A stretch of DNA of 64,000 nucleotides. Origin: Clostridiales bacterium (GTDB taxonomy: Bacteria > Bacillota > Clostridia > Oscillospirales > Oscillospiraceae). The notes beneath the pieces were generated by a model that saw only the letters and a list, made by a program, of their open reading frames with translations, ran no database searches and was not told the origin of the DNA. A program made the translations under genes and the position numbers. Shown piece by piece: positions 1 through 64,000 of this stretch (its first letter is position 1; each line of letters starts with the position of its first letter). The stretch covers positions 56,394 to 120,393 of the forward strand of contig CABIYX010000006.1 in NCBI GenBank assembly GCA_902363045.1, read 5' to 3'.

Positions 1-897
1 ACCGGCGGAGGGGACGGGGAGGAGGCCCGCCTGACGGTGCTGGCCTCCACCTATCCGGTCTACCTGGCCGCCCGGTCGGTGGCGGAGGGGGTGGAGGGCG
101 TCTCCGTCCTCCGGCTGGAGACGGGGGCAGTGTCCTGCCTCCACGACTATACCCTTACCGTAGGGGACATGAAGAAGCTGGAGGGGGCCGACGTGGTGGC
201 CCTGAACGGGGCCGGTATGGAGGAATTTATGGAGGACGCCCTGGCCACCTCCAGCGCCCCGGTCATCGACTGCTCCGAGGGAGTCGATCTGTTGGAGGGC
301 GAGGGCCATGTCCACCAGGACGGGGCGGAGGAGGATGACCACGGCCACTTCGACCCCCACTACTGGATGGACCCGGAGAATATGGAGCAGATGGTGTACA
401 ACATCAGAGACGGCCTCTCCCAGGCGGACCCGGAGCACGCGGGGGAGTATGAGGAGAACGCTGCGGAGCAGGCCGGTCTGCTCCACACCTGGGACGACGC
501 TCTCCAGGATATGATTCAGGAGGCGGAGGAGAACGCCGGGGTGGAGATCAGCGGCCTGATCACCTTCCACGACGGATTCCGCTATTTTGCTGAGGCCTTT
601 GACCTGCCCCTGCTGGCCTCCATTGAGGAGGAGGAGGGGAGTGAGGCCTCCGCCAAGGAGATCAATGAGATCGCAGGGCTTGTAAAGGAATACAGCCTGC
701 CGGTGATCTTCACCGAGGTCAACGGCTCCGACGCCACCGCCCAGGCCATCGCCCGGGAGACGGGGTGCGCCGTGGCCCAGCTGTCCATGTGCATGGACGG
801 CCCGGAGGAGGGGACGCTGTCCGACTACTACACCGTGCTGGCGGACAATGTGACCGCCGTGGTAAACGGGTTTGCCGGGGAAGAAGTGATTCGATGA
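1..897 (+). CDS. znuA: Zinc/manganese ABC transporter substrate-binding protein (5' end outside window)
   Basis: This is the metal-capturing lipoprotein of a ZnuABC/AdcABC-type importer. The reading frame is open from base 1, so the signal peptide and lipobox lie upstream of the window; a GTG at 37 is internal and not the real start. A His-rich stretch (HVHQDG, DDHGH) is followed by HYWMDP, which carries a conserved metal ligand of the family. Further ligands are probably the His in TFHDGFRYF and the Glu in FTEVNGSD. Its stop overlaps the ATPase start (ATGA at 894-897), so the three genes are translationally coupled. The His-rich loop favours zinc over manganese, but specificity is inference. 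Confidence 0.93.
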   Translation, partial: TGGGDGEEARLTVLASTYPVYLAARSVAEGVEGVSVLRLETGAVSCLHDYTLTVGDMKKLEGADVVALNGAGMEEFMEDALATSSAPVIDCSEGVDLLEGEGHVHQDGAEEDDHGHFDPHYWMDPENMEQMVYNIRDGLSQADPEHAGEYEENAAEQAGLLHTWDDALQDMIQEAEENAGVEISGLITFHDGFRYFAEAFDLPLLASIEEEEGSEASAKEINEIAGLVKEYSLPVIFTEVNGSDATAQAIARETGCAVAQLSMCMDGPEEGTLSDYYTVLADNVTAVVNGFAGEEVIR

Positions 898-1697
898 GAA
901 GACTCAAGCACGGAAAGATGTCCGGCGGGTGCGGGGACTCCTGCTGTCTGAAGCTGGAGGGGCTGAACGTCCGCATCCAGGGGGAGGAGATCCTGGAGGA
1001 CGTGTCCTTCCACCTCCACTGCGGGGAGATCACCGCCCTCATCGGCCCCAACGGGGCGGGCAAGTCCACCCTGTTCCGCAGCATCCTGGGCCAGCTGCCC
1101 TACTCCGGGAGCATCACCTTTGCTCCGGCGGGCGGGCCCGCCATCCGGCTGGCCGATGGTACGGTCATGGGAGGGACCCGGCCGCTCATCGGCTATGTGC
1201 CCCAGTCCCCCAGCTTCGATCGGGGGGATCCGGTGTCGGTGCTGGACTTTTTCACCGCCGCCACCGCCCGGTGGCCGGTGTGCCTGCCCATCCCCGGAAA
1301 GTACCAGGAGCGCTGCCGCCGCAGCCTGGAGCGGGTCCACGGCGGCGACCTGCTGGACAGGCCTATGGGGGGGCTGTCCGGGGGACAGCTCCAGCGGGTG
1401 CTGCTGGCCCTGGCCCTGGAGCCGGTGCCCCATATCCTGGTCCTGGACGAGCCCCTGTCCGGCGTGGACATCGAGGGGGAGCACCAGCTGCTGGAGATGC
1501 TGGACGAGCTGCGGACAGAGTACGACCTGTCCATCCTGCTGTCCACCCATGACTTTGCCACCCTGGGGCAGTTCGCCGACAAGGTGATCCTGCTGAACAA
1601 GCGGGTGCTCCGCATGGGGCCGCCGGAGGAGGTCACCGCCTCACCGGAGTTTTATGAGACCTTCCATCTTCGGATGGGAAAGGGGGGCGAGGGCTGA
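894..1697 (+). CDS. znuC: Zinc/manganese ABC transporter ATP-binding protein
   Basis: This is the cytoplasmic ATPase that powers metal import, about 267 residues and normal for the family. It has Walker A GPNGAGKST, the signature LSGGQLQRVLLAL, Walker B HILVLDEPLSGVD and an H-loop STHDF. The ATG at 894 overlaps the stop of the binding protein; an in-frame ATG at 918 is an alternative. The first 15 residues are Cys-rich (GGCGDSCC), which is unusual for a ZnuC and could bind metal. It overlaps the permease start by TGATG at 1695-1699. Confidence 0.93.
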   Translation: MRRLKHGKMSGGCGDSCCLKLEGLNVRIQGEEILEDVSFHLHCGEITALIGPNGAGKSTLFRSILGQLPYSGSITFAPAGGPAIRLADGTVMGGTRPLIGYVPQSPSFDRGDPVSVLDFFTAATARWPVCLPIPGKYQERCRRSLERVHGGDLLDRPMGGLSGGQLQRVLLALALEPVPHILVLDEPLSGVDIEGEHQLLEMLDELRTEYDLSILLSTHDFATLGQFADKVILLNKRVLRMGPPEEVTASPEFYETFHLRMGKGGEG

Positions 1698-2542
1698 TGG
1701 AGCTCTGGTACGCACTGGTGGATCTGCTGCCCTTTGACTGGGCCCAGCCCGGATCCATGTACTTTATGAAAAACGCGCTGCTGGCGGTGCTGGTCATCTC
1801 GCCCCTGTTCGGCGTGCTGTCCACCATGGTGGTTCACAGCCGGATGTCCTTCTTCTCCGACGCCCTGGGCCACTCCGCCTTTACCGGCATGGCCATTGGG
1901 GCCATCTGCGGCTTCAACGAGCCCACCTGGGCGGCGGTCCTCTTTGCGGTGGTGTTCGCCCTGCTGTTCAATCTGGTGCGCCGCCGCTCCGCCCTGGCCA
2001 GCGACACGGTGATTGGAGTGTTTTCCTCCACAGCGGTGGCCCTGGGCATCTTCCTCTCCACCCTGGGGGGGCGCTCCTTTACCAAGTTCAACAGCCTGCT
2101 CATCGGCGACATCCTCTCCGTGGAGCCGGAGAAGATCGCCCTGCTGGCGGGGATCCTGCTGGTGGTGCTGGTCCTGTGGGGGCTGTCCTTCAACCAGCTG
2201 ATGCTCTCCGCCGTCCACCCCGCCCTGGCGGACAGCCGGGGGGTGAAGGTATTCTGGCAGGAGACGGTATTTTCCATCGCCATCGCCGTGGTGGTGACGG
2301 TGTCCATGACCTGGGTGGGCCTGCTGGTCATCAACTCCCTGCTGGTTCTGCCCGCGGCGGCGGCCCGGAACGTATCCAAAACCATGTTCCAGTACCATCT
2401 AGTTTCTCTGTTGGGGGCGGTGCTGGCCGGAATCGCGGGGCTGATGACCTCTTACTATGTGGGTTCCTCCGCCGGGGCGGCCATCACCCTCTATCTGGCG
2501 GTGTGGTTCCTGATTACCTTCCTGGTCCGGAAAAAGCAGTAA
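1697..2542 (+). CDS. znuB: Zinc/manganese ABC transporter permease
   Basis: This 281-residue polytopic inner-membrane protein of the ABC-3 family has about eight hydrophobic segments and forms the channel for the ZnuABC-type importer. The family-typical segments around the SRMSFFSDALGH and LPAAAARN regions are present. The start at 1697 overlaps the ATPase stop, and the gene ends just before a strong hairpin, so it is the last gene of the operon. Confidence 0.93.
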   Translation: MELWYALVDLLPFDWAQPGSMYFMKNALLAVLVISPLFGVLSTMVVHSRMSFFSDALGHSAFTGMAIGAICGFNEPTWAAVLFAVVFALLFNLVRRRSALASDTVIGVFSSTAVALGIFLSTLGGRSFTKFNSLLIGDILSVEPEKIALLAGILLVVLVLWGLSFNQLMLSAVHPALADSRGVKVFWQETVFSIAIAVVVTVSMTWVGLLVINSLLVLPAAAARNVSKTMFQYHLVSLLGAVLAGIAGLMTSYYVGSSAGAAITLYLAVWFLITFLVRKKQ

Positions 2543-2546
2543 ACAG

Positions 2547-2584
2547 CAACAAAAACAGCAGGCGGACGCCTGCTGTTTTTGTTG
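2547..2584. terminator. Bidirectional intrinsic terminator
   Basis: A 17-bp perfect stem (2547-2563 with 2568-2584) has a GGAC loop. The stem arms are A-rich on one side and T-rich on the other, so it works as a terminator in both directions. It ends znuB on the plus strand and the small Zn-ribbon gene on the minus strand. Confidence 0.9.
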
Positions 2585-2586
2585 TG

Positions 2587-2799
2587 TCAAATTTGAAAGT
2601 CCTCGTCCTTCAGGGCGCTGAAATCCGCCTTGGCGGGGCGGGGAGGGACGCGCTTGAGGGGATCGTATCGAAAGGACCGGCAGTGGGAGCCGGCGGACAT
2701 GACGCCTTTCTTGTCGCAGACCACCTGCTCCTCGTCCAGGGGACGGCTGCGGGCGCAGTAGACACAGCGGGGCTCGATCTTCTTTTGAAACAGGGCCAA
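2587..2799 (-). CDS. Small conserved Cys-rich (zinc-ribbon-like) protein
   Basis: The predicted protein is about 70 residues with CVYC near the N-terminus and two further Cys (VVCDKKG and SHCRSF), a pattern suiting a single zinc ribbon. A GTG at 2820 would add seven residues. However, GGGAGG lies 8 nt upstream of a TTG at 2799, giving the N-terminus MALFQKKIEPRC, and this is preferred. The function is unknown. It sits downstream of ylbJ on the same strand and may be co-transcribed with it. Confidence 0.75.
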   Translation of the reverse strand: MALFQKKIEPRCVYCARSRPLDEEQVVCDKKGVMSAGSHCRSFRYDPLKRVPPRPAKADFSALKDEDFQI

Positions 2800-2841
2800 C
2801 GGGGGCACCTCCCTTGTCACAGGTATTGAAGGTTCCCTCTA

Positions 2842-4023
2842 TTATACCCCGTGGGCGTGAGATTTTCCACTGCTTTTTTTCATCCCCCGGGCGGCCAGCA
2901 GGAGGAAGAGGAGCCACACGCACCAGGCGGAGACGGAGGAGATGGTCAGGGCCTGGTGGAGGTCCAGGGCGGCCAGGGTCTCGGCCTGCTCGGCCAGATA
3001 GGCGGACACCGGGGCGTCCAGGGGGAACAGCCGGGTCAGCAGGCCCAGCAGGGCGGCGGAGAACAGGCCGTGGAGCAGCTTGCCCCACAGATAGGTCCCC
3101 ATGGACAGGCCGGAGTCCCCCAGAAAGGCCAGCACCTGGCAGTGGACGGACAGGCCGGCCCAGCCAAGCATGAAGGCGGCCATGGAGAGCCGCCCGGAGA
3201 GGGGGCCGCCAGTGAGAGAGGACACCCCGGAGGAGACCTCCAGAAGGCCGGTGAGCAGCCGCTCCGCCCACACCTGGTCGAGGCCCAGGGGGGCGCACAG
3301 CCGGGACAGGAGCCGGGCAAGGCCGGTGAGCACGCCGGAGAGGGTGAGCATCCGGATGGTCACGGTGAAAAACAGGATGAAGGCGCAGATGTTCAGCGCG
3401 GAGGCCAGGGAGCCGGTGACCGACCGGGTGAAGGCGGTGGAGAAGCGGGCGGCCTGAAAGTGGGCCTCCGGGCGGCGGCTGGGGCGGGGCGGCTCCCGGT
3501 AGCGGTAGAAGCGGAACAGCACCCCCACCAGCAGGGAGGCGGCCACATGGGCCAGATAGAGCAGAAGGCCCGCCGCTCCGCTGCCGAACACCCCGGTCCC
3601 CACCACCCCCAGGATGAAGGCGGGGCCGGAGTTGTTGCAGAAGGCCAGCAGCCGCTCGGCCTCGGCGCGGGAGCACTGGCCGTTCTCATACAGGGCGATG
3701 GCGGTGCGGGCCCCCACCGGATAGCCCCCGATGAAGCCCAGGGCCACGGCGGAGGCGCAGGCCCCGTTCACCCGGAAGAGGGGGGCCATCACCGGCTGGA
3801 ACAGCCGCCCCAGACAGCGGGACATCCCCAGCTCCACCACCAGAGAAGACAGCACGAAGAAGGGGAAGAGGGAGGGCAGGATGACGTTGCCGCAGAGGGA
3901 GAGGCCGTCCTTCATGGCGGCCATGGCCTCCTCGGGCCACAGGATCAGGGCCAGGGCGGAGCACAGAAGCCCCAGAGCAAGACACAGGTCCCTGATATGC
4001 TGTTTTCCCAAAAGACGTCCCAT
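2842..4023 (-). CDS. ylbJ: Sporulation integral membrane protein YlbJ
   Basis: This is a 393-residue polytopic membrane protein of the YlbJ family (nucleoside-recognition/Gate domains), known from Bacillus to be needed for spore maturation. Characteristic segments are the NVILPSLFPFFVLSSLVVE region, GFIGGYPVGART and CNNSGPAFILG near the N-terminus. The second Gate-like half follows around residues 230-330. An AGGAGGT site lies 7 nt before the ATG at 4023; the ATG at 4030 is too close to that site. It is one of several sporulation genes in this window. Confidence 0.9.
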   Translation of the reverse strand: MGRLLGKQHIRDLCLALGLLCSALALILWPEEAMAAMKDGLSLCGNVILPSLFPFFVLSSLVVELGMSRCLGRLFQPVMAPLFRVNGACASAVALGFIGGYPVGARTAIALYENGQCSRAEAERLLAFCNNSGPAFILGVVGTGVFGSGAAGLLLYLAHVAASLLVGVLFRFYRYREPPRPSRRPEAHFQAARFSTAFTRSVTGSLASALNICAFILFFTVTIRMLTLSGVLTGLARLLSRLCAPLGLDQVWAERLLTGLLEVSSGVSSLTGGPLSGRLSMAAFMLGWAGLSVHCQVLAFLGDSGLSMGTYLWGKLLHGLFSAALLGLLTRLFPLDAPVSAYLAEQAETLAALDLHQALTISSVSAWCVWLLFLLLAARGMKKSSGKSHAHGV

Positions 4024-4100
4024 CCCGCATACCTCCTGTTCTCTGGGTGGTACCAGCAGGGATACTGTATGCTAGGGGATGGGGAAATCTGCCTGTCCGG

Positions 4101-4142
4101 CAAAAACTGCCCCGGGGCGGCTCTGTTGAACTGCCCCGGGGC
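4101..4142 (-). terminator. Intrinsic terminator of nagB
   Basis: Two copies of the self-complementary decamer GCCCCGGGGC (4109-4118 and 4133-4142) can pair across a 14-nt loop. Read on the minus strand the hairpin is followed by a T-run (4102-4106). It lies just downstream of nagB. Confidence 0.75.
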
Positions 4143-4165
4143 GTTATGGCGGATAGAAAGAGGGA

Positions 4166-4891
4166 TCAGATGAGGGAGAGGGCCTCCTCGTCGGCCACCA
4201 GGGTAAAGTCCCCGTGGAGCTGGAGGATGGAGGCGGGAACGTGTGGGGTCACCGGGCCGAAGAAGGCGTCCCGGATGGCCTGGGCCTTGGCCGCCCCGTT
4301 GGCCACCATCAGGACCTTCCGGGCCTGCATGATGTCCCGGACGCCCATGGTGCGGGCGTGGGTGGGGACCTCCTCCAGGCTGGAGAAGAAGCGGCGGTTG
4401 GCCTGCCGGGTGCTGTCGGTGAGCTCCACCTGGTGGGTGCCCAGGGAAAAGGACTCAGCGGGCTCGTTGAAGCCGATGTGGCCGTTGACGCCCAGGCCCA
4501 GCAGCTGCAGGTCGATGCCGCCCAGGTCCCGGATGATCTGGTCATAGCGGGCGCAGGCGGCGGCGCCGTCGGGATCCATGCCGTCGGGGACGTTGGTGCT
4601 GGCCGGGTCCAGGTTGACGTGGTCGAACAGGTTGTCCCGCATGAAATAGGCGTAGCTCTGGTCGTGGTCCCGGTTCAGGCCCACATATTCGTCCAGGTTG
4701 ACAGTGCGGACCTGGGAGAAGTCCAGCTCGCCCGCCTGACAGCGGCGGACCAGTTCCTGATAGGTGCCAACGGGGCTGGAGCCGGTAGCCAGGCCCAGGA
4801 CACAGCAGGGCTTGAGGATGACCTGGGCGGCGATGATATTGGCGGCGGCGCGGCTGAGCGCCGAGTAATCCTTGACTGAGATGATCTTCAT
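4166..4891 (-). CDS. nagB: Glucosamine-6-phosphate deaminase
   Basis: NagB converts glucosamine-6-phosphate to fructose-6-phosphate and ammonia, feeding amino sugars into glycolysis. At 241 residues it has the normal length of the short Gram-positive form. Family motifs seen are LGLATGSSPVGTY, VNLDEYVGL and LGLGVNGHIGFNEP, which contains the catalytic region. An AAAGGAGA site precedes the ATG at 4891. It is transcribed divergently from the remnant of an RpiR-type regulator, the sort of regulator that normally controls such genes. Confidence 0.95.
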   Translation of the reverse strand: MKIISVKDYSALSRAAANIIAAQVILKPCCVLGLATGSSPVGTYQELVRRCQAGELDFSQVRTVNLDEYVGLNRDHDQSYAYFMRDNLFDHVNLDPASTNVPDGMDPDGAAACARYDQIIRDLGGIDLQLLGLGVNGHIGFNEPAESFSLGTHQVELTDSTRQANRRFFSSLEEVPTHARTMGVRDIMQARKVLMVANGAAKAQAIRDAFFGPVTPHVPASILQLHGDFTLVADEEALSLI

Positions 4892-4953
4892 GGAACAGTT
4901 CTCCTTTCCTGTGGAGCGCGGCCCGGGGGCGGGGGGAATTTCCGGCAGATCGG

Positions 4954-4982
4954 TTGCGGTTTTCCAGTGGACCGATTATAAT
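4954..4982 (+). promoter_or_regulatory. Probable sigma-A promoter towards the RpiR remnant
   Basis: TTGCGG at 4954-4959 and a perfect TATAAT at 4977-4982 are separated by 17 bp. It reads right, towards the truncated regulator at 5126. Confidence 0.6.
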
Positions 4983-5031
4983 GGAGCCAAGTCCAGGAGA
5001 CAGGTTCCGATCCCGGCGCGATCCTGCTTTG

Positions 5032-5060
5032 ATTGTAGCACAGCGGCGAGAGATTGTCAC
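5032..5060 (-). promoter_or_regulatory. Probable sigma-A promoter of nagB
   Basis: On the minus strand GTGACA (5060-5055) is separated by 17 bp from TACAAT (5037-5032). The leader to nagB would be about 135 nt and overlaps the divergent plus-strand promoter. Confidence 0.6.
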
Positions 5061-5125
5061 TGAAAATTTGCGCCCCGGGCGGAGAGCCGGCGCGGGGCGC
5101 GGCCAGAGAGAGAAGGCGCACATCC

Positions 5126-5377
5126 ATGGGTGAACAGGATATTTTTGAGCGCATCAGCAGCCGGTATTTTGAATTGACCGCCTCAGAGCGGCGGGCGGAT
5201 CTGGTGCTCCAGTGCGGCTCCCGGGAGGGGCCCCTCCAGGCCGGGTCGGTGGAGGCCCGCATCGCCCAGCTGTTTGTGATGGACCTCCTCTTTACCGAGA
5301 TCTGCTGCCTGGACCCGGAGGGGACGGCAGCCCGGCAGGAGCGGGTGGCCGAGGCCCTGGCCCGGAAGCACCTGTGA
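5126..5377 (+). pseudogene. Internally deleted MurR/RpiR-family transcriptional regulator
   Basis: This 83-codon frame starts with the beginning of an RpiR HTH domain (IFERISSRYFELTASERR). It passes directly into the end of the SIS sugar-phosphate domain (ADLVLQCGSRE and EARIAQLFVMDLLFTE). Intact family members are about 280 residues, so roughly 200 residues covering the DNA-recognition helices and the SIS core are missing, without loss of frame. An AGAAGG site precedes the ATG at 5126. RpiR proteins often control amino-sugar genes, so it was probably the regulator of the divergent nagB. It should not bind DNA in its present form. Confidence 0.7.
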
Positions 5378-5432
5378 CCGGGGGGTGGCGGGGACTCTCG
5401 CTTTTGATTAAAAGGATCTGATTGGAGAAATT

Positions 5433-5816
5433 ATGAAAGATTTATATGATATTGCATGGAGCACAATTATACCCAAGCAGTTGAAGAAAAATGGAAAAGC
5501 TGGTCATGTTGCCTGTGCGTTAGAGGCGGAAAGTGGAGCTGTTTTTACAGGTATTTGCATTGACGTGCCGTGTTCCATAGGTATATGTGCAGAGCAGTCA
5601 GCGATTGCTGAAATGCTGAAGCACGGTGAGACCAAAATAAAGCGGCTCATAGCTGTTTATGAAGATGGAAGTATTTTGCCGCCATGCGGAAGATGCCGGG
5701 AACTGATTTCTCAGTTAGACTTTGATAACGAAGATACAGTCGTTGCAATGGATGATGGCCGGGAAATCACACTGAAAAAATTGCTGCCTGAGAGGTGGGA
5801 TAGAAAATGGGACTGA
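5433..5816 (+). CDS. Cytidine deaminase family protein
   Basis: This is a 127-residue zinc hydrolase of the cytidine deaminase fold. The zinc and catalytic motifs are CAEQSA (C-A-E) at about residues 49-54 and PCGRC at about 83-87; HVACALE replaces the usual HVGAALE-type substrate strand. The length matches tetrameric cytidine or blasticidin-S deaminases; the substrate cannot be decided. GGAGAAATT precedes the ATG. The gene is much richer in A+T than its neighbours, and its stop overlaps the next start by 10 bp, so the pair probably arrived together by horizontal transfer. Confidence 0.85.
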   Translation: MKDLYDIAWSTIIPKQLKKNGKAGHVACALEAESGAVFTGICIDVPCSIGICAEQSAIAEMLKHGETKIKRLIAVYEDGSILPPCGRCRELISQLDFDNEDTVVAMDDGREITLKKLLPERWDRKWD

Positions 5817-6505
5817 CCCGATTCACCGACAAAATATATTATTTGGAGCATGAAGCGGAAGTTGATAGGCCTATGCTGGCCTACATCAAGGGAAATCGCT
5901 TTTCACTTGCGGTTGATGCTGGATATTCTACCTCTCATGTGGCAGATTTCTACACAGCGCTTCAGTCAGAGCAGTTTAAATTGCCTGATTTTACGGTGAT
6001 CACACACTGGCATTATGATCACACATTTGGTATGTGTGCGATCAATGGAATCAGCATTGCGTATGAGAAAACGAATGAATTTCTGAAAGATCAGCAGGAG
6101 CAGGCAAAAAGTGCAAATTATATTGCGGCCCTCAAACAGGAAGATGTTCATTTTAGGAAAGAGTACCGCGGATGTGATCGGCTGAATATTGTGTTGTCAG
6201 ACATAACATTTTCAGATAAAGTGGAGTTGGATCTGGGCGGTATTACCGCCCGGATATTCCACACAGTATCCCCTCATTCTGAGGATTCCACTTGTATTTA
6301 TATACCGGAAGAAAGAGTGCTGTTTTTAGGCGATTCAACAAGTGAGGACTTCTTTCACAATGGTTATATGGATCAGGAGAAATTGGGTATTTTAATGCAA
6401 ATGATCCAATCTGTGGATTGTGATTACTGCATACTCAGCCACTGTGAGCCGCTTCAGAAAGAAAGCTTGCTGGAATACTTAGACAGCTTATACATAACAG
6501 ATTAA
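5807..6505 (+). CDS. MBL-fold metallo-hydrolase
   Basis: This 232-residue metallo-beta-lactamase-fold protein has the HxHxDH metal motif as HWHYDH (about residues 67-72), then FHTVSPHSEDS, LFLGDSTSED and a final ILSHCEP histidine. These supply the two-metal site. The reaction is unknown. It overlaps the deaminase-family gene by 10 bp and shares its low GC, so the two probably form a horizontally acquired two-gene operon. No signal peptide is visible. Confidence 0.88.
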   Translation: MGLTRFTDKIYYLEHEAEVDRPMLAYIKGNRFSLAVDAGYSTSHVADFYTALQSEQFKLPDFTVITHWHYDHTFGMCAINGISIAYEKTNEFLKDQQEQAKSANYIAALKQEDVHFRKEYRGCDRLNIVLSDITFSDKVELDLGGITARIFHTVSPHSEDSTCIYIPEERVLFLGDSTSEDFFHNGYMDQEKLGILMQMIQSVDCDYCILSHCEPLQKESLLEYLDSLYITD

Positions 6506-6731
6506 AGATCATCCGTGTGCGCGTCAGCTGTGATCTGGGACTATATTTTTTGTCTGCTTCTGGTAAATAAGGGTGAGACAGAAAATCCAGTGTCCAGTTT
6601 GGACGATGAAGGGACGAACACCGTAAGTCTTGCATCCTTCGACAAATGCTGGTACAATAAAAGGGACTCTGGCGGAACTGGCCGGGGAAAACGGCGAACT
6701 GGCTCCGGCCAGAGATGGAGGCTTGCGTTCT

Positions 6732-7625
6732 ATGGAGGAACTTCGTCCGGCTCCCACAAGTAAAAAAGGGGCTGGAAAGCGGACCGCGGGCGGCGGAGGC
6801 GGCTGGGCCGGAAAGGCGGCGCTGGTCCTGTCCCTGCTGGCCCTAACCGTGTCCGGCGTGGCGCTGTACCTGCTGCTGTTCGGCGAGAAGGAGCCGGAGT
6901 ACCTGACCTACCGGGACCAGCAGCTGCTGGTGCTGGAGGATGTAGACCGGAACCAGTATGACCCGGAGGATTTTTCCACCGACAGCCAGGGGTGGCTCCA
7001 GTACCAGTCCGGCGGACGCCGGGGGGTGCAGGGGATCGATGTCTCCTTCTATCAGGGGGAGATCGACTGGCAGGCGGTGGCCAGCTCCGGTGTGGAGTTT
7101 GCCATGATCCGGGTGGGCTACCGGGGCTATTCCCAGGGCGGGCTCCAGCTGGACGAGCGGTTTCAGGAAAATATGGACGGGGCGCTGGCCGCCGGGCTGG
7201 ATGTGGGGGTCTATTTCTTCTCCCAGGCCACCTCGGTGCTGGAGGCGGAGGAGGAAGCCGACTTCGTGCTGTCCGCCATCCGGGGCTACCCCATCAAGTA
7301 CCCGGTGGTCTTTGATTGGGAGTTCATCGATGGGGCGGAGGCCCGCACCGACGGGATGGACGGGGAGACCATGACCCAGTGCGCGGCCGCCTTCTGCGAG
7401 CTGGTCTCCGTGGCCGGATATACGCCCATGATCTACTTCAATCAGGAGCTGGGCTATCTGTTTTACCAGCTGGACCAGCTGGACGCCTCCCAGTTCTGGC
7501 TGGCGGAGTATGACGCCAAGCCTGACTTTTTCTATGATTTTGAGATGTGGCAGTACACCCACACCGGGGTGGTGCCGGGGATCCAGGGAAATGTGGACCT
7601 GAACCTGGCTTTTCAGAGAAATTAG
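6732..7625 (+). CDS. Membrane-anchored GH25 lysozyme
   Basis: This is a muramidase of glycoside hydrolase family 25. The start at 6732 has GGAGG 10 nt upstream and gives 297 residues. A basic cytoplasmic tail is followed by one membrane segment (about residues 27-50), a linker, and the GH25 barrel. GIDVSFYQGEIDW begins the barrel, PVVFDWEF carries the catalytic Asp/Glu pair, and EMWQYT lies near the end. The topology puts the enzyme outside the membrane for cell-wall turnover. The frame is open further upstream to 6630, but that extension lacks a ribosome site. Confidence 0.9.
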   Translation: MEELRPAPTSKKGAGKRTAGGGGGWAGKAALVLSLLALTVSGVALYLLLFGEKEPEYLTYRDQQLLVLEDVDRNQYDPEDFSTDSQGWLQYQSGGRRGVQGIDVSFYQGEIDWQAVASSGVEFAMIRVGYRGYSQGGLQLDERFQENMDGALAAGLDVGVYFFSQATSVLEAEEEADFVLSAIRGYPIKYPVVFDWEFIDGAEARTDGMDGETMTQCAAAFCELVSVAGYTPMIYFNQELGYLFYQLDQLDASQFWLAEYDAKPDFFYDFEMWQYTHTGVVPGIQGNVDLNLAFQRN

Positions 7626-7644
7626 CGGGGCCCTCGGGCCCCCG

Positions 7645-7680
7645 GCGCGGCGGATGTCTGGAAACAGGCCTCCGCCGCGC
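7645..7680. repeat. Inverted repeat after the GH25 gene
   Basis: Arms GCGCGGCGGA (7645-7654) and TCCGCCGCGC (7671-7680) can form a 10-bp stem between the convergent lysozyme gene and the ATPase fragment. There is no T-run, so a terminator role is uncertain. Confidence 0.4.
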
Positions 7681-7695
7681 TGCCGTCCGGCGGAC

Positions 7696-8496
7696 TCAGG
7701 CCAGGGAGAGGAGCTCCTCCGCCACCCGGTCCGCCATCTCCTGCACCCGGGCAAAGTCAACATAGGGGTTGTACAGGGCCTCCAGGCCATCGTGCATGGC
7801 CTTGGCCTGGGCCAGGGACTCCACGGCCTCGCCGGTGAGGGCGGAGGAGACCTTTTGGGCGAAGCGGAGCCGGGCGCGGCTCCGGCGCAGAAGCTCCCGG
7901 TCCACCATGGCGTCCAGCCGCAGCCGCCGGCTGGGCCGCCCCGGGAAGGGCCGGGCAGGGGAGGCGGAGAGAAAGGCCAGGCCCAGCTCCGGGACCAGAA
8001 GGTGGGAGAGCCGCTCCGGGGCCATGGGATCCGGGCAGGCCACCACGTCATAGCCCCCCATGACTGCGCCGGCCAGCAGGTGGGTGAGCAGCAGGTGGGA
8101 CAGGCCGTAGCGGTCGGACAGCTCATAGATTCGGGTACACTGGGCGCGGGCCGTCTGGAACAGAGTGATGAGCCCCTTGTGGGAGACGGCGTCCAGGAAC
8201 CGCTGCTTTACCCGGCCGGAGGGGGCGGAGCGCTTGGACTTCAGCTCCCGGGAGAGGATCCCGTGGGCGCGGGCGGCCAGCTTCTCCTCCAGGGCGGGGG
8301 CGGCCAGCATGGCGCGGACGTCGGTCTGGATCCCGGCGGCGGCGTCCAGACAGCGGTAGGCCCGCTGATAGTGCTCCTTGTAGCCGTCCATGCACGTCAA
8401 AATCTTGCCCCGGATGGCCCGCAGGCCCGCCCGGTCATAGCAGTCCCCCAGGTTGACGTACTGCTCCACCGCCCCGGGATATTTGGGCTCTACCAC
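7696..8496 (-). pseudogene. C-terminal part of a P-loop ATPase gene interrupted by an integrative element
   Basis: This 266-codon frame starts abruptly (VVEPKYPGAVEQYVNLG) with no ribosome site. It continues exactly where the fragment at 14653-14937 breaks off after DGTAPH. Joined, the two give about 361 residues, a sensible length for the uncharacterised clostridial P-loop ATPase family that the fragments resemble (PRK06851-like, from memory). Codons line up across the CATGGG cores: CAT of the right half joins GTG of the left half in frame. While the element is present, only a truncated ATPase should be made. Confidence 0.85.
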
Positions 8497-8522
8497 ATGG
8501 GTATTGTCCCTTTAGGACACCT
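8496..8522 (+). other. Left attachment site (attL) of the element
   Basis: The core CATGGG at 8496-8501 overlaps the CAT-GTG codons of the ATPase. It is followed ten bases inside by TTAGGACACCT (8512-8522), the inverted partner of the sequence at the right end. Confidence 0.75.
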
Positions 8523-8642
8523 CGTCGCCGCGGCCTTCCTATCCTTCGCTTCCGCCTTGCGGCGAAAGCTCACTCATTCCGGCGCGGCTCCTCTCTCCAC
8601 CGAACCCGCTGCCGCTGGGCTTCGGCGGGGGCCCCATATTTC

Positions 8643-10196
8643 TCAAAATTTCCAGTGGATTTTGACTTTCTGCTGACCAGTATCCGGGTCCTGCTCACCG
8701 ATCTCGATTTTCTCGATCAGCATCACTGCCAGCTCCCGGGGGAGGGTCTTCAGTTCCAGCAGTTCCCGGGCTTTGTCCATGACCTCCTCCTGATTGCGGG
8801 GCTGCTCCTGACCGGAGAGCTCTTGATCGATCTGGGCCAGCCGCCGCTCCAGGCGGCTCTTTTCCTCTAGGAAGTCCTGGTTCAGCTCCACAAACTGTCC
8901 TTCACTGAGCACACCGGACACCTTATCCAGGTACAGGTTTTTCAGCGCTGTACTCCGCTTCTCCAGCTGGGCGCTCAGGGTCTTCTGCTCCTGCAGCAGG
9001 GCCTCCCGGTGGTCGTCCTTTGGCGGCGGGAGCTCCAGCTCCTCCAAATGGTAGTAGGCCCCGATGTAGTCCCGAATGCGTTGGGAGACCAGTTCCATCA
9101 GCCGGTCCAGCCGGATGGAGTGGCGGGTGCACAGCTTCTGTGTCCCGCTGTCGGCGTAGAGCTTGCAGCGAAGATAATATACCTGTGCTTTCCCCTTTTT
9201 CCCGTTGGAGGTCTTGCTCATGGTGCTGCCGCAGTCCATGCACTTCACAAGGCCCGCCAGGGGGTGCACCATGCCGGTGCCGTCCTCCCGGGAGCGAATG
9301 TCCAGGTTCCTCTGGACGGTCTCAAAGGTCTCCCGGTCGATGATGGCCTCGTGAGTGTCCTCCACCCGGAACCAGCGGTCCCGGGGCATGACGATGATGG
9401 CCTTAGATTTGTAGCTGGCCTTTTTGGTCCGGCCCTGCACCATGACGCCGGTGTAGATCTCATTACGGAGAATCCGCCATACAGTGTTCTTGTTCCAGAG
9501 CCCGAAATCCTGCTTGCAGAAGTGGTTGCTGTCCCAGCCCCGCTCCGCCTTGTATCGGGTGGGATTGACCACCCCCAGATCGTTGAGCATGTGGGCGATA
9601 CTCTGCTTGCCGTGACCCTCCAGGGACCAACGGAAGATCTGCCGCACTACCTCCGCCGCCTCCGGGTCCACCAGGAGATGGCCCTTATTGTCCGGGTCCT
9701 TCCGGTAGCCGTAGATGGGAAAGCCGCCGATGTACTGCCCCTGCCGCCGCTTCATGTCGAAGACCATGCGGATGTTCTCCGACAGATCCTCCAGATACCA
9801 CTCGTTGATGAGTCCATTGATCTGGCGGGCTTTTTTGTTGCCCTTGATCTCCGTGTCGGCGTTGTCTGCCACGGCGATGAAGCGGATGCCCCAGAGGGGG
9901 AACAGGCCGTGGATGTACTTCTCCACCAATTCCATATCCCGGGTGAACCGGGACTGACTCTTGCAGAGGAGGATCTGAAACTTCTTCTCCTGGGCCGCCT
10001 GGATCATCCGGTTGAAGTCCGGCCTTAGGCTGTCAGCGCCAGAGTAGTCCTCATCGCAATAGATGTGGTAGATGTCCCATCCCCGCTCCACGGCGTAGTG
10101 GATCAGCAGGGACTTCTGGTTCTGGATACTCTCGGATTCCTTTTGCTGTTTGTCTTCGTCCTCCTTACTCAGTCGTGTATAGATCGCACAAAGAAT
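8643..10196 (-). CDS. Large serine recombinase with probable ATT start codon
   Basis: This site-specific recombinase of about 517 residues should integrate and excise the element. From the ATT at 10196 the protein begins MLCAIYTRLSKEDED, with the catalytic Ser at about residue 10 in YTRLS. Resolvase and recombinase domains follow, then a zinc ribbon (CMDCG around residue 320 and later Cys). A coiled-coil segment at about 380-450 completes the usual LSR layout. AGGAGG lies 8 nt before the ATT. No ATG, GTG or TTG occurs in frame between the TGA at 10202-10200 and the catalytic motif. A GTG at 10091 would remove the catalytic Ser. The gene ends about 140 bp from attL. Confidence 0.88.
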   Translation of the reverse strand: MLCAIYTRLSKEDEDKQQKESESIQNQKSLLIHYAVERGWDIYHIYCDEDYSGADSLRPDFNRMIQAAQEKKFQILLCKSQSRFTRDMELVEKYIHGLFPLWGIRFIAVADNADTEIKGNKKARQINGLINEWYLEDLSENIRMVFDMKRRQGQYIGGFPIYGYRKDPDNKGHLLVDPEAAEVVRQIFRWSLEGHGKQSIAHMLNDLGVVNPTRYKAERGWDSNHFCKQDFGLWNKNTVWRILRNEIYTGVMVQGRTKKASYKSKAIIVMPRDRWFRVEDTHEAIIDRETFETVQRNLDIRSREDGTGMVHPLAGLVKCMDCGSTMSKTSNGKKGKAQVYYLRCKLYADSGTQKLCTRHSIRLDRLMELVSQRIRDYIGAYYHLEELELPPPKDDHREALLQEQKTLSAQLEKRSTALKNLYLDKVSGVLSEGQFVELNQDFLEEKSRLERRLAQIDQELSGQEQPRNQEEVMDKARELLELKTLPRELAVMLIEKIEIGEQDPDTGQQKVKIHWKF

Positions 10197-10276
10197 ATGT
10201 CACACCTCCTAAAAGGCGTAACTGCTCAGTTACATCTTAACACTGAGAGCAGTGATACGGCAAGAAATTATTTGAA

Positions 10277-10308
10277 ATCCCTACGCCGCCAAAACGCAGC
10301 GTAGGGAT
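10277..10308 (-). terminator. Hairpin after the 38-codon ORF
   Basis: ATCCCTACGC (10277-10286) pairs with GCGTAGGGAT (10299-10308), a 10-bp perfect stem overlapping the stop of the small ORF. A weakly T-rich tail follows on the minus strand. It could end the small ORF transcript or attenuate the recombinase gene downstream. Confidence 0.5.
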
Positions 10309-10424
10309 CATTGGGTGAGTTCTTTTGTGAGCCAGGCGGTGATGACTTTTTGGATCAGGGTGCTGGTAAGGATCGGATCTTTGGGTGGATGCTGTTCCGT
10401 TAGGATAAAGGTAGGGTCTTTCAT
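10308..10424 (-). CDS. Small ORF (38 aa) upstream of the serine recombinase
   Basis: The frame runs from ATG at 10424 to TGA at 10308 and has a strong GGAGG site 8 nt upstream. The peptide begins MKDPTFILTEQHPPKDP and ends with an amphipathic stretch (LIQKVITAWLTKELTQ). The family is not recognised. Its position just upstream of the recombinase, with a hairpin at its stop codon, would suit a leader peptide or a recombination-directionality factor, but this is only inference. Confidence 0.55.
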   Translation of the reverse strand: MKDPTFILTEQHPPKDPILTSTLIQKVITAWLTKELTQ

Positions 10425-10469
10425 AAAATCGCCTCCAGGGAATTCTATGAACGATTAGCTTAGGATATG

Positions 10470-10506
10470 AAAAAGCAGATGTACAAGAGCGTACACCTGC
10501 TTTTTT
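10470..10506. terminator. Bidirectional terminator after the FRG gene
   Basis: AAAAAGCAG (10470-10478) and TGTAC (10480-10484) pair with GTACA (10491-10495) and CTGCTTTTT, with one mismatch. A T-run follows on each strand. It ends the FRG gene on the minus strand. Confidence 0.8.
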
Positions 10507-10581
10507 AGATGCTTTTTGGCGAAATGTATATAGCTGTCAACAAGTGTGTATCGCACGGCGCTTTACGAAAAGAGATTCCTT

Positions 10582-11499
10582 TTATGTATTATAGGGTCTC
10601 ATAAGCTCATCTTCGATTTCCTCAACGAGCTTCTGATACTCCGTTTCCTCTGCCAGTTCGATTGTATCCAAATAATGTTCTGTCAACCGTTTGATGTTGT
10701 GGAAGATCAAGTTCATTTCGCCTTCCAGAGAAAATGACTCTGAAGAAACCCGCTCACTTTTCCGAATCATTTCGCTGACAAGATTAAATTCCTCTGGATA
10801 AATGGAACTTGTGTGTATGCCGAAATAGAGGCGCAGGTCGTTTCGCAGCTGTACCTTTGCATTCTTATCAATTTTAATTGCTTCATAGCGGTAATTGGGG
10901 AAGGAACTGAGCCGCTCGCCTTGAAACAGGATGAAAGCTCCTTGCTGCGCTATGATACGCGGGTTCTTCTTGATGTGGTCAATCAATTTGTGATTTTTCT
11001 GGAACAATTCTTGGCCACTAAACAAATCTGCTTCATGGTTGATGCACGCATTATATGCCTCATTGATGTTGTTGCTGGTGGGGCAATACAAATCCTCCAA
11101 AAAGAAGATATACACCATACCGTCCTCGCTGTCACCGCTGGTTTCTTCCTTGGTATAGTAAGGGGTCACAGCAAAGTACAGTGCAGCCAGGCAGTTATAG
11201 GTCACATCCAATAATCTGCTTGGGAATCCGCCGTGCTGCGCATCAATCGCAATTTCAAGGTAGGTTTTACCGTTTGTCAGATGATTAGCAGACATCTCCT
11301 CAAACAGATTCTTTTCAAAGAACTTATCTGACTTGGAGAGTTGCGTCCGAAAAATAGTGGGCTGGCATGGGGTATCATAAACCTTAGATTCCCCGCGGAA
11401 CACCACCACGGAATCGCTTGACTTCGCATGCTTGATGGTTTCTTCTACCGCAGAGATATACTCCGAAATAGATTTGACTGGACCGTCCAAATGTCTCAC
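10582..11499 (-). CDS. FRG domain-containing protein
   Basis: This 305-residue cytoplasmic protein carries an FRG domain. The name-giving FRGES motif is at about residues 34-38, and the conserved block QHGGFPSRLLDVTYN at about 88-102. FRG proteins are common cargo of mobile elements and defence islands; the biochemical role of the domain is not established. The start is GTG at 11499 with AAAGG just upstream. The gene is AT-rich compared with the host. An inverted repeat GATGTT/AACATC (about 11515-11534) lies in its upstream region and could bind a regulator. A strong terminator follows. Confidence 0.88.
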   Translation of the reverse strand: MRHLDGPVKSISEYISAVEETIKHAKSSDSVVVFRGESKVYDTPCQPTIFRTQLSKSDKFFEKNLFEEMSANHLTNGKTYLEIAIDAQHGGFPSRLLDVTYNCLAALYFAVTPYYTKEETSGDSEDGMVYIFFLEDLYCPTSNNINEAYNACINHEADLFSGQELFQKNHKLIDHIKKNPRIIAQQGAFILFQGERLSSFPNYRYEAIKIDKNAKVQLRNDLRLYFGIHTSSIYPEEFNLVSEMIRKSERVSSESFSLEGEMNLIFHNIKRLTEHYLDTIELAEETEYQKLVEEIEDELMRPYNT

Positions 11500-11599
11500 C
11501 GGCCTTTCTATACTGATGTTTCTATTTTAACATCACAAATAATCAAAATACAGTCGATCTTGTTATCTGTAAATTACTTCACTTTTCCACGCAGCATCT

Positions 11600-12892
11600 T
11601 CAAACACAAAATACCGCATATAGAGGAATGGCCTTCAATCCATCCTTCTCTCCAAAATTCTTCAGCGACAGCCGAATGGAGTAGGCAGGCTTATAGTTAC
11701 TCACAAAGACGCTGAGGCTGCGGGAGCGGACGTGCTCTCCTTTTTTGACCTCAACACCAATGATCTGGTTGCCCTTCTGCAGGACAAAATCCAGTTCTGC
11801 GGTGCTGCTGCTCTCCCAATAGTACAGATCGTACCCCTTGGAAGCCAGCTGCTGGGCCACATAGTTCTCGGTAAGCGCCCCCATGAAGGTGTTTCCTTCG
11901 CCGGAGAGCACCGTCTGCTGAGAGATCCCGGATTTCATCGTCAGCAGCCCCACATCGCCCATGTAAAGTTTGAAGGCGGAGAGGTCTGCGTAGACAGCAA
12001 TGGGTTCAAAGGCCTGATTGATGCGCTGGCATTTCAGCACCACGCCCGCCAGATTCAGCCACTCGATAGAGGCCCCGAACAGCGTGGCGCTGCCGCCCTT
12101 CTGCACCACCTTGTATTGGAACTTCTTGTTGTCCTTGGCCAGCTGCGCCGGAATGGAATTGTAGCAGGCTCGGATCTTCACGCTGTCGGCGTTGCTGGCG
12201 TATTTGGCCATATCCGCAATGTAGTTGTCCAAAATCTCACTTTGCACCAGCGGCACATCCAGAAAGCTCCCTCGTTTCAAAAAGGCATTGATGCAGGCCG
12301 GCATACCGCCGATGAGCAGATACTCCCGATACAGTTCGACAGCCTCCTGATGCAGTGCGTCTGGCAGTGGCTCCATGGACTCATAGGAGGCCCGGATTTC
12401 CCTGCAGAGGAATTCCTTGCCCCTGGCCCAGAGATATTCCTCGAAATCCAGCGGATAGAGGGTGATGGTCTCCACCTTGCCTACCGGGAAAGAATATTTC
12501 TGCCGGTTGATGGCCACGCCCAGCAGGCTGCCCGCAGCGGCAACATGAAATTCGGGCGTCTCCTCGCAGAAGTATTTCAGCGCCGTCAGCGCCCGCTCAC
12601 AGGACTGGATCTCATCGAAGATAATCAGCGTTTCACCGGGGATAATGTGCTCGCCAGTGGAAGCCTCCAGATACCGCAGCAGGCGCTCCGGCTGGATATT
12701 CTCATCAAAATAGGAGGCCACCGTCAGATTCGTCTCCAGATTGATATAGACAACGTTGCTGAACTGCTCCTCTCCGAACTTGCGGAGGATATAAGTCTTT
12801 CCCACCTGGCGGGCTCCATTGACAATCAACGGTAGGCGATCTGCAGCTTGATTCTTCCATGCCAAAAGCTGTGCTTCAATTTTCCGCTTCAT
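11600..12892 (-). CDS. AAA ATPase with DUF4143 domain
   Basis: This 430-residue protein combines an AAA_14-type ATPase with a C-terminal DUF4143 nuclease-like domain. The ATPase half has VNGARQVGKTYIL (Walker A), LIIFDEIQSCE (Walker B) and AAGSLLG. In the DUF4143 half, WESSSTAELDFVLQ and VEVKKG resemble the PD-(D/E)xK arrangement. Such proteins are widespread in bacteria and mobile elements, with unproven function. The ATG at 12892 is preferred over the GTG at 12901 because GAGGTGAGG precedes it. A strong promoter overlapped by a palindrome lies immediately upstream, suggesting repression. Confidence 0.9.
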   Translation of the reverse strand: MKRKIEAQLLAWKNQAADRLPLIVNGARQVGKTYILRKFGEEQFSNVVYINLETNLTVASYFDENIQPERLLRYLEASTGEHIIPGETLIIFDEIQSCERALTALKYFCEETPEFHVAAAGSLLGVAINRQKYSFPVGKVETITLYPLDFEEYLWARGKEFLCREIRASYESMEPLPDALHQEAVELYREYLLIGGMPACINAFLKRGSFLDVPLVQSEILDNYIADMAKYASNADSVKIRACYNSIPAQLAKDNKKFQYKVVQKGGSATLFGASIEWLNLAGVVLKCQRINQAFEPIAVYADLSAFKLYMGDVGLLTMKSGISQQTVLSGEGNTFMGALTENYVAQQLASKGYDLYYWESSSTAELDFVLQKGNQIIGVEVKKGEHVRSRSLSVFVSNYKPAYSIRLSLKNFGEKDGLKAIPLYAVFCV

Positions 12893-12903
12893 GGTCCTCA
12901 CCT

Positions 12904-12941
12904 CATGGATATAGTTTATCCATGGTGGAAAGTTAAGTCAA
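12904..12941 (-). promoter_or_regulatory. Promoter and palindromic operator of the AAA/DUF4143 gene
   Basis: On the minus strand TTGACT (12941-12936) and TAAACT (12918-12913) are 17 bp apart. The inverted repeat CATGGAT/ATCCATG (12904-12910 and 12918-12924) straddles the -10 box, a standard operator position. The regulator is unknown. Confidence 0.6.
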
Positions 12942-13002
12942 GAAAAATATGTTAAAATAAGATTTTTTCTCGTTTAACTATTTTGCACTCTGTTGCGGAT
13001 TA

Positions 13003-14112
13003 CTAAAATTTTTTTATACTCTCGCCGCACTCATTGACTAAACTGGAATCCAAATGGGAATATAAATCGGCCGTGGTCAACATGGTGCGGTGGCCTAACC
13101 AGTGCTGTACCTGAATCAGCGGCGTGTGGTTTGCGATCAAAAGACTGGCACAGCTGTGCCGGAGATCATGAAAGCGGATATGCCGCAGGCCATTTTCTTT
13201 CAGGAACTTCTGAAAATCGTGCGTGACAACATCCGGTTTCATCACATTGCCGTGCCGGTCACTGCACACATAGACCGGCCGCAGAGCCTTTTTACGCTCC
13301 AATTCCTCCTGCAAAAGTGAAAGGATCGGCTCAAACAGCGGCAGAGTTCGGTGGGACGCCGCTTGTTTCAAGGTATCTTTTGCGCAAACCACTCGCTTTC
13401 CATCGTCAACTCCCTCTATCACACTATGACATACCAACATGGTCTGTTTCTCAAAATCTACATCTTTCCACCGGAGACCCAGCACTTCGCTGCGGCGCAG
13501 GCCGTAGGCCAGGGATAAGATGACGGGTAATTCCAGTTTTGTCCCTTTCACCGCTTCCAGGAGTTGGCGGGCTTCCTTCTCAGAGTAGTAATTGGCTTGC
13601 GGTCGCTGCCGTTTCGGCTTGCTCACAAATTCAATGGGGTTTCTCAAAATTATTTCCCGTTTGCAGGCGTCCCGAAAGACGCTTTGCAGCAGCATGTGGT
13701 GGTGCTGGATTGTGGTGGAGGACAGACCGTGTTCCTTTAAAAACTGATAGTATGCTTCGATATTTTGGGAATCGACCTCCCGCAACAGGGCGTCTCCAAA
13801 ATAGTCCGTCATATGGTGCTCCGCCATGTGTATGTAGTTGCGGTAGGTGGACGGTGAGAGTTCAGGCTTTCGACGCTCGATCCACGCGTTTAGAAAATCC
13901 ATCAAAATCACATCAGGATGATTCTGCTCCACCTGCTGCTTACGGGTATACGCAAGACACAGTTCCTGGAGTTTTTCCTGAGCGCGCCGTTTATTGTTCG
14001 GCACAGGCAGTCCTAAGTTAAACCGCTTTTGAAGCCGCTTTCCATCGGGATGCTTGAGATTGAGGATCGCATAATATTGATTGTTCACTTCTACGAGCCT
14101 TCCGGTTATCAT
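13003..14112 (-). CDS. Tyrosine-type site-specific integrase
   Basis: This phage/ICE-type integrase has 369 residues from ATG 14112 (GGGAAGG 7 nt upstream; the frame extends to 14145 without a ribosome site). An N-terminal arm-binding region and a SAM-like core-binding domain (about 75-150) precede the catalytic domain. Catalytic residues are seen in LRRSEVLGLRW (Arg), HDLRHSCASLL (His-x-x-Arg), HWLGHR (His) and LYSHL (Tyr). It sits near the right end of an element that also has a serine recombinase. The two enzymes use different chemistry, so this one may belong to a nested or former element or serve another site. Confidence 0.92.
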   Translation of the reverse strand: MITGRLVEVNNQYYAILNLKHPDGKRLQKRFNLGLPVPNNKRRAQEKLQELCLAYTRKQQVEQNHPDVILMDFLNAWIERRKPELSPSTYRNYIHMAEHHMTDYFGDALLREVDSQNIEAYYQFLKEHGLSSTTIQHHHMLLQSVFRDACKREIILRNPIEFVSKPKRQRPQANYYSEKEARQLLEAVKGTKLELPVILSLAYGLRRSEVLGLRWKDVDFEKQTMLVCHSVIEGVDDGKRVVCAKDTLKQAASHRTLPLFEPILSLLQEELERKKALRPVYVCSDRHGNVMKPDVVTHDFQKFLKENGLRHIRFHDLRHSCASLLIANHTPLIQVQHWLGHRTMLTTADLYSHLDSSLVNECGESIKKF

Positions 14113-14196
14113 AAAAATACCTTCCCTTTCGCAATTAAATTGCAACTTTTGTCCTTGCTATCATTGGTTTTGACAGTTGAATCTTATATACGGAAA

Positions 14197-14241
14197 AACC
14201 GTGAAATCCCGCTTGACAGCAGGCTTTCACGGTTATATATT
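14197..14241 (+). promoter_or_regulatory. Strong outward promoter inside an inverted repeat
   Basis: TTGACA (14213-14218) and TATATT (14236-14241) have 17-bp spacing. Arms AACCGTGAAA (14197-14206) and TTTCACGGTT (14225-14234) flank the -35 box and abut the -10 box, as in a repressor operator. It points right, away from the integrase and towards attR. No plus-strand gene follows, so the transcript would be non-coding or antisense to the ATPase fragment. Confidence 0.5.
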
Positions 14242-14271
14242 CATAGTATATTCAAAAATCTTCAAAAAATA

Positions 14272-14300
14272 AATTCGTCGGGCTCATAACCCGACGAATT
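14272..14300 (-). terminator. Terminator at the right end of the element
   Basis: AATTCGTCGGG (14272-14282) pairs with CCCGACGAATT (14290-14300) in a perfect 11-bp stem. On the minus strand TTTATTTTTTG follows. It would stop transcription entering from the interrupted ATPase gene before it reaches the integrase. Confidence 0.8.
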
Positions 14301-14547
14301 ACCAATCATTTCTTGCGAATATTTTTACAAAGCCCAAATTTTGAACAAGTTTGGCATTGTTTTCTTCGTTTTTGTCGTCTGCTTTTGCAATCATATCGCA
14401 ACTTTTTTATCCGCCTTGACCATGCCAGGTGCCTACAATCCGTAGGCATCTGTTTTTTCTGTTCCCTTTTCTGTTCTCCCGCCCTTTTGCTGCCAGAGTC
14501 TTTTTTTGAGCAGTTACGCCTCTTATCAAATAGCTTGTCCCATAAAA
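14301..14547 (-). other. AT-rich right arm of the element without a convincing gene
   Basis: A minus-strand frame of 31 codons (14394-14299, MIAKADDKNEENNAKL) ends on the terminator stem but has no ribosome site. The stretch also holds a small hairpin around 14430-14450 and a 15-bp copy (14507-14521) of the sequence upstream of the serine recombinase (10214-10228, opposite orientation). The truncated ATPase frame runs through here to a stop at 14407. Nothing else is recognisable. Confidence 0.4.
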
Positions 14548-14584
14548 GTGTCCTAAGTAACCGTACCCGGTGCTGGTGCCGTCC
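14548..14584 (-). repeat. Extra att-like half-site inside the right end
   Basis: GTGTCCTAA (14548-14556) followed after 18 bp by GGTGCCGTCCA (14575-14585) repeats the arrangement at attR. There GTGTCCTAA (14632-14640) is followed after 21 bp by GGTGCCGTCCA in the ATPase gene. It looks like the remains of another junction between the same kind of element end and the same kind of target. Confidence 0.45.
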
Positions 14585-14629
14585 AAAAACTGATCCCGCA
14601 ACCCCTTGCAAATACTGACTTTTTTCGCA

Positions 14630-14657
14630 AGGTGTCCTAATGGTGCTGTGCCATGGG
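14630..14657 (-). other. Right attachment site (attR) of the element
   Basis: AGGTGTCCTAA (14630-14640) is the inverted partner of the left-end sequence, and CATGGG (14652-14657) is the shared core inside the DGTAPH codons of the ATPase. Confidence 0.75.
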
Positions 14658-15121
14658 GCGCGGTGCCGTCCACCAGGGCGGCCCCCAGGCGGGGGAGGAC
14701 CACGCCGTCCAGGGAGTCCGGGTCCGCGGAGCAGAGGATGTACTCCACCGTCTCACCGGCCTGGGCGGCCTGCTGGGCCACCCGGCGCATCAGGGTGGAT
14801 TTTCCGCACCCCGGCCCGCCCTTGAGGATGTAGATGGCATTGGCCGTCTCAGGGGAGAGCAGCTCGGAGTACAGGGAGTAGAAGCCGGCGGGGGAGTTCG
14901 CCCCCAGAAAATACTGAATCTCGTGGGATGCAGCCATAAATGGACCCTCCAAATCCTTCAAATCTGCCTCAGACTATGCGCCGCCGGGGGCTGGGGTGCG
15001 GCGGAGCGGGAAAATCCGGCCTTCGGGGCTGTTCAACCGGGAAAAATGGGAGTATAATGAAGAAAAACCCGCGGGCCGGAGCCGGTCCGCCGGAACGCCC
15101 AGGACGGAGGAAAGAGACCCT

Positions 15122-15745
15122 ATGTCAACAGAGAAAACCAGATTTTTGTCCTATATCTGCCCCCGCTGCCGCCAGTCGGTGATCGTGGAGCGGGACGTGT
15201 TTGCCCTGGCCGCCGCGCCGGTCCACATCAAATGCCCCTGCGGCAAGTCGGAGCTGTCGGTGGAGTTCATGCCCCAGCGGGTGCGCCTGAGCGTCCCCTG
15301 CGTCTACTGCGGGCGGGAGCACCTGGTGTCCTGCCCCTCCCACGCCTTCCTGCGGGAGCGGGCCCTGGCCTTCTCCTGTACGGCCTCCGGCCTGGACTGC
15401 TGCTATGTGGGGGAGGAGGGGCCGGTGTACGCCGCCACCGCCCGGCTGGAGCAGGCGGTGGACAAGCTGGACCAGGACCCCGGCCCGGAGGAGGAGCGCC
15501 CCCCCTTCCTGGATCCCATGGTGATGGAGGAGGTCCTGTCCGAGCTGCGGGACATCGCCGCCCGGGGAGGAGTCTCCTGCGCCTGTGGGTCCAAAGCATG
15601 GACCTTCCGGGTGAATTACAGCTCGGTGGATCTGGTGTGCGGCCAGTGCGGCGCGGAGATGCGCATTCCAGCCGCCACCGCGGATGACATCGACAACCTG
15701 TGCTGTAAGACCAGCCTGCTGATCCGGGGGAGGGCCGATACATGA
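15122..15745 (+). CDS. Multi-CxxC zinc-ribbon protein of unknown function
   Basis: This 207-residue protein has several Cys pairs: ICPRC, KCPCG, CVYC, CACG and CGQC. These imply two or three zinc ribbons, with an acidic linker (DQDPGPEEERPPF) before the last. The start at 15122 has GGAGGAAAG upstream; the frame is open further upstream, but that extension lacks a site. It overlaps the thioesterase gene by ATGA at 15742, so the two are coupled. The domain is not recognised, and a role in sensing or protein folding cannot be decided. Confidence 0.8.
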   Translation: MSTEKTRFLSYICPRCRQSVIVERDVFALAAAPVHIKCPCGKSELSVEFMPQRVRLSVPCVYCGREHLVSCPSHAFLRERALAFSCTASGLDCCYVGEEGPVYAATARLEQAVDKLDQDPGPEEERPPFLDPMVMEEVLSELRDIAARGGVSCACGSKAWTFRVNYSSVDLVCGQCGAEMRIPAATADDIDNLCCKTSLLIRGRADT

Positions 15746-16485
15746 GCCTGTGGTATGAGATGACCCTGCCCATCGACTCCCGGGATGTGGACGGAAAGGG
15801 GGTCTGCAAGGCCTCGGCCCTGCTGGGACACCTCCAGGAGGCGGCCACCCAGGCCGCGGAGCATGGCGGCTTCTCACGGGAGGTCATCACCCGGGAGCAC
15901 GGGGCGTTCTGGATGCTCACCCGGGTGTGGTACCGCCTGGAGCGGCCCCTGCGGTGGGAGGAGGAGCTGACCATCCGCACCTGGCACCGGGGCGGACGGG
16001 CGGCCACCCTGTACCGGGACTACGACCTGTATGTGGGGCGGGAGCCGGTGGGGGAGTGCGTCTCCGCCTGGGTGCTGGCCCGGCAGTCGGACCGGCAGCT
16101 GCTGCGCCTGTCCGGCATCCGGGAGCTGGAAAACACCGGCGGGGGGGACCTGTGCAAGGACAGGAAGCTGTCCAAGCTGCGCCTTCCTGGGGACCTGCGG
16201 GAGGCGGACCGCCGCCGCACCCGGTACAGCGACACCGACATCAACGGCCATGTGAACAATACCCGGTACGCGGACTTCGCCTGCGACGCCCTGGAGATGG
16301 AGAAGCTGGAGAGGGGGGCCTTCCTCTCTCAGCTCCAGATCGGCTATCTGGCGGAGTGCCGCCCGGGGGAGGAGCTGTACCTGATGGCCGGACAGGAGGG
16401 GGAGACCCGCTTTGTCCGCGGTATGGACGAAGACGGCAAATCCCGCTTTGAAGCGGCCCTGATTTTCAGCAAAGAGCTTCCTTGA
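15742..16485 (+). CDS. Acyl-ACP thioesterase
   Basis: This 247-residue enzyme has two hot-dog folds (acyl-ACP thioesterase family). It hydrolyses acyl-ACP to release free fatty acids. The second half carries RYSDTDINGHVNNTRYADF, which contains the family's conserved Asp/Asn/His catalytic region. HGAFWMLTRVWYRLERP in the first half is also typical. It is translationally coupled to the upstream zinc-ribbon gene. The guaB promoter starts inside its final codons. Confidence 0.9.
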   Translation: MSLWYEMTLPIDSRDVDGKGVCKASALLGHLQEAATQAAEHGGFSREVITREHGAFWMLTRVWYRLERPLRWEEELTIRTWHRGGRAATLYRDYDLYVGREPVGECVSAWVLARQSDRQLLRLSGIRELENTGGGDLCKDRKLSKLRLPGDLREADRRRTRYSDTDINGHVNNTRYADFACDALEMEKLERGAFLSQLQIGYLAECRPGEELYLMAGQEGETRFVRGMDEDGKSRFEAALIFSKELP

Positions 16486-16511
16486 CAAAGGGGAGAGGAC
16501 CGGGGTAGAAT
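16482..16511 (+). promoter_or_regulatory. Promoter of guaB
   Basis: TTGACA (16482-16487) and TAGAAT (16506-16511) with 18-bp spacing overlap the end of the thioesterase gene. The leader of about 75 nt contains a short GC-rich hairpin (CCCGCGC region, 16555-16570); no riboswitch is recognised. Confidence 0.7.
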
Positions 16512-16590
16512 AAAATATCATATTTCATCATGTGATGTACTGTTTTACATGGGCCCGCGCCCGCGCGGGTGGAAGGAAAAGGAGTTGTAG

Positions 16591-18069
<1,479 letters not shown>

Positions 18070-18082
18070 GGTGAGACCTGAT

Positions 18083-18127
18083 TCCGCCGCCCGCAGGCGG
18101 CGGAGCTCCTTGCAGGAGGACTTTTTT
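18083..18127 (+). terminator. Terminator of guaB (dispersed repeat type)
   Basis: A perfect stem TCCGCCGCC/GGCGGCGGA (18083-18104) is followed by the mini-hairpin CTCCT-TGC-AGGAG and a T6 run, ending TTTTTTGACAAGC. The second hairpin and tail recur at 44870-44898, and the tail alone at 28981-28995. Confidence 0.85.
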
Positions 18128-18138
18128 GACAAGCATGG

Positions 18139-18172
18139 ACTGGCCGCCGCACTCGAAGGTGCGGCGGCCAGT
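18139..18172. terminator. Second hairpin between convergent guaB and the kinase gene
   Basis: A 14-bp perfect stem (18139-18152 with 18159-18172) has a TCGAAG loop, followed by TCTTT on the plus strand. It separates the convergent transcripts. Confidence 0.65.
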
Positions 18173-18189
18173 CTCTTTCGCCGGCTGTT

Positions 18190-19977
18190 TTAATTCCGGA
18201 GCTCCGACTGCACAGTGAACTGCACCCCATCCTCCACGTTTTCCGCGGCGATGGTGAGGCGGTTCAGTGCGAAGATCTTCCGCGCGATGGCCAGGCCCAT
18301 GCCGCTGCCTGTGCGGTCCCTGGACCTGTCCCCCCGGTAGAATGGCTCGAACAGCCGGGGGAGCTCTGTTTCCGGGATGGGTCCGGCGTGATTCCAGATG
18401 GTGAACACCGGGGCGCGGGGCGACTGCTCCAGCCGGATCCGCACCTGCCCGCCGGGGGTGCAGTACCGGGCCGCGTTGGACAGCAGATTGCCATAGGCCC
18501 GTTCCAGCAGCACCCGGTCTCCGGAGATGGTGCAGCCCTCCTGAAGCCTGATTCGCACCGTCAGCCCGTCAAAGAGCGGGGCCGTCTGCTCCAGCAGTGT
18601 CCGGATCAGTCCGGTGAGGTCCACCTGTTCCATCCGGGACAGCTGCTCCATCCGCTCCAGCCGGGTCTGCTCCAGCAGCTCCAGCACTAATCTGTCCATC
18701 CGGTCGATCTGCTCCTCCATCAGGGCCAGATACTTTTCACGTTCTCCAATACCATGCTCCAGTCCCTCGGCGTATCCCCGCATGAGGGCCAGGGGCGTCT
18801 TCAGCTCGTGGGAGGCGGCGCTCACAAAGTCCTGCCTCCGCTGCTCCAGTGCCCGCTCGTCATCCCAGCGGGCTTGCAGCTCCGCAGCCATCCGCCGCAG
18901 GTCCCGGTTCAGATCGCCGATCTCGTCCCGGCGGCGGACGCCGCCCTCCAGCCCCTGGAAGTCCAGCCGTGCCACCCGGCCGAAGTCCGCCTTGGTCTTT
19001 TCCAGGGGGCACACCACGATTTTTCGGATGACCCAGGCAAACAGCAGGCCCAGTACCGGCGCCAGGACCAGAAGGCGGAGCAGGACGCCCAGATGCTCCC
19101 GCAGAGCGCTCTTCAGCGGTGTGGAGATCAAAAATACCTCCACAGAGAAGCTGAGGTCAGGCTCTTCTTCGTTGTACTGGGAGGCGAAGCCGGAGGAATA
19201 GCTCTTCAGGATCGAGCTTTTCCGCTCATACAGCGGATGGGCGATGGTCAAACCGTGGACATGACAGCGCACGGCGTTCATCATCTCCATACGCGTGCGG
19301 TCGAGGAGATGGGGGCTGAAAGAATAGGAGTTCTCCTCCAGCGGCTCGCCGCTCTCGCCGAGGAAGTAGGCGTCCTGGCCGCCTGTTCGGTGATTGGTGA
19401 AGCTTGTATCCCCGATGGTGATGGTATCCGCCCAAAAAAAGCGGTGTCTCAGATCCGCGTGCCCCACCGCCCGGATGGGGGCCGCTCCGCCGCCGCGGTT
19501 GACCAGCTCCGAGATCGCATAGAGATCGTCGGGGGAGTAATTCTCCAGAAAAATCAGATATTGGTCGTTCCACGGCTCTCCCTCCGGGGCGCCCTGGACC
19601 TGAATGCCAAGAAAGGTCTCCGCCCAGACCGTCCGGCTGTCATAGTCCGCGCTGATGGGCCGGATGACCGTGTACTGGGAATAGCGGCTGGGCCAGCTGC
19701 TGTTTTCCTCGGGAAACAGCACTTCGCTGCGCCGCTGTCCGGCCTCCTCGATCCAATGGTCCCCCTGGTCGAGGCGGTAGTAGTATCCAATCGTATCAAC
19801 GCCGCCATACTGCATGACCATATCCGCACGGCGCTGGGCCTCGTCATCCTGCGCCTCCATGATCTCCTCCGCCGTACTCATCACCAGAACCGCGCCCACC
19901 GCCGTCCACATGAGGAGCATCATCAGAATGGAGCACAGGGTCAGCTTCCAGGACAGGGGAAAGCGAACATTTCTCAT
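18190..19977 (-). CDS. Two-component sensor histidine kinase
   Basis: This membrane sensor has 595 residues from ATG 19977, which overlaps the regulator stop (ATGA). Membrane segment 1 is at about 10-32, followed by an external sensor region of about 240 residues with no recognised fold. Membrane segment 2 is at about 280-300, then HAMP, HisKA with SHELKTPLALMRGY (His about 390), the N-box NLLSNAARY (about 497) and the G-box GSGMGLAIARKIF. The frame stays open upstream, but that part is a shadow of the regulator gene. The signal is unknown; it partners the adjacent regulator. Confidence 0.93.
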   Translation of the reverse strand: MRNVRFPLSWKLTLCSILMMLLMWTAVGAVLVMSTAEEIMEAQDDEAQRRADMVMQYGGVDTIGYYYRLDQGDHWIEEAGQRRSEVLFPEENSSWPSRYSQYTVIRPISADYDSRTVWAETFLGIQVQGAPEGEPWNDQYLIFLENYSPDDLYAISELVNRGGGAAPIRAVGHADLRHRFFWADTITIGDTSFTNHRTGGQDAYFLGESGEPLEENSYSFSPHLLDRTRMEMMNAVRCHVHGLTIAHPLYERKSSILKSYSSGFASQYNEEEPDLSFSVEVFLISTPLKSALREHLGVLLRLLVLAPVLGLLFAWVIRKIVVCPLEKTKADFGRVARLDFQGLEGGVRRRDEIGDLNRDLRRMAAELQARWDDERALEQRRQDFVSAASHELKTPLALMRGYAEGLEHGIGEREKYLALMEEQIDRMDRLVLELLEQTRLERMEQLSRMEQVDLTGLIRTLLEQTAPLFDGLTVRIRLQEGCTISGDRVLLERAYGNLLSNAARYCTPGGQVRIRLEQSPRAPVFTIWNHAGPIPETELPRLFEPFYRGDRSRDRTGSGMGLAIARKIFALNRLTIAAENVEDGVQFTVQSELRN

Positions 19978-20660
19978 CTCCGCCCCTCCGTTCCACCCAG
20001 GCGGTAGCCCGCCCCGTAAACCGATTTGATGTGCTGGGCGGCGGTGCCCAGCTTTTGCCGCAGGGCGGCCACATGGCGGTCCACCATCCGCTCGTCCCCG
20101 CTGAAGTCCAGGCTCCACACCTTCTGGATCAGGGTGTCCCGGCTGACCGTCCGCCCCTGCTCCCGGAGCAGGATCTCCAGGATCTGAAGCTCCTTGGGCC
20201 GCAGGTGGATGGGCTGTCCATCCACGGTGACCTCCCGCAGGGCGGTGTCCAGAAGGATGCTGCCATAGGCCAGCTGCCCCGCCCCCAGAGACTGTCCCCG
20301 GCTGCGCCGGAGAATGGCCTGGGCTTTGGCCACCAGGACCGGGAAGGAGAAGGGCTTGGTGATATAGTCGTCCGCGCCTGCGCGGAAGCCCGCCAGGGCG
20401 TTTTCCTCCTGGCTCAGGGCGGTGATGAACAGAATGGGGACCGAGCTGTCCTCCCGCACCTGGCAGCACACCTCCAGACCGGAGAAGTGGGGCATCATCA
20501 CGTCCAGAATGAGCAGGTCAAAGGATTGCTCCGCCACGGCGGCCAGGGCCTGTTCCCCGTCGGAGACAGACAGGACCTCCAGCCCTGCCGCATGGAAAAA
20601 GTCCAGGATCAGGGCGGACAGAGCCCGGTCATCCTCCGCCAGCAGAATATTGGCTGCCAC
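19974..20660 (-). CDS. OmpR-family response regulator
   Basis: The start is GTG 20660 with AGGAGG 8 nt upstream, giving 228 residues (MAANILLAEDDRA). The receiver domain has the acidic pair EDD, the phospho-acceptor Asp in LLILDVMMP, and Lys in YITKPF. The winged-helix domain (about 130-225) ends SVYGAGYRLGG. It is the first gene of the regulator-kinase operon. Upstream on the minus strand, TGCTATGAT (-10 at 20691-20686) resembles an extended -10 promoter. Confidence 0.93.
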   Translation of the reverse strand: MAANILLAEDDRALSALILDFFHAAGLEVLSVSDGEQALAAVAEQSFDLLILDVMMPHFSGLEVCCQVREDSSVPILFITALSQEENALAGFRAGADDYITKPFSFPVLVAKAQAILRRSRGQSLGAGQLAYGSILLDTALREVTVDGQPIHLRPKELQILEILLREQGRTVSRDTLIQKVWSLDFSGDERMVDRHVAALRQKLGTAAQHIKSVYGAGYRLGGTEGRR

Positions 20661-20727
20661 TGGACCCACCTCCTTTTCTGGATTTATCATAGCAGAACAT
20701 TGTCCAAAAATCATCCATGTCACAATA

Positions 20728-20758
20728 TTTTGCCCGGGACTTTTCATCCCGGGTAAAA
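20728..20758. promoter_or_regulatory. Inverted repeat between the divergent regulator and addB genes
   Basis: TTTTGCCCGGGA (20728-20739) and TCCCGGGTAAAA (20747-20758) match at 11 of 12 positions around a 7-bp spacer. It lies upstream of both divergent genes and may be an operator, possibly for the response regulator itself. Confidence 0.45.
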
Positions 20759-20801
20759 TGTGGTACGATAACACCAAATGCAAACCGGGAGGAGGGACAC
20801 G

Positions 20802-23800
20802 ATGCTGAAGCTGATATTAGGCCGGTCTGGGACCGGAAAGACCACTGCGGTGCTTTCCCGCCTGACCGAGGCGGGGCAGAGGCGGAAGCAGGTGCTCATC
20901 GTGCCGGAGCAGCAGTCCCACGAGGCGGAGCGGGCCCTGTGCCGGGCGGGTGGGGACCGGGTCTCCCTGTACGCCGAGGTGCTGTCCTTCAGCCGGCTGG
21001 CCAACCGGGTGTTTCTGGCCGCGGGCGGGATGGGGGAGCCGGAGCTGGACGCCGGCGGCCGGCTGCTGCTGATGCACCAGGCGGTGAAGGCGGTGTCCGA
21101 CCGGCTGACGGTCTACGCCCGCCCGTCCCGCAGGCCCGCGTTTCTGGAGAGCCTGCTGGCCACGGCGGACGAGCTGAAGAGCAGCTGCGTCCAGCCGGAG
21201 CTGCTGCTCCAGGCGGGGCGCGAGCTCCCCGGCCCGGAGGGGGAGAAGCTGCGGGACCTGGGGCTGATCTGCGGGACCTATCAGGCCATGACCGCCCGGA
21301 CGGCCCTGGATCCCCGGGACCGGCTGACCCGGACGGCGGAGAAGCTGAAGGAGCACCCATGGGCCCGGGGAATGGACCTGTGGCTGGACGGCTTCACCGA
21401 CTTCACCCCCCAGCAGCGGGAGGTGCTGCGCCCCCTGCTGCGCCAGGCGGACAGCCTCACGGTCACCCTCACCTGCGACCATCTGGAGGAGGACGAGGGG
21501 GGCGCGGGGATCTTTTCTCCCGCCCGCCGCACGGCGGCCGGACTGCTCCGGCTGGCGGCCCAGGAGGGGATACCCTGTGAAGTAGAACACCTTGTCCCAG
21601 ATTGGAATAAGCGGTGCGAGCCCCTCCGGCAGGTGGAGCAGCGGCTGTTTGCCCAGGGGGAGGCGGAGCCGGTCTCCTGTCAGGGGCGGGTGGAGCTGCT
21701 GGGGGCGCTGACCCCCCGGTCGGAGGTGGAGCAGGCGGCCGCCGCGATCCGCCGCCTGCTGCGGACCCAGGGCCTGCGCTGCCGGGACATCGGGGTGACG
21801 GCCCGGGACCTGTCCGTCTATCAGCCGCTGATCGAGGCCATCTTCCCCCGCTATCAGATCCCGGTGTTCACCTCCGCCATGACGGACATTTTGGAAAAGC
21901 CCATCCTCACCCTGGTGACGGCGGCGCTGGACACGGTGGCCAACGGCTACCGCTATGACGATGTGTTCCGCTATCTCAAGACCGGCCTCACCGACCTGCC
22001 GGAGGAGGACCGGGATCTGCTGGAGAACTATGTGCTGAAATGGAACCTCCGGGGGAGCCAGTGGACACAGAAAAAGCCCTGGGCCATGCCGCCCAAGGGG
22101 TACGGGGCCGCCATCACAGAGGAGGACCGGGCGCTGTTGGAGCGGCTGGACCGGGCCCGCCGCCAGGTGGCGGAGCCGCTGGAGCTTTTGCGGAAAAATC
22201 AGAACCACACCGGGGTGGGGCAGGCAATATGCCTTTACAGCTTTATGGAGGCCATCGGCCTGCCCCAGCGGCTGGAGGACCGGGTGGCCGAGCTGCACCG
22301 CCGGGACCAGCCCGCCCTGGCGGAGGAGTACCGGCAGCTGTGGGAGATCCTGTGCGGGGGTCTGGAGCAGTGCGCCGCCCTTCTGGGGGAGACCCCCATG
22401 GAGCTGGAGGAGTTCTCCGGCCTGTTCCGGCTGGTGCTCTCCCAGTACGACGTGGGCACCATCCCGGTGTCCCTGGACCGGGTGACGGTGGGGGAGACCA
22501 CCCGGGAGACGGGCCATCCGGTAAAGGTGCTCTTCCTGCTGGGGGCGGACGACGTCTCCATCCCCAAGGCGGGCAGCGCCCCGGGGCTGCTGTCCGACGA
22601 GGACCGGTCCCTTCTGGCGGGCTACGGCCTGGAGCTGGCCCAGTCCGCCCAGGAGCTGCTCTACCGGGAGATGACCACGGTGTACCTCACCTGCGCCCGG
22701 CCGTCGGAGCGGCTGGTGGTCAGCTGGCCCAGCCAGAGCGCCGCCGGGGAGGAGCGCCGCCCCAGCTTTCTGGTGGAGCGGCTGCGGCGGCTGTTCACCG
22801 ACCTGCGGGTGACGCGGGAGGAGGACTCCGGCGGGGCGTTCCGGCTGGAGGCCCCTCTGCCCGCCCTGGAGCAGGCGGGGCGGAGCCCGGCGGCCCGGCG
22901 GGCCCTGGCCGCCCTGCCGGAGTACGCCCCCATGGTGGAGCGGCTGGACCGGGCGGCGGGCTGGAGCCGGGGCCGGCTGTCCCGTTTGGCGGTGGACCGG
23001 CTGTACGGGCGGCGGGTGTCCATGTCGGCCTCCCGGATGGACAAGTACAAGTCCTGCCATTTTTCCTATTTCATGCGCTATGGCCTCCAGGCGGAGCCGC
23101 GCAAGCCAGCAGGCTTTACAGCGCCGGAGTACGGGACCTTTGTTCATTACGTTTTGGAGCACGTCCTCCGGGACGAGATGTTCCAGCAGACCGTTCTGCC
23201 CGGCTTTTCCGACCCGGTGGCCGGGGCGGAGGGACGCCGCCGCCTGCGGGAGCTGACCCGGGCCGCGGTGGACCGCTATGTGGCGGAGGAGCTGGGCGGG
23301 CTGGAGCAGCAGACGGAGCGCTTCCGCTATCTGTTCCGCCGGCTGCTCCGGTCGGTGCAGGCGGTGGTGGACAACGTGGCGGAGGAGCTGGCCGCCTCCC
23401 AGTTCCGCCCCATCTCCTTCGAGCTGGGCTTCGGCTCCGGTCAGGACCTGCCCCCGGTGGAGCTCTCCGTGGACGGGGTGACCATCAGTGTCACCGGCTT
23501 TGTGGACCGGGTGGACGGCTGGGTCCACGACGGGCGGCTCTATCTGCGGGTGGTGGACTATAAGACGGGGAAGAAGTCCTTCGACCTGACGGAGGTGTGG
23601 AACGGGCTGGGCCTTCAGATGCTGCTCTACCTGTTTGCCCTGGAGGCCCGGGGGCCGGACTACTACGGACAGCCGGTGGAGGGGGCCGGGGTGCTCTACC
23701 TCCCCGCCCGGGACGCGGTGGTCAAGGGGAGCCGCGCCATGACCGACGAGGCGTGGCGGAAGCAGCTGGACCGGGAGCTGACCCGCAGCGGCCTGGTGCT

Positions 23801-24176
23801 GGACGAGCCGGCGGTGCTCTCCGCCATGGAGGAGCCGGGGGAGCAGGGCTACCGCTTCCTGCCCCTGAAGGTGTCCAAATCCACCGGGGCCATCTCCGGG
23901 GAGGCCCTGGCCTCGGCGGAGCGGCTGGGTAAGCTGGGGAGCCACCTCCAGCGGACGCTGGAGGAGATCTGCCGGGAGCTGGCGGAGGGGAACATCGCCG
24001 CCGACCCCTTCTGGCGGGGACCGGAGAAAAACGCCTGCCGCTTCTGCGACTACGCCGCCGCCTGCCTCTTTGAGGAGGGCCGGGGGGGCGACTGCCGCCG
24101 CTGGCTGCCCAGCGTGAAGAGCCGGGATTTCTGGAAGCAGCTGGAGGAGGAGACAGACGGGGAGGACGGCGCATGA
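20802..24176 (+). CDS. addB: ATP-dependent helicase/nuclease subunit B
   Basis: AddB is the partner of AddA in double-strand break resection. The 1124-residue protein starts with the P-loop GRSGTGKTT. The C-terminal RecB-type nuclease domain includes VVDYKTGKKSFDL. Cys residues for the Fe-S cluster are in YKSCHFSYF (about residue 755) and in CRFCDYAAAC near the end. The start at 20802 follows GGGAGGAGGGACACG. The usual neighbour addA is absent from this window. The stop overlaps the next gene (ATGA at 24173). Confidence 0.93.
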   Translation: MLKLILGRSGTGKTTAVLSRLTEAGQRRKQVLIVPEQQSHEAERALCRAGGDRVSLYAEVLSFSRLANRVFLAAGGMGEPELDAGGRLLLMHQAVKAVSDRLTVYARPSRRPAFLESLLATADELKSSCVQPELLLQAGRELPGPEGEKLRDLGLICGTYQAMTARTALDPRDRLTRTAEKLKEHPWARGMDLWLDGFTDFTPQQREVLRPLLRQADSLTVTLTCDHLEEDEGGAGIFSPARRTAAGLLRLAAQEGIPCEVEHLVPDWNKRCEPLRQVEQRLFAQGEAEPVSCQGRVELLGALTPRSEVEQAAAAIRRLLRTQGLRCRDIGVTARDLSVYQPLIEAIFPRYQIPVFTSAMTDILEKPILTLVTAALDTVANGYRYDDVFRYLKTGLTDLPEEDRDLLENYVLKWNLRGSQWTQKKPWAMPPKGYGAAITEEDRALLERLDRARRQVAEPLELLRKNQNHTGVGQAICLYSFMEAIGLPQRLEDRVAELHRRDQPALAEEYRQLWEILCGGLEQCAALLGETPMELEEFSGLFRLVLSQYDVGTIPVSLDRVTVGETTRETGHPVKVLFLLGADDVSIPKAGSAPGLLSDEDRSLLAGYGLELAQSAQELLYREMTTVYLTCARPSERLVVSWPSQSAAGEERRPSFLVERLRRLFTDLRVTREEDSGGAFRLEAPLPALEQAGRSPAARRALAALPEYAPMVERLDRAAGWSRGRLSRLAVDRLYGRRVSMSASRMDKYKSCHFSYFMRYGLQAEPRKPAGFTAPEYGTFVHYVLEHVLRDEMFQQTVLPGFSDPVAGAEGRRRLRELTRAAVDRYVAEELGGLEQQTERFRYLFRRLLRSVQAVVDNVAEELAASQFRPISFELGFGSGQDLPPVELSVDGVTISVTGFVDRVDGWVHDGRLYLRVVDYKTGKKSFDLTEVWNGLGLQMLLYLFALEARGPDYYGQPVEGAGVLYLPARDAVVKGSRAMTDEAWRKQLDRELTRSGLVLDEPAVLSAMEEPGEQGYRFLPLKVSKSTGAISGEALASAERLGKLGSHLQRTLEEICRELAEGNIAADPFWRGPEKNACRFCDYAAACLFEEGRGGDCRRWLPSVKSRDFWKQLEEETDGEDGA

Positions 24177-25390
24177 TGGACCGGGTGTACAAGCTGGAGA
24201 TCTTTCTGCCTCCGAGCCACTTTGAGGCGGTGCGGCAGGCCCTGTGGGCGGTGGACGCGGGCCACATCGGGGCCTATGACCGCTGCCTGTCCTGGAGCCG
24301 GGCGGAGAGCTGCTGGCGGCCCCTGGAGGGGACGGACCCCTTCCTTGGGACGCCGGGGGAGCTGTGCCGGGCGGAGGAGTGGAAGGTGGAGGTCTGCTGC
24401 CGGGAGGACCGGCTGGCGGAGACCCTGGCCGCCGTGCGGGCGGCCCACCCCTATGAGGAGCCGGTGATCAATGTGATCCCCCTGGCCGCCACCGGCCTGG
24501 AGGAGAAAAAACAGGGCGGGACGCCCGCGGCGTCCCGGACAAGGAGTGAGATCGCTATGGACGACAACAAAAATATTCTCATCATCAACGATATGCCGGG
24601 CTATGGCAAGGTGGCCACGGCGGCTATGCTGCCCATCCTATCCAATATGGGGCACAGTGTGTACAACCTGCCCACCGCCCTGGTGTCCAACACGCTGGAC
24701 TATGGGACCTTCAGCATCCTGGATACCACCGACTACATGGTGCGGGCCATCGACGCCTGGAAGAAGCTGGGCTTCTCCTTTGACTGCATCACCACGGGCT
24801 TTCTGGCCTCGGCGGAGCAGGTGGACATCATCCGGGAGTTCATCGCCAGCCAGAAGAAGGAGGGCCTTCTGGTGATGACCGACCCCATCATGGGGGACGA
24901 CGGAAAGCTCTATAACGGGGTGACGGAGGAGACGGTGGAGAATATGCGCCGGCTCATCGGGGTGGCGGACGTGATCGTCCCCAACCTGACGGAGGCGGAG
25001 TTCCTCACTGGGAAGTACCTGGGGCGGGAGTCCCTCGCCGCCGGGGAGGCCCGGGAGCTGGTGGACGGCCTGCTGGCCTTCGGCCCCCGTTCGGTGGTGG
25101 TGACCAGCGGCGTGGAGGAGGAGACCGGCAGCCATGTGGTCTGGGGCTATAACCGGGAGACCGGGGCCCACTTCACCATCCCATACCAGTTCATCCGGGT
25201 CCACTTCCCGGGAACGGGGGATATGTTCTCCGCCGTGCTGGTGGGGGAGCTGCTGGCCGGCCGGGGTCTGGAGGCGGCGGCGCGCCGGGCCATGGATGTG
25301 CTGGAGACCCTGATCCGGTTGGAGCGGGACGAGGCGGAGAAAAACAAGGGCATCCGCATCGAGAAGTACCTCAGCGTGCTGAACCAGTGA
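24173..25390 (+). CDS. YqfO/NIF3 C-terminal-like domain fused in frame to pyridoxamine kinase
   Basis: This is one uninterrupted 405-codon frame. Residues 1-107 match the PII/CutA-like insert domain of YqfO/NIF3 proteins (GHIGAYDRC, WRPLEGTDPFLG, AHPYEEP). Residues 108-128 are a linker. Residues 129-405 are a PdxK/PdxY-type kinase (INDMPGYGKVATAAM, LVMTDPIMGDDG, VPNLTEAEF, PGTGDMF with the catalytic Asp) that phosphorylates B6 vitamers. An AAGGAG site 10 nt before ATG 24557 could also give a free 277-residue kinase. Whether a fusion, a free kinase or both are made is unknown. The start overlaps the addB stop. Confidence 0.85.
   Translation: MMDRVYKLEIFLPPSHFEAVRQALWAVDAGHIGAYDRCLSWSRAESCWRPLEGTDPFLGTPGELCRAEEWKVEVCCREDRLAETLAAVRAAHPYEEPVINVIPLAATGLEEKKQGGTPAASRTRSEIAMDDNKNILIINDMPGYGKVATAAMLPILSNMGHSVYNLPTALVSNTLDYGTFSILDTTDYMVRAIDAWKKLGFSFDCITTGFLASAEQVDIIREFIASQKKEGLLVMTDPIMGDDGKLYNGVTEETVENMRRLIGVADVIVPNLTEAEFLTGKYLGRESLAAGEARELVDGLLAFGPRSVVVTSGVEEETGSHVVWGYNRETGAHFTIPYQFIRVHFPGTGDMFSAVLVGELLAGRGLEAAARRAMDVLETLIRLERDEAEKNKGIRIEKYLSVLNQ
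24541..24559 (+). promoter_or_regulatory. Internal ribosome site for a free pyridoxamine kinase
   Basis: AAGGAG (24541-24546) is followed by ATG at 24557 in frame with the upstream domain. The kinase homology starts right here (MDDNKNILIINDMPG), as expected if two formerly separate genes lost the intervening stop. Confidence 0.6.
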
Positions 25391-25404
25391 CGGGGTGAGG
25401 GCGT

Positions 25405-25818
25405 ATGTGGGCAGGGTTCGCGCTGCTGTCGGCGCTGTTCGCCGCGCTGACCTCTATTCTGGCCAAGCTGGGGATGGAGGGGATCAACTCCAACCTGGCC
25501 ACGGCCATCCGCACGGCGGTGGTCCTGGTGATGGCCTGGGGGATCGTCTTTCTCACGGGGAAGCACCACGGCATCGGGGACATCGGGGGCCGCAGCTGGA
25601 TTTTTTTGATCCTGTCCGGGGTGGCCACCGGCCTGTCCTGGCTGTGCTACTACCGGGCGCTCCAGCTGGGGGACGCCAGCCGGGTGGTCCCCATCGACAA
25701 GTTCAGTGTGGTCATCTCCATGGTGCTGGCCTTTGTGGTGCTGAAGGAGGCGGTGACCGTCAAGACCGTGGTGGGCGGGCTGCTGATCACCGCGGGGACC
25801 CTGGTGCTGATCCTGTGA
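25405..25818 (+). CDS. Half-size EamA-family membrane protein
   Basis: This 137-residue protein has about four or five hydrophobic segments and matches one EamA repeat of DMT transporters (YYRALQLGDASRVVPIDK near the middle). Full-size members have two repeats. Half-size members are known to pair as dimers, so it need not be broken. GGTGAGG precedes the ATG. It follows the kinase gene by 14 bp in the same operon. The substrate is unknown. Confidence 0.85.
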   Translation: MWAGFALLSALFAALTSILAKLGMEGINSNLATAIRTAVVLVMAWGIVFLTGKHHGIGDIGGRSWIFLILSGVATGLSWLCYYRALQLGDASRVVPIDKFSVVISMVLAFVVLKEAVTVKTVVGGLLITAGTLVLIL

Positions 25819-25859
25819 CCGGGTCCGTCCCTGAAATCAAACGCATAGGAGGAATGTAG

Positions 25860-26921
25860 ATGCCGCCCAAGGGAAAGCCGGATACCGCCGGCTATCAGCG
25901 GTTCAAAAAGGAGCTGGCCGCGGGGACGCCGGGAAAACTGTATGTTCTGCACGGGGAGGAGACCTATCTCCGGGACCACTACCTGGGGAAGCTGCGGTCC
26001 CTGCTGCTCACCGGAGGGATGGGGACCTTCAATCTCCATGAGGTCCCGGCCCGGGAGATGTCCCCCCGCCGCCTGGAGGAGGCGCTGGACTGCCTTCCCA
26101 TGATGGCGGAGCGCACCCTGGTTCTGGTGACCGACTTCGACCTGTTCAAGGCGGGGGAGAAGGATCGGGAGGAATATATCAAGCTGCTGGGGGACCTGCC
26201 GGACTATGTGTGTCTGGTGTTCCTGTATGATCTGATCCCCTACAAGGGGGACGCCCGGACCAAGCTGGCCGGTGCCATCAAGCAGAACGGCGTGGTGGTC
26301 AACTTCGCCCGCCAGGACCAGGGGGATCTGGTGGACTGGGTGCGCCGGCGGTTCCGGGCCCTGGGGAAGGACATCGACTCCCGCCTGGCCCTGGATCTGA
26401 TCTTCCTGTGCGGAGATCTGATGACCAACCTCATTGGGGAGATCGAGAAGGTGGGGGCCTATGCCAAGGGCCAGCGGATCACCCGGGGGGACATCGACGC
26501 GGTGGCCACCCCCCAACTGGACGCGGTGGTGTTCCGCATGACCGACGCCATCGGCGAGGGAAAGTTCGACCGGGCGGCGGAGGTGCTGGGGGAGCTGTAC
26601 CAGATGCAGGAGCCCCCCATCAAGATCATGTGGTCCCTGGGGCGGCAGATGCGGCAGCTCTACTCCGCCCGCCTGGCCCTGGAGCAGGGGAGGGGGCCCC
26701 AGTACCTGGCGGAGCTGTGGGGGCTCAAGCCCTATCCGGCGGAGAAGCTGATGGGGGCGGCCCGCCGGTTCACCCTGCCCTGGTGCCGCCGGGCGGTGGT
26801 GCGCTGCGGCGAGGTGGATCTGGCTATGAAGTCCACCGGACAGGACGGGCAGCAGCTGCTCACCGGCCTGCTGCTGGAGCTGGCCGCCCCCGCCTCCCGG
26901 CCCGCGCCCCAGCGGAGATAA
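25860..26921 (+). CDS. holA: DNA polymerase III delta subunit
   Basis: HolA is the clamp-opening subunit of the replicative clamp loader. The 353-residue protein shows the AAA-like N-terminal domain (KLYVLHGEETYLRDHYL), a typical degenerate P-loop, and the LGKDIDSRLALDLIFLCGDLMTNLIGE-type second domain. MWSLGRQMRQLYSARLAL marks the collar domain. AGGAGG precedes the ATG. It is 9 bp upstream of rnmV and likely co-transcribed. Confidence 0.93.
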   Translation: MPPKGKPDTAGYQRFKKELAAGTPGKLYVLHGEETYLRDHYLGKLRSLLLTGGMGTFNLHEVPAREMSPRRLEEALDCLPMMAERTLVLVTDFDLFKAGEKDREEYIKLLGDLPDYVCLVFLYDLIPYKGDARTKLAGAIKQNGVVVNFARQDQGDLVDWVRRRFRALGKDIDSRLALDLIFLCGDLMTNLIGEIEKVGAYAKGQRITRGDIDAVATPQLDAVVFRMTDAIGEGKFDRAAEVLGELYQMQEPPIKIMWSLGRQMRQLYSARLALEQGRGPQYLAELWGLKPYPAEKLMGAARRFTLPWCRRAVVRCGEVDLAMKSTGQDGQQLLTGLLLELAAPASRPAPQRR

Positions 26922-26930
26922 GGAGGAGCC

Positions 26931-27536
26931 ATGCTGATGATACGGGAAGCGATCGTGGTGGAGGGGCGGTACGACAAAAATACCCTCTCCCAGGTGGTGG
27001 ACACCCTGATCCTGGAGACCAACGGCTTCGGCATTTTCAAGGACCCGGAGCGGATGTCCCTCCTCCGCCGGGCGGCGGAGCGGCGTGGGCTCATCGTGCT
27101 CACCGACTCTGACGGGGCGGGCTTTGTGATCCGGAACCGGATCCGGGGGGCCATCCCGGCGGAGCATTTGAAGCACGCCTATATCCCGGACGTGTACGGG
27201 AAGGAGAAGCGGAAGCGCCAGCGGGGCCGGGAGGGCAAGCTGGGGGTGGAGGGGATGCCCCCCCAGGTGCTGGAGCAGGTGCTCCGCCGGGCGGGGGCCA
27301 CCGTCCTGGATGCCCAGGCCCCGGAGCGGGCTAGGCCCGGCCTGACCAAGGCGGACCTGATGGCTGCGGGGCTCACCGGAGGGGCGGACAGCGCCCGGCG
27401 GCGGCAGGCCCTGCTGAAGGAGCTGGAGCTGCCGGAGCACACCTCGGCCAACGCCCTGCTCCAGGTGCTCAACGGCTGCTATTCCCGGGAGGAGGCGCTG
27501 GACCTGTTGGGGCTCAAGGACTTTGACGAGATGTAA
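26931..27536 (+). CDS. rnmV: Ribonuclease M5
   Basis: This Toprim-domain nuclease matures 5S rRNA. The 201-residue protein has the Toprim Glu in IVVEGRYDKN and the DxD in LTDSDGAG, followed by FVIRNRIRG, all family hallmarks. The C-terminal part after about residue 120 is the RNase M5-specific domain. AAGGAGGAGCC lies before the ATG at 26931. Confidence 0.93.
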   Translation: MLMIREAIVVEGRYDKNTLSQVVDTLILETNGFGIFKDPERMSLLRRAAERRGLIVLTDSDGAGFVIRNRIRGAIPAEHLKHAYIPDVYGKEKRKRQRGREGKLGVEGMPPQVLEQVLRRAGATVLDAQAPERARPGLTKADLMAAGLTGGADSARRRQALLKELELPEHTSANALLQVLNGCYSREEALDLLGLKDFDEM

Positions 27537-27621
27537 ACCACGGGTTAGCAGAGAGGAAACCGCCGGGTGGTGGCAGAACAGGCGGCCGCCTGATAGGGTG
27601 GAGGCGAGGAGATGATGGACC

Positions 27622-28938
27622 ATGACCACAGGACAACGCATCGCCGCCAAGCGGAAGGAGCGGGAGCTGTCCCAGGAGAGCCTGGGGGCGGAGCTGGGGG
27701 TATCCCGGCAGACCGTGTATAAGTGGGAGAGTGACACCTCCCTGCCGGAGATCGAGAAGCTGGTGGCCCTGAGCCGCCTGTTCCAGGTGCCTGTGGGCTG
27801 GCTGCTGGGGGTGGAGGAGGTCCCGGAGGCGGCGGAGTTCTCCGAGGACCAGCTGAAGCTGCTGGAGGAGCTGCTGGGCCGCTATCAGCGGGCGGAGCAG
27901 GCGGAGCTGAGCCAGGGCCAGCGGGCGCAGGTGGAGGCCCTGGTGGAGGAGCGGCTGTCCGGGAGCGGAAGGCCCCGGCGGCGGTGGCCCTGGGTGCTGG
28001 CCGCCCTGGCGGTGGTCTGGGCCGGGTGGAGCGTCTTCAGCCGTCTGGACCGGGTAGACAGGCAGTACAACAGTCTGGCCAACTCGGTGAATAACGTCAG
28101 CCACTCGGTGAATAACGTCAGCCACTCGGTGAACGCTCAAATCGGCTCTATCACCAGCCGGGTGGAGGAGCTTCTGAAGGCCCAGAACGACCTGACCGCC
28201 GACTATGCCACCCGGCTGGTCTCCGCCGATCTGGCAGAAAATACGGCGCGGTTCTCCCTGCGGGCGGTGCCCAAGACCTATACGCCCGGAATGTCGGTGG
28301 TTTTTCTGGCGGACAGCGGCGGGGAGGTGCGGGAGCTGGAGGCGGCGGAGGAGGAGAACGGAGTGTTTACCGGGGAGATGGCCTGTCCCCTGACGGACAG
28401 CGTTACCCTCTCCGCCGTCTTTGTCACCGGGGACACCCGGCAGACCCAGCTGCTGGACCAGTACCAGGGGCTGTACCTGGAGAGCCTTCCCCGGGTAGAG
28501 CCAATGGATCTTTCCGGTCTGCTGTGCGTGGAGCGGGGGGAAAACGGCCGCTTCGCCCTGCCGGAGGGATACATTACCGTGGGCGGGGAGGGGGCCTCCG
28601 CCCCCGCCGTCAACGGGACCTTGGGGATGAGCCGGCTGAAGGAGGTCCGGGTGGGCCTGTTCCGCAATTTTGAGCTGGTGACCTGGCTGGAGCCCTGTGA
28701 GAAGCCGGACAGCTTCGAGGGCTTCACGGGGGAGGCGTTCTACCGGCTGCCCCCTATGGAGCTGGACCTGGCGGAGGGGGACACGCTGGCCTTCGCCGCC
28801 GTGGCCGCCGACGAGTATGGCCGGAGGTGGGTGTCCCCCTCGGTCCCGGAGTATCAGGTGCAGGATGGGGAGATCGCCTGGCCGGAGGAATCGGTGGTCT
28901 ATCAGAAAAATACCCTGGCGGACTGGGGCCTGGAGTAG
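27622..28938 (+). CDS. Membrane-anchored HTH regulator with large external domain
   Basis: The 438-residue protein has an XRE-type HTH at 1-62 (LSQESLGAELGVSRQTVYKWE), an acidic linker, and one membrane segment at about 122-140. An external region of roughly 295 residues follows with no recognised domain. The segment just outside the membrane contains 7-residue tandem repeats (SVNNVSH), encoded by a 21-bp DNA repeat at 28083-28124. The architecture suggests a one-component transmembrane regulator sensing outside conditions. The target genes are unknown. Two terminators follow. Confidence 0.8.
   Translation: MTTGQRIAAKRKERELSQESLGAELGVSRQTVYKWESDTSLPEIEKLVALSRLFQVPVGWLLGVEEVPEAAEFSEDQLKLLEELLGRYQRAEQAELSQGQRAQVEALVEERLSGSGRPRRRWPWVLAALAVVWAGWSVFSRLDRVDRQYNSLANSVNNVSHSVNNVSHSVNAQIGSITSRVEELLKAQNDLTADYATRLVSADLAENTARFSLRAVPKTYTPGMSVVFLADSGGEVRELEAAEEENGVFTGEMACPLTDSVTLSAVFVTGDTRQTQLLDQYQGLYLESLPRVEPMDLSGLLCVERGENGRFALPEGYITVGGEGASAPAVNGTLGMSRLKEVRVGLFRNFELVTWLEPCEKPDSFEGFTGEAFYRLPPMELDLAEGDTLAFAAVAADEYGRRWVSPSVPEYQVQDGEIAWPEESVVYQKNTLADWGLE
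28083..28137 (+). repeat. 21-bp tandem repeat inside the HTH-membrane gene
   Basis: Two identical 21-bp units (28083-28103, 28104-28124) and a partial third encode SVNNVSH repeats. Such in-frame repeats can vary in copy number by slippage. Confidence 0.8.
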
Positions 28939-28954
28939 GCGGCCCGCGCCGGTG

Positions 28955-28987
28955 CCGTTCAGCGGCTTTTGCCGGAACGGTTTTTTT
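28955..28987 (+). terminator. Terminator of the HTH-membrane gene
   Basis: The stem CCGTTC/GAACGG with inner CGGC-TTTT-GCCG (28955-28980) is followed by T7 and the TTTGACAAGC tail shared with other terminators in the window. Confidence 0.85.
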
Positions 28988-28997
28988 GACAAGCTGA

Positions 28998-29034
28998 GCA
29001 GGCGGAGGTGAACTTCACCTCCGCCTGCTGTTTT
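28998..29034. terminator. Bidirectional terminator between the HTH gene and spoIVA
   Basis: A 13-bp perfect stem (28998-29010 with 29016-29028) is followed by TGTTTTTTG on the plus strand. It lies between convergent genes. Confidence 0.8.
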
Positions 29035-29044
29035 TTGCAGACTG

Positions 29045-30523
29045 TCACAATATGATGCAGATCAGGCCGCCGGAGCCCTCATTGATGATCCGCTGGAGGG
29101 TCTCCCTCAGCTTCTCCCGGGCGTCCTCCGGCATCCGCTTGACCTTGGCGTTCAGATCCTCGCCCACCAGTTCGTGGAAGGATTTCCCAAAGATGTTGGA
29201 CTGCCAGATCTTGGCTGTATCCCCCTCGAACTCCTGGAGCAGATAGTGGATCATCTCCTCGCTCTGCTTCTCGCTGCCCACGATGGGGGACACCTCTGTC
29301 TCAATGTCCGCCCGGATCATGTGGATGGAGGGGGCGCTTGCCTTCAGCCGCACGCCGTACCGCCCGCCCTGGCGGACAATCTCCGGCTCCTCCAGCACCA
29401 GGGAGTCAATGGAGGGCACCACGATGCCGTATCCGGTCTCCTCCACCTCCTTCAGGGCGTCGGCCACCTTGTCATACTCCGCCTTCACCTGGGCCAGCTG
29501 GGTGAGCAGGGCCATCAGGTCCCCGTCGTCCCCGATCTGGAACCCCGACTGCTGGGACAGCGTATCATAGAATAAGGCCCGGGGAAGCTCCAGCACAGCG
29601 GCGGCCAGACCGGTGCCCAGGTCGATGTTGGTCACCCGGGCCTGGCTGACCTGCTCGTACTCCCGCATGGCCCCGATGGCCCAGTCCACGTCCCGGATGC
29701 GGTGGAGCTGCTCCGCCCCCTGCCGGATCGCCCCGTACAGGGCGGCCTTGATGGGGTGCTCCTGGGGCAGGGCGTCCACCCAGGGGGGGAGGAACAGGTC
29801 CAGCTCCTTCAGGGGGAATTCATACAGCACCTGCTTGAGCAGGCCGCTGATGTCCTCCTCGCCCAGCTCCAGGCAGTTGGCCGCCACACAGGCCACCTGG
29901 TGCCGCTGGGCGATGTCCGCCCGGATGGCCCGGGCACGCTCAGAGTCAGGATAGGCGGAGTTGAGCACCACCAGGAAGGGCTTTCCTAGCTCCTTCAGCT
30001 CGGCGATCACCCGCTCCTCCGCCTCCAGATAATCCTCCCGGGGAATATCCGTGATGGTGCCATCGGTGGTGATGACCACCCCGATGGTGGCGTGCTCGGC
30101 GATCACCTTGCGGGTGCCGATCTCCGCCGCCTCGGACATGGGGATCTCCCGGTCGAACCAGGGGGTGGTCACCATCCGCTGCTCCTCGCCCTCCAGCTGG
30201 CCCACCGCGCCGTCCACCATATAGCCCACGCAGTCGATGAGCCGCACCTGGAAGGCCGCGCCGCCGTCCATGGAGATGGAGACCGCCTCCTCCGGAACGA
30301 ACTTGGGCTCCGCCGTCATAATGGTGCGGCCAGAGCCGCTCTGAGGCAGCTCGTCCCGGGCACGCTCCCGGCGGTAGACGTTTTCGATGTTGGGGATGAC
30401 CAGGGTCTCCATGAAGCGCTTGATAAAGGTGGATTTTCCGGTGCGCACCGGCCCCACCACCCCGATGTAGATGTCGCCCTCGGTCCGAAGCGCGATCTCC
30501 TCGTAGATTTTGCGATCTTCCAC
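29045..30523 (-). CDS. spoIVA: Stage IV sporulation protein A (spore coat ATPase)
   Basis: SpoIVA is the ATP-driven, self-polymerising protein that forms the base of the spore coat on the forespore surface. With the GTG at 30523 (GGAGG 7 nt upstream) the protein has 492 residues, the same length as Bacillus SpoIVA. Walker A GPVRTGKST lies at about 24-32, with LIDCVGYMVDG downstream and the conserved C-terminal end SGGLICIIL. The gene lies downstream of the sipL-like and spoVM-like genes on the same strand, so partners in coat assembly are clustered. SigE control is expected from the family. Confidence 0.97.
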   Translation of the reverse strand: MEDRKIYEEIALRTEGDIYIGVVGPVRTGKSTFIKRFMETLVIPNIENVYRRERARDELPQSGSGRTIMTAEPKFVPEEAVSISMDGGAAFQVRLIDCVGYMVDGAVGQLEGEEQRMVTTPWFDREIPMSEAAEIGTRKVIAEHATIGVVITTDGTITDIPREDYLEAEERVIAELKELGKPFLVVLNSAYPDSERARAIRADIAQRHQVACVAANCLELGEEDISGLLKQVLYEFPLKELDLFLPPWVDALPQEHPIKAALYGAIRQGAEQLHRIRDVDWAIGAMREYEQVSQARVTNIDLGTGLAAAVLELPRALFYDTLSQQSGFQIGDDGDLMALLTQLAQVKAEYDKVADALKEVEETGYGIVVPSIDSLVLEEPEIVRQGGRYGVRLKASAPSIHMIRADIETEVSPIVGSEKQSEEMIHYLLQEFEGDTAKIWQSNIFGKSFHELVGEDLNAKVKRMPEDAREKLRETLQRIINEGSGGLICIIL

Positions 30524-30618
30524 TTGAATTCCTCCTTCGGCCCGCGAGCCGGTCATTTCCCTACACTATATGGGGATAAGCTGTGAGATATGACGGCTCC
30601 CCGCCGCCTCCCAGAAGG

Positions 30619-30651
30619 AAAAACGCCCCGGCCGCGCAGGCGGCCGGGGCG
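30619..30651 (-). terminator. Terminator after the sipL-like gene
   Basis: A 12-bp perfect GC stem (30624-30635 with 30640-30651) is followed on the minus strand by GTTTTTCC. It would separate the sipL-like transcript from spoIVA or partly attenuate read-through. Confidence 0.8.
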
Positions 30652-30661
30652 GAACAGCGCG

Positions 30662-32188
30662 TCAGCGCGCGCTGGGGATCAAGAGCATCTGTCCCAGGGG
30701 CAGCTGTCCCTCCTCCAGGCCGTTGGCCTGGACGATCTGCTCCGTGGTGGTGCCGTAGGCCTTGGCCAGCTCCCACAGGCCCTCCCCGGGGGAGGCCAGC
30801 CGGAGCACCACCGAGGGCTGATCCCCCTCGCCCCGGGTCCGGGGCTCTCCCAGGACGGCCCCGCACACCGCCGTGGTGTGCCGCTCCCGAAGGATGAGGA
30901 ACTGGAAGTCCACCGCGAAGCGCACCTCGATCCCACCAGCGGAGGGGGCGGCGAACACCTCCCCGGAGCAGGCCGCCCGGCAGCAGCACCGTGCCCCCTC
31001 CGGGGCGTCCAGGCGGCAGGAGACGGTCAGGGGCCGCTGGAGGGCCTGGAGGGCGTCGTTCTCGTCCAGGTAGAGGACGGTGACCCGGGCCTCGCCCTCC
31101 AGCACCAGCTGGTCCCCCTCGCGGCTCCTCCGGATCTCGCCCAGAGACACCCAGCTGTCCGTCACGCTGCGGGGCAGGGCACCCGTCTCCATCAGCTCCC
31201 GCACGTTCTGGGTGCGGGAGGACTGCTCCACCAGCTGCCACAGGACCTGCTCCTCCCGCTCCACCTGGGTCTGGAGGGCGGTGCTGTACAGGTCCTGGAG
31301 GAGAGTGACCGGACGGCGGCTCCACACCTGGGCCTGAGCCAGCAGGTCCAGCACCACCTCCACGGTCCGGCCGTCCTCTCCGGCGGGCTGGCAGCTCAGC
31401 TGGGTCAGCTCCACCGCCATGCGGCACTCGCCTCCCTCGCCCAGCCCCGGGACCTCCATGATCTGGGAGAAGGGGAGGTTCTCCCGACAGGCGTTCAGCC
31501 CGCCGCCGGCCTCCTGCACCAGCAGCTGGAGCTCCACCGCCCCCTTGAAGATCAGCTTGCTGCCGATGAGGCGGCTCTCCCCGCACAGGGGCACGGCCCG
31601 GCAGGCGGCCAGCTGCACCGGCTCCCCCTGTCCCACGTTCAGCCGGACCTGCTCTGAAAATGTAAAGGGTTTTTCCTGCACAGCCTCCAGCTGATAGCTC
31701 TCCTGCTCCGTCATCCGCTGCTGCACCCCGTGCGACTCAGGGTCCAGCACCCCCTGGCAGCACACCCGCTCCCTGGGCTGGAGGGCGGTCACATCCACCG
31801 CCAGGTCGGCCCGGAGCAGCACCTTGCGGGGGTTGAGGGCACGGGCCTCCGCCCCCCGGAGCCGGACGCAGGCCTGGACCTGGCCCTGCTCCGTCAGCCC
31901 CGGAGCCTCCAGCTGGACGGAGAAGGGCAGGGCTGCCTCCATGCGGCGCAGCCCGCCCCCCTCCTCCGGCTGGTAGAGGAGGACGGCCCGGACGCTTCCG
32001 CTCACCGCCGCCGTCCCCTCCCGGGCCTGCTTCCCATTCAGCGCCGCCTGTCCGCACACCGCCACGATGCGGAGGATGTCCGGGCAGGCGTCGGGCACGA
32101 TGGTCTCCAGGGTCTCCTCCTGACAGAGCGTCCCGTCCGCCACGATCTCCCAGCAGTGGATCACATCCCGATCAAATTCCAATTCCAT
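30662..32188 (-). CDS. sipL: SipL-like spore coat morphogenesis protein (SPOCS and LysM domains)
   Basis: In Clostridioides difficile SipL binds SpoIVA through its LysM domain to encase the forespore. This protein has 508 residues from ATG 32188 (GAGAGG upstream). It begins with a DUF3794/SPOCS-type region (ETIVPDACPDILRIV). More SPOCS-like segments follow at about 160-290 and 300-430. It ends with one LysM (LWELAKAYGTTTEQIVQANG) at about 460-508. Its place between the spoVM-like gene and spoIVA supports the SipL role; the symbol rests on domain order and context. Confidence 0.88.
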   Translation of the reverse strand: MELEFDRDVIHCWEIVADGTLCQEETLETIVPDACPDILRIVAVCGQAALNGKQAREGTAAVSGSVRAVLLYQPEEGGGLRRMEAALPFSVQLEAPGLTEQGQVQACVRLRGAEARALNPRKVLLRADLAVDVTALQPRERVCCQGVLDPESHGVQQRMTEQESYQLEAVQEKPFTFSEQVRLNVGQGEPVQLAACRAVPLCGESRLIGSKLIFKGAVELQLLVQEAGGGLNACRENLPFSQIMEVPGLGEGGECRMAVELTQLSCQPAGEDGRTVEVVLDLLAQAQVWSRRPVTLLQDLYSTALQTQVEREEQVLWQLVEQSSRTQNVRELMETGALPRSVTDSWVSLGEIRRSREGDQLVLEGEARVTVLYLDENDALQALQRPLTVSCRLDAPEGARCCCRAACSGEVFAAPSAGGIEVRFAVDFQFLILRERHTTAVCGAVLGEPRTRGEGDQPSVVLRLASPGEGLWELAKAYGTTTEQIVQANGLEEGQLPLGQMLLIPSAR

Positions 32189-32293
32189 GTGCAGTTCCTC
32201 TCCCTTTCCCATAGGATGGGCCTCCGGTCACCGGGGCCCGGGCCTTCTTTGGGACACTATATGTCCGGGAGCGGGAGAATATGTCCACCTGTC

Positions 32294-32368
32294 TCAGCCC
32301 TTCAGACCGAACAGCCTGCGCAGCAGCCCGCGCAGGCATTTGGGCGAGCGTACCACCACGATACCCAT
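32294..32368 (-). CDS. spoVM: SpoVM-like 24-residue spore coat anchor peptide
   Basis: The frame ATG 32368 to TGA 32294 encodes MGIVVVRSPKCLRGLLRRLF plus GLKG. Without gaps it aligns with Bacillus SpoVM (26 residues), keeping Pro9, Lys10, Leu12 and Gly14 and the amphipathic basic helix that recognises convex forespore membrane and recruits SpoIVA. A strong GGGAGGGAGGG site lies 7 nt upstream. A possible SigE-like -10 (CATATACT, 32409-32402) lies upstream, with a weak -35. The sipL-like gene and spoIVA follow on the same strand. Codon count, ribosome site and context agree. Confidence 0.85.
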   Translation of the reverse strand: MGIVVVRSPKCLRGLLRRLFGLKG

Positions 32369-32500
32369 TCCGCGACCCTCCCTCCCAACAGATCATAGTC
32401 CAGTATATGGCCCGGCAGAACCAAATGACACCGCCCGGACAGGCGGCCGCGGGGTCGGAGGGAAATTTTCTGCCGGGGCCGGAGCGGCCGCTATCCCACG

Positions 32501-32529
32501 TTGCATTTTTCCCACCGGTCCGGTATAAT
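32501..32529 (+). promoter_or_regulatory. Promoter of the cobalamin operon
   Basis: TTGCAT (32501-32506) and a perfect TATAAT (32524-32529) are separated by 17 bp, 35 bp before the cbiA start. The leader is too short for a cobalamin riboswitch. Confidence 0.8.
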
Positions 32530-32563
32530 ATAAGTTGTTTGTTTGGAAAGGAGGAGGACAGCC

Positions 32564-33943
32564 ATGGAGGAGAGGCTGGACCTGCCCCGCCTGCTGGTGG
32601 CCGCTCCGGCCAGCGGCAGCGGCAAGACCACCGTGACCTGCGCCCTGCTCCGGGCCTTTCAGCGCCGGGGGCTGGACCCCTGCGCCTTCAAGTGCGGGCC
32701 GGACTATATCGACCCCATGTTCCACCGGGAGGTGCTGGGCCTGCCCAGCCGGAACCTGGACCTGTTTTTCAGCGGGGAGGACCAGGCCCGCGCCCTGCTG
32801 TCCTCCGCCGGGCGTGGCCACGGCGTGGCGGTGCTGGAGGGGGTCATGGGCTGTTACGACGGCGTGGGGGGCACGGAGCGGGCCAGCAGCTGGAACCTGG
32901 CCCGGGCCACCGGGACCCCCATCCTGCTGGTGGTGCGCCCCCAAGGGGCGGCCCTCACTCTGGCGGCCATGGTGCGGGGGCTGGCCCGGTTCCGCAGTCC
33001 CGGTATGATCGGCGGGCTTCTTCTCAATGGCTGCTCCCGGGGGCTGGCGGAACTGCTCACGCCCATGCTCCAAAGGGAGACGGGCCTTCCGGTGCTGGGC
33101 TGGCTGCCCCAGCTGCCCGACTGCGCCATCGCAAGCCGGCACCTGGGCCTGCTCACGCCGGGGGAGGTCCAGGGGCTGGCAGACAAGGTGGACCGGCTGG
33201 CCAGCCAGCTGGAGGAGACGGTGGATCTGGAGGGCGTCCTGGCCCTGGCCCGGTCCGCCGCCCCTCTGCCGGCGGAGCCCTCCGCCGTCCAGCCGGAGCC
33301 GGAGGGCCCCGTGGTGGCGGTGGCCCGGGACCGGGCCTTCTGCTTCTACTATGAGGAGAACCTGGAGCTGCTGCGGCGGAACGGCCTGCGTCTGGCGGAG
33401 TTCAGCCCCCTGGAGGACCGGGCGCTGCCCGCCGGGGCCTGCGGATTGTACCTGGGCGGGGGCTACCCGGAGCTGTGGGCGGAACGCCTCAGCCAAAATA
33501 CTCCGATGCGCCGGACGGTCCGGGAGGCCATCCGGGGCGGGATGCCCACCCTGGCGGAGTGCGGCGGCTTCCTCTACCTCCAGCGCAGCCTGGAGGACCC
33601 GGAGGGCCATGCGTGGCCCATGGCGGGCGTCCTGGCGGGGGAGGGGATACGCGGCCGGGGGCGGCAGCCCTTTGGCTACCTCACCCTGCGCCCGGAGGGG
33701 GACGCCCCCTATCTGGCCCCCGGGGAGGAGATCGCCGGACATGAGTTTCACCGCTGGGCCTCCACCCAGCCGGGGGATGCCTGCCGGGCTGTCCGGCCTT
33801 CCGGCGGCGATCCAAGGCCCTGCATGACCTGTGAAGGGAAACTGCTTGCCGGATTTCCTCACCTCTATTTCCCCTCAAATCCCCGCTTCGCGGCCCGCTT
33901 TGCCGCCGCCTGCGTCCAATATCAGAAGGAGACTGCGCCATGA
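32564..33943 (+). CDS. cbiA: Cobyrinate a,c-diamide synthase
   Basis: CbiA amidates the a and c carboxylates of the corrin ring using glutamine and ATP. The 459-residue protein has the P-loop PASGSGKTT, FKCGPDYIDPMFH, and a class I glutaminase half with GGGYPELWAERL, the nucleophile Cys in LAECGGFLYL and the His in GHEFHRW. AAGGAGGAGG precedes the ATG at 32564. It is the first gene of an operon with its own promoter. Its stop overlaps cobT (ATGA). Confidence 0.95.
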   Translation: MEERLDLPRLLVAAPASGSGKTTVTCALLRAFQRRGLDPCAFKCGPDYIDPMFHREVLGLPSRNLDLFFSGEDQARALLSSAGRGHGVAVLEGVMGCYDGVGGTERASSWNLARATGTPILLVVRPQGAALTLAAMVRGLARFRSPGMIGGLLLNGCSRGLAELLTPMLQRETGLPVLGWLPQLPDCAIASRHLGLLTPGEVQGLADKVDRLASQLEETVDLEGVLALARSAAPLPAEPSAVQPEPEGPVVAVARDRAFCFYYEENLELLRRNGLRLAEFSPLEDRALPAGACGLYLGGGYPELWAERLSQNTPMRRTVREAIRGGMPTLAECGGFLYLQRSLEDPEGHAWPMAGVLAGEGIRGRGRQPFGYLTLRPEGDAPYLAPGEEIAGHEFHRWASTQPGDACRAVRPSGGDPRPCMTCEGKLLAGFPHLYFPSNPRFAARFAAACVQYQKETAP

Positions 33944-35034
33944 GAGACACGTTCATCCAAGCCCGCCTGGACGGGATCACGCCCCCGGACCGGGAAGCCA
34001 TGGAGGCGGCCCGGATGCACTGGGACGCCATCGCCAAGCCCCTCCACGGCCTGGGCCGTCTGGAGGACATGGTGGTCCGGATCGCCGGAGCGGCCGGGAC
34101 GCCGGAGGTCCGCCTGGACCGGAAGGGGGTGGCGGTGTTCTGCGCCGACAACGGGGTGGTGGCCGAGGGGGTGACCCAGACCGGCCAGGAGGTCACCCTG
34201 GCGGTGGCCCGGAGCATGGCCGCCGGGCAGTCCTCCGTCTGCCGCATGGCCCGGGTGGCCGGGGCGGAGGTCCTCCCGGTGGACGTGGGGATGCTGGCCC
34301 ATGAGGCGATCCCCGGCCTGCGGGCCCGGGTGGTCATGGAGGGGGGCACCCGGAACATGACGAAGGGGCCCGCCATGGACCGCGCCGCCGGAGAGGCCGC
34401 CCTGCGGGCGGGGATGGAGACGGCGGAGGAGCTGGCGGACCGTGGGATGCAGCTGCTGGCCGCGGGAGAGATGGGCATCGGCAACACCACCACCACGGCG
34501 GCGGTGGCCGCCGCCCTTCTGGGGCGCTCCCCGGAGGAGACGGTGGGCCGCGGGGCCGGACTGTCCGACGGGGGCCTGGTCCGCAAGCGCCGCGCGGTGG
34601 CCGCCGCCCTGGCGGTCAACCAGCCGGACCCGGCGGACCCCATGGATGTCCTCTGTAAGGTGGGAGGACTTGACGTCGCCGCTATGACAGGCTTTTATCT
34701 GGGCTGTGCCTTCCGGAAGCTGCCGGTGCTGCTGGACGGAGCCATCTCCTGTGCCGCCGCCCTGTGTGCGGTGCGGCTGTGCCCCTGGGCGGAGAAGAGC
34801 CTGCTGGCCAGCCACCGTCCGGCGGAGCCCTGCGGCCAGCTGCTGCTGGAGGCTCTGGGGCTGGAGCCGGTGCTGGACGCTGGGCTGCGCCTGGGGGAGG
34901 GCACCGGGGCGGCGGCGGCCATGCCTCTGCTGGACATGGCCCTGTCGGTGTATGGAGAGATGCACACCTTTGGCGGACTAGGCATCCCGGCCTACCGCGC
35001 CGATGGCCGGAGCCCGGAGGAGGGGGAGCTGTGA
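33940..35034 (+). CDS. cobT: Nicotinate-nucleotide--dimethylbenzimidazole phosphoribosyltransferase
   Basis: CobT makes alpha-ribazole phosphate, the lower ligand of cobalamin. The 364-residue protein shows CADNGVVAEGVTQTG, GEMGIGNTTTTAA and a C-terminal GEGTGAAAAMPLLD with the catalytic Glu. Starts and stops overlap with cbiA (ATGA) and cobU (GTGA), so expression is coupled. The specific base used is not visible from sequence. Confidence 0.95.
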   Translation: MRDTFIQARLDGITPPDREAMEAARMHWDAIAKPLHGLGRLEDMVVRIAGAAGTPEVRLDRKGVAVFCADNGVVAEGVTQTGQEVTLAVARSMAAGQSSVCRMARVAGAEVLPVDVGMLAHEAIPGLRARVVMEGGTRNMTKGPAMDRAAGEAALRAGMETAEELADRGMQLLAAGEMGIGNTTTTAAVAAALLGRSPEETVGRGAGLSDGGLVRKRRAVAAALAVNQPDPADPMDVLCKVGGLDVAAMTGFYLGCAFRKLPVLLDGAISCAAALCAVRLCPWAEKSLLASHRPAEPCGQLLLEALGLEPVLDAGLRLGEGTGAAAAMPLLDMALSVYGEMHTFGGLGIPAYRADGRSPEEGEL

Positions 35035-35564
35035 CCGCCCTGGTGCTGGGGGGAGCGGCCAGCGGAAAGAGCGGCTGGGCCGAGGATCTGATCTGCTCCC
35101 TGCCCCGGACGGGCCCCCTGATCTATCTGGCCACCATGGAGCCCTGGGGCGGCGAGGCGGCGGAGCGCATCGGGCGTCACCGGGCCCTCCGGGCCGGAAA
35201 AAATTTTTCCTGTACGGTGGAGCGTCCCCGGGATCTGGCGGGATGGGCACCGCCGGCGGGGAGCGCCGTTTTGCTGGAGGATCTGGGCAACCTGGCGGCC
35301 AACGAGCTGTTTTCCGGGGAGAACCTCGACCCGGAGGGGGCGTACCGCCGTATCCGGCGGGGGCTGGACGTTTTAAGAGAGGGCGCGGGGCATCTGGTGG
35401 TGGTCAGCGGCGACCTGTTCCGGGACGGGGTGGACTACCCGCCGGAGACCGGGGCCTATCTGGACCTGCTGGCCCGCCTCCACCGGGACCTGGCCGCCCG
35501 GGCGGACCGGGTGACCGAGCTGGTGTACGGCCTGCCCGTCCATTGGAAGGGGGGAGCGGTATGA
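35031..35564 (+). CDS. cobU: Adenosylcobinamide kinase/guanylyltransferase, atypical C-terminal half
   Basis: This 177-residue CobU-family protein starts at GTG 35031, overlapping the cobT stop. It has the P-loop LGGAASGKSGWAE and the RIGRHRALR segment with the guanylylated His. At the usual NEVGxGIVP position it instead reads VVSGDLFRDGVDYPP, an unusual substitution. A second short CobU-like protein three genes on has the missing motif. The two may share the activity, or one may be specialised. It overlaps cobS by ATGA. Confidence 0.88.
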   Translation: MTALVLGGAASGKSGWAEDLICSLPRTGPLIYLATMEPWGGEAAERIGRHRALRAGKNFSCTVERPRDLAGWAPPAGSAVLLEDLGNLAANELFSGENLDPEGAYRRIRRGLDVLREGAGHLVVVSGDLFRDGVDYPPETGAYLDLLARLHRDLAARADRVTELVYGLPVHWKGGAV

Positions 35565-36331
35565 ATGTTCTGCGGGCCACCGGCATGGCCTTCGCCCTGT
35601 ACTCCCGGATCCCCATGCCTCCCCTGGACTGGGAGAGCGGGGCCAGGCGGTACACCCTGTACGCCTTCCCCCTGGTGGGGCTGGCGGTGGGGGGCGGACT
35701 GTTGCTGTGGACCTGGCTGGCCGGAGCCCTTGGGCTGGGGCAGCCGCTGTGGGCGGCGGGGATGACCGCCATCCCCCTGCTGATCACCGGAGGCATCCAC
35801 CTGGACGGCTTCTGCGACGTGTGCGACGCCCTGGCCTCCCACCAGAGCCGGGAGCGGAAGCTGGAGATCATGGCCGACCCCCATGTGGGGGCCTTCGCGG
35901 TGCAGGGCTGCGGGCTGCTGCTTCTGCTCACCTTCGGCCTGTGGTGCCAGGCGGAGCGGACGGACGGGACGCTGTGGGCCGCCCTGCTCCTGGTCCCGGC
36001 GCTCAGCCGGGGGCTGTCCGCCTTCGCCGCCCTGACCCTGCCCAACGCCCGGGGCGGCGGCCTGCTGGCGGCGGTGACCGGGGCGGGCCGCCGGGGCCGC
36101 TGGCTCCCCCTGTGCGCCGCTCTGCTGTGCGCCGCCGGACTGGCGGCTCTGGAGCCCGGATACCTGTGGATTGGCGGGGCGGCCCTGCTGGCCCTGTGGT
36201 ACTATGTGAAAACGGCGAAGCGGGAGTTCGGCGGGACCACCGGCGATCTGGCGGGCTGGTTTTTGCAGCTGTGCGAGCTGGCCTGTCTGGCGGGGCTGGT
36301 GCTGGCTCAGAGTTTGGAGGGAGTGCTGTGA
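35561..36331 (+). CDS. cobS: Adenosylcobinamide-GDP ribazoletransferase
   Basis: This membrane enzyme joins alpha-ribazole to adenosylcobinamide-GDP in the last steps of B12 assembly. It has 256 residues and several membrane segments. The signature is GGIHLDGFCDVCDAL, with RKLEIMADPHVGAFAV after it. The start overlaps the cobU stop and the stop overlaps the next gene (GTGA). Confidence 0.95.
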   Translation: MNVLRATGMAFALYSRIPMPPLDWESGARRYTLYAFPLVGLAVGGGLLLWTWLAGALGLGQPLWAAGMTAIPLLITGGIHLDGFCDVCDALASHQSRERKLEIMADPHVGAFAVQGCGLLLLLTFGLWCQAERTDGTLWAALLLVPALSRGLSAFAALTLPNARGGGLLAAVTGAGRRGRWLPLCAALLCAAGLAALEPGYLWIGGAALLALWYYVKTAKREFGGTTGDLAGWFLQLCELACLAGLVLAQSLEGVL

Positions 36332-36642
36332 TCCTTGTGACCGGCGGCCGCGGGGCCGGAAAGAGAAGCTTTGTCACGGACGTTTTGGGGTTTTCTCCGG
36401 AGCAGTTCGCTGAGGACGGCCCGGTGCTGTACGGCCTGGAGTCGATAGATCCTCTCCCGTCTCTGGAGACCCTGCTGGACCGGGAGGTGGTGGTCTGCCG
36501 GGAGGTGGGCTGCGGCGTGGTCCCAATGGACCGGGGGGACCGGGATTGGCGGGAGGCGGTGGGCCGCCTGTGCTGCGCCCTGGCCCGGGAGGCGGAGGCC
36601 GTCTACCGCCTCCAGTGCGGCCTGGCTATGCGCCTGAAGTGA
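36328..36642 (+). CDS. Short CobU-like P-loop protein
   Basis: This 104-residue protein starts at GTG 36328, overlapping cobS. It has the P-loop VTGGRGAGKRSF and then CREVGCGVVPMDRGDRDW, the block that CobU proteins have as NEVGxGIVP, ending GLAMRLK. The middle of CobU, including the RHR segment with the nucleophilic His, is missing. It complements the features lost in the other cobU of the operon. It may be a partner subunit or a decayed duplicate. Confidence 0.75.
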   Translation: MILVTGGRGAGKRSFVTDVLGFSPEQFAEDGPVLYGLESIDPLPSLETLLDREVVVCREVGCGVVPMDRGDRDWREAVGRLCCALAREAEAVYRLQCGLAMRLK

Positions 36643-36736
36643 CAGATGCTGTAAAGTGAAAATACTTGCTGAAATTTTCTCCTCAAAAGGAGCTTGGACC
36701 CTGAAGATCCAAGAGAAAGACAGGAGCGGAGACGCC

Positions 36737-37315
36737 ATGGAATTGCTTTTGCTCCGGCACAGTGTCACGCCGGGGAATTTGAAACGACAGTATATCGGCT
36801 CCACCGATCAGCCCCTTGCCCCGGAGGGGGAGGCGCTGGCCCGGAAGCGCCGGGGGGAGATGCCGGAGATCGGCGGGCTGTGGGTCTCGCCCATGCTCCG
36901 CTGCCGGCAGACGGCGGCGCTGCTGTTCCCTGGAGTGGAGCAGCGGCAGGTCCCCCAGCTGCGGGAGTGCGCCTTTGGGCGCTTTGAGGAAAAGACCTGG
37001 GAGGAGCTGAAGGACGACCCCCTGTACCGGGCCTGGATGGGGGGCGACTTGACCATCACCTTCCCCGGGGGAGAGTCCATGCAGGGCTTTCTGGGGCGGA
37101 GCCGCCGGGGGATGGAGGCTGTGGTCCGGGAGGCGGAGGCCGCCGGAGTGGACCGGGGGGCCGTAGTGGCCCACGGGGGCACCTGGCTGGCGGTGATGTC
37201 CGCCTTTGGCCGCCCGGAGCGGGAGCTCTACCGCTGGCAGCCGGAGAACTGCCGGGGCTGGCGGGTGGAGGTCCGGCGGGAGCCTCTGGAACTGCGGGTG
37301 CTGGAGGAGCTATGA
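36737..37315 (+). CDS. cobC: Alpha-ribazole phosphatase (histidine phosphatase family)
   Basis: This phosphatase removes the phosphate from alpha-ribazole-5'-phosphate, inferred from the operon. It has 192 residues from ATG 36737. The catalytic motif reads LLRHSVTPGN, where most relatives have RHGxT. The second His is in VAHGGTWL. GRFEEKTWEEL matches the family. A 94-bp gap separates it from the preceding gene. Its stop overlaps cbiB. Confidence 0.88.
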   Translation: MELLLLRHSVTPGNLKRQYIGSTDQPLAPEGEALARKRRGEMPEIGGLWVSPMLRCRQTAALLFPGVEQRQVPQLRECAFGRFEEKTWEELKDDPLYRAWMGGDLTITFPGGESMQGFLGRSRRGMEAVVREAEAAGVDRGAVVAHGGTWLAVMSAFGRPERELYRWQPENCRGWRVEVRREPLELRVLEEL

Positions 37316-38286
37316 GTCTGACGGCACATCTAATTCTCATTCTGCTGCCCGGGGTAGTTCTGGACTGGCTGCTGGGGGACCCCCACTGGATGCCCCACCC
37401 GGTGCGGTGGATGGGCCGGGCCATCGCCTGGCTGGAGGGTGTCCTGCGCCGCGCGTTCCCCAAGACCCCGGCAGGGGAGCGGCTGGCAGGGGCCCTTCTG
37501 GCCCTGCTGATCCCGGCGACCTTCGGCGGAGGCAGCTGGCTACTTCTGGAGGGGCTGTGGGGACGGTTTCCTTGTCTTGCCTGGCTGGTGGAGGTCTGGT
37601 TCACCTATCAGCTGCTGGCCGCCCGGGCCCTCCAGAGGGAGAGCATGGCGGTGTGCCCACCCCTGGCGGCGGGGGACCTGGCGGGGGCCAGGGAGGCAGT
37701 CTCCCGCATCGTAGGCCGGGACACCCAGCGGCTGGATGAGATGGGGGTGGTGAAGGCGGCGGTGGAGACGGTGGCGGAGAACACCTCCGATGGCGTGACC
37801 GCCCCGCTGCTCTTTCTGGCCCTGGGTGGGCTGCCCCTGGGAATGGTCTATAAGGCGGTGAACACCATGGACTCCATGGTGGGCTATCGGAATGAGCGGT
37901 ACTGTTGGTTCGGCACGGCTGCCGCCCGGCTGGACGATGTGCTCAACTGGATCCCCGCCCGGCTGTCCGGCCTTCTGATGTGTCTGGCCGCCGCTCTGCT
38001 GCCCGGCTGCTCCGGCCAGCGGGCGCTGAGGGTCTTTGTCCGGGACCGGAAAAAGCACAGTTCCCCCAACTCTGCCCACACGGAGGCGGCCTGTGCCGGG
38101 GCCTTGGGGGTCCGGCTGGCGGGGGACGCCTGGTATTTTGGAAAAAAGGTGTCCAAGCCCACCATCGGGGACGACCTCCGGCCGGTGGAGCGTGCGGATG
38201 TCGCCCGGGCCTGCCGGCTGATGTACGCCACGGAGCTGCTGACTTTGGCGGTCCTGCTGGGCGGGGGGAGCCTGCTGGCTGCGTGA
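37312..38286 (+). CDS. cbiB: Adenosylcobinamide-phosphate synthase
   Basis: This membrane enzyme attaches aminopropanol phosphate to adenosylcobyric acid. The 324 residues include the conserved GDPHWMPHPVRWMG near the N-terminus, VAENTSDGVTAPL, and YKAVNTMDSMVGYRNERY. The start overlaps the cobC stop (ATGA). It is the last gene before the 1-kb repeat-filled gap that splits the cobalamin cluster. Confidence 0.95.
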   Translation: MSLTAHLILILLPGVVLDWLLGDPHWMPHPVRWMGRAIAWLEGVLRRAFPKTPAGERLAGALLALLIPATFGGGSWLLLEGLWGRFPCLAWLVEVWFTYQLLAARALQRESMAVCPPLAAGDLAGAREAVSRIVGRDTQRLDEMGVVKAAVETVAENTSDGVTAPLLFLALGGLPLGMVYKAVNTMDSMVGYRNERYCWFGTAAARLDDVLNWIPARLSGLLMCLAAALLPGCSGQRALRVFVRDRKKHSSPNSAHTEAACAGALGVRLAGDAWYFGKKVSKPTIGDDLRPVERADVARACRLMYATELLTLAVLLGGGSLLAA

Positions 38287-38423
38287 TCCGCGCATCGCTG
38301 TTCATGCAGCCGCAGGGGAGAGGCTTGCCCCTTCCGTTGTCCGGTTTTGCTGTGATCCGCCTGAGATGTTGTAGGGGCGGGTCTCCCGACCCGCCCGCCT
38401 TCCGTAGACCATGACGCCCGTGG

Positions 38424-38443
38424 GGCGCGCCGGCCGGCGCGCC
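38424..38443. repeat. 20-bp perfect palindrome
   Basis: GGCGCGCCGGCCGGCGCGCC is its own reverse complement. It lies in the repeat-rich gap and has no T-run. Confidence 0.8.
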
Positions 38444-38666
38444 GCCTTACAGGGTTTCGCTCTGTGGGGCGAGTTCCTTTCCCAGTTCCGCCAGCCGTGG
38501 CAGGGGGTGCGGGATCGGGGGTGAGTCGGATGGAGCCGTCCCTATGAACCGGGGACTGGCGAGTCTGGGACTCGCCCCTACGGCGAACCACGGGCATTTC
38601 TGGGACACGGCGGGAGGGGCAAACCCCTCCCCTACGAGATGGACGGTGGCAAATCCTGCGGCGGAG

Positions 38667-38726
38667 GACGGGCGGCCACAGAGGGCCGCCCCTACGGCGG
38701 TTTCAGAACCTCGTATGGTTCCGGAG
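38667..38726 (+). repeat. 60-bp direct repeat, copy 1
   Basis: It is identical to 39157-39216. It begins with a GGGCGGCC/GGCCGCCC hairpin and continues through TTTCAGAACCTCGTATGG. Similarity carries on weakly after the identical part. Confidence 0.85.
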
Positions 38727-39156
38727 GAGAGACAGGCGCCGGTTCCATGGCTGCGGCGGCCACCATATCACGCATGACCGGAATTGCCCCGTAGGGGCGG
38801 GTCTCCGGGCCCGCCCGCCAGTTTTCCCTAGCGGAAATTAGAACCCGCGCGATCAGGCGCGCCCGTTTGGTCCAGCATTCCAGCCCATCTTGATTTCGGA
38901 CAGACAGCGGTAGCGGCGCGGATGCGAGGTCAGTCATTATTCCTCCCGCGCCTGACAGTGGCCCGAAGGCCCCTAAAATTGGGCCCCCGTAATCTCCGGG
39001 GGTCCGGGGGAGAACGAACTGGAGGCGGAGGGAACCTGTTCCCGACGGCGATGTGAGTCTCCCCCGGCGGCGTTTTGGTTCCTTTTTCGCCGCGGAAAAA
39101 GGAACTCGCCCCGCAGGGCGAAACCCTCCGCGTGGAATGAAATCCTTCCGAAAAAC

Positions 39157-39216
39157 GACGGGCGGCCACAGAGGGCCGCCCCTACGGCGGTTTCAGAACC
39201 TCGTATGGTTCCGGAG
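39157..39216 (+). repeat. 60-bp direct repeat, copy 2
   Basis: Identical to 38667-38726. It ends about 90 bp before the cobD start. Confidence 0.85.
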
Positions 39217-39308
39217 GGACAGGTGTGGTTTCATGGCTGCGGCAGGGAACGGGCGCGCCCTACACAAAAAAGCGCTCCATTCACATCACAGAGAAGGAAG
39301 GTGCGGAC

Positions 39309-40358
39309 ATGGTCCGTTTTGAACACGGAGGGGACACCTACGGCTGTCCCCCCGACCTGTTGGACTGCTCCATCAGCCTGAACCCTATGGGGGCTCCCAA
39401 GCCTGTGCTGGAGGGGGCACGCCGGGCGGTGCTGGACTGCGCCCGCTATCCGGACCCAGCCTGCCGCGGCCTGCGCCGGGCCATCGCCCGCCGGGACGGC
39501 GTGGAAGAGGAGGCGATCCTGTGCGGCAACGGGGCCTCCGACCTGATCTACCGTTTGGCCCTGGCCTTCAAGCCAAGGCAAGCACTTTTGCTTGCCCCTA
39601 CTTTTTCGGAGTACCGCCGGGCACTGGAGGGGGTGGGCTGCCGGATCCGGGAGTACCGGCTGGAGGAGCGGACGGGCTTTCTGCCGGGGGAGGACTTGCT
39701 GGAGGTCATCGTCCCCAGAGTGGATCTGGTGTTCCTGTGCGACCCCAACAATCCCACCGGGCGGCTGATGGACGGGGGGCTGCTGGGCCGGGTGCTGTCC
39801 CGCTGCCGGGAGGCAGGGGCCCTTTTGGCGGTGGACCAGTGCTTTTTGGAGCTCACCGCCGGCGATCCCCGCCGCCTGACGGAGGAGCTGCCCGGGGGCG
39901 GGCTGCTGCTCCTCCGGGCGCTGACTAAGAGCTATGCCATGGCGGGCCTGCGCCTGGGCTATGCCCTATGCGGAGAGGCGGCGCTGCTGGGCCGGATGGC
40001 GGCGGCGGGGCCGCCCTGGGCGGTGTCCATCCCGACTCAGGCGGCAGGTGAAATCGCTTTACAGCAATTCCCCCGCTGGCCGGAGGACAGCCTGACCATG
40101 ATCCGCCGGGGCCGGGAGCGGCTGGCGGCGGGGCTGGCGGCTTTGGGCCTTTGGGTGTGCCCGGGGGACGGAAATTTCCTTCTGTTCCGGGGGCCGGAGG
40201 ACCTGGGGCGGCTGCTGCTGGAGGGGGAGCGCATCCTGGTGCGGGACTGCTCCAACTACTCCGGGCTGGGGCCCGGCTGGTTCCGGATCGGGGTCCGGAC
40301 GGAGGAGGAAAACGAGAGACTGCTGACCGCCGTGGCGCGGCAGCTTGGGAGGGACTGA
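39309..40358 (+). CDS. cobD: Threonine-phosphate decarboxylase (CobD-type PLP enzyme)
   Basis: This PLP fold-type I protein probably makes aminopropanol phosphate for the CbiB step. It has 349 residues from ATG 39309 (AAGG 7 nt upstream). CDPNNPTGR and the PLP lysine in [14 protein letters not shown] are seen. Histidinol-phosphate aminotransferase is the close alternative by sequence. The position next to cbiP and after cbiB favours CobD. Confidence 0.88.
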
Positions 40359-40359
40359 C

Positions 40360-41823
40360 ATGGCGGCAAAGGCCATTATGATCCAGGGGACCATGTCCAA
40401 TGCGGGGAAGAGCGTGCTGACGGCGGGGCTGTGCCGCATCTTCCGCCAGGACGGCTATTCGGTGGCCCCCTTCAAAAGCCAGAACATGGCGCTGAACAGC
40501 TTCGTCACCCGGGAGGGCCTGGAGATGGGCCGAGCCCAGGTGATGCAGGCGGAGGCCGCCAGGGTGGAGCCCAGCGTCCGGATGAACCCCATCCTGCTCA
40601 AGCCCAGCAGCGACATGGGCAGCCAGGTCATCGTCAACGGCGAGGTGCTGGGGGATATGCGGGCGTCCGATTACTTCCGCCATAAAAAGGAGCTGGTCCC
40701 ACAGATCCTGGCGTCCTACCGCTCCCTGGCGGAGGAGCACGACATCATCGTGCTGGAGGGGGCGGGCAGCCCGGCGGAGATCAACCTGAAGGCGGACGAC
40801 ATCGTGAACATGGGCATGGCCCGGATGGCCCGGGCCCCGGTGCTGCTGGCGGGGGACATCGACCGGGGCGGGGTGTTCGCCTCCCTGTACGGAACGGTGG
40901 CCCTTCTGGAGCCCGACGAGCGGGCCATGGTGAAGGGGACGGTCATCAACAAGTTCCGGGGGGACGCGGCCCTGCTGCGGCCCGGCCTGACCATGCTGAA
41001 GGAGCTCACCCGGATCCCGGTGGTGGGGGTGGTCCCCTGGCTGGAGCTGGATCTGGACGATGAGGACAGCCTCTCCCCACGGCTCACCTCCGGGCGGAGG
41101 GCGGCCCCCCTGGATGTGGCGGTGGTCCGCCTGCCTCACATCTCCAATTTTACCGACTTCAACGCCCTGGGGCGGCATCTGGCGGTGGGCCTGCGCTATA
41201 CGGACCGGCCGGAGGACCTGGGCTGGCCCGACCTGGTGATCCTGCCGGGGACTAAGAGCACCCTGGCCGACCTGGACTGGCTGCGGCGGCGGGGACTGGA
41301 CCGGGCGGTGCTGGCCCTGGCGGCGGCGGGGACCCCGGTGGCGGGGATCTGCGGCGGCTATCAGATGCTGGGACGGCGGGTGGAGGACCCCGAGGGTGCG
41401 GAGGGGGGCGGCTCCCGGAAGGGGCTGGGCCTGCTGCCCGTCTCCACCCGGTTTTCCCGGGAAAAAACCCGCACCCGCCGCGGGGCGGAATTTCCGGCCT
41501 GCTCCGGCCTGTTCGCCCCCCTGGCGGGCTGCCCGCTGGAGGGCTATGAGATCCACATGGGGGACAGCGGACCGGAGGGCCTCTTTTCCGTCCGGGAGAA
41601 CGTGCTGGGTACCTATCTCCACGGCTTTTTCGACGCGCCGGAGCTTCGGGAGCGGCTGGTCTCCCTGCTGCTGGCCCGAAAGGGGCTGACCTGGACGGGG
41701 GAGGCCGGGCCGGAGGACGGCCCGGCCTATCGGGAGGCGCAGTATGACAAGCTGGCCGCCGCGCTGCGGGCCGGCCTGGACATGGAGGCGGTGTACCGCA
41801 TCCTGGAGCGGGGGCTGGACTGA
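40360..41823 (+). CDS. cbiP: Cobyric acid synthase
   Basis: CbiP (CobQ) amidates four side chains of the corrin ring. The 487 residues include the N-terminal [14 protein letters not shown]-loop, and a glutaminase domain with [13 protein letters not shown] (nucleophile Cys) and GYEIHMG (His). GGGAGGG precedes the ATG 1 bp after the cobD stop. The cluster covers late B12 steps. No corrin-ring genes occur in the window, so these lie elsewhere or the cell salvages corrinoids. Confidence 0.95.
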
Positions 41824-41866
41824 GCCCCCCGGCACATCAGACAGAACAGAGAGGAGAGGAGCGTTT

Positions 41867-44542
41867 ATGCTGTTTCACTGTACGAAGGAGGACTGCCGCT
41901 TTTGGGGCGAGGGGGAGGTTCTTCCGGACGCCTGCCCCCGGTGCGGCGGCGCGCTGACCGTTGGGGATCGGGAGAAGATGACCGGGGATGACTGGTGCGC
42001 CCTGGGGGTGTTCTGGATCGAGCAGGACGGGGCGGAGGAGAAGGCCGTGTCCTGCTTCCGCCGGTCCGCCCAGCTGGGCAGCGGCTGGGGGGCGTGTAAC
42101 CTGGGCCTGTGCCTGGAGCAGGGCACCGGGGTGGAGGCCGACCCGCGCCAGGCGCTTTGGCTCTATCAGCAGGCGGCGGAGATGGGCAGCCTGCCCGCCC
42201 TGTGCAATCTGGCGGTGTGCTATGAGGAGGGGATCGGGACCCCTCCCGACCCGCGCCAGGCGGTGGCGCTGTACCGCCGGGCGGCGGAGTACGGCTCCAC
42301 CCGTGCCCAGCGCCTGCTGGCCCGGTGCTGTGACCGGGGGATCGGGATGGACCGGCGGGACCCGGCCCAGGCGGTGGAGTGGCTGCGCATGGCGGCCCTT
42401 CAGGGGGATATGCCCAGCCAGACCCTGCTGGCCAAGCACTACGAGTTCGGCGACGGGGTGGAGCAGGACCCGGAGCTGTCGGTGCGCTGGTACCGCCGGG
42501 CGGCGGAGGGGGATGAGCCGGAGGCCAAATGCTGTCTGGGCTGGCTGATGGAGCAGGGCAAATGGGTGGAGCAAGACCCGGAGGAGGCGGTGGAACTCTA
42601 CCGCCAGGCGGCTGAGGCTGGTTCGGAGCGCGGCCTGCTGCTCCTGGCCGACTGTCTGCTCCACGGAGTCGGGATCCCGGCCGCTCCGGCTGAGGCGGTC
42701 CGCTGTTATGAGAAGGGGGTGGAGGCAGGCAGCGCCCGGGCGATGTGCAGCCTGGGCTGGTGCTATGAGACCGGAAACGGCGTGGAGCAGAGCTGGGAGG
42801 AGGCTGTCCGCTGGTACCGCCGGAGCGCGGAAGAGGGCAGCGCCCAGGCCATGTGCAATTTGGGCTGGTGCTATGAGACCGGAAACGGCGTGGAACAGAG
42901 CTGGGAGGAGGCCGTCCAATGGTACCGCCGGGGCGCGGAAGGGGACGACGCCCAGGCGATGTGCAACCTTGGCTGGTGCTATGAGACCGGAAACGGTGTG
43001 GAACAGAGCTGGGAGGAGGCCGTCCAGTGGTACCGCCGGAGCGCGGAGGCGGGCAATGCCCGGGCAATGTGTAATCTGGGCTGGTGCTATGAGAGCGGCA
43101 GGGGCGTGGAACAGAGCTGGGAGGAGGCTGTCCTCTGGTATCGCCGGAGCGCGGAAGAGGGCGACGCCCGGGCGATGTGCAACCTGGGCTGGTGCTATGA
43201 GAGCGGCGGGGGCGCAGAGCAGAGCTGGGAGCAGGCTGTCCTCTGGTACCGCCGGAGCGCGGAGGCGGGCAGCGCCCAGGCCATGTGCAACCTGGGCTGG
43301 TGCTATGAGACCGGAAACGGCGTGGAACAGAGCTGGAAGCAGGCGGTCCACTGGTACCGCCGGAGCGCGGAGGCGGGCAACGCCCGGGCGATGTGCGGCC
43401 TTGGCTGGTGCTATGAGAGCGGGAGCGGCGTGGAACAGAGCTGGGAGCAGGCCGTCCACTGGTACCGCCGGGGCGCGGAGGCGGGCAATGCCCGGGGGAT
43501 GTGCAACCTGGGCTGGTGCTATGAGACCGGGAACGGCGTGGAGCAGAACAGGGAGGAGGCTGTCCTCTGGTACCGCCGGAGCGCGGAAGAGGGCAGCGCC
43601 CGGGCGATGTGCAATCTGGGTTGGTGCTATGAGAAGGGGATCGGCGTGGAGCGTGACTCGGCCCAGGCGGCGGAGTGGTACCGCCGGAGCGCGGAGGCGG
43701 GCGACGCCCGGGGGATGTGCAACCTGGGCTGGTGCTATGAGAGCGGCAGGGGCGTGGAGCAGAATTGGGAGCAGGCTGTCTACTGGTACCGCCAGGGCGC
43801 GGAAGGGGGCAGCACCCAGGCGATGTGTAACCTGGGCTGGTGCTATGAGACCGGAAACGGCGTGGAACAGAGCTGGGAGCAGGCTTTCTGCTGGTACCGC
43901 CGTGGCCTGGAAAAAGGCAGCGCCCGGGCGATGTTCCAACTGGCTTGGTGCTATGAAAAGGGGCTCGGTGTGGAGCGTGACCCGGCTCAGGCGGCGGAGT
44001 GGTATCTCCAAGGAGCCGAGTTGGGCAGCAGCGCCTGCATGAACAACCTGGCGGAGTTGCTGGCCAAGGGGGACGGCGTTCCTCAGGACCTGGAGCAGGC
44101 CATGGAGTGGTACCGCCGGGCGGCGAAGCAGGACGATGAGTGCGCCTGGTACAACCTGGGCTGGTACCACGAGCAGGCGGGGGAGCTGGACCAGGCCCTG
44201 GAGTGCCTGCTCCGGGCGGATGAGCTGGGAGACAGCTCCGCCTGCTGGGCGCTGGGCCGGTTTTATGAGACCGGGACCGCCGTGGAGCGGGACCCGGAGC
44301 GGGCGTTTGAGTATTACCGGAAGGGCGCGGAGCGGGAGGACCTGAACAGTATGTGCCGCCTGGCGCGGTGCCACGCCCTGGGCCTGGGGACCCGGCAGGA
44401 CCGGGAGAAGGCCGCCAAGCTGGCCCGGGAGATCCTCGCTCAAAACTGGGAGGAGACCGGCGAGCTGGAGGACTACGGCGCCCGGGAGGAGCTGGAGGCC
44501 CTGCGGGCGCTGTGGAAGGAGCTGGAGCCCGGCGAGCCGTGA
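41867..44542 (+). CDS. Large Sel1-repeat protein with expanded repeat core
   Basis: The 891-residue protein starts at 41867 with GAGGAGAGGAG upstream. A small N-terminal Cys cluster (CTKEDC and CPRCGG) is followed by about 22 Sel1-type helical repeats of about 36 residues. The 12 central repeats (about 42720-44020) are nearly identical (for example MCNLGWCYETGNGVEQSWEE), while the six before and four after are divergent. Sel1 arrays act as protein-binding scaffolds. There is no signal peptide or membrane segment. The partner is unknown. The homogeneous core implies recent amplification, and copy number may vary between strains. Confidence 0.9.
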   Translation: MLFHCTKEDCRFWGEGEVLPDACPRCGGALTVGDREKMTGDDWCALGVFWIEQDGAEEKAVSCFRRSAQLGSGWGACNLGLCLEQGTGVEADPRQALWLYQQAAEMGSLPALCNLAVCYEEGIGTPPDPRQAVALYRRAAEYGSTRAQRLLARCCDRGIGMDRRDPAQAVEWLRMAALQGDMPSQTLLAKHYEFGDGVEQDPELSVRWYRRAAEGDEPEAKCCLGWLMEQGKWVEQDPEEAVELYRQAAEAGSERGLLLLADCLLHGVGIPAAPAEAVRCYEKGVEAGSARAMCSLGWCYETGNGVEQSWEEAVRWYRRSAEEGSAQAMCNLGWCYETGNGVEQSWEEAVQWYRRGAEGDDAQAMCNLGWCYETGNGVEQSWEEAVQWYRRSAEAGNARAMCNLGWCYESGRGVEQSWEEAVLWYRRSAEEGDARAMCNLGWCYESGGGAEQSWEQAVLWYRRSAEAGSAQAMCNLGWCYETGNGVEQSWKQAVHWYRRSAEAGNARAMCGLGWCYESGSGVEQSWEQAVHWYRRGAEAGNARGMCNLGWCYETGNGVEQNREEAVLWYRRSAEEGSARAMCNLGWCYEKGIGVERDSAQAAEWYRRSAEAGDARGMCNLGWCYESGRGVEQNWEQAVYWYRQGAEGGSTQAMCNLGWCYETGNGVEQSWEQAFCWYRRGLEKGSARAMFQLAWCYEKGLGVERDPAQAAEWYLQGAELGSSACMNNLAELLAKGDGVPQDLEQAMEWYRRAAKQDDECAWYNLGWYHEQAGELDQALECLLRADELGDSSACWALGRFYETGTAVERDPERAFEYYRKGAEREDLNSMCRLARCHALGLGTRQDREKAAKLAREILAQNWEETGELEDYGAREELEALRALWKELEPGEP
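42720..44020 (+). repeat. Tandem array of about twelve 108-bp coding repeats
   Basis: Successive 108-bp units encode GSARAMCNLGWCYETGNGVE-type repeats with only a few changes each. Variable positions cluster at the Thr/Ser-Gly-Asn/Arg turn and at the residue before WYRR. Confidence 0.85.
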
Positions 44543-44569
44543 CGCCTCCGGCCCACTGAAAAACAGAAC

Positions 44570-44595
44570 AAGGGACCCGCCGCGGCGGGTCCCTT
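44570..44595 (+). terminator. Terminator of the Sel1 gene
   Basis: A 12-bp perfect stem (44570-44581 with 44584-44595) ends in CTTT. An identical stem recurs at 44902-44927. Confidence 0.7.
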
Positions 44596-44845
44596 TGAGA
44601 CTGTCGAAAAAGTGGCATAGCCACTTTTTCGAGGGGGATTGCACGAAAGCTTCGTCTCGATCTCGTCGTCACAAGTTCCGTATCATTCGCATCCCCATAA
44701 ATGGGAATGCGAACTCACTTCACTGCTCCTCCTCTCCCATAAAACCGAAGGTTTTATGGGGACCCAGAGAAATTGTCGGCGAAGCTTTCACGAGAAGTGT
44801 CATTTCCGAGGTACACGCCCCCGGAAATGACGGGATCCAATTTTA

Positions 44846-44891
44846 TTCCGTCGCCTTCGGGCGACGGAACTCCTTGCAGGAGGGCTTTTTT
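44846..44891 (+). terminator. Dispersed-type terminator
   Basis: Stem TTCCGTCGCC/GGCGACGGAA (44846-44869), mini-hairpin CTCCT-TGC-AGGAG and a T6 run with tail TTTTTTGACAAGCTG match the guaB terminator layout at 18083-18134. Confidence 0.75.
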
Positions 44892-44959
44892 GACAAGCTG
44901 GAAGGGACCCGCCGCGGCGGGTCCCTTTTGTATCCTGATTGCGGTACGAGGGGCGGGGC

Positions 44960-45922
44960 TCAGTCCCGCTCCTGCTCCCACTTGAGGAAGCTGCCGGTAA
45001 CGGCGTCGATCTCAAACTCATATTCCATGCTGCCCTCCCGCAGCTCGCCTTCATAAACTGCCCGGCCATCGTCCACATCCAGCTCCAGCTGGATCAGAGT
45101 GGCCTTGGGGGCCTTGTCCTGGGCCAGCTTTTGGGCCTTCTCCCGGGAGATGTAGTCCTTGCTGTCAGAGGGGGCAGAGGGGATGGTGTAGTCCTCAATG
45201 TCGGAATCGAAGTCCACCACCGCGCCGGTCAAGGCGTCGATCTCATAGTCATACTCCCGGCTGCCGGAATAGAATTCCACCTCATAGAACATTCGACCAT
45301 CGTCCCGGTCCAGCTCCACCCGAACAAAGGAGACCTCCTTGCCGGACAGACCAGCGTGCTTCAGGGCCAGCTCCTTGGCCCGGTCCTTGCCAATCAGATC
45401 GGCACTGTCAGAGGGGATGGTATAGTCCTCGATGTCAGAGTCGAAGTCCACCACCGCGCCGGTGACGGCATCGATCTCATAGTCGTACTCCCGGCTGCCA
45501 GAATAGAACTCCACCTCATAGACTGCCCGGCCATCGTCCCAGTCCAGCTTCAGCTGGAGGAAGGAGACCTCCTTGCCAGAGAGTCCGGCGTGCTTCAGGG
45601 CCAGTTCCTTGGCCTTGGACTCGCCGATGTAGCTGGCGTCATCGTCGTGGATGATAACAGTCTGGCTGTCGTTGTCCCAAGAGACCTCCGCCCCCAGCAG
45701 CTGACCCAGGGAGGACAGGGGCAGGTAGGTGGTGCCGTTGTAGATCAGGGGAGAGACCTTCACCCCGGTGGTGTCCCGGACGGTGTAGGTGGTGCCGTTG
45801 ACCTTCAGGGTCACATCGGGGCGGAAGGTGGCGGTCACGCTGTTGCTCTGGCTGGCGGCGGCGGTCCCCACCACCATGCAGCTGGTGAGGGCGAGGGCGG
45901 CGATGATGTAAGACTTTTTCAT
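44960..45922 (-). CDS. Secreted PepSY-domain protein with stalk-like N-terminal domain
   Basis: The 320-residue protein begins with a signal peptide (MKKSYIIAALALTSCMVVGT). A copper-amine-oxidase-N-like domain follows at about 28-92 (LKVNGTTYTV, NGTTYLPLSSLGQLLG). Three PepSY units come after, at about 95-180, 180-265 and 265-320. Units 1 and 2 are nearly identical over about 80 residues. PepSY domains often inhibit or regulate peptidases outside the membrane. The Cys in the signal region could be a lipidation site but the context is weak. GAGAGG precedes the ATG. Confidence 0.88.
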   Translation of the reverse strand: MKKSYIIAALALTSCMVVGTAAASQSNSVTATFRPDVTLKVNGTTYTVRDTTGVKVSPLIYNGTTYLPLSSLGQLLGAEVSWDNDSQTVIIHDDDASYIGESKAKELALKHAGLSGKEVSFLQLKLDWDDGRAVYEVEFYSGSREYDYEIDAVTGAVVDFDSDIEDYTIPSDSADLIGKDRAKELALKHAGLSGKEVSFVRVELDRDDGRMFYEVEFYSGSREYDYEIDALTGAVVDFDSDIEDYTIPSAPSDSKDYISREKAQKLAQDKAPKATLIQLELDVDDGRAVYEGELREGSMEYEFEIDAVTGSFLKWEQERD

Positions 45923-46188
45923 GTTGGATTCCTCTCTTTCTCAGCCGTTCAGGCTGCTCTGCTTTGCGCTTCTGACTATGAAATGCGCGGGGACCGGGTT
46001 TTATTGCGCGGGGCAAAAAATTTTTTCTCCGGGCCCGGCCCGGGCCACCGCCGTCAGGCTTGACCTGACTTGACTATCACAGTGACCATTACTTTTTTCT
46101 TTTACTATTACCCTTTACGGGGGGGATAGTGGCACGCAAACGTACACCAAACAGCAAGGTCCCGCCAGGGGTAAAAGGAGGAATGGAC

Positions 46189-46611
46189 ATGAACAATCCA
46201 AAACGGGGCTTTGTGGTCTATTTTGACAACTACCCCATGCTCCTGGCACTTCCGCCGGAGCAGCGGGGCCTACTGTTTACCGCCCTGATGCAGTACGCTG
46301 ACGGGCGGTGGCGGGGGGAGGTGTCGGACCCGGAGGAGGTGCTGGAGCGCTGGCCGGGCATGGAGCCGCAGGCCCGGATGGGCTTCCGCTTCATGGCGTC
46401 CGCCGTGGACCGGGACACCCAGCGGTGGCTCCTGCGCCGCCAGTCCGGGGAGCGCCGCCGCCAGCAGACCCAAAAGGAGGGGGAGCGGAGCGCTCCGGCC
46501 CCCGGCAGTCCCGCGCCCCGTGCCCGGACGGAGCCGCCCGACCCCCGGTACAGCGCGGATCTGGAGCAGACCCGCCGTCTGGTGGAGCGCATCCGCGGCG
46601 GGGGCGTCTAA
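46189..46611 (+). CDS. Small DUF6291-like protein
   Basis: The 140-residue protein starts at ATG 46189 (AAGGAGG 7 nt upstream; an ATG at 46183 is too close). FVVYFDNYPMLLALPPEQRG and LFTALMQYADG resemble the N-terminal block found in phage and mobile-element proteins of the DUF6291 type, a recollection not checked. The C-terminal half is basic and low-complexity, ending in a short helix. The function is unknown. Confidence 0.7.
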   Translation: MNNPKRGFVVYFDNYPMLLALPPEQRGLLFTALMQYADGRWRGEVSDPEEVLERWPGMEPQARMGFRFMASAVDRDTQRWLLRRQSGERRRQQTQKEGERSAPAPGSPAPRARTEPPDPRYSADLEQTRRLVERIRGGGV

Positions 46612-46629
46612 GCCTGCGGGAGCAAGAAA

Positions 46630-46663
46630 AAAGGACCGGTATGAATTTTCATACTGGTCCTTT
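46630..46663 (-). terminator. Terminator of rnpB
   Basis: AAAGGACCGGTATG (46630-46643) pairs with CATACTGGTCCTTT (46650-46663), one mismatch. On the minus strand a T6 run follows. Confidence 0.85.
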
Positions 46664-46671
46664 GGTGCAAG

Positions 46672-47015
46672 TAGGCCTGTAAGCCGGGTTCTGTCTTTTA
46701 AGACAGCCATCTATCTCGACGCGCCGTTGCCGGCGCGCTCCAGCCGCCTCCCCGGGACGGTCGGGCCGACCTGTGTGTCCCTCCACGGCGTTGCTCCGGA
46801 TAGAGTTTACAGCGACGGGCGCTTCCACGCCGTCGGGTGAGCTCTTACCTCACCTTTCCACCTTGACCGGCCAGAAGGCCGGCAGACTATTTCTGTTGCA
46901 CTTTTCCTAGGGTCGCCCCCGGCGGATGTTATCCGTTATCCTTGCCCTATGGAGCCCGGACTTTCCTCACAGACGGGCCTTTCGCCCCGCCCGCGCGGCT
47001 GTCCAACCTGCTTGC
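46672..47015 (-). ncRNA. rnpB: RNase P RNA (class A)
   Basis: This is the catalytic RNA of RNase P, which matures tRNA 5' ends. On the minus strand, GAGGAAAGTCCGGGCT (46968-46952 region) is the conserved 5' core. ACAGAACCCGGCTTACAGG (46692-46674) is the conserved 3' core. The arrangement is that of class A RNA. The 5' end is set from the promoter and is accurate to a few bases. A strong promoter and terminator flank it. Confidence 0.95.
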
Positions 47016-47021
47016 CCGTCT

Positions 47022-47050
47022 ATCATACAGGAAAACGCCGCCGGTGTCAA
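47022..47050 (-). promoter_or_regulatory. Promoter of rnpB
   Basis: On the minus strand a perfect TTGACA (47050-47045) and TATGAT (47027-47022) are 17 bp apart. Transcription should start near 47015. Confidence 0.88.
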
Positions 47051-47057
47051 ATGTTCG

Positions 47058-47086
47058 TTGAATTTTTTTCCCGGCTATGGTAATAT
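47058..47086 (+). promoter_or_regulatory. Promoter of murD
   Basis: TTGAAT (47058-47063) and TAATAT (47081-47086), 17 bp apart, lie back to back with the rnpB promoter. Confidence 0.7.
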
Positions 47087-47186
47087 ATTTTAGTTATATA
47101 GACTGCCGCCGGTCCGCCGGCGGGGCCGAAGCTGGAAGCGTACGGGGCCCGGCAGGGCCCGGAACACGATGGAAGGAGGACGCGCT

Positions 47187-48569
47187 ATGTCCACCATCAA
47201 GGAATATCTGGAGGAAATACAGGGGCGCCCGGTGGCGGTGATCGGCATGGGGGTGAGCAACACGCCCCTGATCAAGATGCTGCTGCGGGCCGGGGCGGAG
47301 GTCACCGTCCGGGACCGGGTCCCAAGGGAGCGGGCGGCGGAGCAGGTCCAGGAGCTGGAGAGCCTGGGTGCCAGGATGATCCTGGGGGAGGAGTACCTCC
47401 AGGATCTCCATGAGGATGTGATCTTCCGCACCCCGGGCCTTTCCCCCAACACGCCGGAACTGGTCAACGCCGTCCGGCGGGGCATCGAACTCAGCTCTGA
47501 GATGGAGTTGTTTTTTCAGACCTGCCCCAGCCGCCTCATCGGCGTCACCGGGAGCGACGGAAAGACCACCACCACCACCATCATCGCCGAATTTTTGAAG
47601 GAGGCGGGGCGGAACGTCTATGTGGGGGGCAACATCGGCAAGCCCCTCCTGCCCGACGTGGCCGACATGGTGGAGGAGGACTTCGCCGTGCTGGAGCTGT
47701 CCTCCTTCCAGCTGATGACCATGGAGCAGAGCCCCCACATCGCGGTGGTCACCAACCTCAGCCCCAACCACCTGGACTACCACCACACCATGGAGGAGTA
47801 CGTCCGGGCCAAGAAGAACATCTTTCTCCACCAGGGACCGGAGGACCGGCTGATCCTCAACTATGACAACGCCCCCACCCGGGCGCTGGCCCGGGAGGCG
47901 GCGTGCCCCGTGACCTTCTTCAGCCGACAGGAGCGGCTGGAGGAGGGGGTCTACCTCCGGGACGGAGCTATCTGGCTGACCAACGAGCAGGGGAGCCGGG
48001 AGGTCCTGCCTCTGGAGCTGATCCAGCTTCCCGGCGACCACAACGTAGAAAATTATATGGCTGCCATCGCCGCGGTGGACGGCCTGGTCCCAGACCGCTG
48101 CGTCCGGGCGGTGGCCCGGCGCTTCCAGGGGGTGGAGCACCGCATCGAGTTCGTCCGGGAGCTGGACGGAGTGCGCTGGTACAACGACTCCATCGGCACC
48201 AGCCCCAGCCGCACCACCGCCTGCCTGGAGTCCTTCGACCAGAAGGTGGTGCTGATCGCGGGTGGATACGACAAGGGAATCCCCTTTACTCAGCTTGGCA
48301 TGGAGATCGTGGACCGGGTGAAGGCCCTGATCCTCACCGGGGACACCGCCGCCGCCATCCGCCGCGCGGTGGAGCAGGCCCCGGGCTTTGAAGCCAGCGG
48401 CCTGGTGATCCGGGAGGAGGAGGACCTGGCCGCCGCCGTGGGCGCCGCCCGGGAGACCGCCCGGAAGGGGGACGTGGTGGTGCTGTCCCCCGCCTGCGCC
48501 GCCTTTGACCGGTTCAAAAACTTTATGGAGCGGGGTCAGGCGTTCAAGCGTCTGGTCCAGGGGCTCTGA
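47187..48569 (+). CDS. murD: UDP-N-acetylmuramoylalanine--D-glutamate ligase
   Basis: MurD adds D-Glu to UDP-MurNAc-L-Ala in peptidoglycan synthesis. The 460-residue protein starts at ATG 47187 (GGAGG 7 nt upstream). The N-terminal Rossmann part has VAVIGMGVSN, the ATP loop is GVTGSDGKTTTT, and NLSPNHLDYHHTMEEY and IAGGYDKG follow in the central and C-terminal domains. It stands apart from any division cluster here, preceding M42 peptidase genes. Confidence 0.95.
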   Translation: MSTIKEYLEEIQGRPVAVIGMGVSNTPLIKMLLRAGAEVTVRDRVPRERAAEQVQELESLGARMILGEEYLQDLHEDVIFRTPGLSPNTPELVNAVRRGIELSSEMELFFQTCPSRLIGVTGSDGKTTTTTIIAEFLKEAGRNVYVGGNIGKPLLPDVADMVEEDFAVLELSSFQLMTMEQSPHIAVVTNLSPNHLDYHHTMEEYVRAKKNIFLHQGPEDRLILNYDNAPTRALAREAACPVTFFSRQERLEEGVYLRDGAIWLTNEQGSREVLPLELIQLPGDHNVENYMAAIAAVDGLVPDRCVRAVARRFQGVEHRIEFVRELDGVRWYNDSIGTSPSRTTACLESFDQKVVLIAGGYDKGIPFTQLGMEIVDRVKALILTGDTAAAIRRAVEQAPGFEASGLVIREEEDLAAAVGAARETARKGDVVVLSPACAAFDRFKNFMERGQAFKRLVQGL

Positions 48570-48593
48570 GCGGATAGACAGGAGGACTGTTGG

Positions 48594-49631
48594 TTGAACT
48601 ATGAAAAGACGCTGGCCGGGCTGTGCGCCCTGCCCGGCCCCAGCGGGTTCGAGGGCCAGGCGGCCCGGGCGGCCCTGGAGCTGCTCCGCCCCCTGGTGGA
48701 CGAGGCGTTTCTGGACCGCATGGGCAGTGTGGTGGGGGTGCTGCGCTGCGGCCGGGAGGGGGCCAAAAAGGTGCTGCTGGACGCCCACCTGGACGAGATC
48801 GGCTTTCTCATCACCGGACACGAGGAGGGCTTCCTCCGCTTCGCCCCTCTGGGCGGGGTGGACCCCAGGATGCTCCCGGACCGGGAGCTGACCATCCTCA
48901 CCCAGCCCCCTGTGGTGGGGGTGGTGTCCTGTCTGCCCCCCCACATCCAGAGCCGGGAGGATATGGACCAGTCCGTGGCCATCCAGGACCTGTATCTGGA
49001 TGTGGGCCTGGATCAGGAGACGGCCCGGGCCCGCATCCCGGTGGGCACTCCGGCGGTCTACCGGGCGGGCTGCACCCCCCTGGGGGACAAGCTGCTGTGC
49101 GGCAAGGCGCTGGACGACCGGGCCTGCTTTGCCATTTTGTTGGATGCACTGGAGCGGCTGCGGGACAGGGAGCTGGACGTAGATTTGTATGTCCTGGGCT
49201 CCACCCAGGAGGAGACCCACAGCACCGGAGCCATCGCCGCCGCCTACGGGATCGCCCCGGACTGCTGTGTGGCGGTGGATGTGACCCACGGGGATTCCCC
49301 GGACGCGTCCAAGGACAAGACCTTCCCCCTGGGCGGCGGCCCGGTCATCGGGCTGGGGCCCAACTGCACCCGCTGGATGGCCCGGCGGCTGGAGCGGAAG
49401 GCGGAGGAGCTGGGGCTGGACGTCCAGCTGGAGGTCATGGCCGGCTCCTCCGGGACCAACGGCTGGCCCATGCAGATCAGCCGGGAGGGGATCGCCACGG
49501 CGGTGCTCTCCCTGCCCCTGCGGTATATGCACACCCCCATCGAGACGGTCCACCGGGACGACCTGGACCACACGGCCCAGCTGCTGGCCGCCTTTCTCGA
49601 GGGCCTTGGAGAGGAGGCGGAGGCGCTTTGA
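48594..49631 (+). CDS. M42-family aminopeptidase, copy 1
   Basis: This 345-residue di-metal aminopeptidase/endoglucanase-like protein (FrvX/YsdC family) starts at TTG 48594 with AGGAGG 8 nt upstream. Metal and catalytic motifs are LLDAHLDEIGF, LDDRACFAI, STQEETHSTGA, VDVTHGD and MHTPIETVH. It is the first of three tandem paralogs and overlaps copy 2 by TTGA at 49628. Members form large tetrahedral cytosolic complexes that trim peptides. Confidence 0.93.
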   Translation: MNYEKTLAGLCALPGPSGFEGQAARAALELLRPLVDEAFLDRMGSVVGVLRCGREGAKKVLLDAHLDEIGFLITGHEEGFLRFAPLGGVDPRMLPDRELTILTQPPVVGVVSCLPPHIQSREDMDQSVAIQDLYLDVGLDQETARARIPVGTPAVYRAGCTPLGDKLLCGKALDDRACFAILLDALERLRDRELDVDLYVLGSTQEETHSTGAIAAAYGIAPDCCVAVDVTHGDSPDASKDKTFPLGGGPVIGLGPNCTRWMARRLERKAEELGLDVQLEVMAGSSGTNGWPMQISREGIATAVLSLPLRYMHTPIETVHRDDLDHTAQLLAAFLEGLGEEAEAL

Positions 49632-50659
49632 TCCAGTGTTTGGAGACCCTGTGCGCCCTGAACGGCGTCTCAGGAGACGAGGGACAGGTGCGGAGCTATA
49701 TCCGCGGCTGGGCGGAGGAGTACGCGGACAGCGTCCGCACCGACGCCCTGGGCAACCTCATCGTGTTCAAGCGGGGCCGGAAGGCGGCCGGGAACCGGCT
49801 GATGCTGTGCGCCCACATGGACGAGGTGGGGGTCATTGTCACCCGGGCCACCGACGAGGGCTTTTTGAAGTTTGATTTTGTGGGCGGCGTGGACCGGCGG
49901 GTGGCCCTGGGCAAGCCGGTGGAGCTGGGGCCCGGCCGGGTCCCCGGGGTCATCGGGATGAAGGCCATCCACCTGCTCAGCCGGGAGGATATGAAGAAGG
50001 TCCCCAAGACCGATGCTCTGTATCTGGACATCGGCGCGTCCAGCCGGGAGGAGGCCCTCTCCATGGTCCCCCTGGGGACCTGCGGGGCCTTTGTGGGCCC
50101 GCCGGAGCGCTTTGGGGACGGCCTGTTCAAGGGCAAGGCCATTGACGACCGGGTGGGCTGCGCCGTGATGCTGGAGCTGCTGCGGGAGAAGCTCCCCATG
50201 GATGTGACCTTCGCCTTCACCGTACAGGAGGAGGTGGGCACCCGGGGGGCCTTCGGCGCGGCCTTCTCCGTCACGCCGGAGGTGGCTCTGGTGCTGGAGA
50301 CCACCACCGCCGCCGACCTGCCCATGGTGGAGGACCACCGGAAGGTGTGCGCCCCGGGAAAAGGCCCGGTGATCTCCTATATGGACGGTGGCACCATCTA
50401 TGACCGGGAGCTGTTTGAGGACCTGCGCTGCCTGGCGGAGAAGCACCGGATCCCCTGGCAGACCAAGGAATATATTGCCGGGGGCAATGACGCCCGTACC
50501 ATTCAGCGCACCAAGTCCGGTGTGCGGGTGGCTGCCCTGTCCGCCGCCGTGCGCTATCTCCATGCCCCGGCCAGCGTGGGCAGCATTTCCGATTTTGAAG
50601 CCATGCTGAAGCTGACCCGGCTGTTCCTGGCCGATCAGGCGGCCCAGCTGACTCTGTAA
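49628..50659 (+). CDS. M42-family aminopeptidase, copy 2
   Basis: The 343-residue protein starts at TTG 49628, overlapping the stop of copy 1. Motifs are LCAHMDEVGVIV, IDDRVGCAV, TVQEEVGTRGA and LHAPASVGS. LETTTAAD replaces the usual DxT segment. It is closer to copy 3 in its first motif than to copy 1. The three together resemble known hetero-oligomeric M42 sets, but this is inference. Confidence 0.93.
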   Translation: MIQCLETLCALNGVSGDEGQVRSYIRGWAEEYADSVRTDALGNLIVFKRGRKAAGNRLMLCAHMDEVGVIVTRATDEGFLKFDFVGGVDRRVALGKPVELGPGRVPGVIGMKAIHLLSREDMKKVPKTDALYLDIGASSREEALSMVPLGTCGAFVGPPERFGDGLFKGKAIDDRVGCAVMLELLREKLPMDVTFAFTVQEEVGTRGAFGAAFSVTPEVALVLETTTAADLPMVEDHRKVCAPGKGPVISYMDGGTIYDRELFEDLRCLAEKHRIPWQTKEYIAGGNDARTIQRTKSGVRVAALSAAVRYLHAPASVGSISDFEAMLKLTRLFLADQAAQLTL

Positions 50660-50677
50660 CGATTAGGGAGTTGTAAC

Positions 50678-51679
50678 ATGGAACTGTTTGAATTGATTCA
50701 GACCCTCAACACCGCCCATGGGCCCTCCGGGGACGAGGGCGCGGTGCGGGAGGCCGTCGCCGGCCTGGCCCGGCCCTACGCCGACGAGGTGGCGGCGGAT
50801 ACCCTTGGGAACCTGATCGTCCGGAAGCGGGGGAGCGGCCCCAGGGTGATGCTGTGCGCCCACATGGACTCCATCGGCCTGATCGTCACCCACATCGGGA
50901 AGGAGGGGTTCCTCCGGGTTGGGACCCTGGGCGGGATCGCCGCCCGGGAGCTGCTGTACACCCCGGTGCGCTTCAAAAACGGAGTGCGGGGGGTCATCGT
51001 CCCGGAGGAGAAGGCGGAGTTTGGCAAGCTGAAGCTGGACGCCTGCTATGTGGACATCGGGGCGAAGGATGAGGAGCAGGCCCGCAGGATGGTCCAGGTG
51101 GGGGACACCGCGGTCTATGATACCGCCATATTTTTAAGTGGGGATAAAGTGATTTCCCCTTACCTGGATAACCGCATCTCCTGCGCCGTCCTCCTCCGGG
51201 TGCTGGAGGAGCTGGACGCCTGCCCCAACGACCTGTACCTGGTGTTTTCCGCCCAGGAGGAGGTTGGATTACGGGGAGCCAGGACGGCGGCCTGGTCGAT
51301 TGACCCGGACTACGCCCTGGCGGTAGATGTCACTGACGTGGATGACACCCCCGGCTCGGAGAAGCTGGGCACCGTCCGCCTGGGCCAAGGTGCGGCGGTC
51401 AAGGTGATGGACCGCTCAGTGATCTGCCACCCCCGGATGGTGGAGACCCTGGAGCGTCTGGCCGGTGAGAGAGAGATCCCCGTTCAGCGGGATATTATGC
51501 GGGGAGGCGGCACCGACGCGGGGGCCATCCACGCCACCCGTATGGGAGTGCTCACAGGAGGCGTTTCAGTCCCCTGCCGGTATATCCACACCCCCACGGA
51601 GATGGCTGACCTGGGGGATGCAGCGGCCTGCGTGAAGCTGCTGGCCGCCTTTGCTCAGGAGGAGCTGACCAGGCTGTAA
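50678..51679 (+). CDS. M42-family aminopeptidase, copy 3
   Basis: The 333-residue protein starts at ATG 50678 with GGGAG upstream. Motifs are LCAHMDSIGLIV, LDNRISCAVLL (Asp-Asn where the others have Asp-Asp), SAQEEVGLRGA, VDVTDVDD and YIHTPTEMAD. It is third in the tandem set, 18 bp after copy 2. Confidence 0.93.
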   Translation: MELFELIQTLNTAHGPSGDEGAVREAVAGLARPYADEVAADTLGNLIVRKRGSGPRVMLCAHMDSIGLIVTHIGKEGFLRVGTLGGIAARELLYTPVRFKNGVRGVIVPEEKAEFGKLKLDACYVDIGAKDEEQARRMVQVGDTAVYDTAIFLSGDKVISPYLDNRISCAVLLRVLEELDACPNDLYLVFSAQEEVGLRGARTAAWSIDPDYALAVDVTDVDDTPGSEKLGTVRLGQGAAVKVMDRSVICHPRMVETLERLAGEREIPVQRDIMRGGGTDAGAIHATRMGVLTGGVSVPCRYIHTPTEMADLGDAAACVKLLAAFAQEELTRL

Positions 51680-51732
51680 CGCTGGCCGGATCTTCTTCAA
51701 TATTACAATAGAAACAGGAAGCGTAAAGGAAT

Positions 51733-52980
51733 ATGAGTTTACAGATCAGTGAGCGGGTCCGCGCCCTGGGCCGTCAGGCACAGCAGGACCTGAGAGAGCA
51801 GTTTGACCGCATCGACGCCATTGCGGAGGAAAATTCCATCCGTGTGCTGGAGGCCTTTCAGGACCACCGGGTGGCAGAGGGATACTTTGCCGGCACCACC
51901 GGCTACGGCTATGATGATCTGGGCCGGGACAAGCTGGACGAGATCTATGCCCAGCTCTTCGGCACGGAGGCCGCCCTAGTGCGCATCCAGTTCGTCAACG
52001 GGACCCACGCCATCGCCTGCGCTCTGTATGGGGCGCTGAAGACCGGGGACGTGCTGGTGTCTGCGGTGGGCGCGCCGTACGACACCCTGCTGGGGGTCAT
52101 CGGGGCGGCCGGGAATGGACACGGCTCCCTGAAGGACTACGGCGTGGAGTACCGCCAGGTGGAGCTGAAGGACAACAAGCCCGACCTGGAGGGGATGGCC
52201 CAGGCGGCCGCCGATCCCCGGGTGAAGGCGGTGCTGATCCAGCGCTCCAAGGGCTACTCCACCCGGGCGTCCCTATCCGTGGCGGAGATCGGGGAGATGT
52301 GCCGGGTGATCCGGGCGGCCAATCCCAACGCCGCCATTCTGGTGGACAACTGCTACGGGGAGTTCGTGGAGACCCTGGAGCCCACCCATGTGGGCGCCGA
52401 CCTGGTGGTGGGCTCCCTCATCAAGAACCCCGGGGGCGGCCTGGCCCCCACCGGCGGCTACATCGCCGGCCGCCGGGACCTGGTGGAGGGGGCCGCCCAG
52501 CGGCTCACCGTGCCGGGCATCGGCGGGGAGTGCGGCTCCACCCTGGGGAACAACCGCCTGCTGTACCAGGGGCTGTTCCTGGCCCCCCATACAGTGGCCC
52601 AGGCGGTCAAGACCGCCGTCTTTGCCGCCCGGGTGATGGAGCTGCTGGGCTATGAGACCGAGCCCCACTCCAGCGCGGTGCGCCACGACATCATTCAGAT
52701 GATCCACACCCGGGAGCCGGAGGCCCTGAAAAGGTTCTGCAAGGGCATCCAGTTCGGTGCTCCGGTGGACTCCTATGTCACCCCGGAGCCCTGGGATATG
52801 CCGGGCTATGACTGCCCGGTCATCATGGCGGCGGGGGCCTTCATTCAGGGGGCCTCCATCGAGCTGTCCGCCGATGCCCCCATGCGCCCCCCCTACACGG
52901 TGTACCTCCAGGGCGGACTGACCTTTGAGTCGGGCAAGCTGGGGGTGCTGCTGGCGGCGGAGGAGCTGCTGCGGGCATAG
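51733..52980 (+). CDS. Methionine gamma-lyase family PLP protein (YnbB type)
   Basis: This 415-residue PLP-dependent protein of the Met_gamma_lyase/aluminium-resistance family shows NSIRVLEAFQDHRV, TGYGYDDLGRD, QFVNGTHAIACAL and SLIKNPGGGLAPTGGY with the PLP lysine. Typical metal or phosphate-binding loops follow (GIGGECGSTLG). The actual substrate is unknown. It is common next to genes for DNA repair and RNA modification in Firmicutes. Confidence 0.9.
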   Translation: MSLQISERVRALGRQAQQDLREQFDRIDAIAEENSIRVLEAFQDHRVAEGYFAGTTGYGYDDLGRDKLDEIYAQLFGTEAALVRIQFVNGTHAIACALYGALKTGDVLVSAVGAPYDTLLGVIGAAGNGHGSLKDYGVEYRQVELKDNKPDLEGMAQAAADPRVKAVLIQRSKGYSTRASLSVAEIGEMCRVIRAANPNAAILVDNCYGEFVETLEPTHVGADLVVGSLIKNPGGGLAPTGGYIAGRRDLVEGAAQRLTVPGIGGECGSTLGNNRLLYQGLFLAPHTVAQAVKTAVFAARVMELLGYETEPHSSAVRHDIIQMIHTREPEALKRFCKGIQFGAPVDSYVTPEPWDMPGYDCPVIMAAGAFIQGASIELSADAPMRPPYTVYLQGGLTFESGKLGVLLAAEELLRA

Positions 52981-53041
52981 TCCAAGCCGGATGGCGCATA
53001 CCCTCCCCATACCAGGCCGGAGCGGAGAGGGAGGGAGCGCC

Positions 53042-55739
<2,698 letters not shown>

Positions 55740-55823
55740 CTTGTGTTTGTCCCGGGGAGAAAGCTGTGCTATACTGTATTTGAAGCGCCCGGGGCGCGGA
55801 GGGCGAGAGGAGAGGGATATATC

Positions 55824-56768
55824 GTGAAAAAGGGCTATCTCTATATCATCGTGACCATTGTGATGTTCACCTCCTATGAGGTAGTCCTGCGGTATATCGC
55901 GGGGCAGATCAACTCCATGCAGCTGACCCTGTGCCGTTTCTCCGTGGGCTTTCTGATCCTGCTGCCCCTGGCCCTGCGGACCCTGAGACGCTGGGGAAAG
56001 CGCCTGGACGGCCGGAGCATGGCCCGCTTCGCGCTGCTGGGCCTGCTGGGCATCGCCCTGAGTATGCCCATCCTCCACCTGTCGGTGCGGTACGCCGGGT
56101 CCTCTGTGGCCGCGGTGCTGTTCAGCTGCAACCCGGTATTTGTCACCTTTTTGGCCTTCTTCCTGCTGAAGGAGCCCATCCAGCCCCGGCACATCGCCGC
56201 CCTGGCCCTGGAGATCGCGGGCACCGTGGCCATCATCGACCCGTTCGGGCACGCGCTGAACCCCCTGGGGGTGGGGCTGGCCCTGCTGTCCACCCTGCTG
56301 TTCTCCCTGTACGGCGTGCTGGGCAAGCGGCGGGTGGCGGAGTACGGCGGCGCGGTGGTCACCTGCTTCAGCTTCCTGTTCGGCAGCCTGATCGTTCTGG
56401 GGCTGATTCTGCTCTCCCATGTCCCGGCGGTGGCCCAGGGGATGACGGCCGCCGGTCTGGAGGAGTTCGCCCGCATCCCCATCCTGGCGGGGTACACCCT
56501 GGAGAACCTGCCCTACGTCCTGTATGTGTCCGTGGGGGTGGCGGGGATCGGCTTTTGCTGCTATTTCCTTGCCATGGAGGAGCTCCCCGCCAGCGTGGTC
56601 TCCCTGGTCTACTTTTTCAAGCCCGCGCTGGCCCCGGTGCTGGCCTGGCAGCTCCACGGCGAGGCGATCCCCGCCAATATGATGGCCGGGATCCTGCTCA
56701 TCGTGGCCGGCTCCCTGTGCGCCATCATCCCCGGGCTGCTGGAGGCGCGCCGGAGACAGCGGGCGTAG
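55824..56768 (+). CDS. EamA-family (DMT) transporter
   Basis: This 314-residue protein with about ten membrane segments has two EamA repeats. The first ends LFSCNPVFVTFLAFFLLKEP, the second LVYFFKPALAPVLAW. The start is GTG 55824 (MKKGYLYIIV) with GAGAGGG 7 nt upstream. Substrates of such exporters range from amino acids to nucleotides and cannot be told here. Confidence 0.9.
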   Translation: MKKGYLYIIVTIVMFTSYEVVLRYIAGQINSMQLTLCRFSVGFLILLPLALRTLRRWGKRLDGRSMARFALLGLLGIALSMPILHLSVRYAGSSVAAVLFSCNPVFVTFLAFFLLKEPIQPRHIAALALEIAGTVAIIDPFGHALNPLGVGLALLSTLLFSLYGVLGKRRVAEYGGAVVTCFSFLFGSLIVLGLILLSHVPAVAQGMTAAGLEEFARIPILAGYTLENLPYVLYVSVGVAGIGFCCYFLAMEELPASVVSLVYFFKPALAPVLAWQLHGEAIPANMMAGILLIVAGSLCAIIPGLLEARRRQRA

Positions 56769-56831
56769 GGCCGGAAGGCGGCTCCCATGAGCGGGACCCA
56801 GATCCATACCAAAGAATGAGGAGTGGAATTT

Positions 56832-57962
56832 ATGTCAGTTTCCAAGGTATATTTTACTGATTTTCATACCAAGGCCTTCGGCGACGGCCTGCCCACCAAG
56901 CTGCAAAAGCTGATCCGGGCGGCCGGGATCCAGGAGCTGGACCTGGACGGCAAGTTCGTGGCCATCAAGATGCACTTCGGCGAGCTGGGCAACGTGAGCT
57001 TCCTCCGGCCCAACTATGCCCGGGCGGTGGTGGACGTGGTGAAGGAGCTGGGCGGCCGCCCCTTCCTCACCGACTGCAACACCATGTACCCCGGCAGCCG
57101 GAAGAACGCCCTGGAGCATCTGGAATGCGCCTGGCAGAACGGCTTCACTCCGCTGACGGTGGGCTGCCCCATCCTCATCGGCGACGGCCTGAAGGGCACC
57201 GACGATGTGGAGGTCCCCGTGGCGGGGGGCGAATATGTGGAGAAGGCCAAGATCGGCCGGGCGGTGATGGACGCGGATGTGTTCATCTCCCTGACCCACT
57301 TCAAGGGCCATGAGATGACCGGCTTTGGCGGGACCATCAAGAACATCGGCATGGGCTGCGGCTCCCGGGCGGGGAAGAAAGAGCAGCACGCCAGCGGAAA
57401 GCCCAAGATCGACCCGGAGGCATGCCGCGGCTGCCGGCGCTGCCAGAAGGAGTGCGCCAACAACGGCCTGGTCTTTGACACCGAGACCGGAAAGATGACC
57501 GTGGACCAGGACAGCTGCGTGGGCTGCGGCCGCTGCCTGGGGGCGTGCAACTTTGACGCCATCTACTTCACCAACGACAACGCCCAGGCGGCCCTGAACT
57601 GCCGCATGGCGGAGTATACCAAGGCGGTGCTGGACGGGCGGCCCAACTTCCATATCTCCCTGGTGGTGGACGTGTCCCCCAACTGCGACTGCCACGGCGA
57701 GAACGACGTGCCCATCCTGCCCAATCTGGGGATGTTCGCCTCCTTCGACCCTCTGGCCCTGGACCAGGCCTGTGTGGATGCCTGCCTGGCGGCGGAGCCC
57801 ATGCCGGGCAGCCAGCTGGCCCGCCACCTGGCGGAGCCCGGCTTCCACGACCACCACGACCACTTCACCAACTCCACCCCCGAGTCGGAGTGGCGCAGTT
57901 GCCTGGAGCACGCGGCCAAGATCGGCCTGGGTTCCCGGGAGTATGAGCTGATCCGCCTCTGA
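56832..57962 (+). CDS. DUF362 protein with two [4Fe-4S] clusters
   Basis: The 376-residue protein starts at ATG 56832 (AGGAG 8 nt upstream). A DUF362 core spans about 1-180 (VAIKMHFGELGNVSFLRPNY, SLTHFKGHEMTGFGG). Two ferredoxin-type clusters follow (CRGCRRCQKEC and CVGCGRCLGAC, at about 195-245), then the rest of DUF362 with FDPLALDQACVDAC. It is a redox or electron-transfer protein of unknown pathway, typical of anaerobes. Confidence 0.92.
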   Translation: MSVSKVYFTDFHTKAFGDGLPTKLQKLIRAAGIQELDLDGKFVAIKMHFGELGNVSFLRPNYARAVVDVVKELGGRPFLTDCNTMYPGSRKNALEHLECAWQNGFTPLTVGCPILIGDGLKGTDDVEVPVAGGEYVEKAKIGRAVMDADVFISLTHFKGHEMTGFGGTIKNIGMGCGSRAGKKEQHASGKPKIDPEACRGCRRCQKECANNGLVFDTETGKMTVDQDSCVGCGRCLGACNFDAIYFTNDNAQAALNCRMAEYTKAVLDGRPNFHISLVVDVSPNCDCHGENDVPILPNLGMFASFDPLALDQACVDACLAAEPMPGSQLARHLAEPGFHDHHDHFTNSTPESEWRSCLEHAAKIGLGSREYELIRL

Positions 57963-58027
57963 CCCGGTCCAGACAGGGGAGGGGCGCGCCCTCCCGGAAA
58001 AATCAGACAAGAAAAGGACGATGCACT

Positions 58028-59464
58028 ATGCCCACCAACACATACGAAAGCCCGCTCTCCTCCCGCTATGCCAGCGATGAGATGCTCTACCTCTTTTCCG
58101 CCGATAAAAAGTTCTCCACCTGGCGGCGGCTGTGGGTCGCCCTGGCCCGGGCGGAGATGGAGTTGGGCCTGCCGGTTACCCAGGAGCAGGTGGACGAGCT
58201 GGAGGCCCATATCACCGATATCGACTATGAAAAGGCCGCCCAGTGGGAGAAGAAGCTGCGCCATGATGTGATGGCCCACGTCCACACATACGGAGAGCTG
58301 TGCCCCAAGGCCATGCCCATCATCCACCTGGGGGCCACCAGCTGCTATGTGGGGGACAACACCGATGTGATCATCATGCGGGAGGGGCTGGAGCTGGTCA
58401 GAAACAAGCTGGTGCGGGTCCTGGCCAGGCTGGCGGACTTCGCCCGGGAGTACAAGGCCCTGCCCACCCTGGGCTTCACCCACTTCCAGGCGGCCCAGCT
58501 GGTCACTGTGGGCAAGCGGGCCACCCTCTGGATGAACGAGCTGCTGATGGACCTGGAGGAGGTGGAGCACCGCATCTCCAGCCTGAAGCTGCTGGGCTCC
58601 AAGGGGACCACGGGGACCCAGGCCTCCTTCCTGGAGCTGTTCGAGGGCGACCATGGGAAGGTGAAGGAGCTGGAGCGCCGGATCGCAGAGGAGATGGGCT
58701 TTGATGCCGTGGTCCCAGTCAGCGGACAGACCTACTCCCGGAAGATGGACTACAACGTGCTGTCCACTCTGGCGGGCGTCGCCCAGAGCGCCAGCAAGTT
58801 CGCCACCGATCTGCGGCTGCTGTGCCACCTGAAGGAGGTGGAGGAACCCTTTGAGAAGAACCAGATCGGTTCCTCCGCCATGCCCTATAAGCGCAACCCC
58901 ATGCGGTGCGAACGGATCTGCTCCCTGGCCCGCTATGTGATCGTGGACGCCGGCAATCCCGCCGTCACCACCGCCACCCAGTGGTTCGAGCGCACCCTGG
59001 ACGACTCGGCCAACAAGCGCATCTCCATCCCGGAGGCATTCCTGGCGGTGGACGCCATCCTGAACATCTATCTGAACGTGGCCTCCGGCCTGGTTGTCCA
59101 CCCCAAGGTCATCCGCCGCCATGTGATGGAGGAGCTCCCCTTCATGGCCAGCGAGAACATCATGATGGACGCGGTGAAGCGGGGCGGCGACCGCCAGGCG
59201 CTCCACGAACGTATCCGGGTCCTGTCCCAGGAGGCGGGGCGGAACGTAAAGGACCTGGGCCTGCCCAACAACCTGATCGACCTGATGGCGGAGGACCCGG
59301 CCTTCGGCATGAGCCGGGAGGAGCTCACCGCCCATTTGGAGCCGGAGCGCTATATCGGCCGCTGCCCGGAGCAGGTAGAGGAGTTCCTGGCCCAGGAGAT
59401 CGCCCCAGTGCTGGCAAAGTACGCCGCGGCCCTGGGTGAGAAGGAAACGGAGCTGAAGGTTTAA
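58028..59464 (+). CDS. purB: Adenylosuccinate lyase
   Basis: PurB acts twice in purine synthesis, releasing fumarate from SAICAR and from adenylosuccinate. The 478-residue protein carries the signature SSAMPYKRNPMRCE, the histidine segment MAHVHTYGE and TLGFTHFQAAQ. The lyase fold is complete. The downstream AI-2E-family gene starts 20 bp later. It complements guaB elsewhere in the window, the two branches leaving IMP. Confidence 0.96.
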   Translation: MPTNTYESPLSSRYASDEMLYLFSADKKFSTWRRLWVALARAEMELGLPVTQEQVDELEAHITDIDYEKAAQWEKKLRHDVMAHVHTYGELCPKAMPIIHLGATSCYVGDNTDVIIMREGLELVRNKLVRVLARLADFAREYKALPTLGFTHFQAAQLVTVGKRATLWMNELLMDLEEVEHRISSLKLLGSKGTTGTQASFLELFEGDHGKVKELERRIAEEMGFDAVVPVSGQTYSRKMDYNVLSTLAGVAQSASKFATDLRLLCHLKEVEEPFEKNQIGSSAMPYKRNPMRCERICSLARYVIVDAGNPAVTTATQWFERTLDDSANKRISIPEAFLAVDAILNIYLNVASGLVVHPKVIRRHVMEELPFMASENIMMDAVKRGGDRQALHERIRVLSQEAGRNVKDLGLPNNLIDLMAEDPAFGMSREELTAHLEPERYIGRCPEQVEEFLAQEIAPVLAKYAAALGEKETELKV

Positions 59465-59483
59465 TGGAGAAAGGCGGGCTGCT

Positions 59484-60773
59484 TTGAAGCATCAAAAGTA
59501 CGGCGCCTATCTAGCCGCCGGGGTCACCGCCTTCGCGGTGATCGCCGCAGCGATCCTGCTGTTCTTCGTGATCTACCATTTTTCGGCGGTGCGGGCTCTG
59601 CTGGAGCTGCTGGCCTATATCCTGCGGCCCATCTTTTATGGGCTGGTGCTGGCCTTCCTGCTGCTGCCTGTCCACCGGCAGATCTACTCCTTTCTCTTCG
59701 CCCTGTGCGAGGGCGTGGCGGAGCATGGGGGACGGAAGCGCGCCGCGCTGAATTTCCTGGCCATCGTGCTCAGTCTGAGCTTTGCGGTGCTGGTGGTCTA
59801 TGTGCTGCTGGCCATGGTGCTGCCCCAGCTGTACCTCAGTATCGTGGGGTTGGTGAACGCGGTCCCGGAGTACATCCGGATCATGCAGCGGTGGCTGCTG
59901 GACTTTTTGGCGGACAATCCGGAGATCCAAGCGGCGGTGTTGCCCTATTACAACTCCCTGGCCCAGTCAGTGGAGCAGTGGCTCAGCTCTGATATGCTCC
60001 CCAACCTGGAGTCGGTGAACAGCACCCTGGACTGGCTGAAGGCCGAGATCCTTCCCCAGCTCACCGGCGTGGTGAGCAGCGTCTCCTCCGGTGTGATCGC
60101 TCTGGCTCTGCTGCTGAAGGACATCCTGATCGCCATTATCGTCTCAGTCTATCTGCTGGCCAGAAAGGACGTCTTTGCCGCCCAGTCCAAGAAGATCGTG
60201 TACAGCGTGTTCCGCACCAACGTGGCGGATCTGCTGGTGGAGGAGACCCGGAGCGCCTACCGCATCCTCAGCGGCTTTATCAACGGCAAGCTGGTGGACT
60301 CCCTCATCATCGGCATCATCGCCTTGGTGTGCTGCAACCTGTTCCGGTTCCCATATCCCATGCTGCTGGCGGTGATCATCGGGGTGACCAACATCATCCC
60401 GTTTTTCGGCCCCTTCATTGGGGCCATCCCCTGCGCGCTGCTGATCCTGCTGGTCAGCCCTCTGAAGTGCCTGTATTTTGTCATTTTTATCTTTGTGCTC
60501 CAGCAGTTTGACGGCAATATCCTGGGCCCCAAGATCCTGGGGGACTCCACGGGGCTGGCCTCCTTCTGGGTGTTGTTCTCCATCCTGCTGTTCGGCGGCC
60601 TCTTCGGCTTTGTGGGCATGGTGCTGGGCGTCCCGGTATTTGCCATGTTTTACAGCGTGGTCAGCCGCCTGGTGCGCCGTGGCCTGAAAAAACGCGGGCT
60701 GCCCCTGGAGACCGAGCAGTATCTAGGCCGGACCGGACCCCTTGCGGGGAAGGAAACGAAGCCGAACGGGTGA
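59484..60773 (+). CDS. AI-2E family membrane transporter
   Basis: This 429-residue protein of the TqsA/YtvI (PF01594) family has about seven to eight membrane segments and a soluble loop at about 120-190. VCCNLFRFPYPMLLAVIIGV, NIIPFFGPFIGAIP and the segment near DGNILGPKILG are diagnostic. The start is probably TTG 59484 (MKHQKYGAYLAAG) with a GGAGAAAGGCGGG run upstream. Roles in the family vary from ion antiport to autoinducer export. Confidence 0.9.
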   Translation: MKHQKYGAYLAAGVTAFAVIAAAILLFFVIYHFSAVRALLELLAYILRPIFYGLVLAFLLLPVHRQIYSFLFALCEGVAEHGGRKRAALNFLAIVLSLSFAVLVVYVLLAMVLPQLYLSIVGLVNAVPEYIRIMQRWLLDFLADNPEIQAAVLPYYNSLAQSVEQWLSSDMLPNLESVNSTLDWLKAEILPQLTGVVSSVSSGVIALALLLKDILIAIIVSVYLLARKDVFAAQSKKIVYSVFRTNVADLLVEETRSAYRILSGFINGKLVDSLIIGIIALVCCNLFRFPYPMLLAVIIGVTNIIPFFGPFIGAIPCALLILLVSPLKCLYFVIFIFVLQQFDGNILGPKILGDSTGLASFWVLFSILLFGGLFGFVGMVLGVPVFAMFYSVVSRLVRRGLKKRGLPLETEQYLGRTGPLAGKETKPNG

Positions 60774-60831
60774 TTCCTCTGAAAGGGTCCCACCACTCCA
60801 ACGACAGAGAGAAGAAAACTGTCAAAATATA

Positions 60832-60876
60832 AAAACTTCGGCCTGTGCGTTGAAGCGCACGGGCCGAAGTTTTTTC
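60832..60876. terminator. Bidirectional terminator between the transporter gene and pfp
   Basis: AAAACTTCGGCC (60832-60843) pairs with GGCCGAAGTTTT (60862-60873), with inner GTGCG/CGCAC. T-runs follow on both strands. It serves the convergent genes. Confidence 0.9.
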
Positions 60877-60900
60877 ATATTGATTACAGAGGAAGGAGCC

Positions 60901-62145
60901 TTACAGCTCGGTGGTCAGGACCTTCTTCAGCCGGGCGAAGCGGGGCAGGCCGTTGACCCGGGGAGCCTTGGCGTCGCCCTGGATCAGGGGAAGAACGTAG
61001 TCGATGAACTGCTGGTTGACGCCGTTGCCCGCCTCATTGATCCACTCGCGGGGGACCTTCTTCTCGAAGTTGGCCACGATGTCCAGGGGCTCCAGCACGG
61101 TCTCACAGCGGTAGCCATCCTCGCCGCGGGTGCAGCGGAAGGCCACCATTTTATCGGTAAAACCATCCACAGCGGCCTGGACTGCGGCGGAGCCGGCCAG
61201 CAGAGCCTCCTCCGCGTCGGTCTCGGAGTCCAGATGGGCGCCGCAGCGCTGGAGGAGGGAGAGCTCGATGCCGCGGACCTTCACGCCGAAGGCCTCCTTC
61301 ACCGCGGAGGCCAGATGGGAGGCCAGACCGCCCAGCTGGGCATGGCCGAAGCCGTCGGTGGCAGAGGTCTTGGCCTCGGAGACGAAGGTGCCGTCGGCGT
61401 AGTGGATGCCCTCGGACACGGCCACCAGGCAGTTCCCGTTTTGGTCGTAGACGGACTTGACATCGGCCAGGAAGCGCTCCATGTCGAAGTCGGTCTCGGG
61501 CAGATAGACCAGATCGGGGCCGCAGCCGGTGAGGGAGGCCAGGGCGGCGGAGCCAGCCAGCCAGCCGGCGTGGCGGCCCATGATCTCGATGATGGTGACC
61601 ATGCCGGTGTCATAGACGTGGGCGTCCTGCCAGACCTCGGCGCAGGAGGTGGCGATGTACTTGGCGGCAGAGGCGAAGCCGGGGCAGTGGTCGGTGCCGT
61701 TCAGGTCGTTGTCAATGGTCTTGGGTACGCCCATGATGCGGCACTCATAGCCCACCTTCTGCATATACTTGGAGATCTTGTTGCAGGTGTCCATGGAGTC
61801 GTTTCCGCCGTTGTAGAAGAAGTAGCGGACATCGTACTTCTTGAATACCTCCAGGATGCGCCGGTAATCGGTGTCATTCACATCGGGGTCGGCCAGCTTA
61901 TAGCGGCAGGAGCCCAGGGCAGAGGAGGGGGTGAACTTCAGCAGCTCCAGCTCCGCGGAGTCCTCCTGTCCCATATCGTACAGCTTGTCCTCCAGCACAC
62001 CCTTGATCCCGTGGGCGGCCCCCAGCACGCGGGTGATGCAGTCAGCCTTCAAAGCGGTCTGGATCACGCCCTGAGCGCTGGCGTTAATGACCGCGGTAGG
62101 ACCTCCGGACTGGCCAATAATGCAGGCTCCGGTCAGTTGCTTCAT
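60901..62145 (-). CDS. pfp: Pyrophosphate-dependent phosphofructokinase
   Basis: The enzyme phosphorylates fructose-6-phosphate reversibly with PPi in glycolysis. The 414-residue protein has ACIIGQSGGPTAVIN, FYNGGNDSMDT (Asp where ATP enzymes have Gly) and MGVPKTIDNDL. The Lys in PKTIDND replaces the Gly of ATP-dependent enzymes; both changes indicate PPi. AGGAGG precedes the ATG. It is divergent from fba, and the two share interleaved promoters. Confidence 0.94.
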   Translation of the reverse strand: MKQLTGACIIGQSGGPTAVINASAQGVIQTALKADCITRVLGAAHGIKGVLEDKLYDMGQEDSAELELLKFTPSSALGSCRYKLADPDVNDTDYRRILEVFKKYDVRYFFYNGGNDSMDTCNKISKYMQKVGYECRIMGVPKTIDNDLNGTDHCPGFASAAKYIATSCAEVWQDAHVYDTGMVTIIEIMGRHAGWLAGSAALASLTGCGPDLVYLPETDFDMERFLADVKSVYDQNGNCLVAVSEGIHYADGTFVSEAKTSATDGFGHAQLGGLASHLASAVKEAFGVKVRGIELSLLQRCGAHLDSETDAEEALLAGSAAVQAAVDGFTDKMVAFRCTRGEDGYRCETVLEPLDIVANFEKKVPREWINEAGNGVNQQFIDYVLPLIQGDAKAPRVNGLPRFARLKKVLTTEL

Positions 62146-62210
62146 GTTTGCTTCCTCCTAAAGTGTTGAATTTGGATCCAAAATCAGCTTAGTTCAAAAT
62201 TCTACCTTGA

Positions 62211-62239
62211 ATTGTAGCACACACCCTTGTATTTTTCAA
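62211..62239 (-). promoter_or_regulatory. Promoter of pfp
   Basis: On the minus strand TTGAAA (62239-62234) and TACAAT (62216-62211) are 17 bp apart. Its -35 lies inside the spacer of the divergent fba promoter. Confidence 0.75.
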
Positions 62240-62255
62240 TCGGTAATGGTACAAT
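62227..62255 (+). promoter_or_regulatory. Promoter of fba
   Basis: TTGTAT (62227-62232) and TACAAT (62250-62255) are 17 bp apart. It overlaps the pfp promoter by 13 bp, so RNA polymerase cannot occupy both. Confidence 0.78.
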
Positions 62256-62290
62256 ATGAATCGTAAAAATATTTCAAGGAGATGGTCAAT

Positions 62291-63259
62291 ATGCCATTGG
62301 TTACCACGACTGAAATGTTCAAGAAGGCCTATGACGGCGGTTACGCCATCGGCGCCTTCAATGTCAACAACATGGAGATCGTTCAGGGCATCACCGAGGC
62401 CGCTCAGGAGGAAAAGGCTCCTCTGATCCTGCAAGTGTCCAAGGGCGCCCGCGCCTATGCAAACCACACCTATCTGGTGAAGCTGGTGGAGGCCGCCGTG
62501 ATCGAGTGTCCCGACATCCCCATCGCGCTGCATCTGGACCACGGCCCTGATTTTGAGACCTGTAAGGCCTGCATCGACGGCGGCTTCACCTCCGTGATGA
62601 TCGACGCCAGCTCCAAGCCCTTTGAGGAGAATATTGCCATCACCAAGAAGGTCGTTGAGTACGCTCACGACCACGGCGTGGTGGTGGAGGCGGAGCTGGG
62701 CACCCTGGCCGGCGTGGAGGATGACGTGAAGGTCTCCGCCGAGGATTCCTCCTACACCCGTCCCGAGGAGGTGGAGGAGTTCGTGACCAAGACCGGCTGC
62801 GACTCTCTGGCCATCGCCATCGGCACCAGCCACGGCGCCTATAAGTTTACCCCCGCCCAGTGCACCCGCAATGAGAAGGGCATCCTGGTCCCGCCTCCCC
62901 TGCGCTTCGACGTGCTGGAAGAGGTCTCCAAGCGCCTGCCCGGCTTCCCCATCGTGCTCCACGGCTCCTCCAGCGTGCCCCAGGAGTATGTGAAGATGAT
63001 CAACGAGCACGGCGGAAAGATGCCCGATGCCATCGGCATCCCCGAGGAGGAGCTGCGCCACGCCGCCGAGCTGTCCGTGTGTAAGATCAACATCGACTCC
63101 GACCTGCGCCTGACCATGACCGGCACCATCCGCCAGTTCTTTGAGGAGCATCCCGACAAGTTCGACCCCCGCGAGTACCTGAAGCCCGCCCGCGCCAACA
63201 TCAAAGAGCTGGTCCGCCACAAGCTGATCCACGTCCTGGGCTGCGCCGGCAAGGCCTGA
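62291..63259 (+). CDS. fba: Class II fructose-bisphosphate aldolase
   Basis: This zinc-dependent aldolase splits fructose-1,6-bisphosphate. The 322-residue protein has LHLDHGPDFETCKACIDGGF with metal and catalytic residues, EAELGTLAG and VLHGSSSVP. The ATG at 62291 is 9 nt from AAGGAG; the ATG at 62282 touches it. Smooth codon use suggests high expression. It is divergent from pfp, the preceding glycolytic step. A terminator follows. Confidence 0.96.
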   Translation: MPLVTTTEMFKKAYDGGYAIGAFNVNNMEIVQGITEAAQEEKAPLILQVSKGARAYANHTYLVKLVEAAVIECPDIPIALHLDHGPDFETCKACIDGGFTSVMIDASSKPFEENIAITKKVVEYAHDHGVVVEAELGTLAGVEDDVKVSAEDSSYTRPEEVEEFVTKTGCDSLAIAIGTSHGAYKFTPAQCTRNEKGILVPPPLRFDVLEEVSKRLPGFPIVLHGSSSVPQEYVKMINEHGGKMPDAIGIPEEELRHAAELSVCKINIDSDLRLTMTGTIRQFFEEHPDKFDPREYLKPARANIKELVRHKLIHVLGCAGKA

Positions 63260-63294
63260 TCCGGTCCCGCGCCGCAGCATCTGCTATACCATGA

Positions 63295-63323
63295 AAAAGG
63301 AGCGCTTCGGCGCTCCTTTTCCT
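63295..63323 (+). terminator. Terminator of fba
   Basis: AAAAGGAGCGC (63295-63305) pairs with GCGCTCCTTTT (63310-63320) across a TTCG tetraloop, followed by more T. Confidence 0.88.
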
Positions 63324-63393
63324 TTGCATTTTTTTAGAATTTCTGATAGAATGAACTTGCTTGAAAATACTGGCTGGAAAGGAGGCGCGTACC

Positions 63394-63807
63394 ATGACCA
63401 TCCGGCAGTGGGACCGCCGGGAGGAACTGCGGGGGGAACTCCTTGACCTCATCGTAGAGATGATGGACCTGGGCCGCACCGCCGAGGGGCAGAACACACC
63501 GGAGTTCCGGCGGTTGGACCAACAGCTGACGGAAAAAAACGCCGAGCTGGAGGCACTCAACGCCCTGTGCAGCGATCCCAATGAGCTCCGGGAGCTGAAA
63601 TACCGCTGCTTTGTCCGGGAAAACCGTGATATTCTCTGGGTCATGCAAATTTTCTTTTTCGTCGCCCTGTTCGTCTTCCTCTCCTTTTTATCAGTGGAGC
63701 TGCGCGGCGGCGACGGAACTGTGGGCCTCACTATCTTCGTGATCCTCTGCTCCTGTGTCTGCATCGCATGGGTCACCTACATCCTCTGCCGGTACAAGCC
63801 GGAATAA
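63394..63807 (+). CDS. Small membrane protein of unknown function
   Basis: The 137-residue protein starts at ATG 63394 with GGAGG 8 nt upstream. The N-terminal half is charged and helical, possibly a short coiled coil (LDQQLTEKNAELEALNAL). Two membrane segments follow (about 85-105 and 112-132). The function is unknown. A clear terminator follows, so it is a single-gene unit or the end of one. Confidence 0.75.
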   Translation: MTIRQWDRREELRGELLDLIVEMMDLGRTAEGQNTPEFRRLDQQLTEKNAELEALNALCSDPNELRELKYRCFVRENRDILWVMQIFFFVALFVFLSFLSVELRGGDGTVGLTIFVILCSCVCIAWVTYILCRYKPE

Positions 63808-63815
63808 GTCCCATC

Positions 63816-63842
63816 GCCGCCCCCAGCCGGGGGCGGCTTTTT
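63816..63842 (+). terminator. Terminator of the small membrane protein gene
   Basis: GCCGCCCCC (63816-63824) pairs with GGGGGCGGC (63829-63837), then T5. Confidence 0.88.
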
Positions 63843-63924
63843 AGTCCTGTTTTATTCCACCTCATGAAGCCCTCCGGCGGCAGGCGCGGAAGAATTCCGT
63901 AAAATTGGACACTCTGTAGGTTTG

Positions 63925-63999
63925 TCAAACATCTTGGACGGTGAACTCCAGAGGAGAAAGCCAACCGAGCGGTCTCATGGGGAAGTTATTGGAGCGGCG
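63925..63999 (-). CDS. Possible 3' end of a transposase (cut by the window edge)
   Basis: The minus-strand frame entering at 63999 and ending at TGA 63927-63925 encodes 24 residues, including NNFPMRPLGWLSPLEF. This resembles the last residues of IS3-type integrase-core transposases (asparagines, then LGxxSPxEF). A short terminal inverted repeat may lie near 63900-63915 (GTCCAATTTTACGG on the minus strand). Only a fragment is visible, so the call is tentative. Confidence 0.35.
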   Translation of the reverse strand, partial: RRSNNFPMRPLGWLSPLEFTVQDV

Positions 64000-64000
64000 G

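What the first reader, a model, noticed from the sequence alone, without database searches (positions are those of the whole stretch)
7696..14937. Integrative element splits a P-loop ATPase gene and excision would restore it exactly
Seen: the ATPase halves end at DGTAPH and resume at VVEPKYPG, in frame across CATGGG cores at 8496-8501 and 14652-14657. Element ends carry inverted TTAGGACACCT, and the joined ends would form a roughly 50-bp imperfect palindrome. Known: sporulating Firmicutes use programmed excision of intervening elements (skin in sigK) by large serine recombinases. Inferred: in a sporulating host this could be a reversible gene switch rather than a simple gene disruption.
Basis: partly seen in the sequence, partly recalled or inferred. 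Interest (0 to 1): 0.85.

Follow-up and report, generated by a model that had tools for sequence, protein, structure and literature searches.

The report
Removable DNA element splitting spore gene
A small mobile DNA element sits inside a gene whose relative in another bacterium is needed to load calcium into spores, and it carries its own recombinase and a probable spore-stage switch that could cut it out at the right time; this matters because similar elements interrupt the same gene in many related gut bacteria.

Summary
A 6,156-bp element splits a PRK06851 ("dual-wield NTPase") gene at one codon boundary; the nearest genome is uninterrupted there, and a 99%-identical intact form exists. The family includes C. 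difficile CD3298, a mother-cell sigmaE gene needed for Ca-DPA loading. Of 64 genus genomes, 21 have only the split form, all at this boundary; 20 of 20 recovered 3' halves are open and full length, and pN/pS is no higher than in intact genes. The elements carry a serine recombinase and a ~38-aa ORF. A sigmaE matrix trained on spoIVA scores above the 99% null before 36 of 42 distinct ORFs. This is the layout of skinCd and gin. Best reading: a mobile, multi-species family of skin/gin-like elements, excised in the mother cell by the recombinase plus the small protein as directionality factor. Excision itself was not seen. Recombinases move between hosts, so insertions may be young, which weakens the selection argument. 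My searches found no report of this insertion site.

The parts
14653..14937 (-). 5' half of the dwNTPase (PRK06851) gene, 95 codons, ends DGTAPH
7696..8496 (-). 3' half of the dwNTPase gene, 266 codons, starts VVEPKYPG
14970..14978 (-). CATAGTCTG upstream of the 5' half: -10 of a probable late mother-cell (sigmaK/sigmaE-like) promoter, conserved in split and intact relatives
   Evidence: (by eye, no statistic), position checked
14630..14657 (-). attachment site at the 5'-half side (probable crossover CA at 14655-14654)
8496..8523 (-). attachment site at the 3'-half side (probable crossover CA at 8499-8498)
8499..14654 (.). intervening element, 6,156 bp
8643..10196 (-). large serine recombinase (Resolvase, Recombinase, zinc ribbon domains); probable ATT start codon
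10199..10222 (-). hairpin covering the recombinase ribosome-binding site
10234..10263 (-). sigmaA-like promoter TTGCCG-N18-TAAGAT for the recombinase
   Evidence: by eye
10279..10306 (-). terminator-like hairpin between the small ORF and the recombinase promoter
   Evidence: (by eye), position checked
10308..10424 (-). 38-aa ORF, candidate recombination directionality factor
10442..10470 (-). sigmaE-type promoter TCATATC-N14-CATAGAAT, 46 nt before the small ORF
10582..11499 (-). cargo: FRG-domain protein
11600..12901 (-). cargo: AAA_14/DUF4143 ATPase, shared with elements L061, L101, L104
13003..14145 (-). cargo: tyrosine (phage-type) integrase

Best explanation
A gene-intervening element of the skin/gin kind. 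Its serine recombinase inserts it, directionally, at one conserved codon boundary (DGTAPH|VV) of the dwNTPase gene. In growing cells the recombinase is made at a low level (sigmaA-like promoter, ribosome site in a hairpin, non-AUG start) and, alone, holds the element in place. After asymmetric division sigmaE in the mother cell transcribes the ~38-aa ORF; its product lets the recombinase cut the element out, the gene is rejoined exactly, and its own mother-cell promoter yields the ATPase for Ca-DPA loading. The spore chromosome keeps the element. Shown by sequence: site, frame, empty sites, recombinase, small-ORF family, sigmaE-type motif, open and constrained halves, spread between species. 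Inferred: that the small ORF is the directionality factor, that excision happens, and its timing.
For: Gene family with a mother-cell Ca-DPA role in C. difficile. sigmaE matrix trained on 13 spoIVA promoters: 36 of 42 distinct small-ORF upstreams above the 99% null, 27 above 99.9%, 22 above the null maximum; 33 of the 36 lie 45-51 nt before the start codon. Before recombinases of the close family 30 of 49 distinct regions pass, before more distant ones 4 of 39. The ORF and its promoter persist where other genes separate it from the recombinase (L062, L067, L069, L071). 20 of 20 recovered 3' halves open; median pN/pS 0.326 split-split, 0.415 intact-intact. Exact empty sites. Same layout as skinCd and gin. 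Hosts carry spoIVA (61 of 64) and spoVAC-family genes (64 of 64).
Against: No excision product was seen; two attP patterns found nothing in viral contigs. Recombinase and host-gene divergence are uncorrelated among 11 type-B elements (Mantel r -0.12), so insertions may be young and open halves need not mean function. One split-form protein has a late frameshift (P0013). The small ORF is only weakly constrained (pooled pN/pS 0.67). Six of 42 small ORFs lack a passing promoter score. Orthology with CD3298 rests on family membership only. Sporulation of these hosts was not tested.
Confidence: 0.84

Rival explanations
1. An ordinary site-specific mobile element: the recombinase prefers this conserved coding sequence, and split hosts simply lose the ATPase, sporulating badly or not at all.
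For: Recombinases move between hosts, so insertions can be young; high occupancy could be high insertion rate; no excision seen.
Against: The sigmaE-type promoter at a fixed distance before the small ORF has no role here; split genes show no relaxed constraint; 20 of 20 3' halves are open.
Confidence: 0.1
2. Developmental excision exists but is not programmed by the small ORF: the recombinase or a host factor drives it, and the small ORF under sigmaE does something else.
For: The ORF is short and weakly constrained; no directionality-factor activity was tested.
Against: It accompanies the recombinase family and keeps its promoter even when displaced; GirX (42 aa) and CD1234 (72 aa) are small factors of this sort.
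Confidence: 0.04
3. The two halves are made as separate polypeptides that work together, so no excision is needed.
For: The 3' half can start at GTG and both halves are open.
Against: By eye there is no conserved ribosome site before the 3' half (not scored), and the conserved promoter lies only before the 5' half.
Confidence: 0.02

Closest known systems
gin element in gerE of Bacillus cereus ATCC10987 (GirC + GirX)
   Same: No phage genes reported in gin; serine recombinase plus a 42-aa factor excise it from a mother-cell gene in sporulation (abstract and passages of PMC5595907).
   Different: Other host class and gene; 28.6 kb with three serine recombinases; both genes were reported sporulation-specific. 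Sequence kinship was not tested here.
skinCd in sigK of Clostridioides difficile (CD1231 + CD1234)
   Same: Recombinase from a sigmaA promoter with inverted repeats near the start and ribosome site; small directionality factor under sigmaE (and SpoIIID) (abstract and passages of PMC5025042).
   Different: Prophage-like with 19 genes; other gene; factor of 72 aa. Sequence kinship not tested.
vfbin in spoVFB of Bacillus weihenstephanensis
   Same: Interrupts another DPA gene (introduction of PMC10747680).
   Different: Prophage-like, Bacillus; its own paper was not seen.
yin in yabG of Clostridium botulinum
   Same: Intervening element in a sporulation gene of a Clostridium, seen integrated and as a circle (abstract and introduction of PMC10747680).
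   Different: Prophage-like, one isolate reported, other gene.

Membership tests
sporulation gene-intervening elements (skin, SPbeta, vfbin, gin, yin) | Splits the coding sequence of a sporulation gene so that precise removal restores the frame | tested here: met
   sporulation role from the C. difficile family member
sporulation gene-intervening elements (skin, SPbeta, vfbin, gin, yin) | Encodes a large serine recombinase next to the attachment site | tested here: met
sporulation gene-intervening elements (skin, SPbeta, vfbin, gin, yin) | Recombinase or directionality factor under a mother-cell sigma factor | tested here: met
   Promoter motif only: 36 of 42 distinct small-ORF upstreams above the 99% null; dependence on sigmaE not tested
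sporulation gene-intervening elements (skin, SPbeta, vfbin, gin, yin) | Interrupted gene is expressed in the mother cell | tested here: inconclusive
   Conserved CAC...CATAGnCTGA upstream, by eye; C. difficile member is a mother-cell sigmaE gene
sporulation gene-intervening elements (skin, SPbeta, vfbin, gin, yin) | Excision during sporulation reconstitutes the gene | not testable with these tools
   Empty sites exist, but they may be uninserted strains
sporulation gene-intervening elements (skin, SPbeta, vfbin, gin, yin) | Host forms endospores | tested here: inconclusive
   spoIVA in 61 of 64, spoVAC family in 64 of 64 genus genomes; phenotype not tested
prophage | Phage structural genes | tested here: not met
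   Pfam on the four large element ORFs shows recombinase, FRG, AAA_14/DUF4143 and a phage-type integrase, no structural gene; recombinase relatives in viral contigs at most 44% identical
integrative conjugative or mobilizable element | Relaxase or conjugation genes | tested here: not met
   None among the four large ORFs of the window's element; cargo of the relatives was not searched against family libraries
dwNTPase / PRK06851 | Match to the family model along its length | tested here: met
   NF005320: 5' half covers 6-98, 3' half 95-359 of 363; scores below the curated cut-off, as for all 64 genus genomes

The most novel reading that the evidence does not exclude
Sporulation is the dispersal stage of this element. 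sigmaE-driven excision in the mother cell spares the host and also releases free circles when the mother cell lyses; these circles are taken up by other species and inserted at the same codon, so that a whole bacterial group shares a nearly cost-free parasite of one mother-cell gene, without phage or conjugation genes of its own.
Probability: 0.13. Interest if true: 0.9.

Novelty: new member of a known kind. Interest (0 to 1): 0.76.

Why it matters
Developmental DNA excision in sporulation is known from a handful of Bacillus and Clostridium strains. Here it would be common in gut Oscillospiraceae and reach Clostridium, would act on a Ca-DPA-loading gene and so on spore resistance and transmission, and would escape ordinary annotation, which sees two gene fragments. 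It also offers many natural recombinase and small-factor pairs aimed at one conserved site, and makes testable why such elements settle in mother-cell genes.

Tried and rejected
Palindromic core: because relatives sit in both orientations I first thought CCATGG allowed insertion either way. The junctions show only CA invariant, with the next base differing by side, so the core is directional; the two orientations reflect attP lying either way round relative to the recombinase gene. Vertical inheritance: not supported among 11 type-B elements (Mantel r -0.12), though r is 0.81 over all 15. Covariation of the ribosome-site hairpin inside its main class: mostly one-sided changes or broken pairs, no compensatory support. 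Free circles: two attP patterns found nothing in viral contigs. Phage or plasmid origin: relatives there are below 60% identity, except one phage record of at least 99% that one search counted but did not list and that I did not follow. spoIVA promoters: only 13 of 30 fetched loci were used; in the other 17 my script took a wrong start codon and they were not examined further.
Full report
OBSERVATION. The nearest held genome, G001, has the gene uninterrupted across this boundary; the window's halves are 92.5% and 93.6% identical to its protein. A protein search with the 266-aa 3' half found a 99% identical split form with 98 member sequences (P0002), a 99% identical intact form of 361 aa (P0003; one member from a 1,403-base contig, its 5' half locally scrambled in a way that looks like a frameshift) and an intact 97% identical form (P0009, 5' half 96% to the window). 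Occupied and empty sites thus coexist in the same or very close species.

WHAT THE GENE IS. Both halves match PRK06851 models (NF005320, E 2e-28 and 2e-30), below the curated cut-off, as do all 64 genus genomes. PRK06851 is the dual-wield NTPase family, which includes Cd630_32980/CD3298 of C. difficile (PMC10949312: first of five parts and passages read). That gene is expressed in the mother cell under sigmaE, and its deletion leaves spores with under 1% of normal DPA (PMC5509370: passages); a later study found Ca-DPA largely undetectable and heat resistance lowered (PMC10449524: passages). Orthology of the window's gene with CD3298 is inferred from family and from the usually single copy per genome, not from direct comparison.

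HOW COMMON THE SPLIT IS. All 64 genomes of the nearest genus have the gene (the window's own genome is not held). By my reading of the match ranges and fetched junctions: 41 intact only, 21 split only, one with both forms (G010), one undetermined at a contig end (G005). Each of the 21 shows at least one junction at this codon boundary, and 15 show both. Of 43 with a recombinase at least 54% identical, 39 show a junction at this boundary (not L109, L128, L139, L141); of 37 below that, 11 do, and one more (Alkaliphilus L151) has an intact gene. Named hosts include Flavonifractor sp. An10 (L101), Flintibacter muris (L111), Colidextribacter sp. OB.20 (L122), Clostridium aestuarii (L147), C. muellerianum (L161) and Clostridium sp. 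OS1-26 (L172, both junctions, about 5.8 kb).

ANATOMY. The recombinase lies tail-first at one end of the element. Within 1.5 kb of the tail that end faces the 3' half in 27 of the named loci (type A, as here) and the 5' half in 17 (type B). By eye only CA is invariant at the junctions; the next base seems to come from the element on the 5'-half side and from the host on the 3'-half side. Seventeen spans with both ends on one contig (L112 repeats L063) are 3.5 to 10.9 kb, with varying cargo.

THE SIGMA-E SIGNAL. Upstream of the recombinase lies a small ORF, 36-45 aa in the 25 distinct ones first collected, here MKDPTFILTEQHPPKDPILTSTLIQKVITAWLTKELTQ. A profile built from those 25 also finds it 0.4-1.9 kb from the recombinase where other DNA lies between (L062, L067, L069, L071, L079, L084). 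A weight matrix was built from 13 spoIVA promoters of the genus (spoIVA as a sigmaE gene is recalled). In the 85 nt before the small ORF, 36 of 42 distinct sequences exceed the 99th percentile of 2,460 random segments from the same loci, 27 the 99.9th and 22 the maximum; 33 of the 36 lie 45-51 nt before the start codon, and six of 42 do not pass. In the 330 nt before the recombinase 30 of 49 distinct regions of the close family pass and 4 of 39 of more distant recombinases. With a plain pattern on 480 nt the counts are 20 of 49 and 1 of 39; antisense 0 and 1; shuffles 0.04 on average. Related sequences are counted as separate rows here. In 25 examples with N14 spacing the -35 and -10 bases agree at 92% and 100% and the spacer at 28%; these rows were picked by the matrix, so the contrast is partly built in. 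The dwNTPase gene has a conserved CAC...CATAGnCTGA upstream in split and intact genomes alike, which looks like a late mother-cell promoter (by eye).

THE RECOMBINASE IS PROBABLY HELD LOW. By eye it has a sigmaA-like promoter after a terminator-like hairpin. A second hairpin covers the ribosome site: six sequences fold with z from -2.3 to -4.3. The start position is ATT, ATC or ATA in 40 of 49 distinct close relatives and in 0 of 39 distant ones. In skinCd the recombinase also has a sigmaA promoter with inverted repeats around the start and ribosome site, and the factor CD1234 is under sigmaE and SpoIIID (PMC5025042: abstract and passages). In gin the factor GirX has 42 aa and the element has no phage genes (PMC5595907: abstract and passages).

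IS THE SPLIT GENE STILL USED? The 20 recovered 3' halves in split genus genomes (G010's split copy included) run open for 265-277 codons; intact loci have 254-272. In the 17 recovered 5' halves no stop follows the start codon; the two stops counted in L086 lie before it. Median pN/pS is 0.326 for 210 split-split pairs, 0.409 for 483 mixed and 0.415 for 253 intact-intact pairs; split rows cluster on the tree, so pairs are not independent. The sister pair G008/G072, both split, has dN 0.011 and dS 0.19. The split label needs 9 changes on the gene tree against 14.9 in shuffles. Against this, recombinases move between hosts: G025/G082 share 97% of the recombinase but 76% of the host gene, the Mantel r among 11 type-B elements is -0.12, and L100's recombinase is 97% identical to the window's while its host halves are 60% and 43% identical to G001's. 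Insertions may therefore be young. The constraint argument is supportive; the sigmaE signal is the stronger evidence.

HOSTS. spoIVA matches in 61 of 64 genus genomes (56 over the cut-off) and spoVAC in 64 of 64 (48 over the cut-off). Sporulation as a phenotype was not tested.

LITERATURE. Searches for PRK06851, CD3298, dual-wield NTPase/dwNTPase/Cd630_32980, gene-intervening elements, and intervening element with Oscillospiraceae listed no report of an element in this gene. The library holds no preprints and few subscription papers.

VERDICT. A new family of the known kind 'sporulation gene-intervening element', with a new target gene, wide spread and a probable small sigmaE-driven directionality factor. 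Excision remains to be shown.

Noticed in passing
window 10194-10196 and relatives: The recombinase seems to start at ATT; ATT, ATC or ATA stands there in 40 of 49 distinct close relatives.
   Followed up: partly
window 14540-14576: A second attachment-like sequence (GTGTCCTAAGTAACCG...GGTGCCGTCC) about 100 bp inside the end of the element, next to sequence that forms the recombinase-distal end of type-B relatives; suggests a composite or nested element.
   Followed up: partly
window 10210-10228 and 14507-14525: A 19-nt inverted repeat, 95% complementary: the recombinase leader motif GAGCAGTTACGCC recurs near the far end of the element (pair I3) and in type-B relatives.
   Followed up: partly
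L062-L084 junctions: The inner part of attP in type-B elements copies the host site (GGAACAGCGCCCCA, GTGGTGG), so attL and attR resemble attB and might accept further elements.
   Followed up: no
L064 (G016) 2062-15289: A second, broken copy of the close recombinase and two more distant ones follow the first within 13 kb, perhaps stacked elements.
   Followed up: no
P0013 (contig of 1.19 Mb): A split-form 3' half, 99% identical over 71% of its length, whose end looks frameshifted: decay or a sequencing error.
   Followed up: no
L062, L063, L080, L090: Cargo looks host-like by eye (flagellin-like, tRNA nucleotidyltransferase-like, HAD-like proteins); not searched against family libraries.
   Followed up: no
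G010 (C79 and C54): One genome bin holds both an intact gene and a split 3' half; likely two organisms, not resolved.
   Followed up: no
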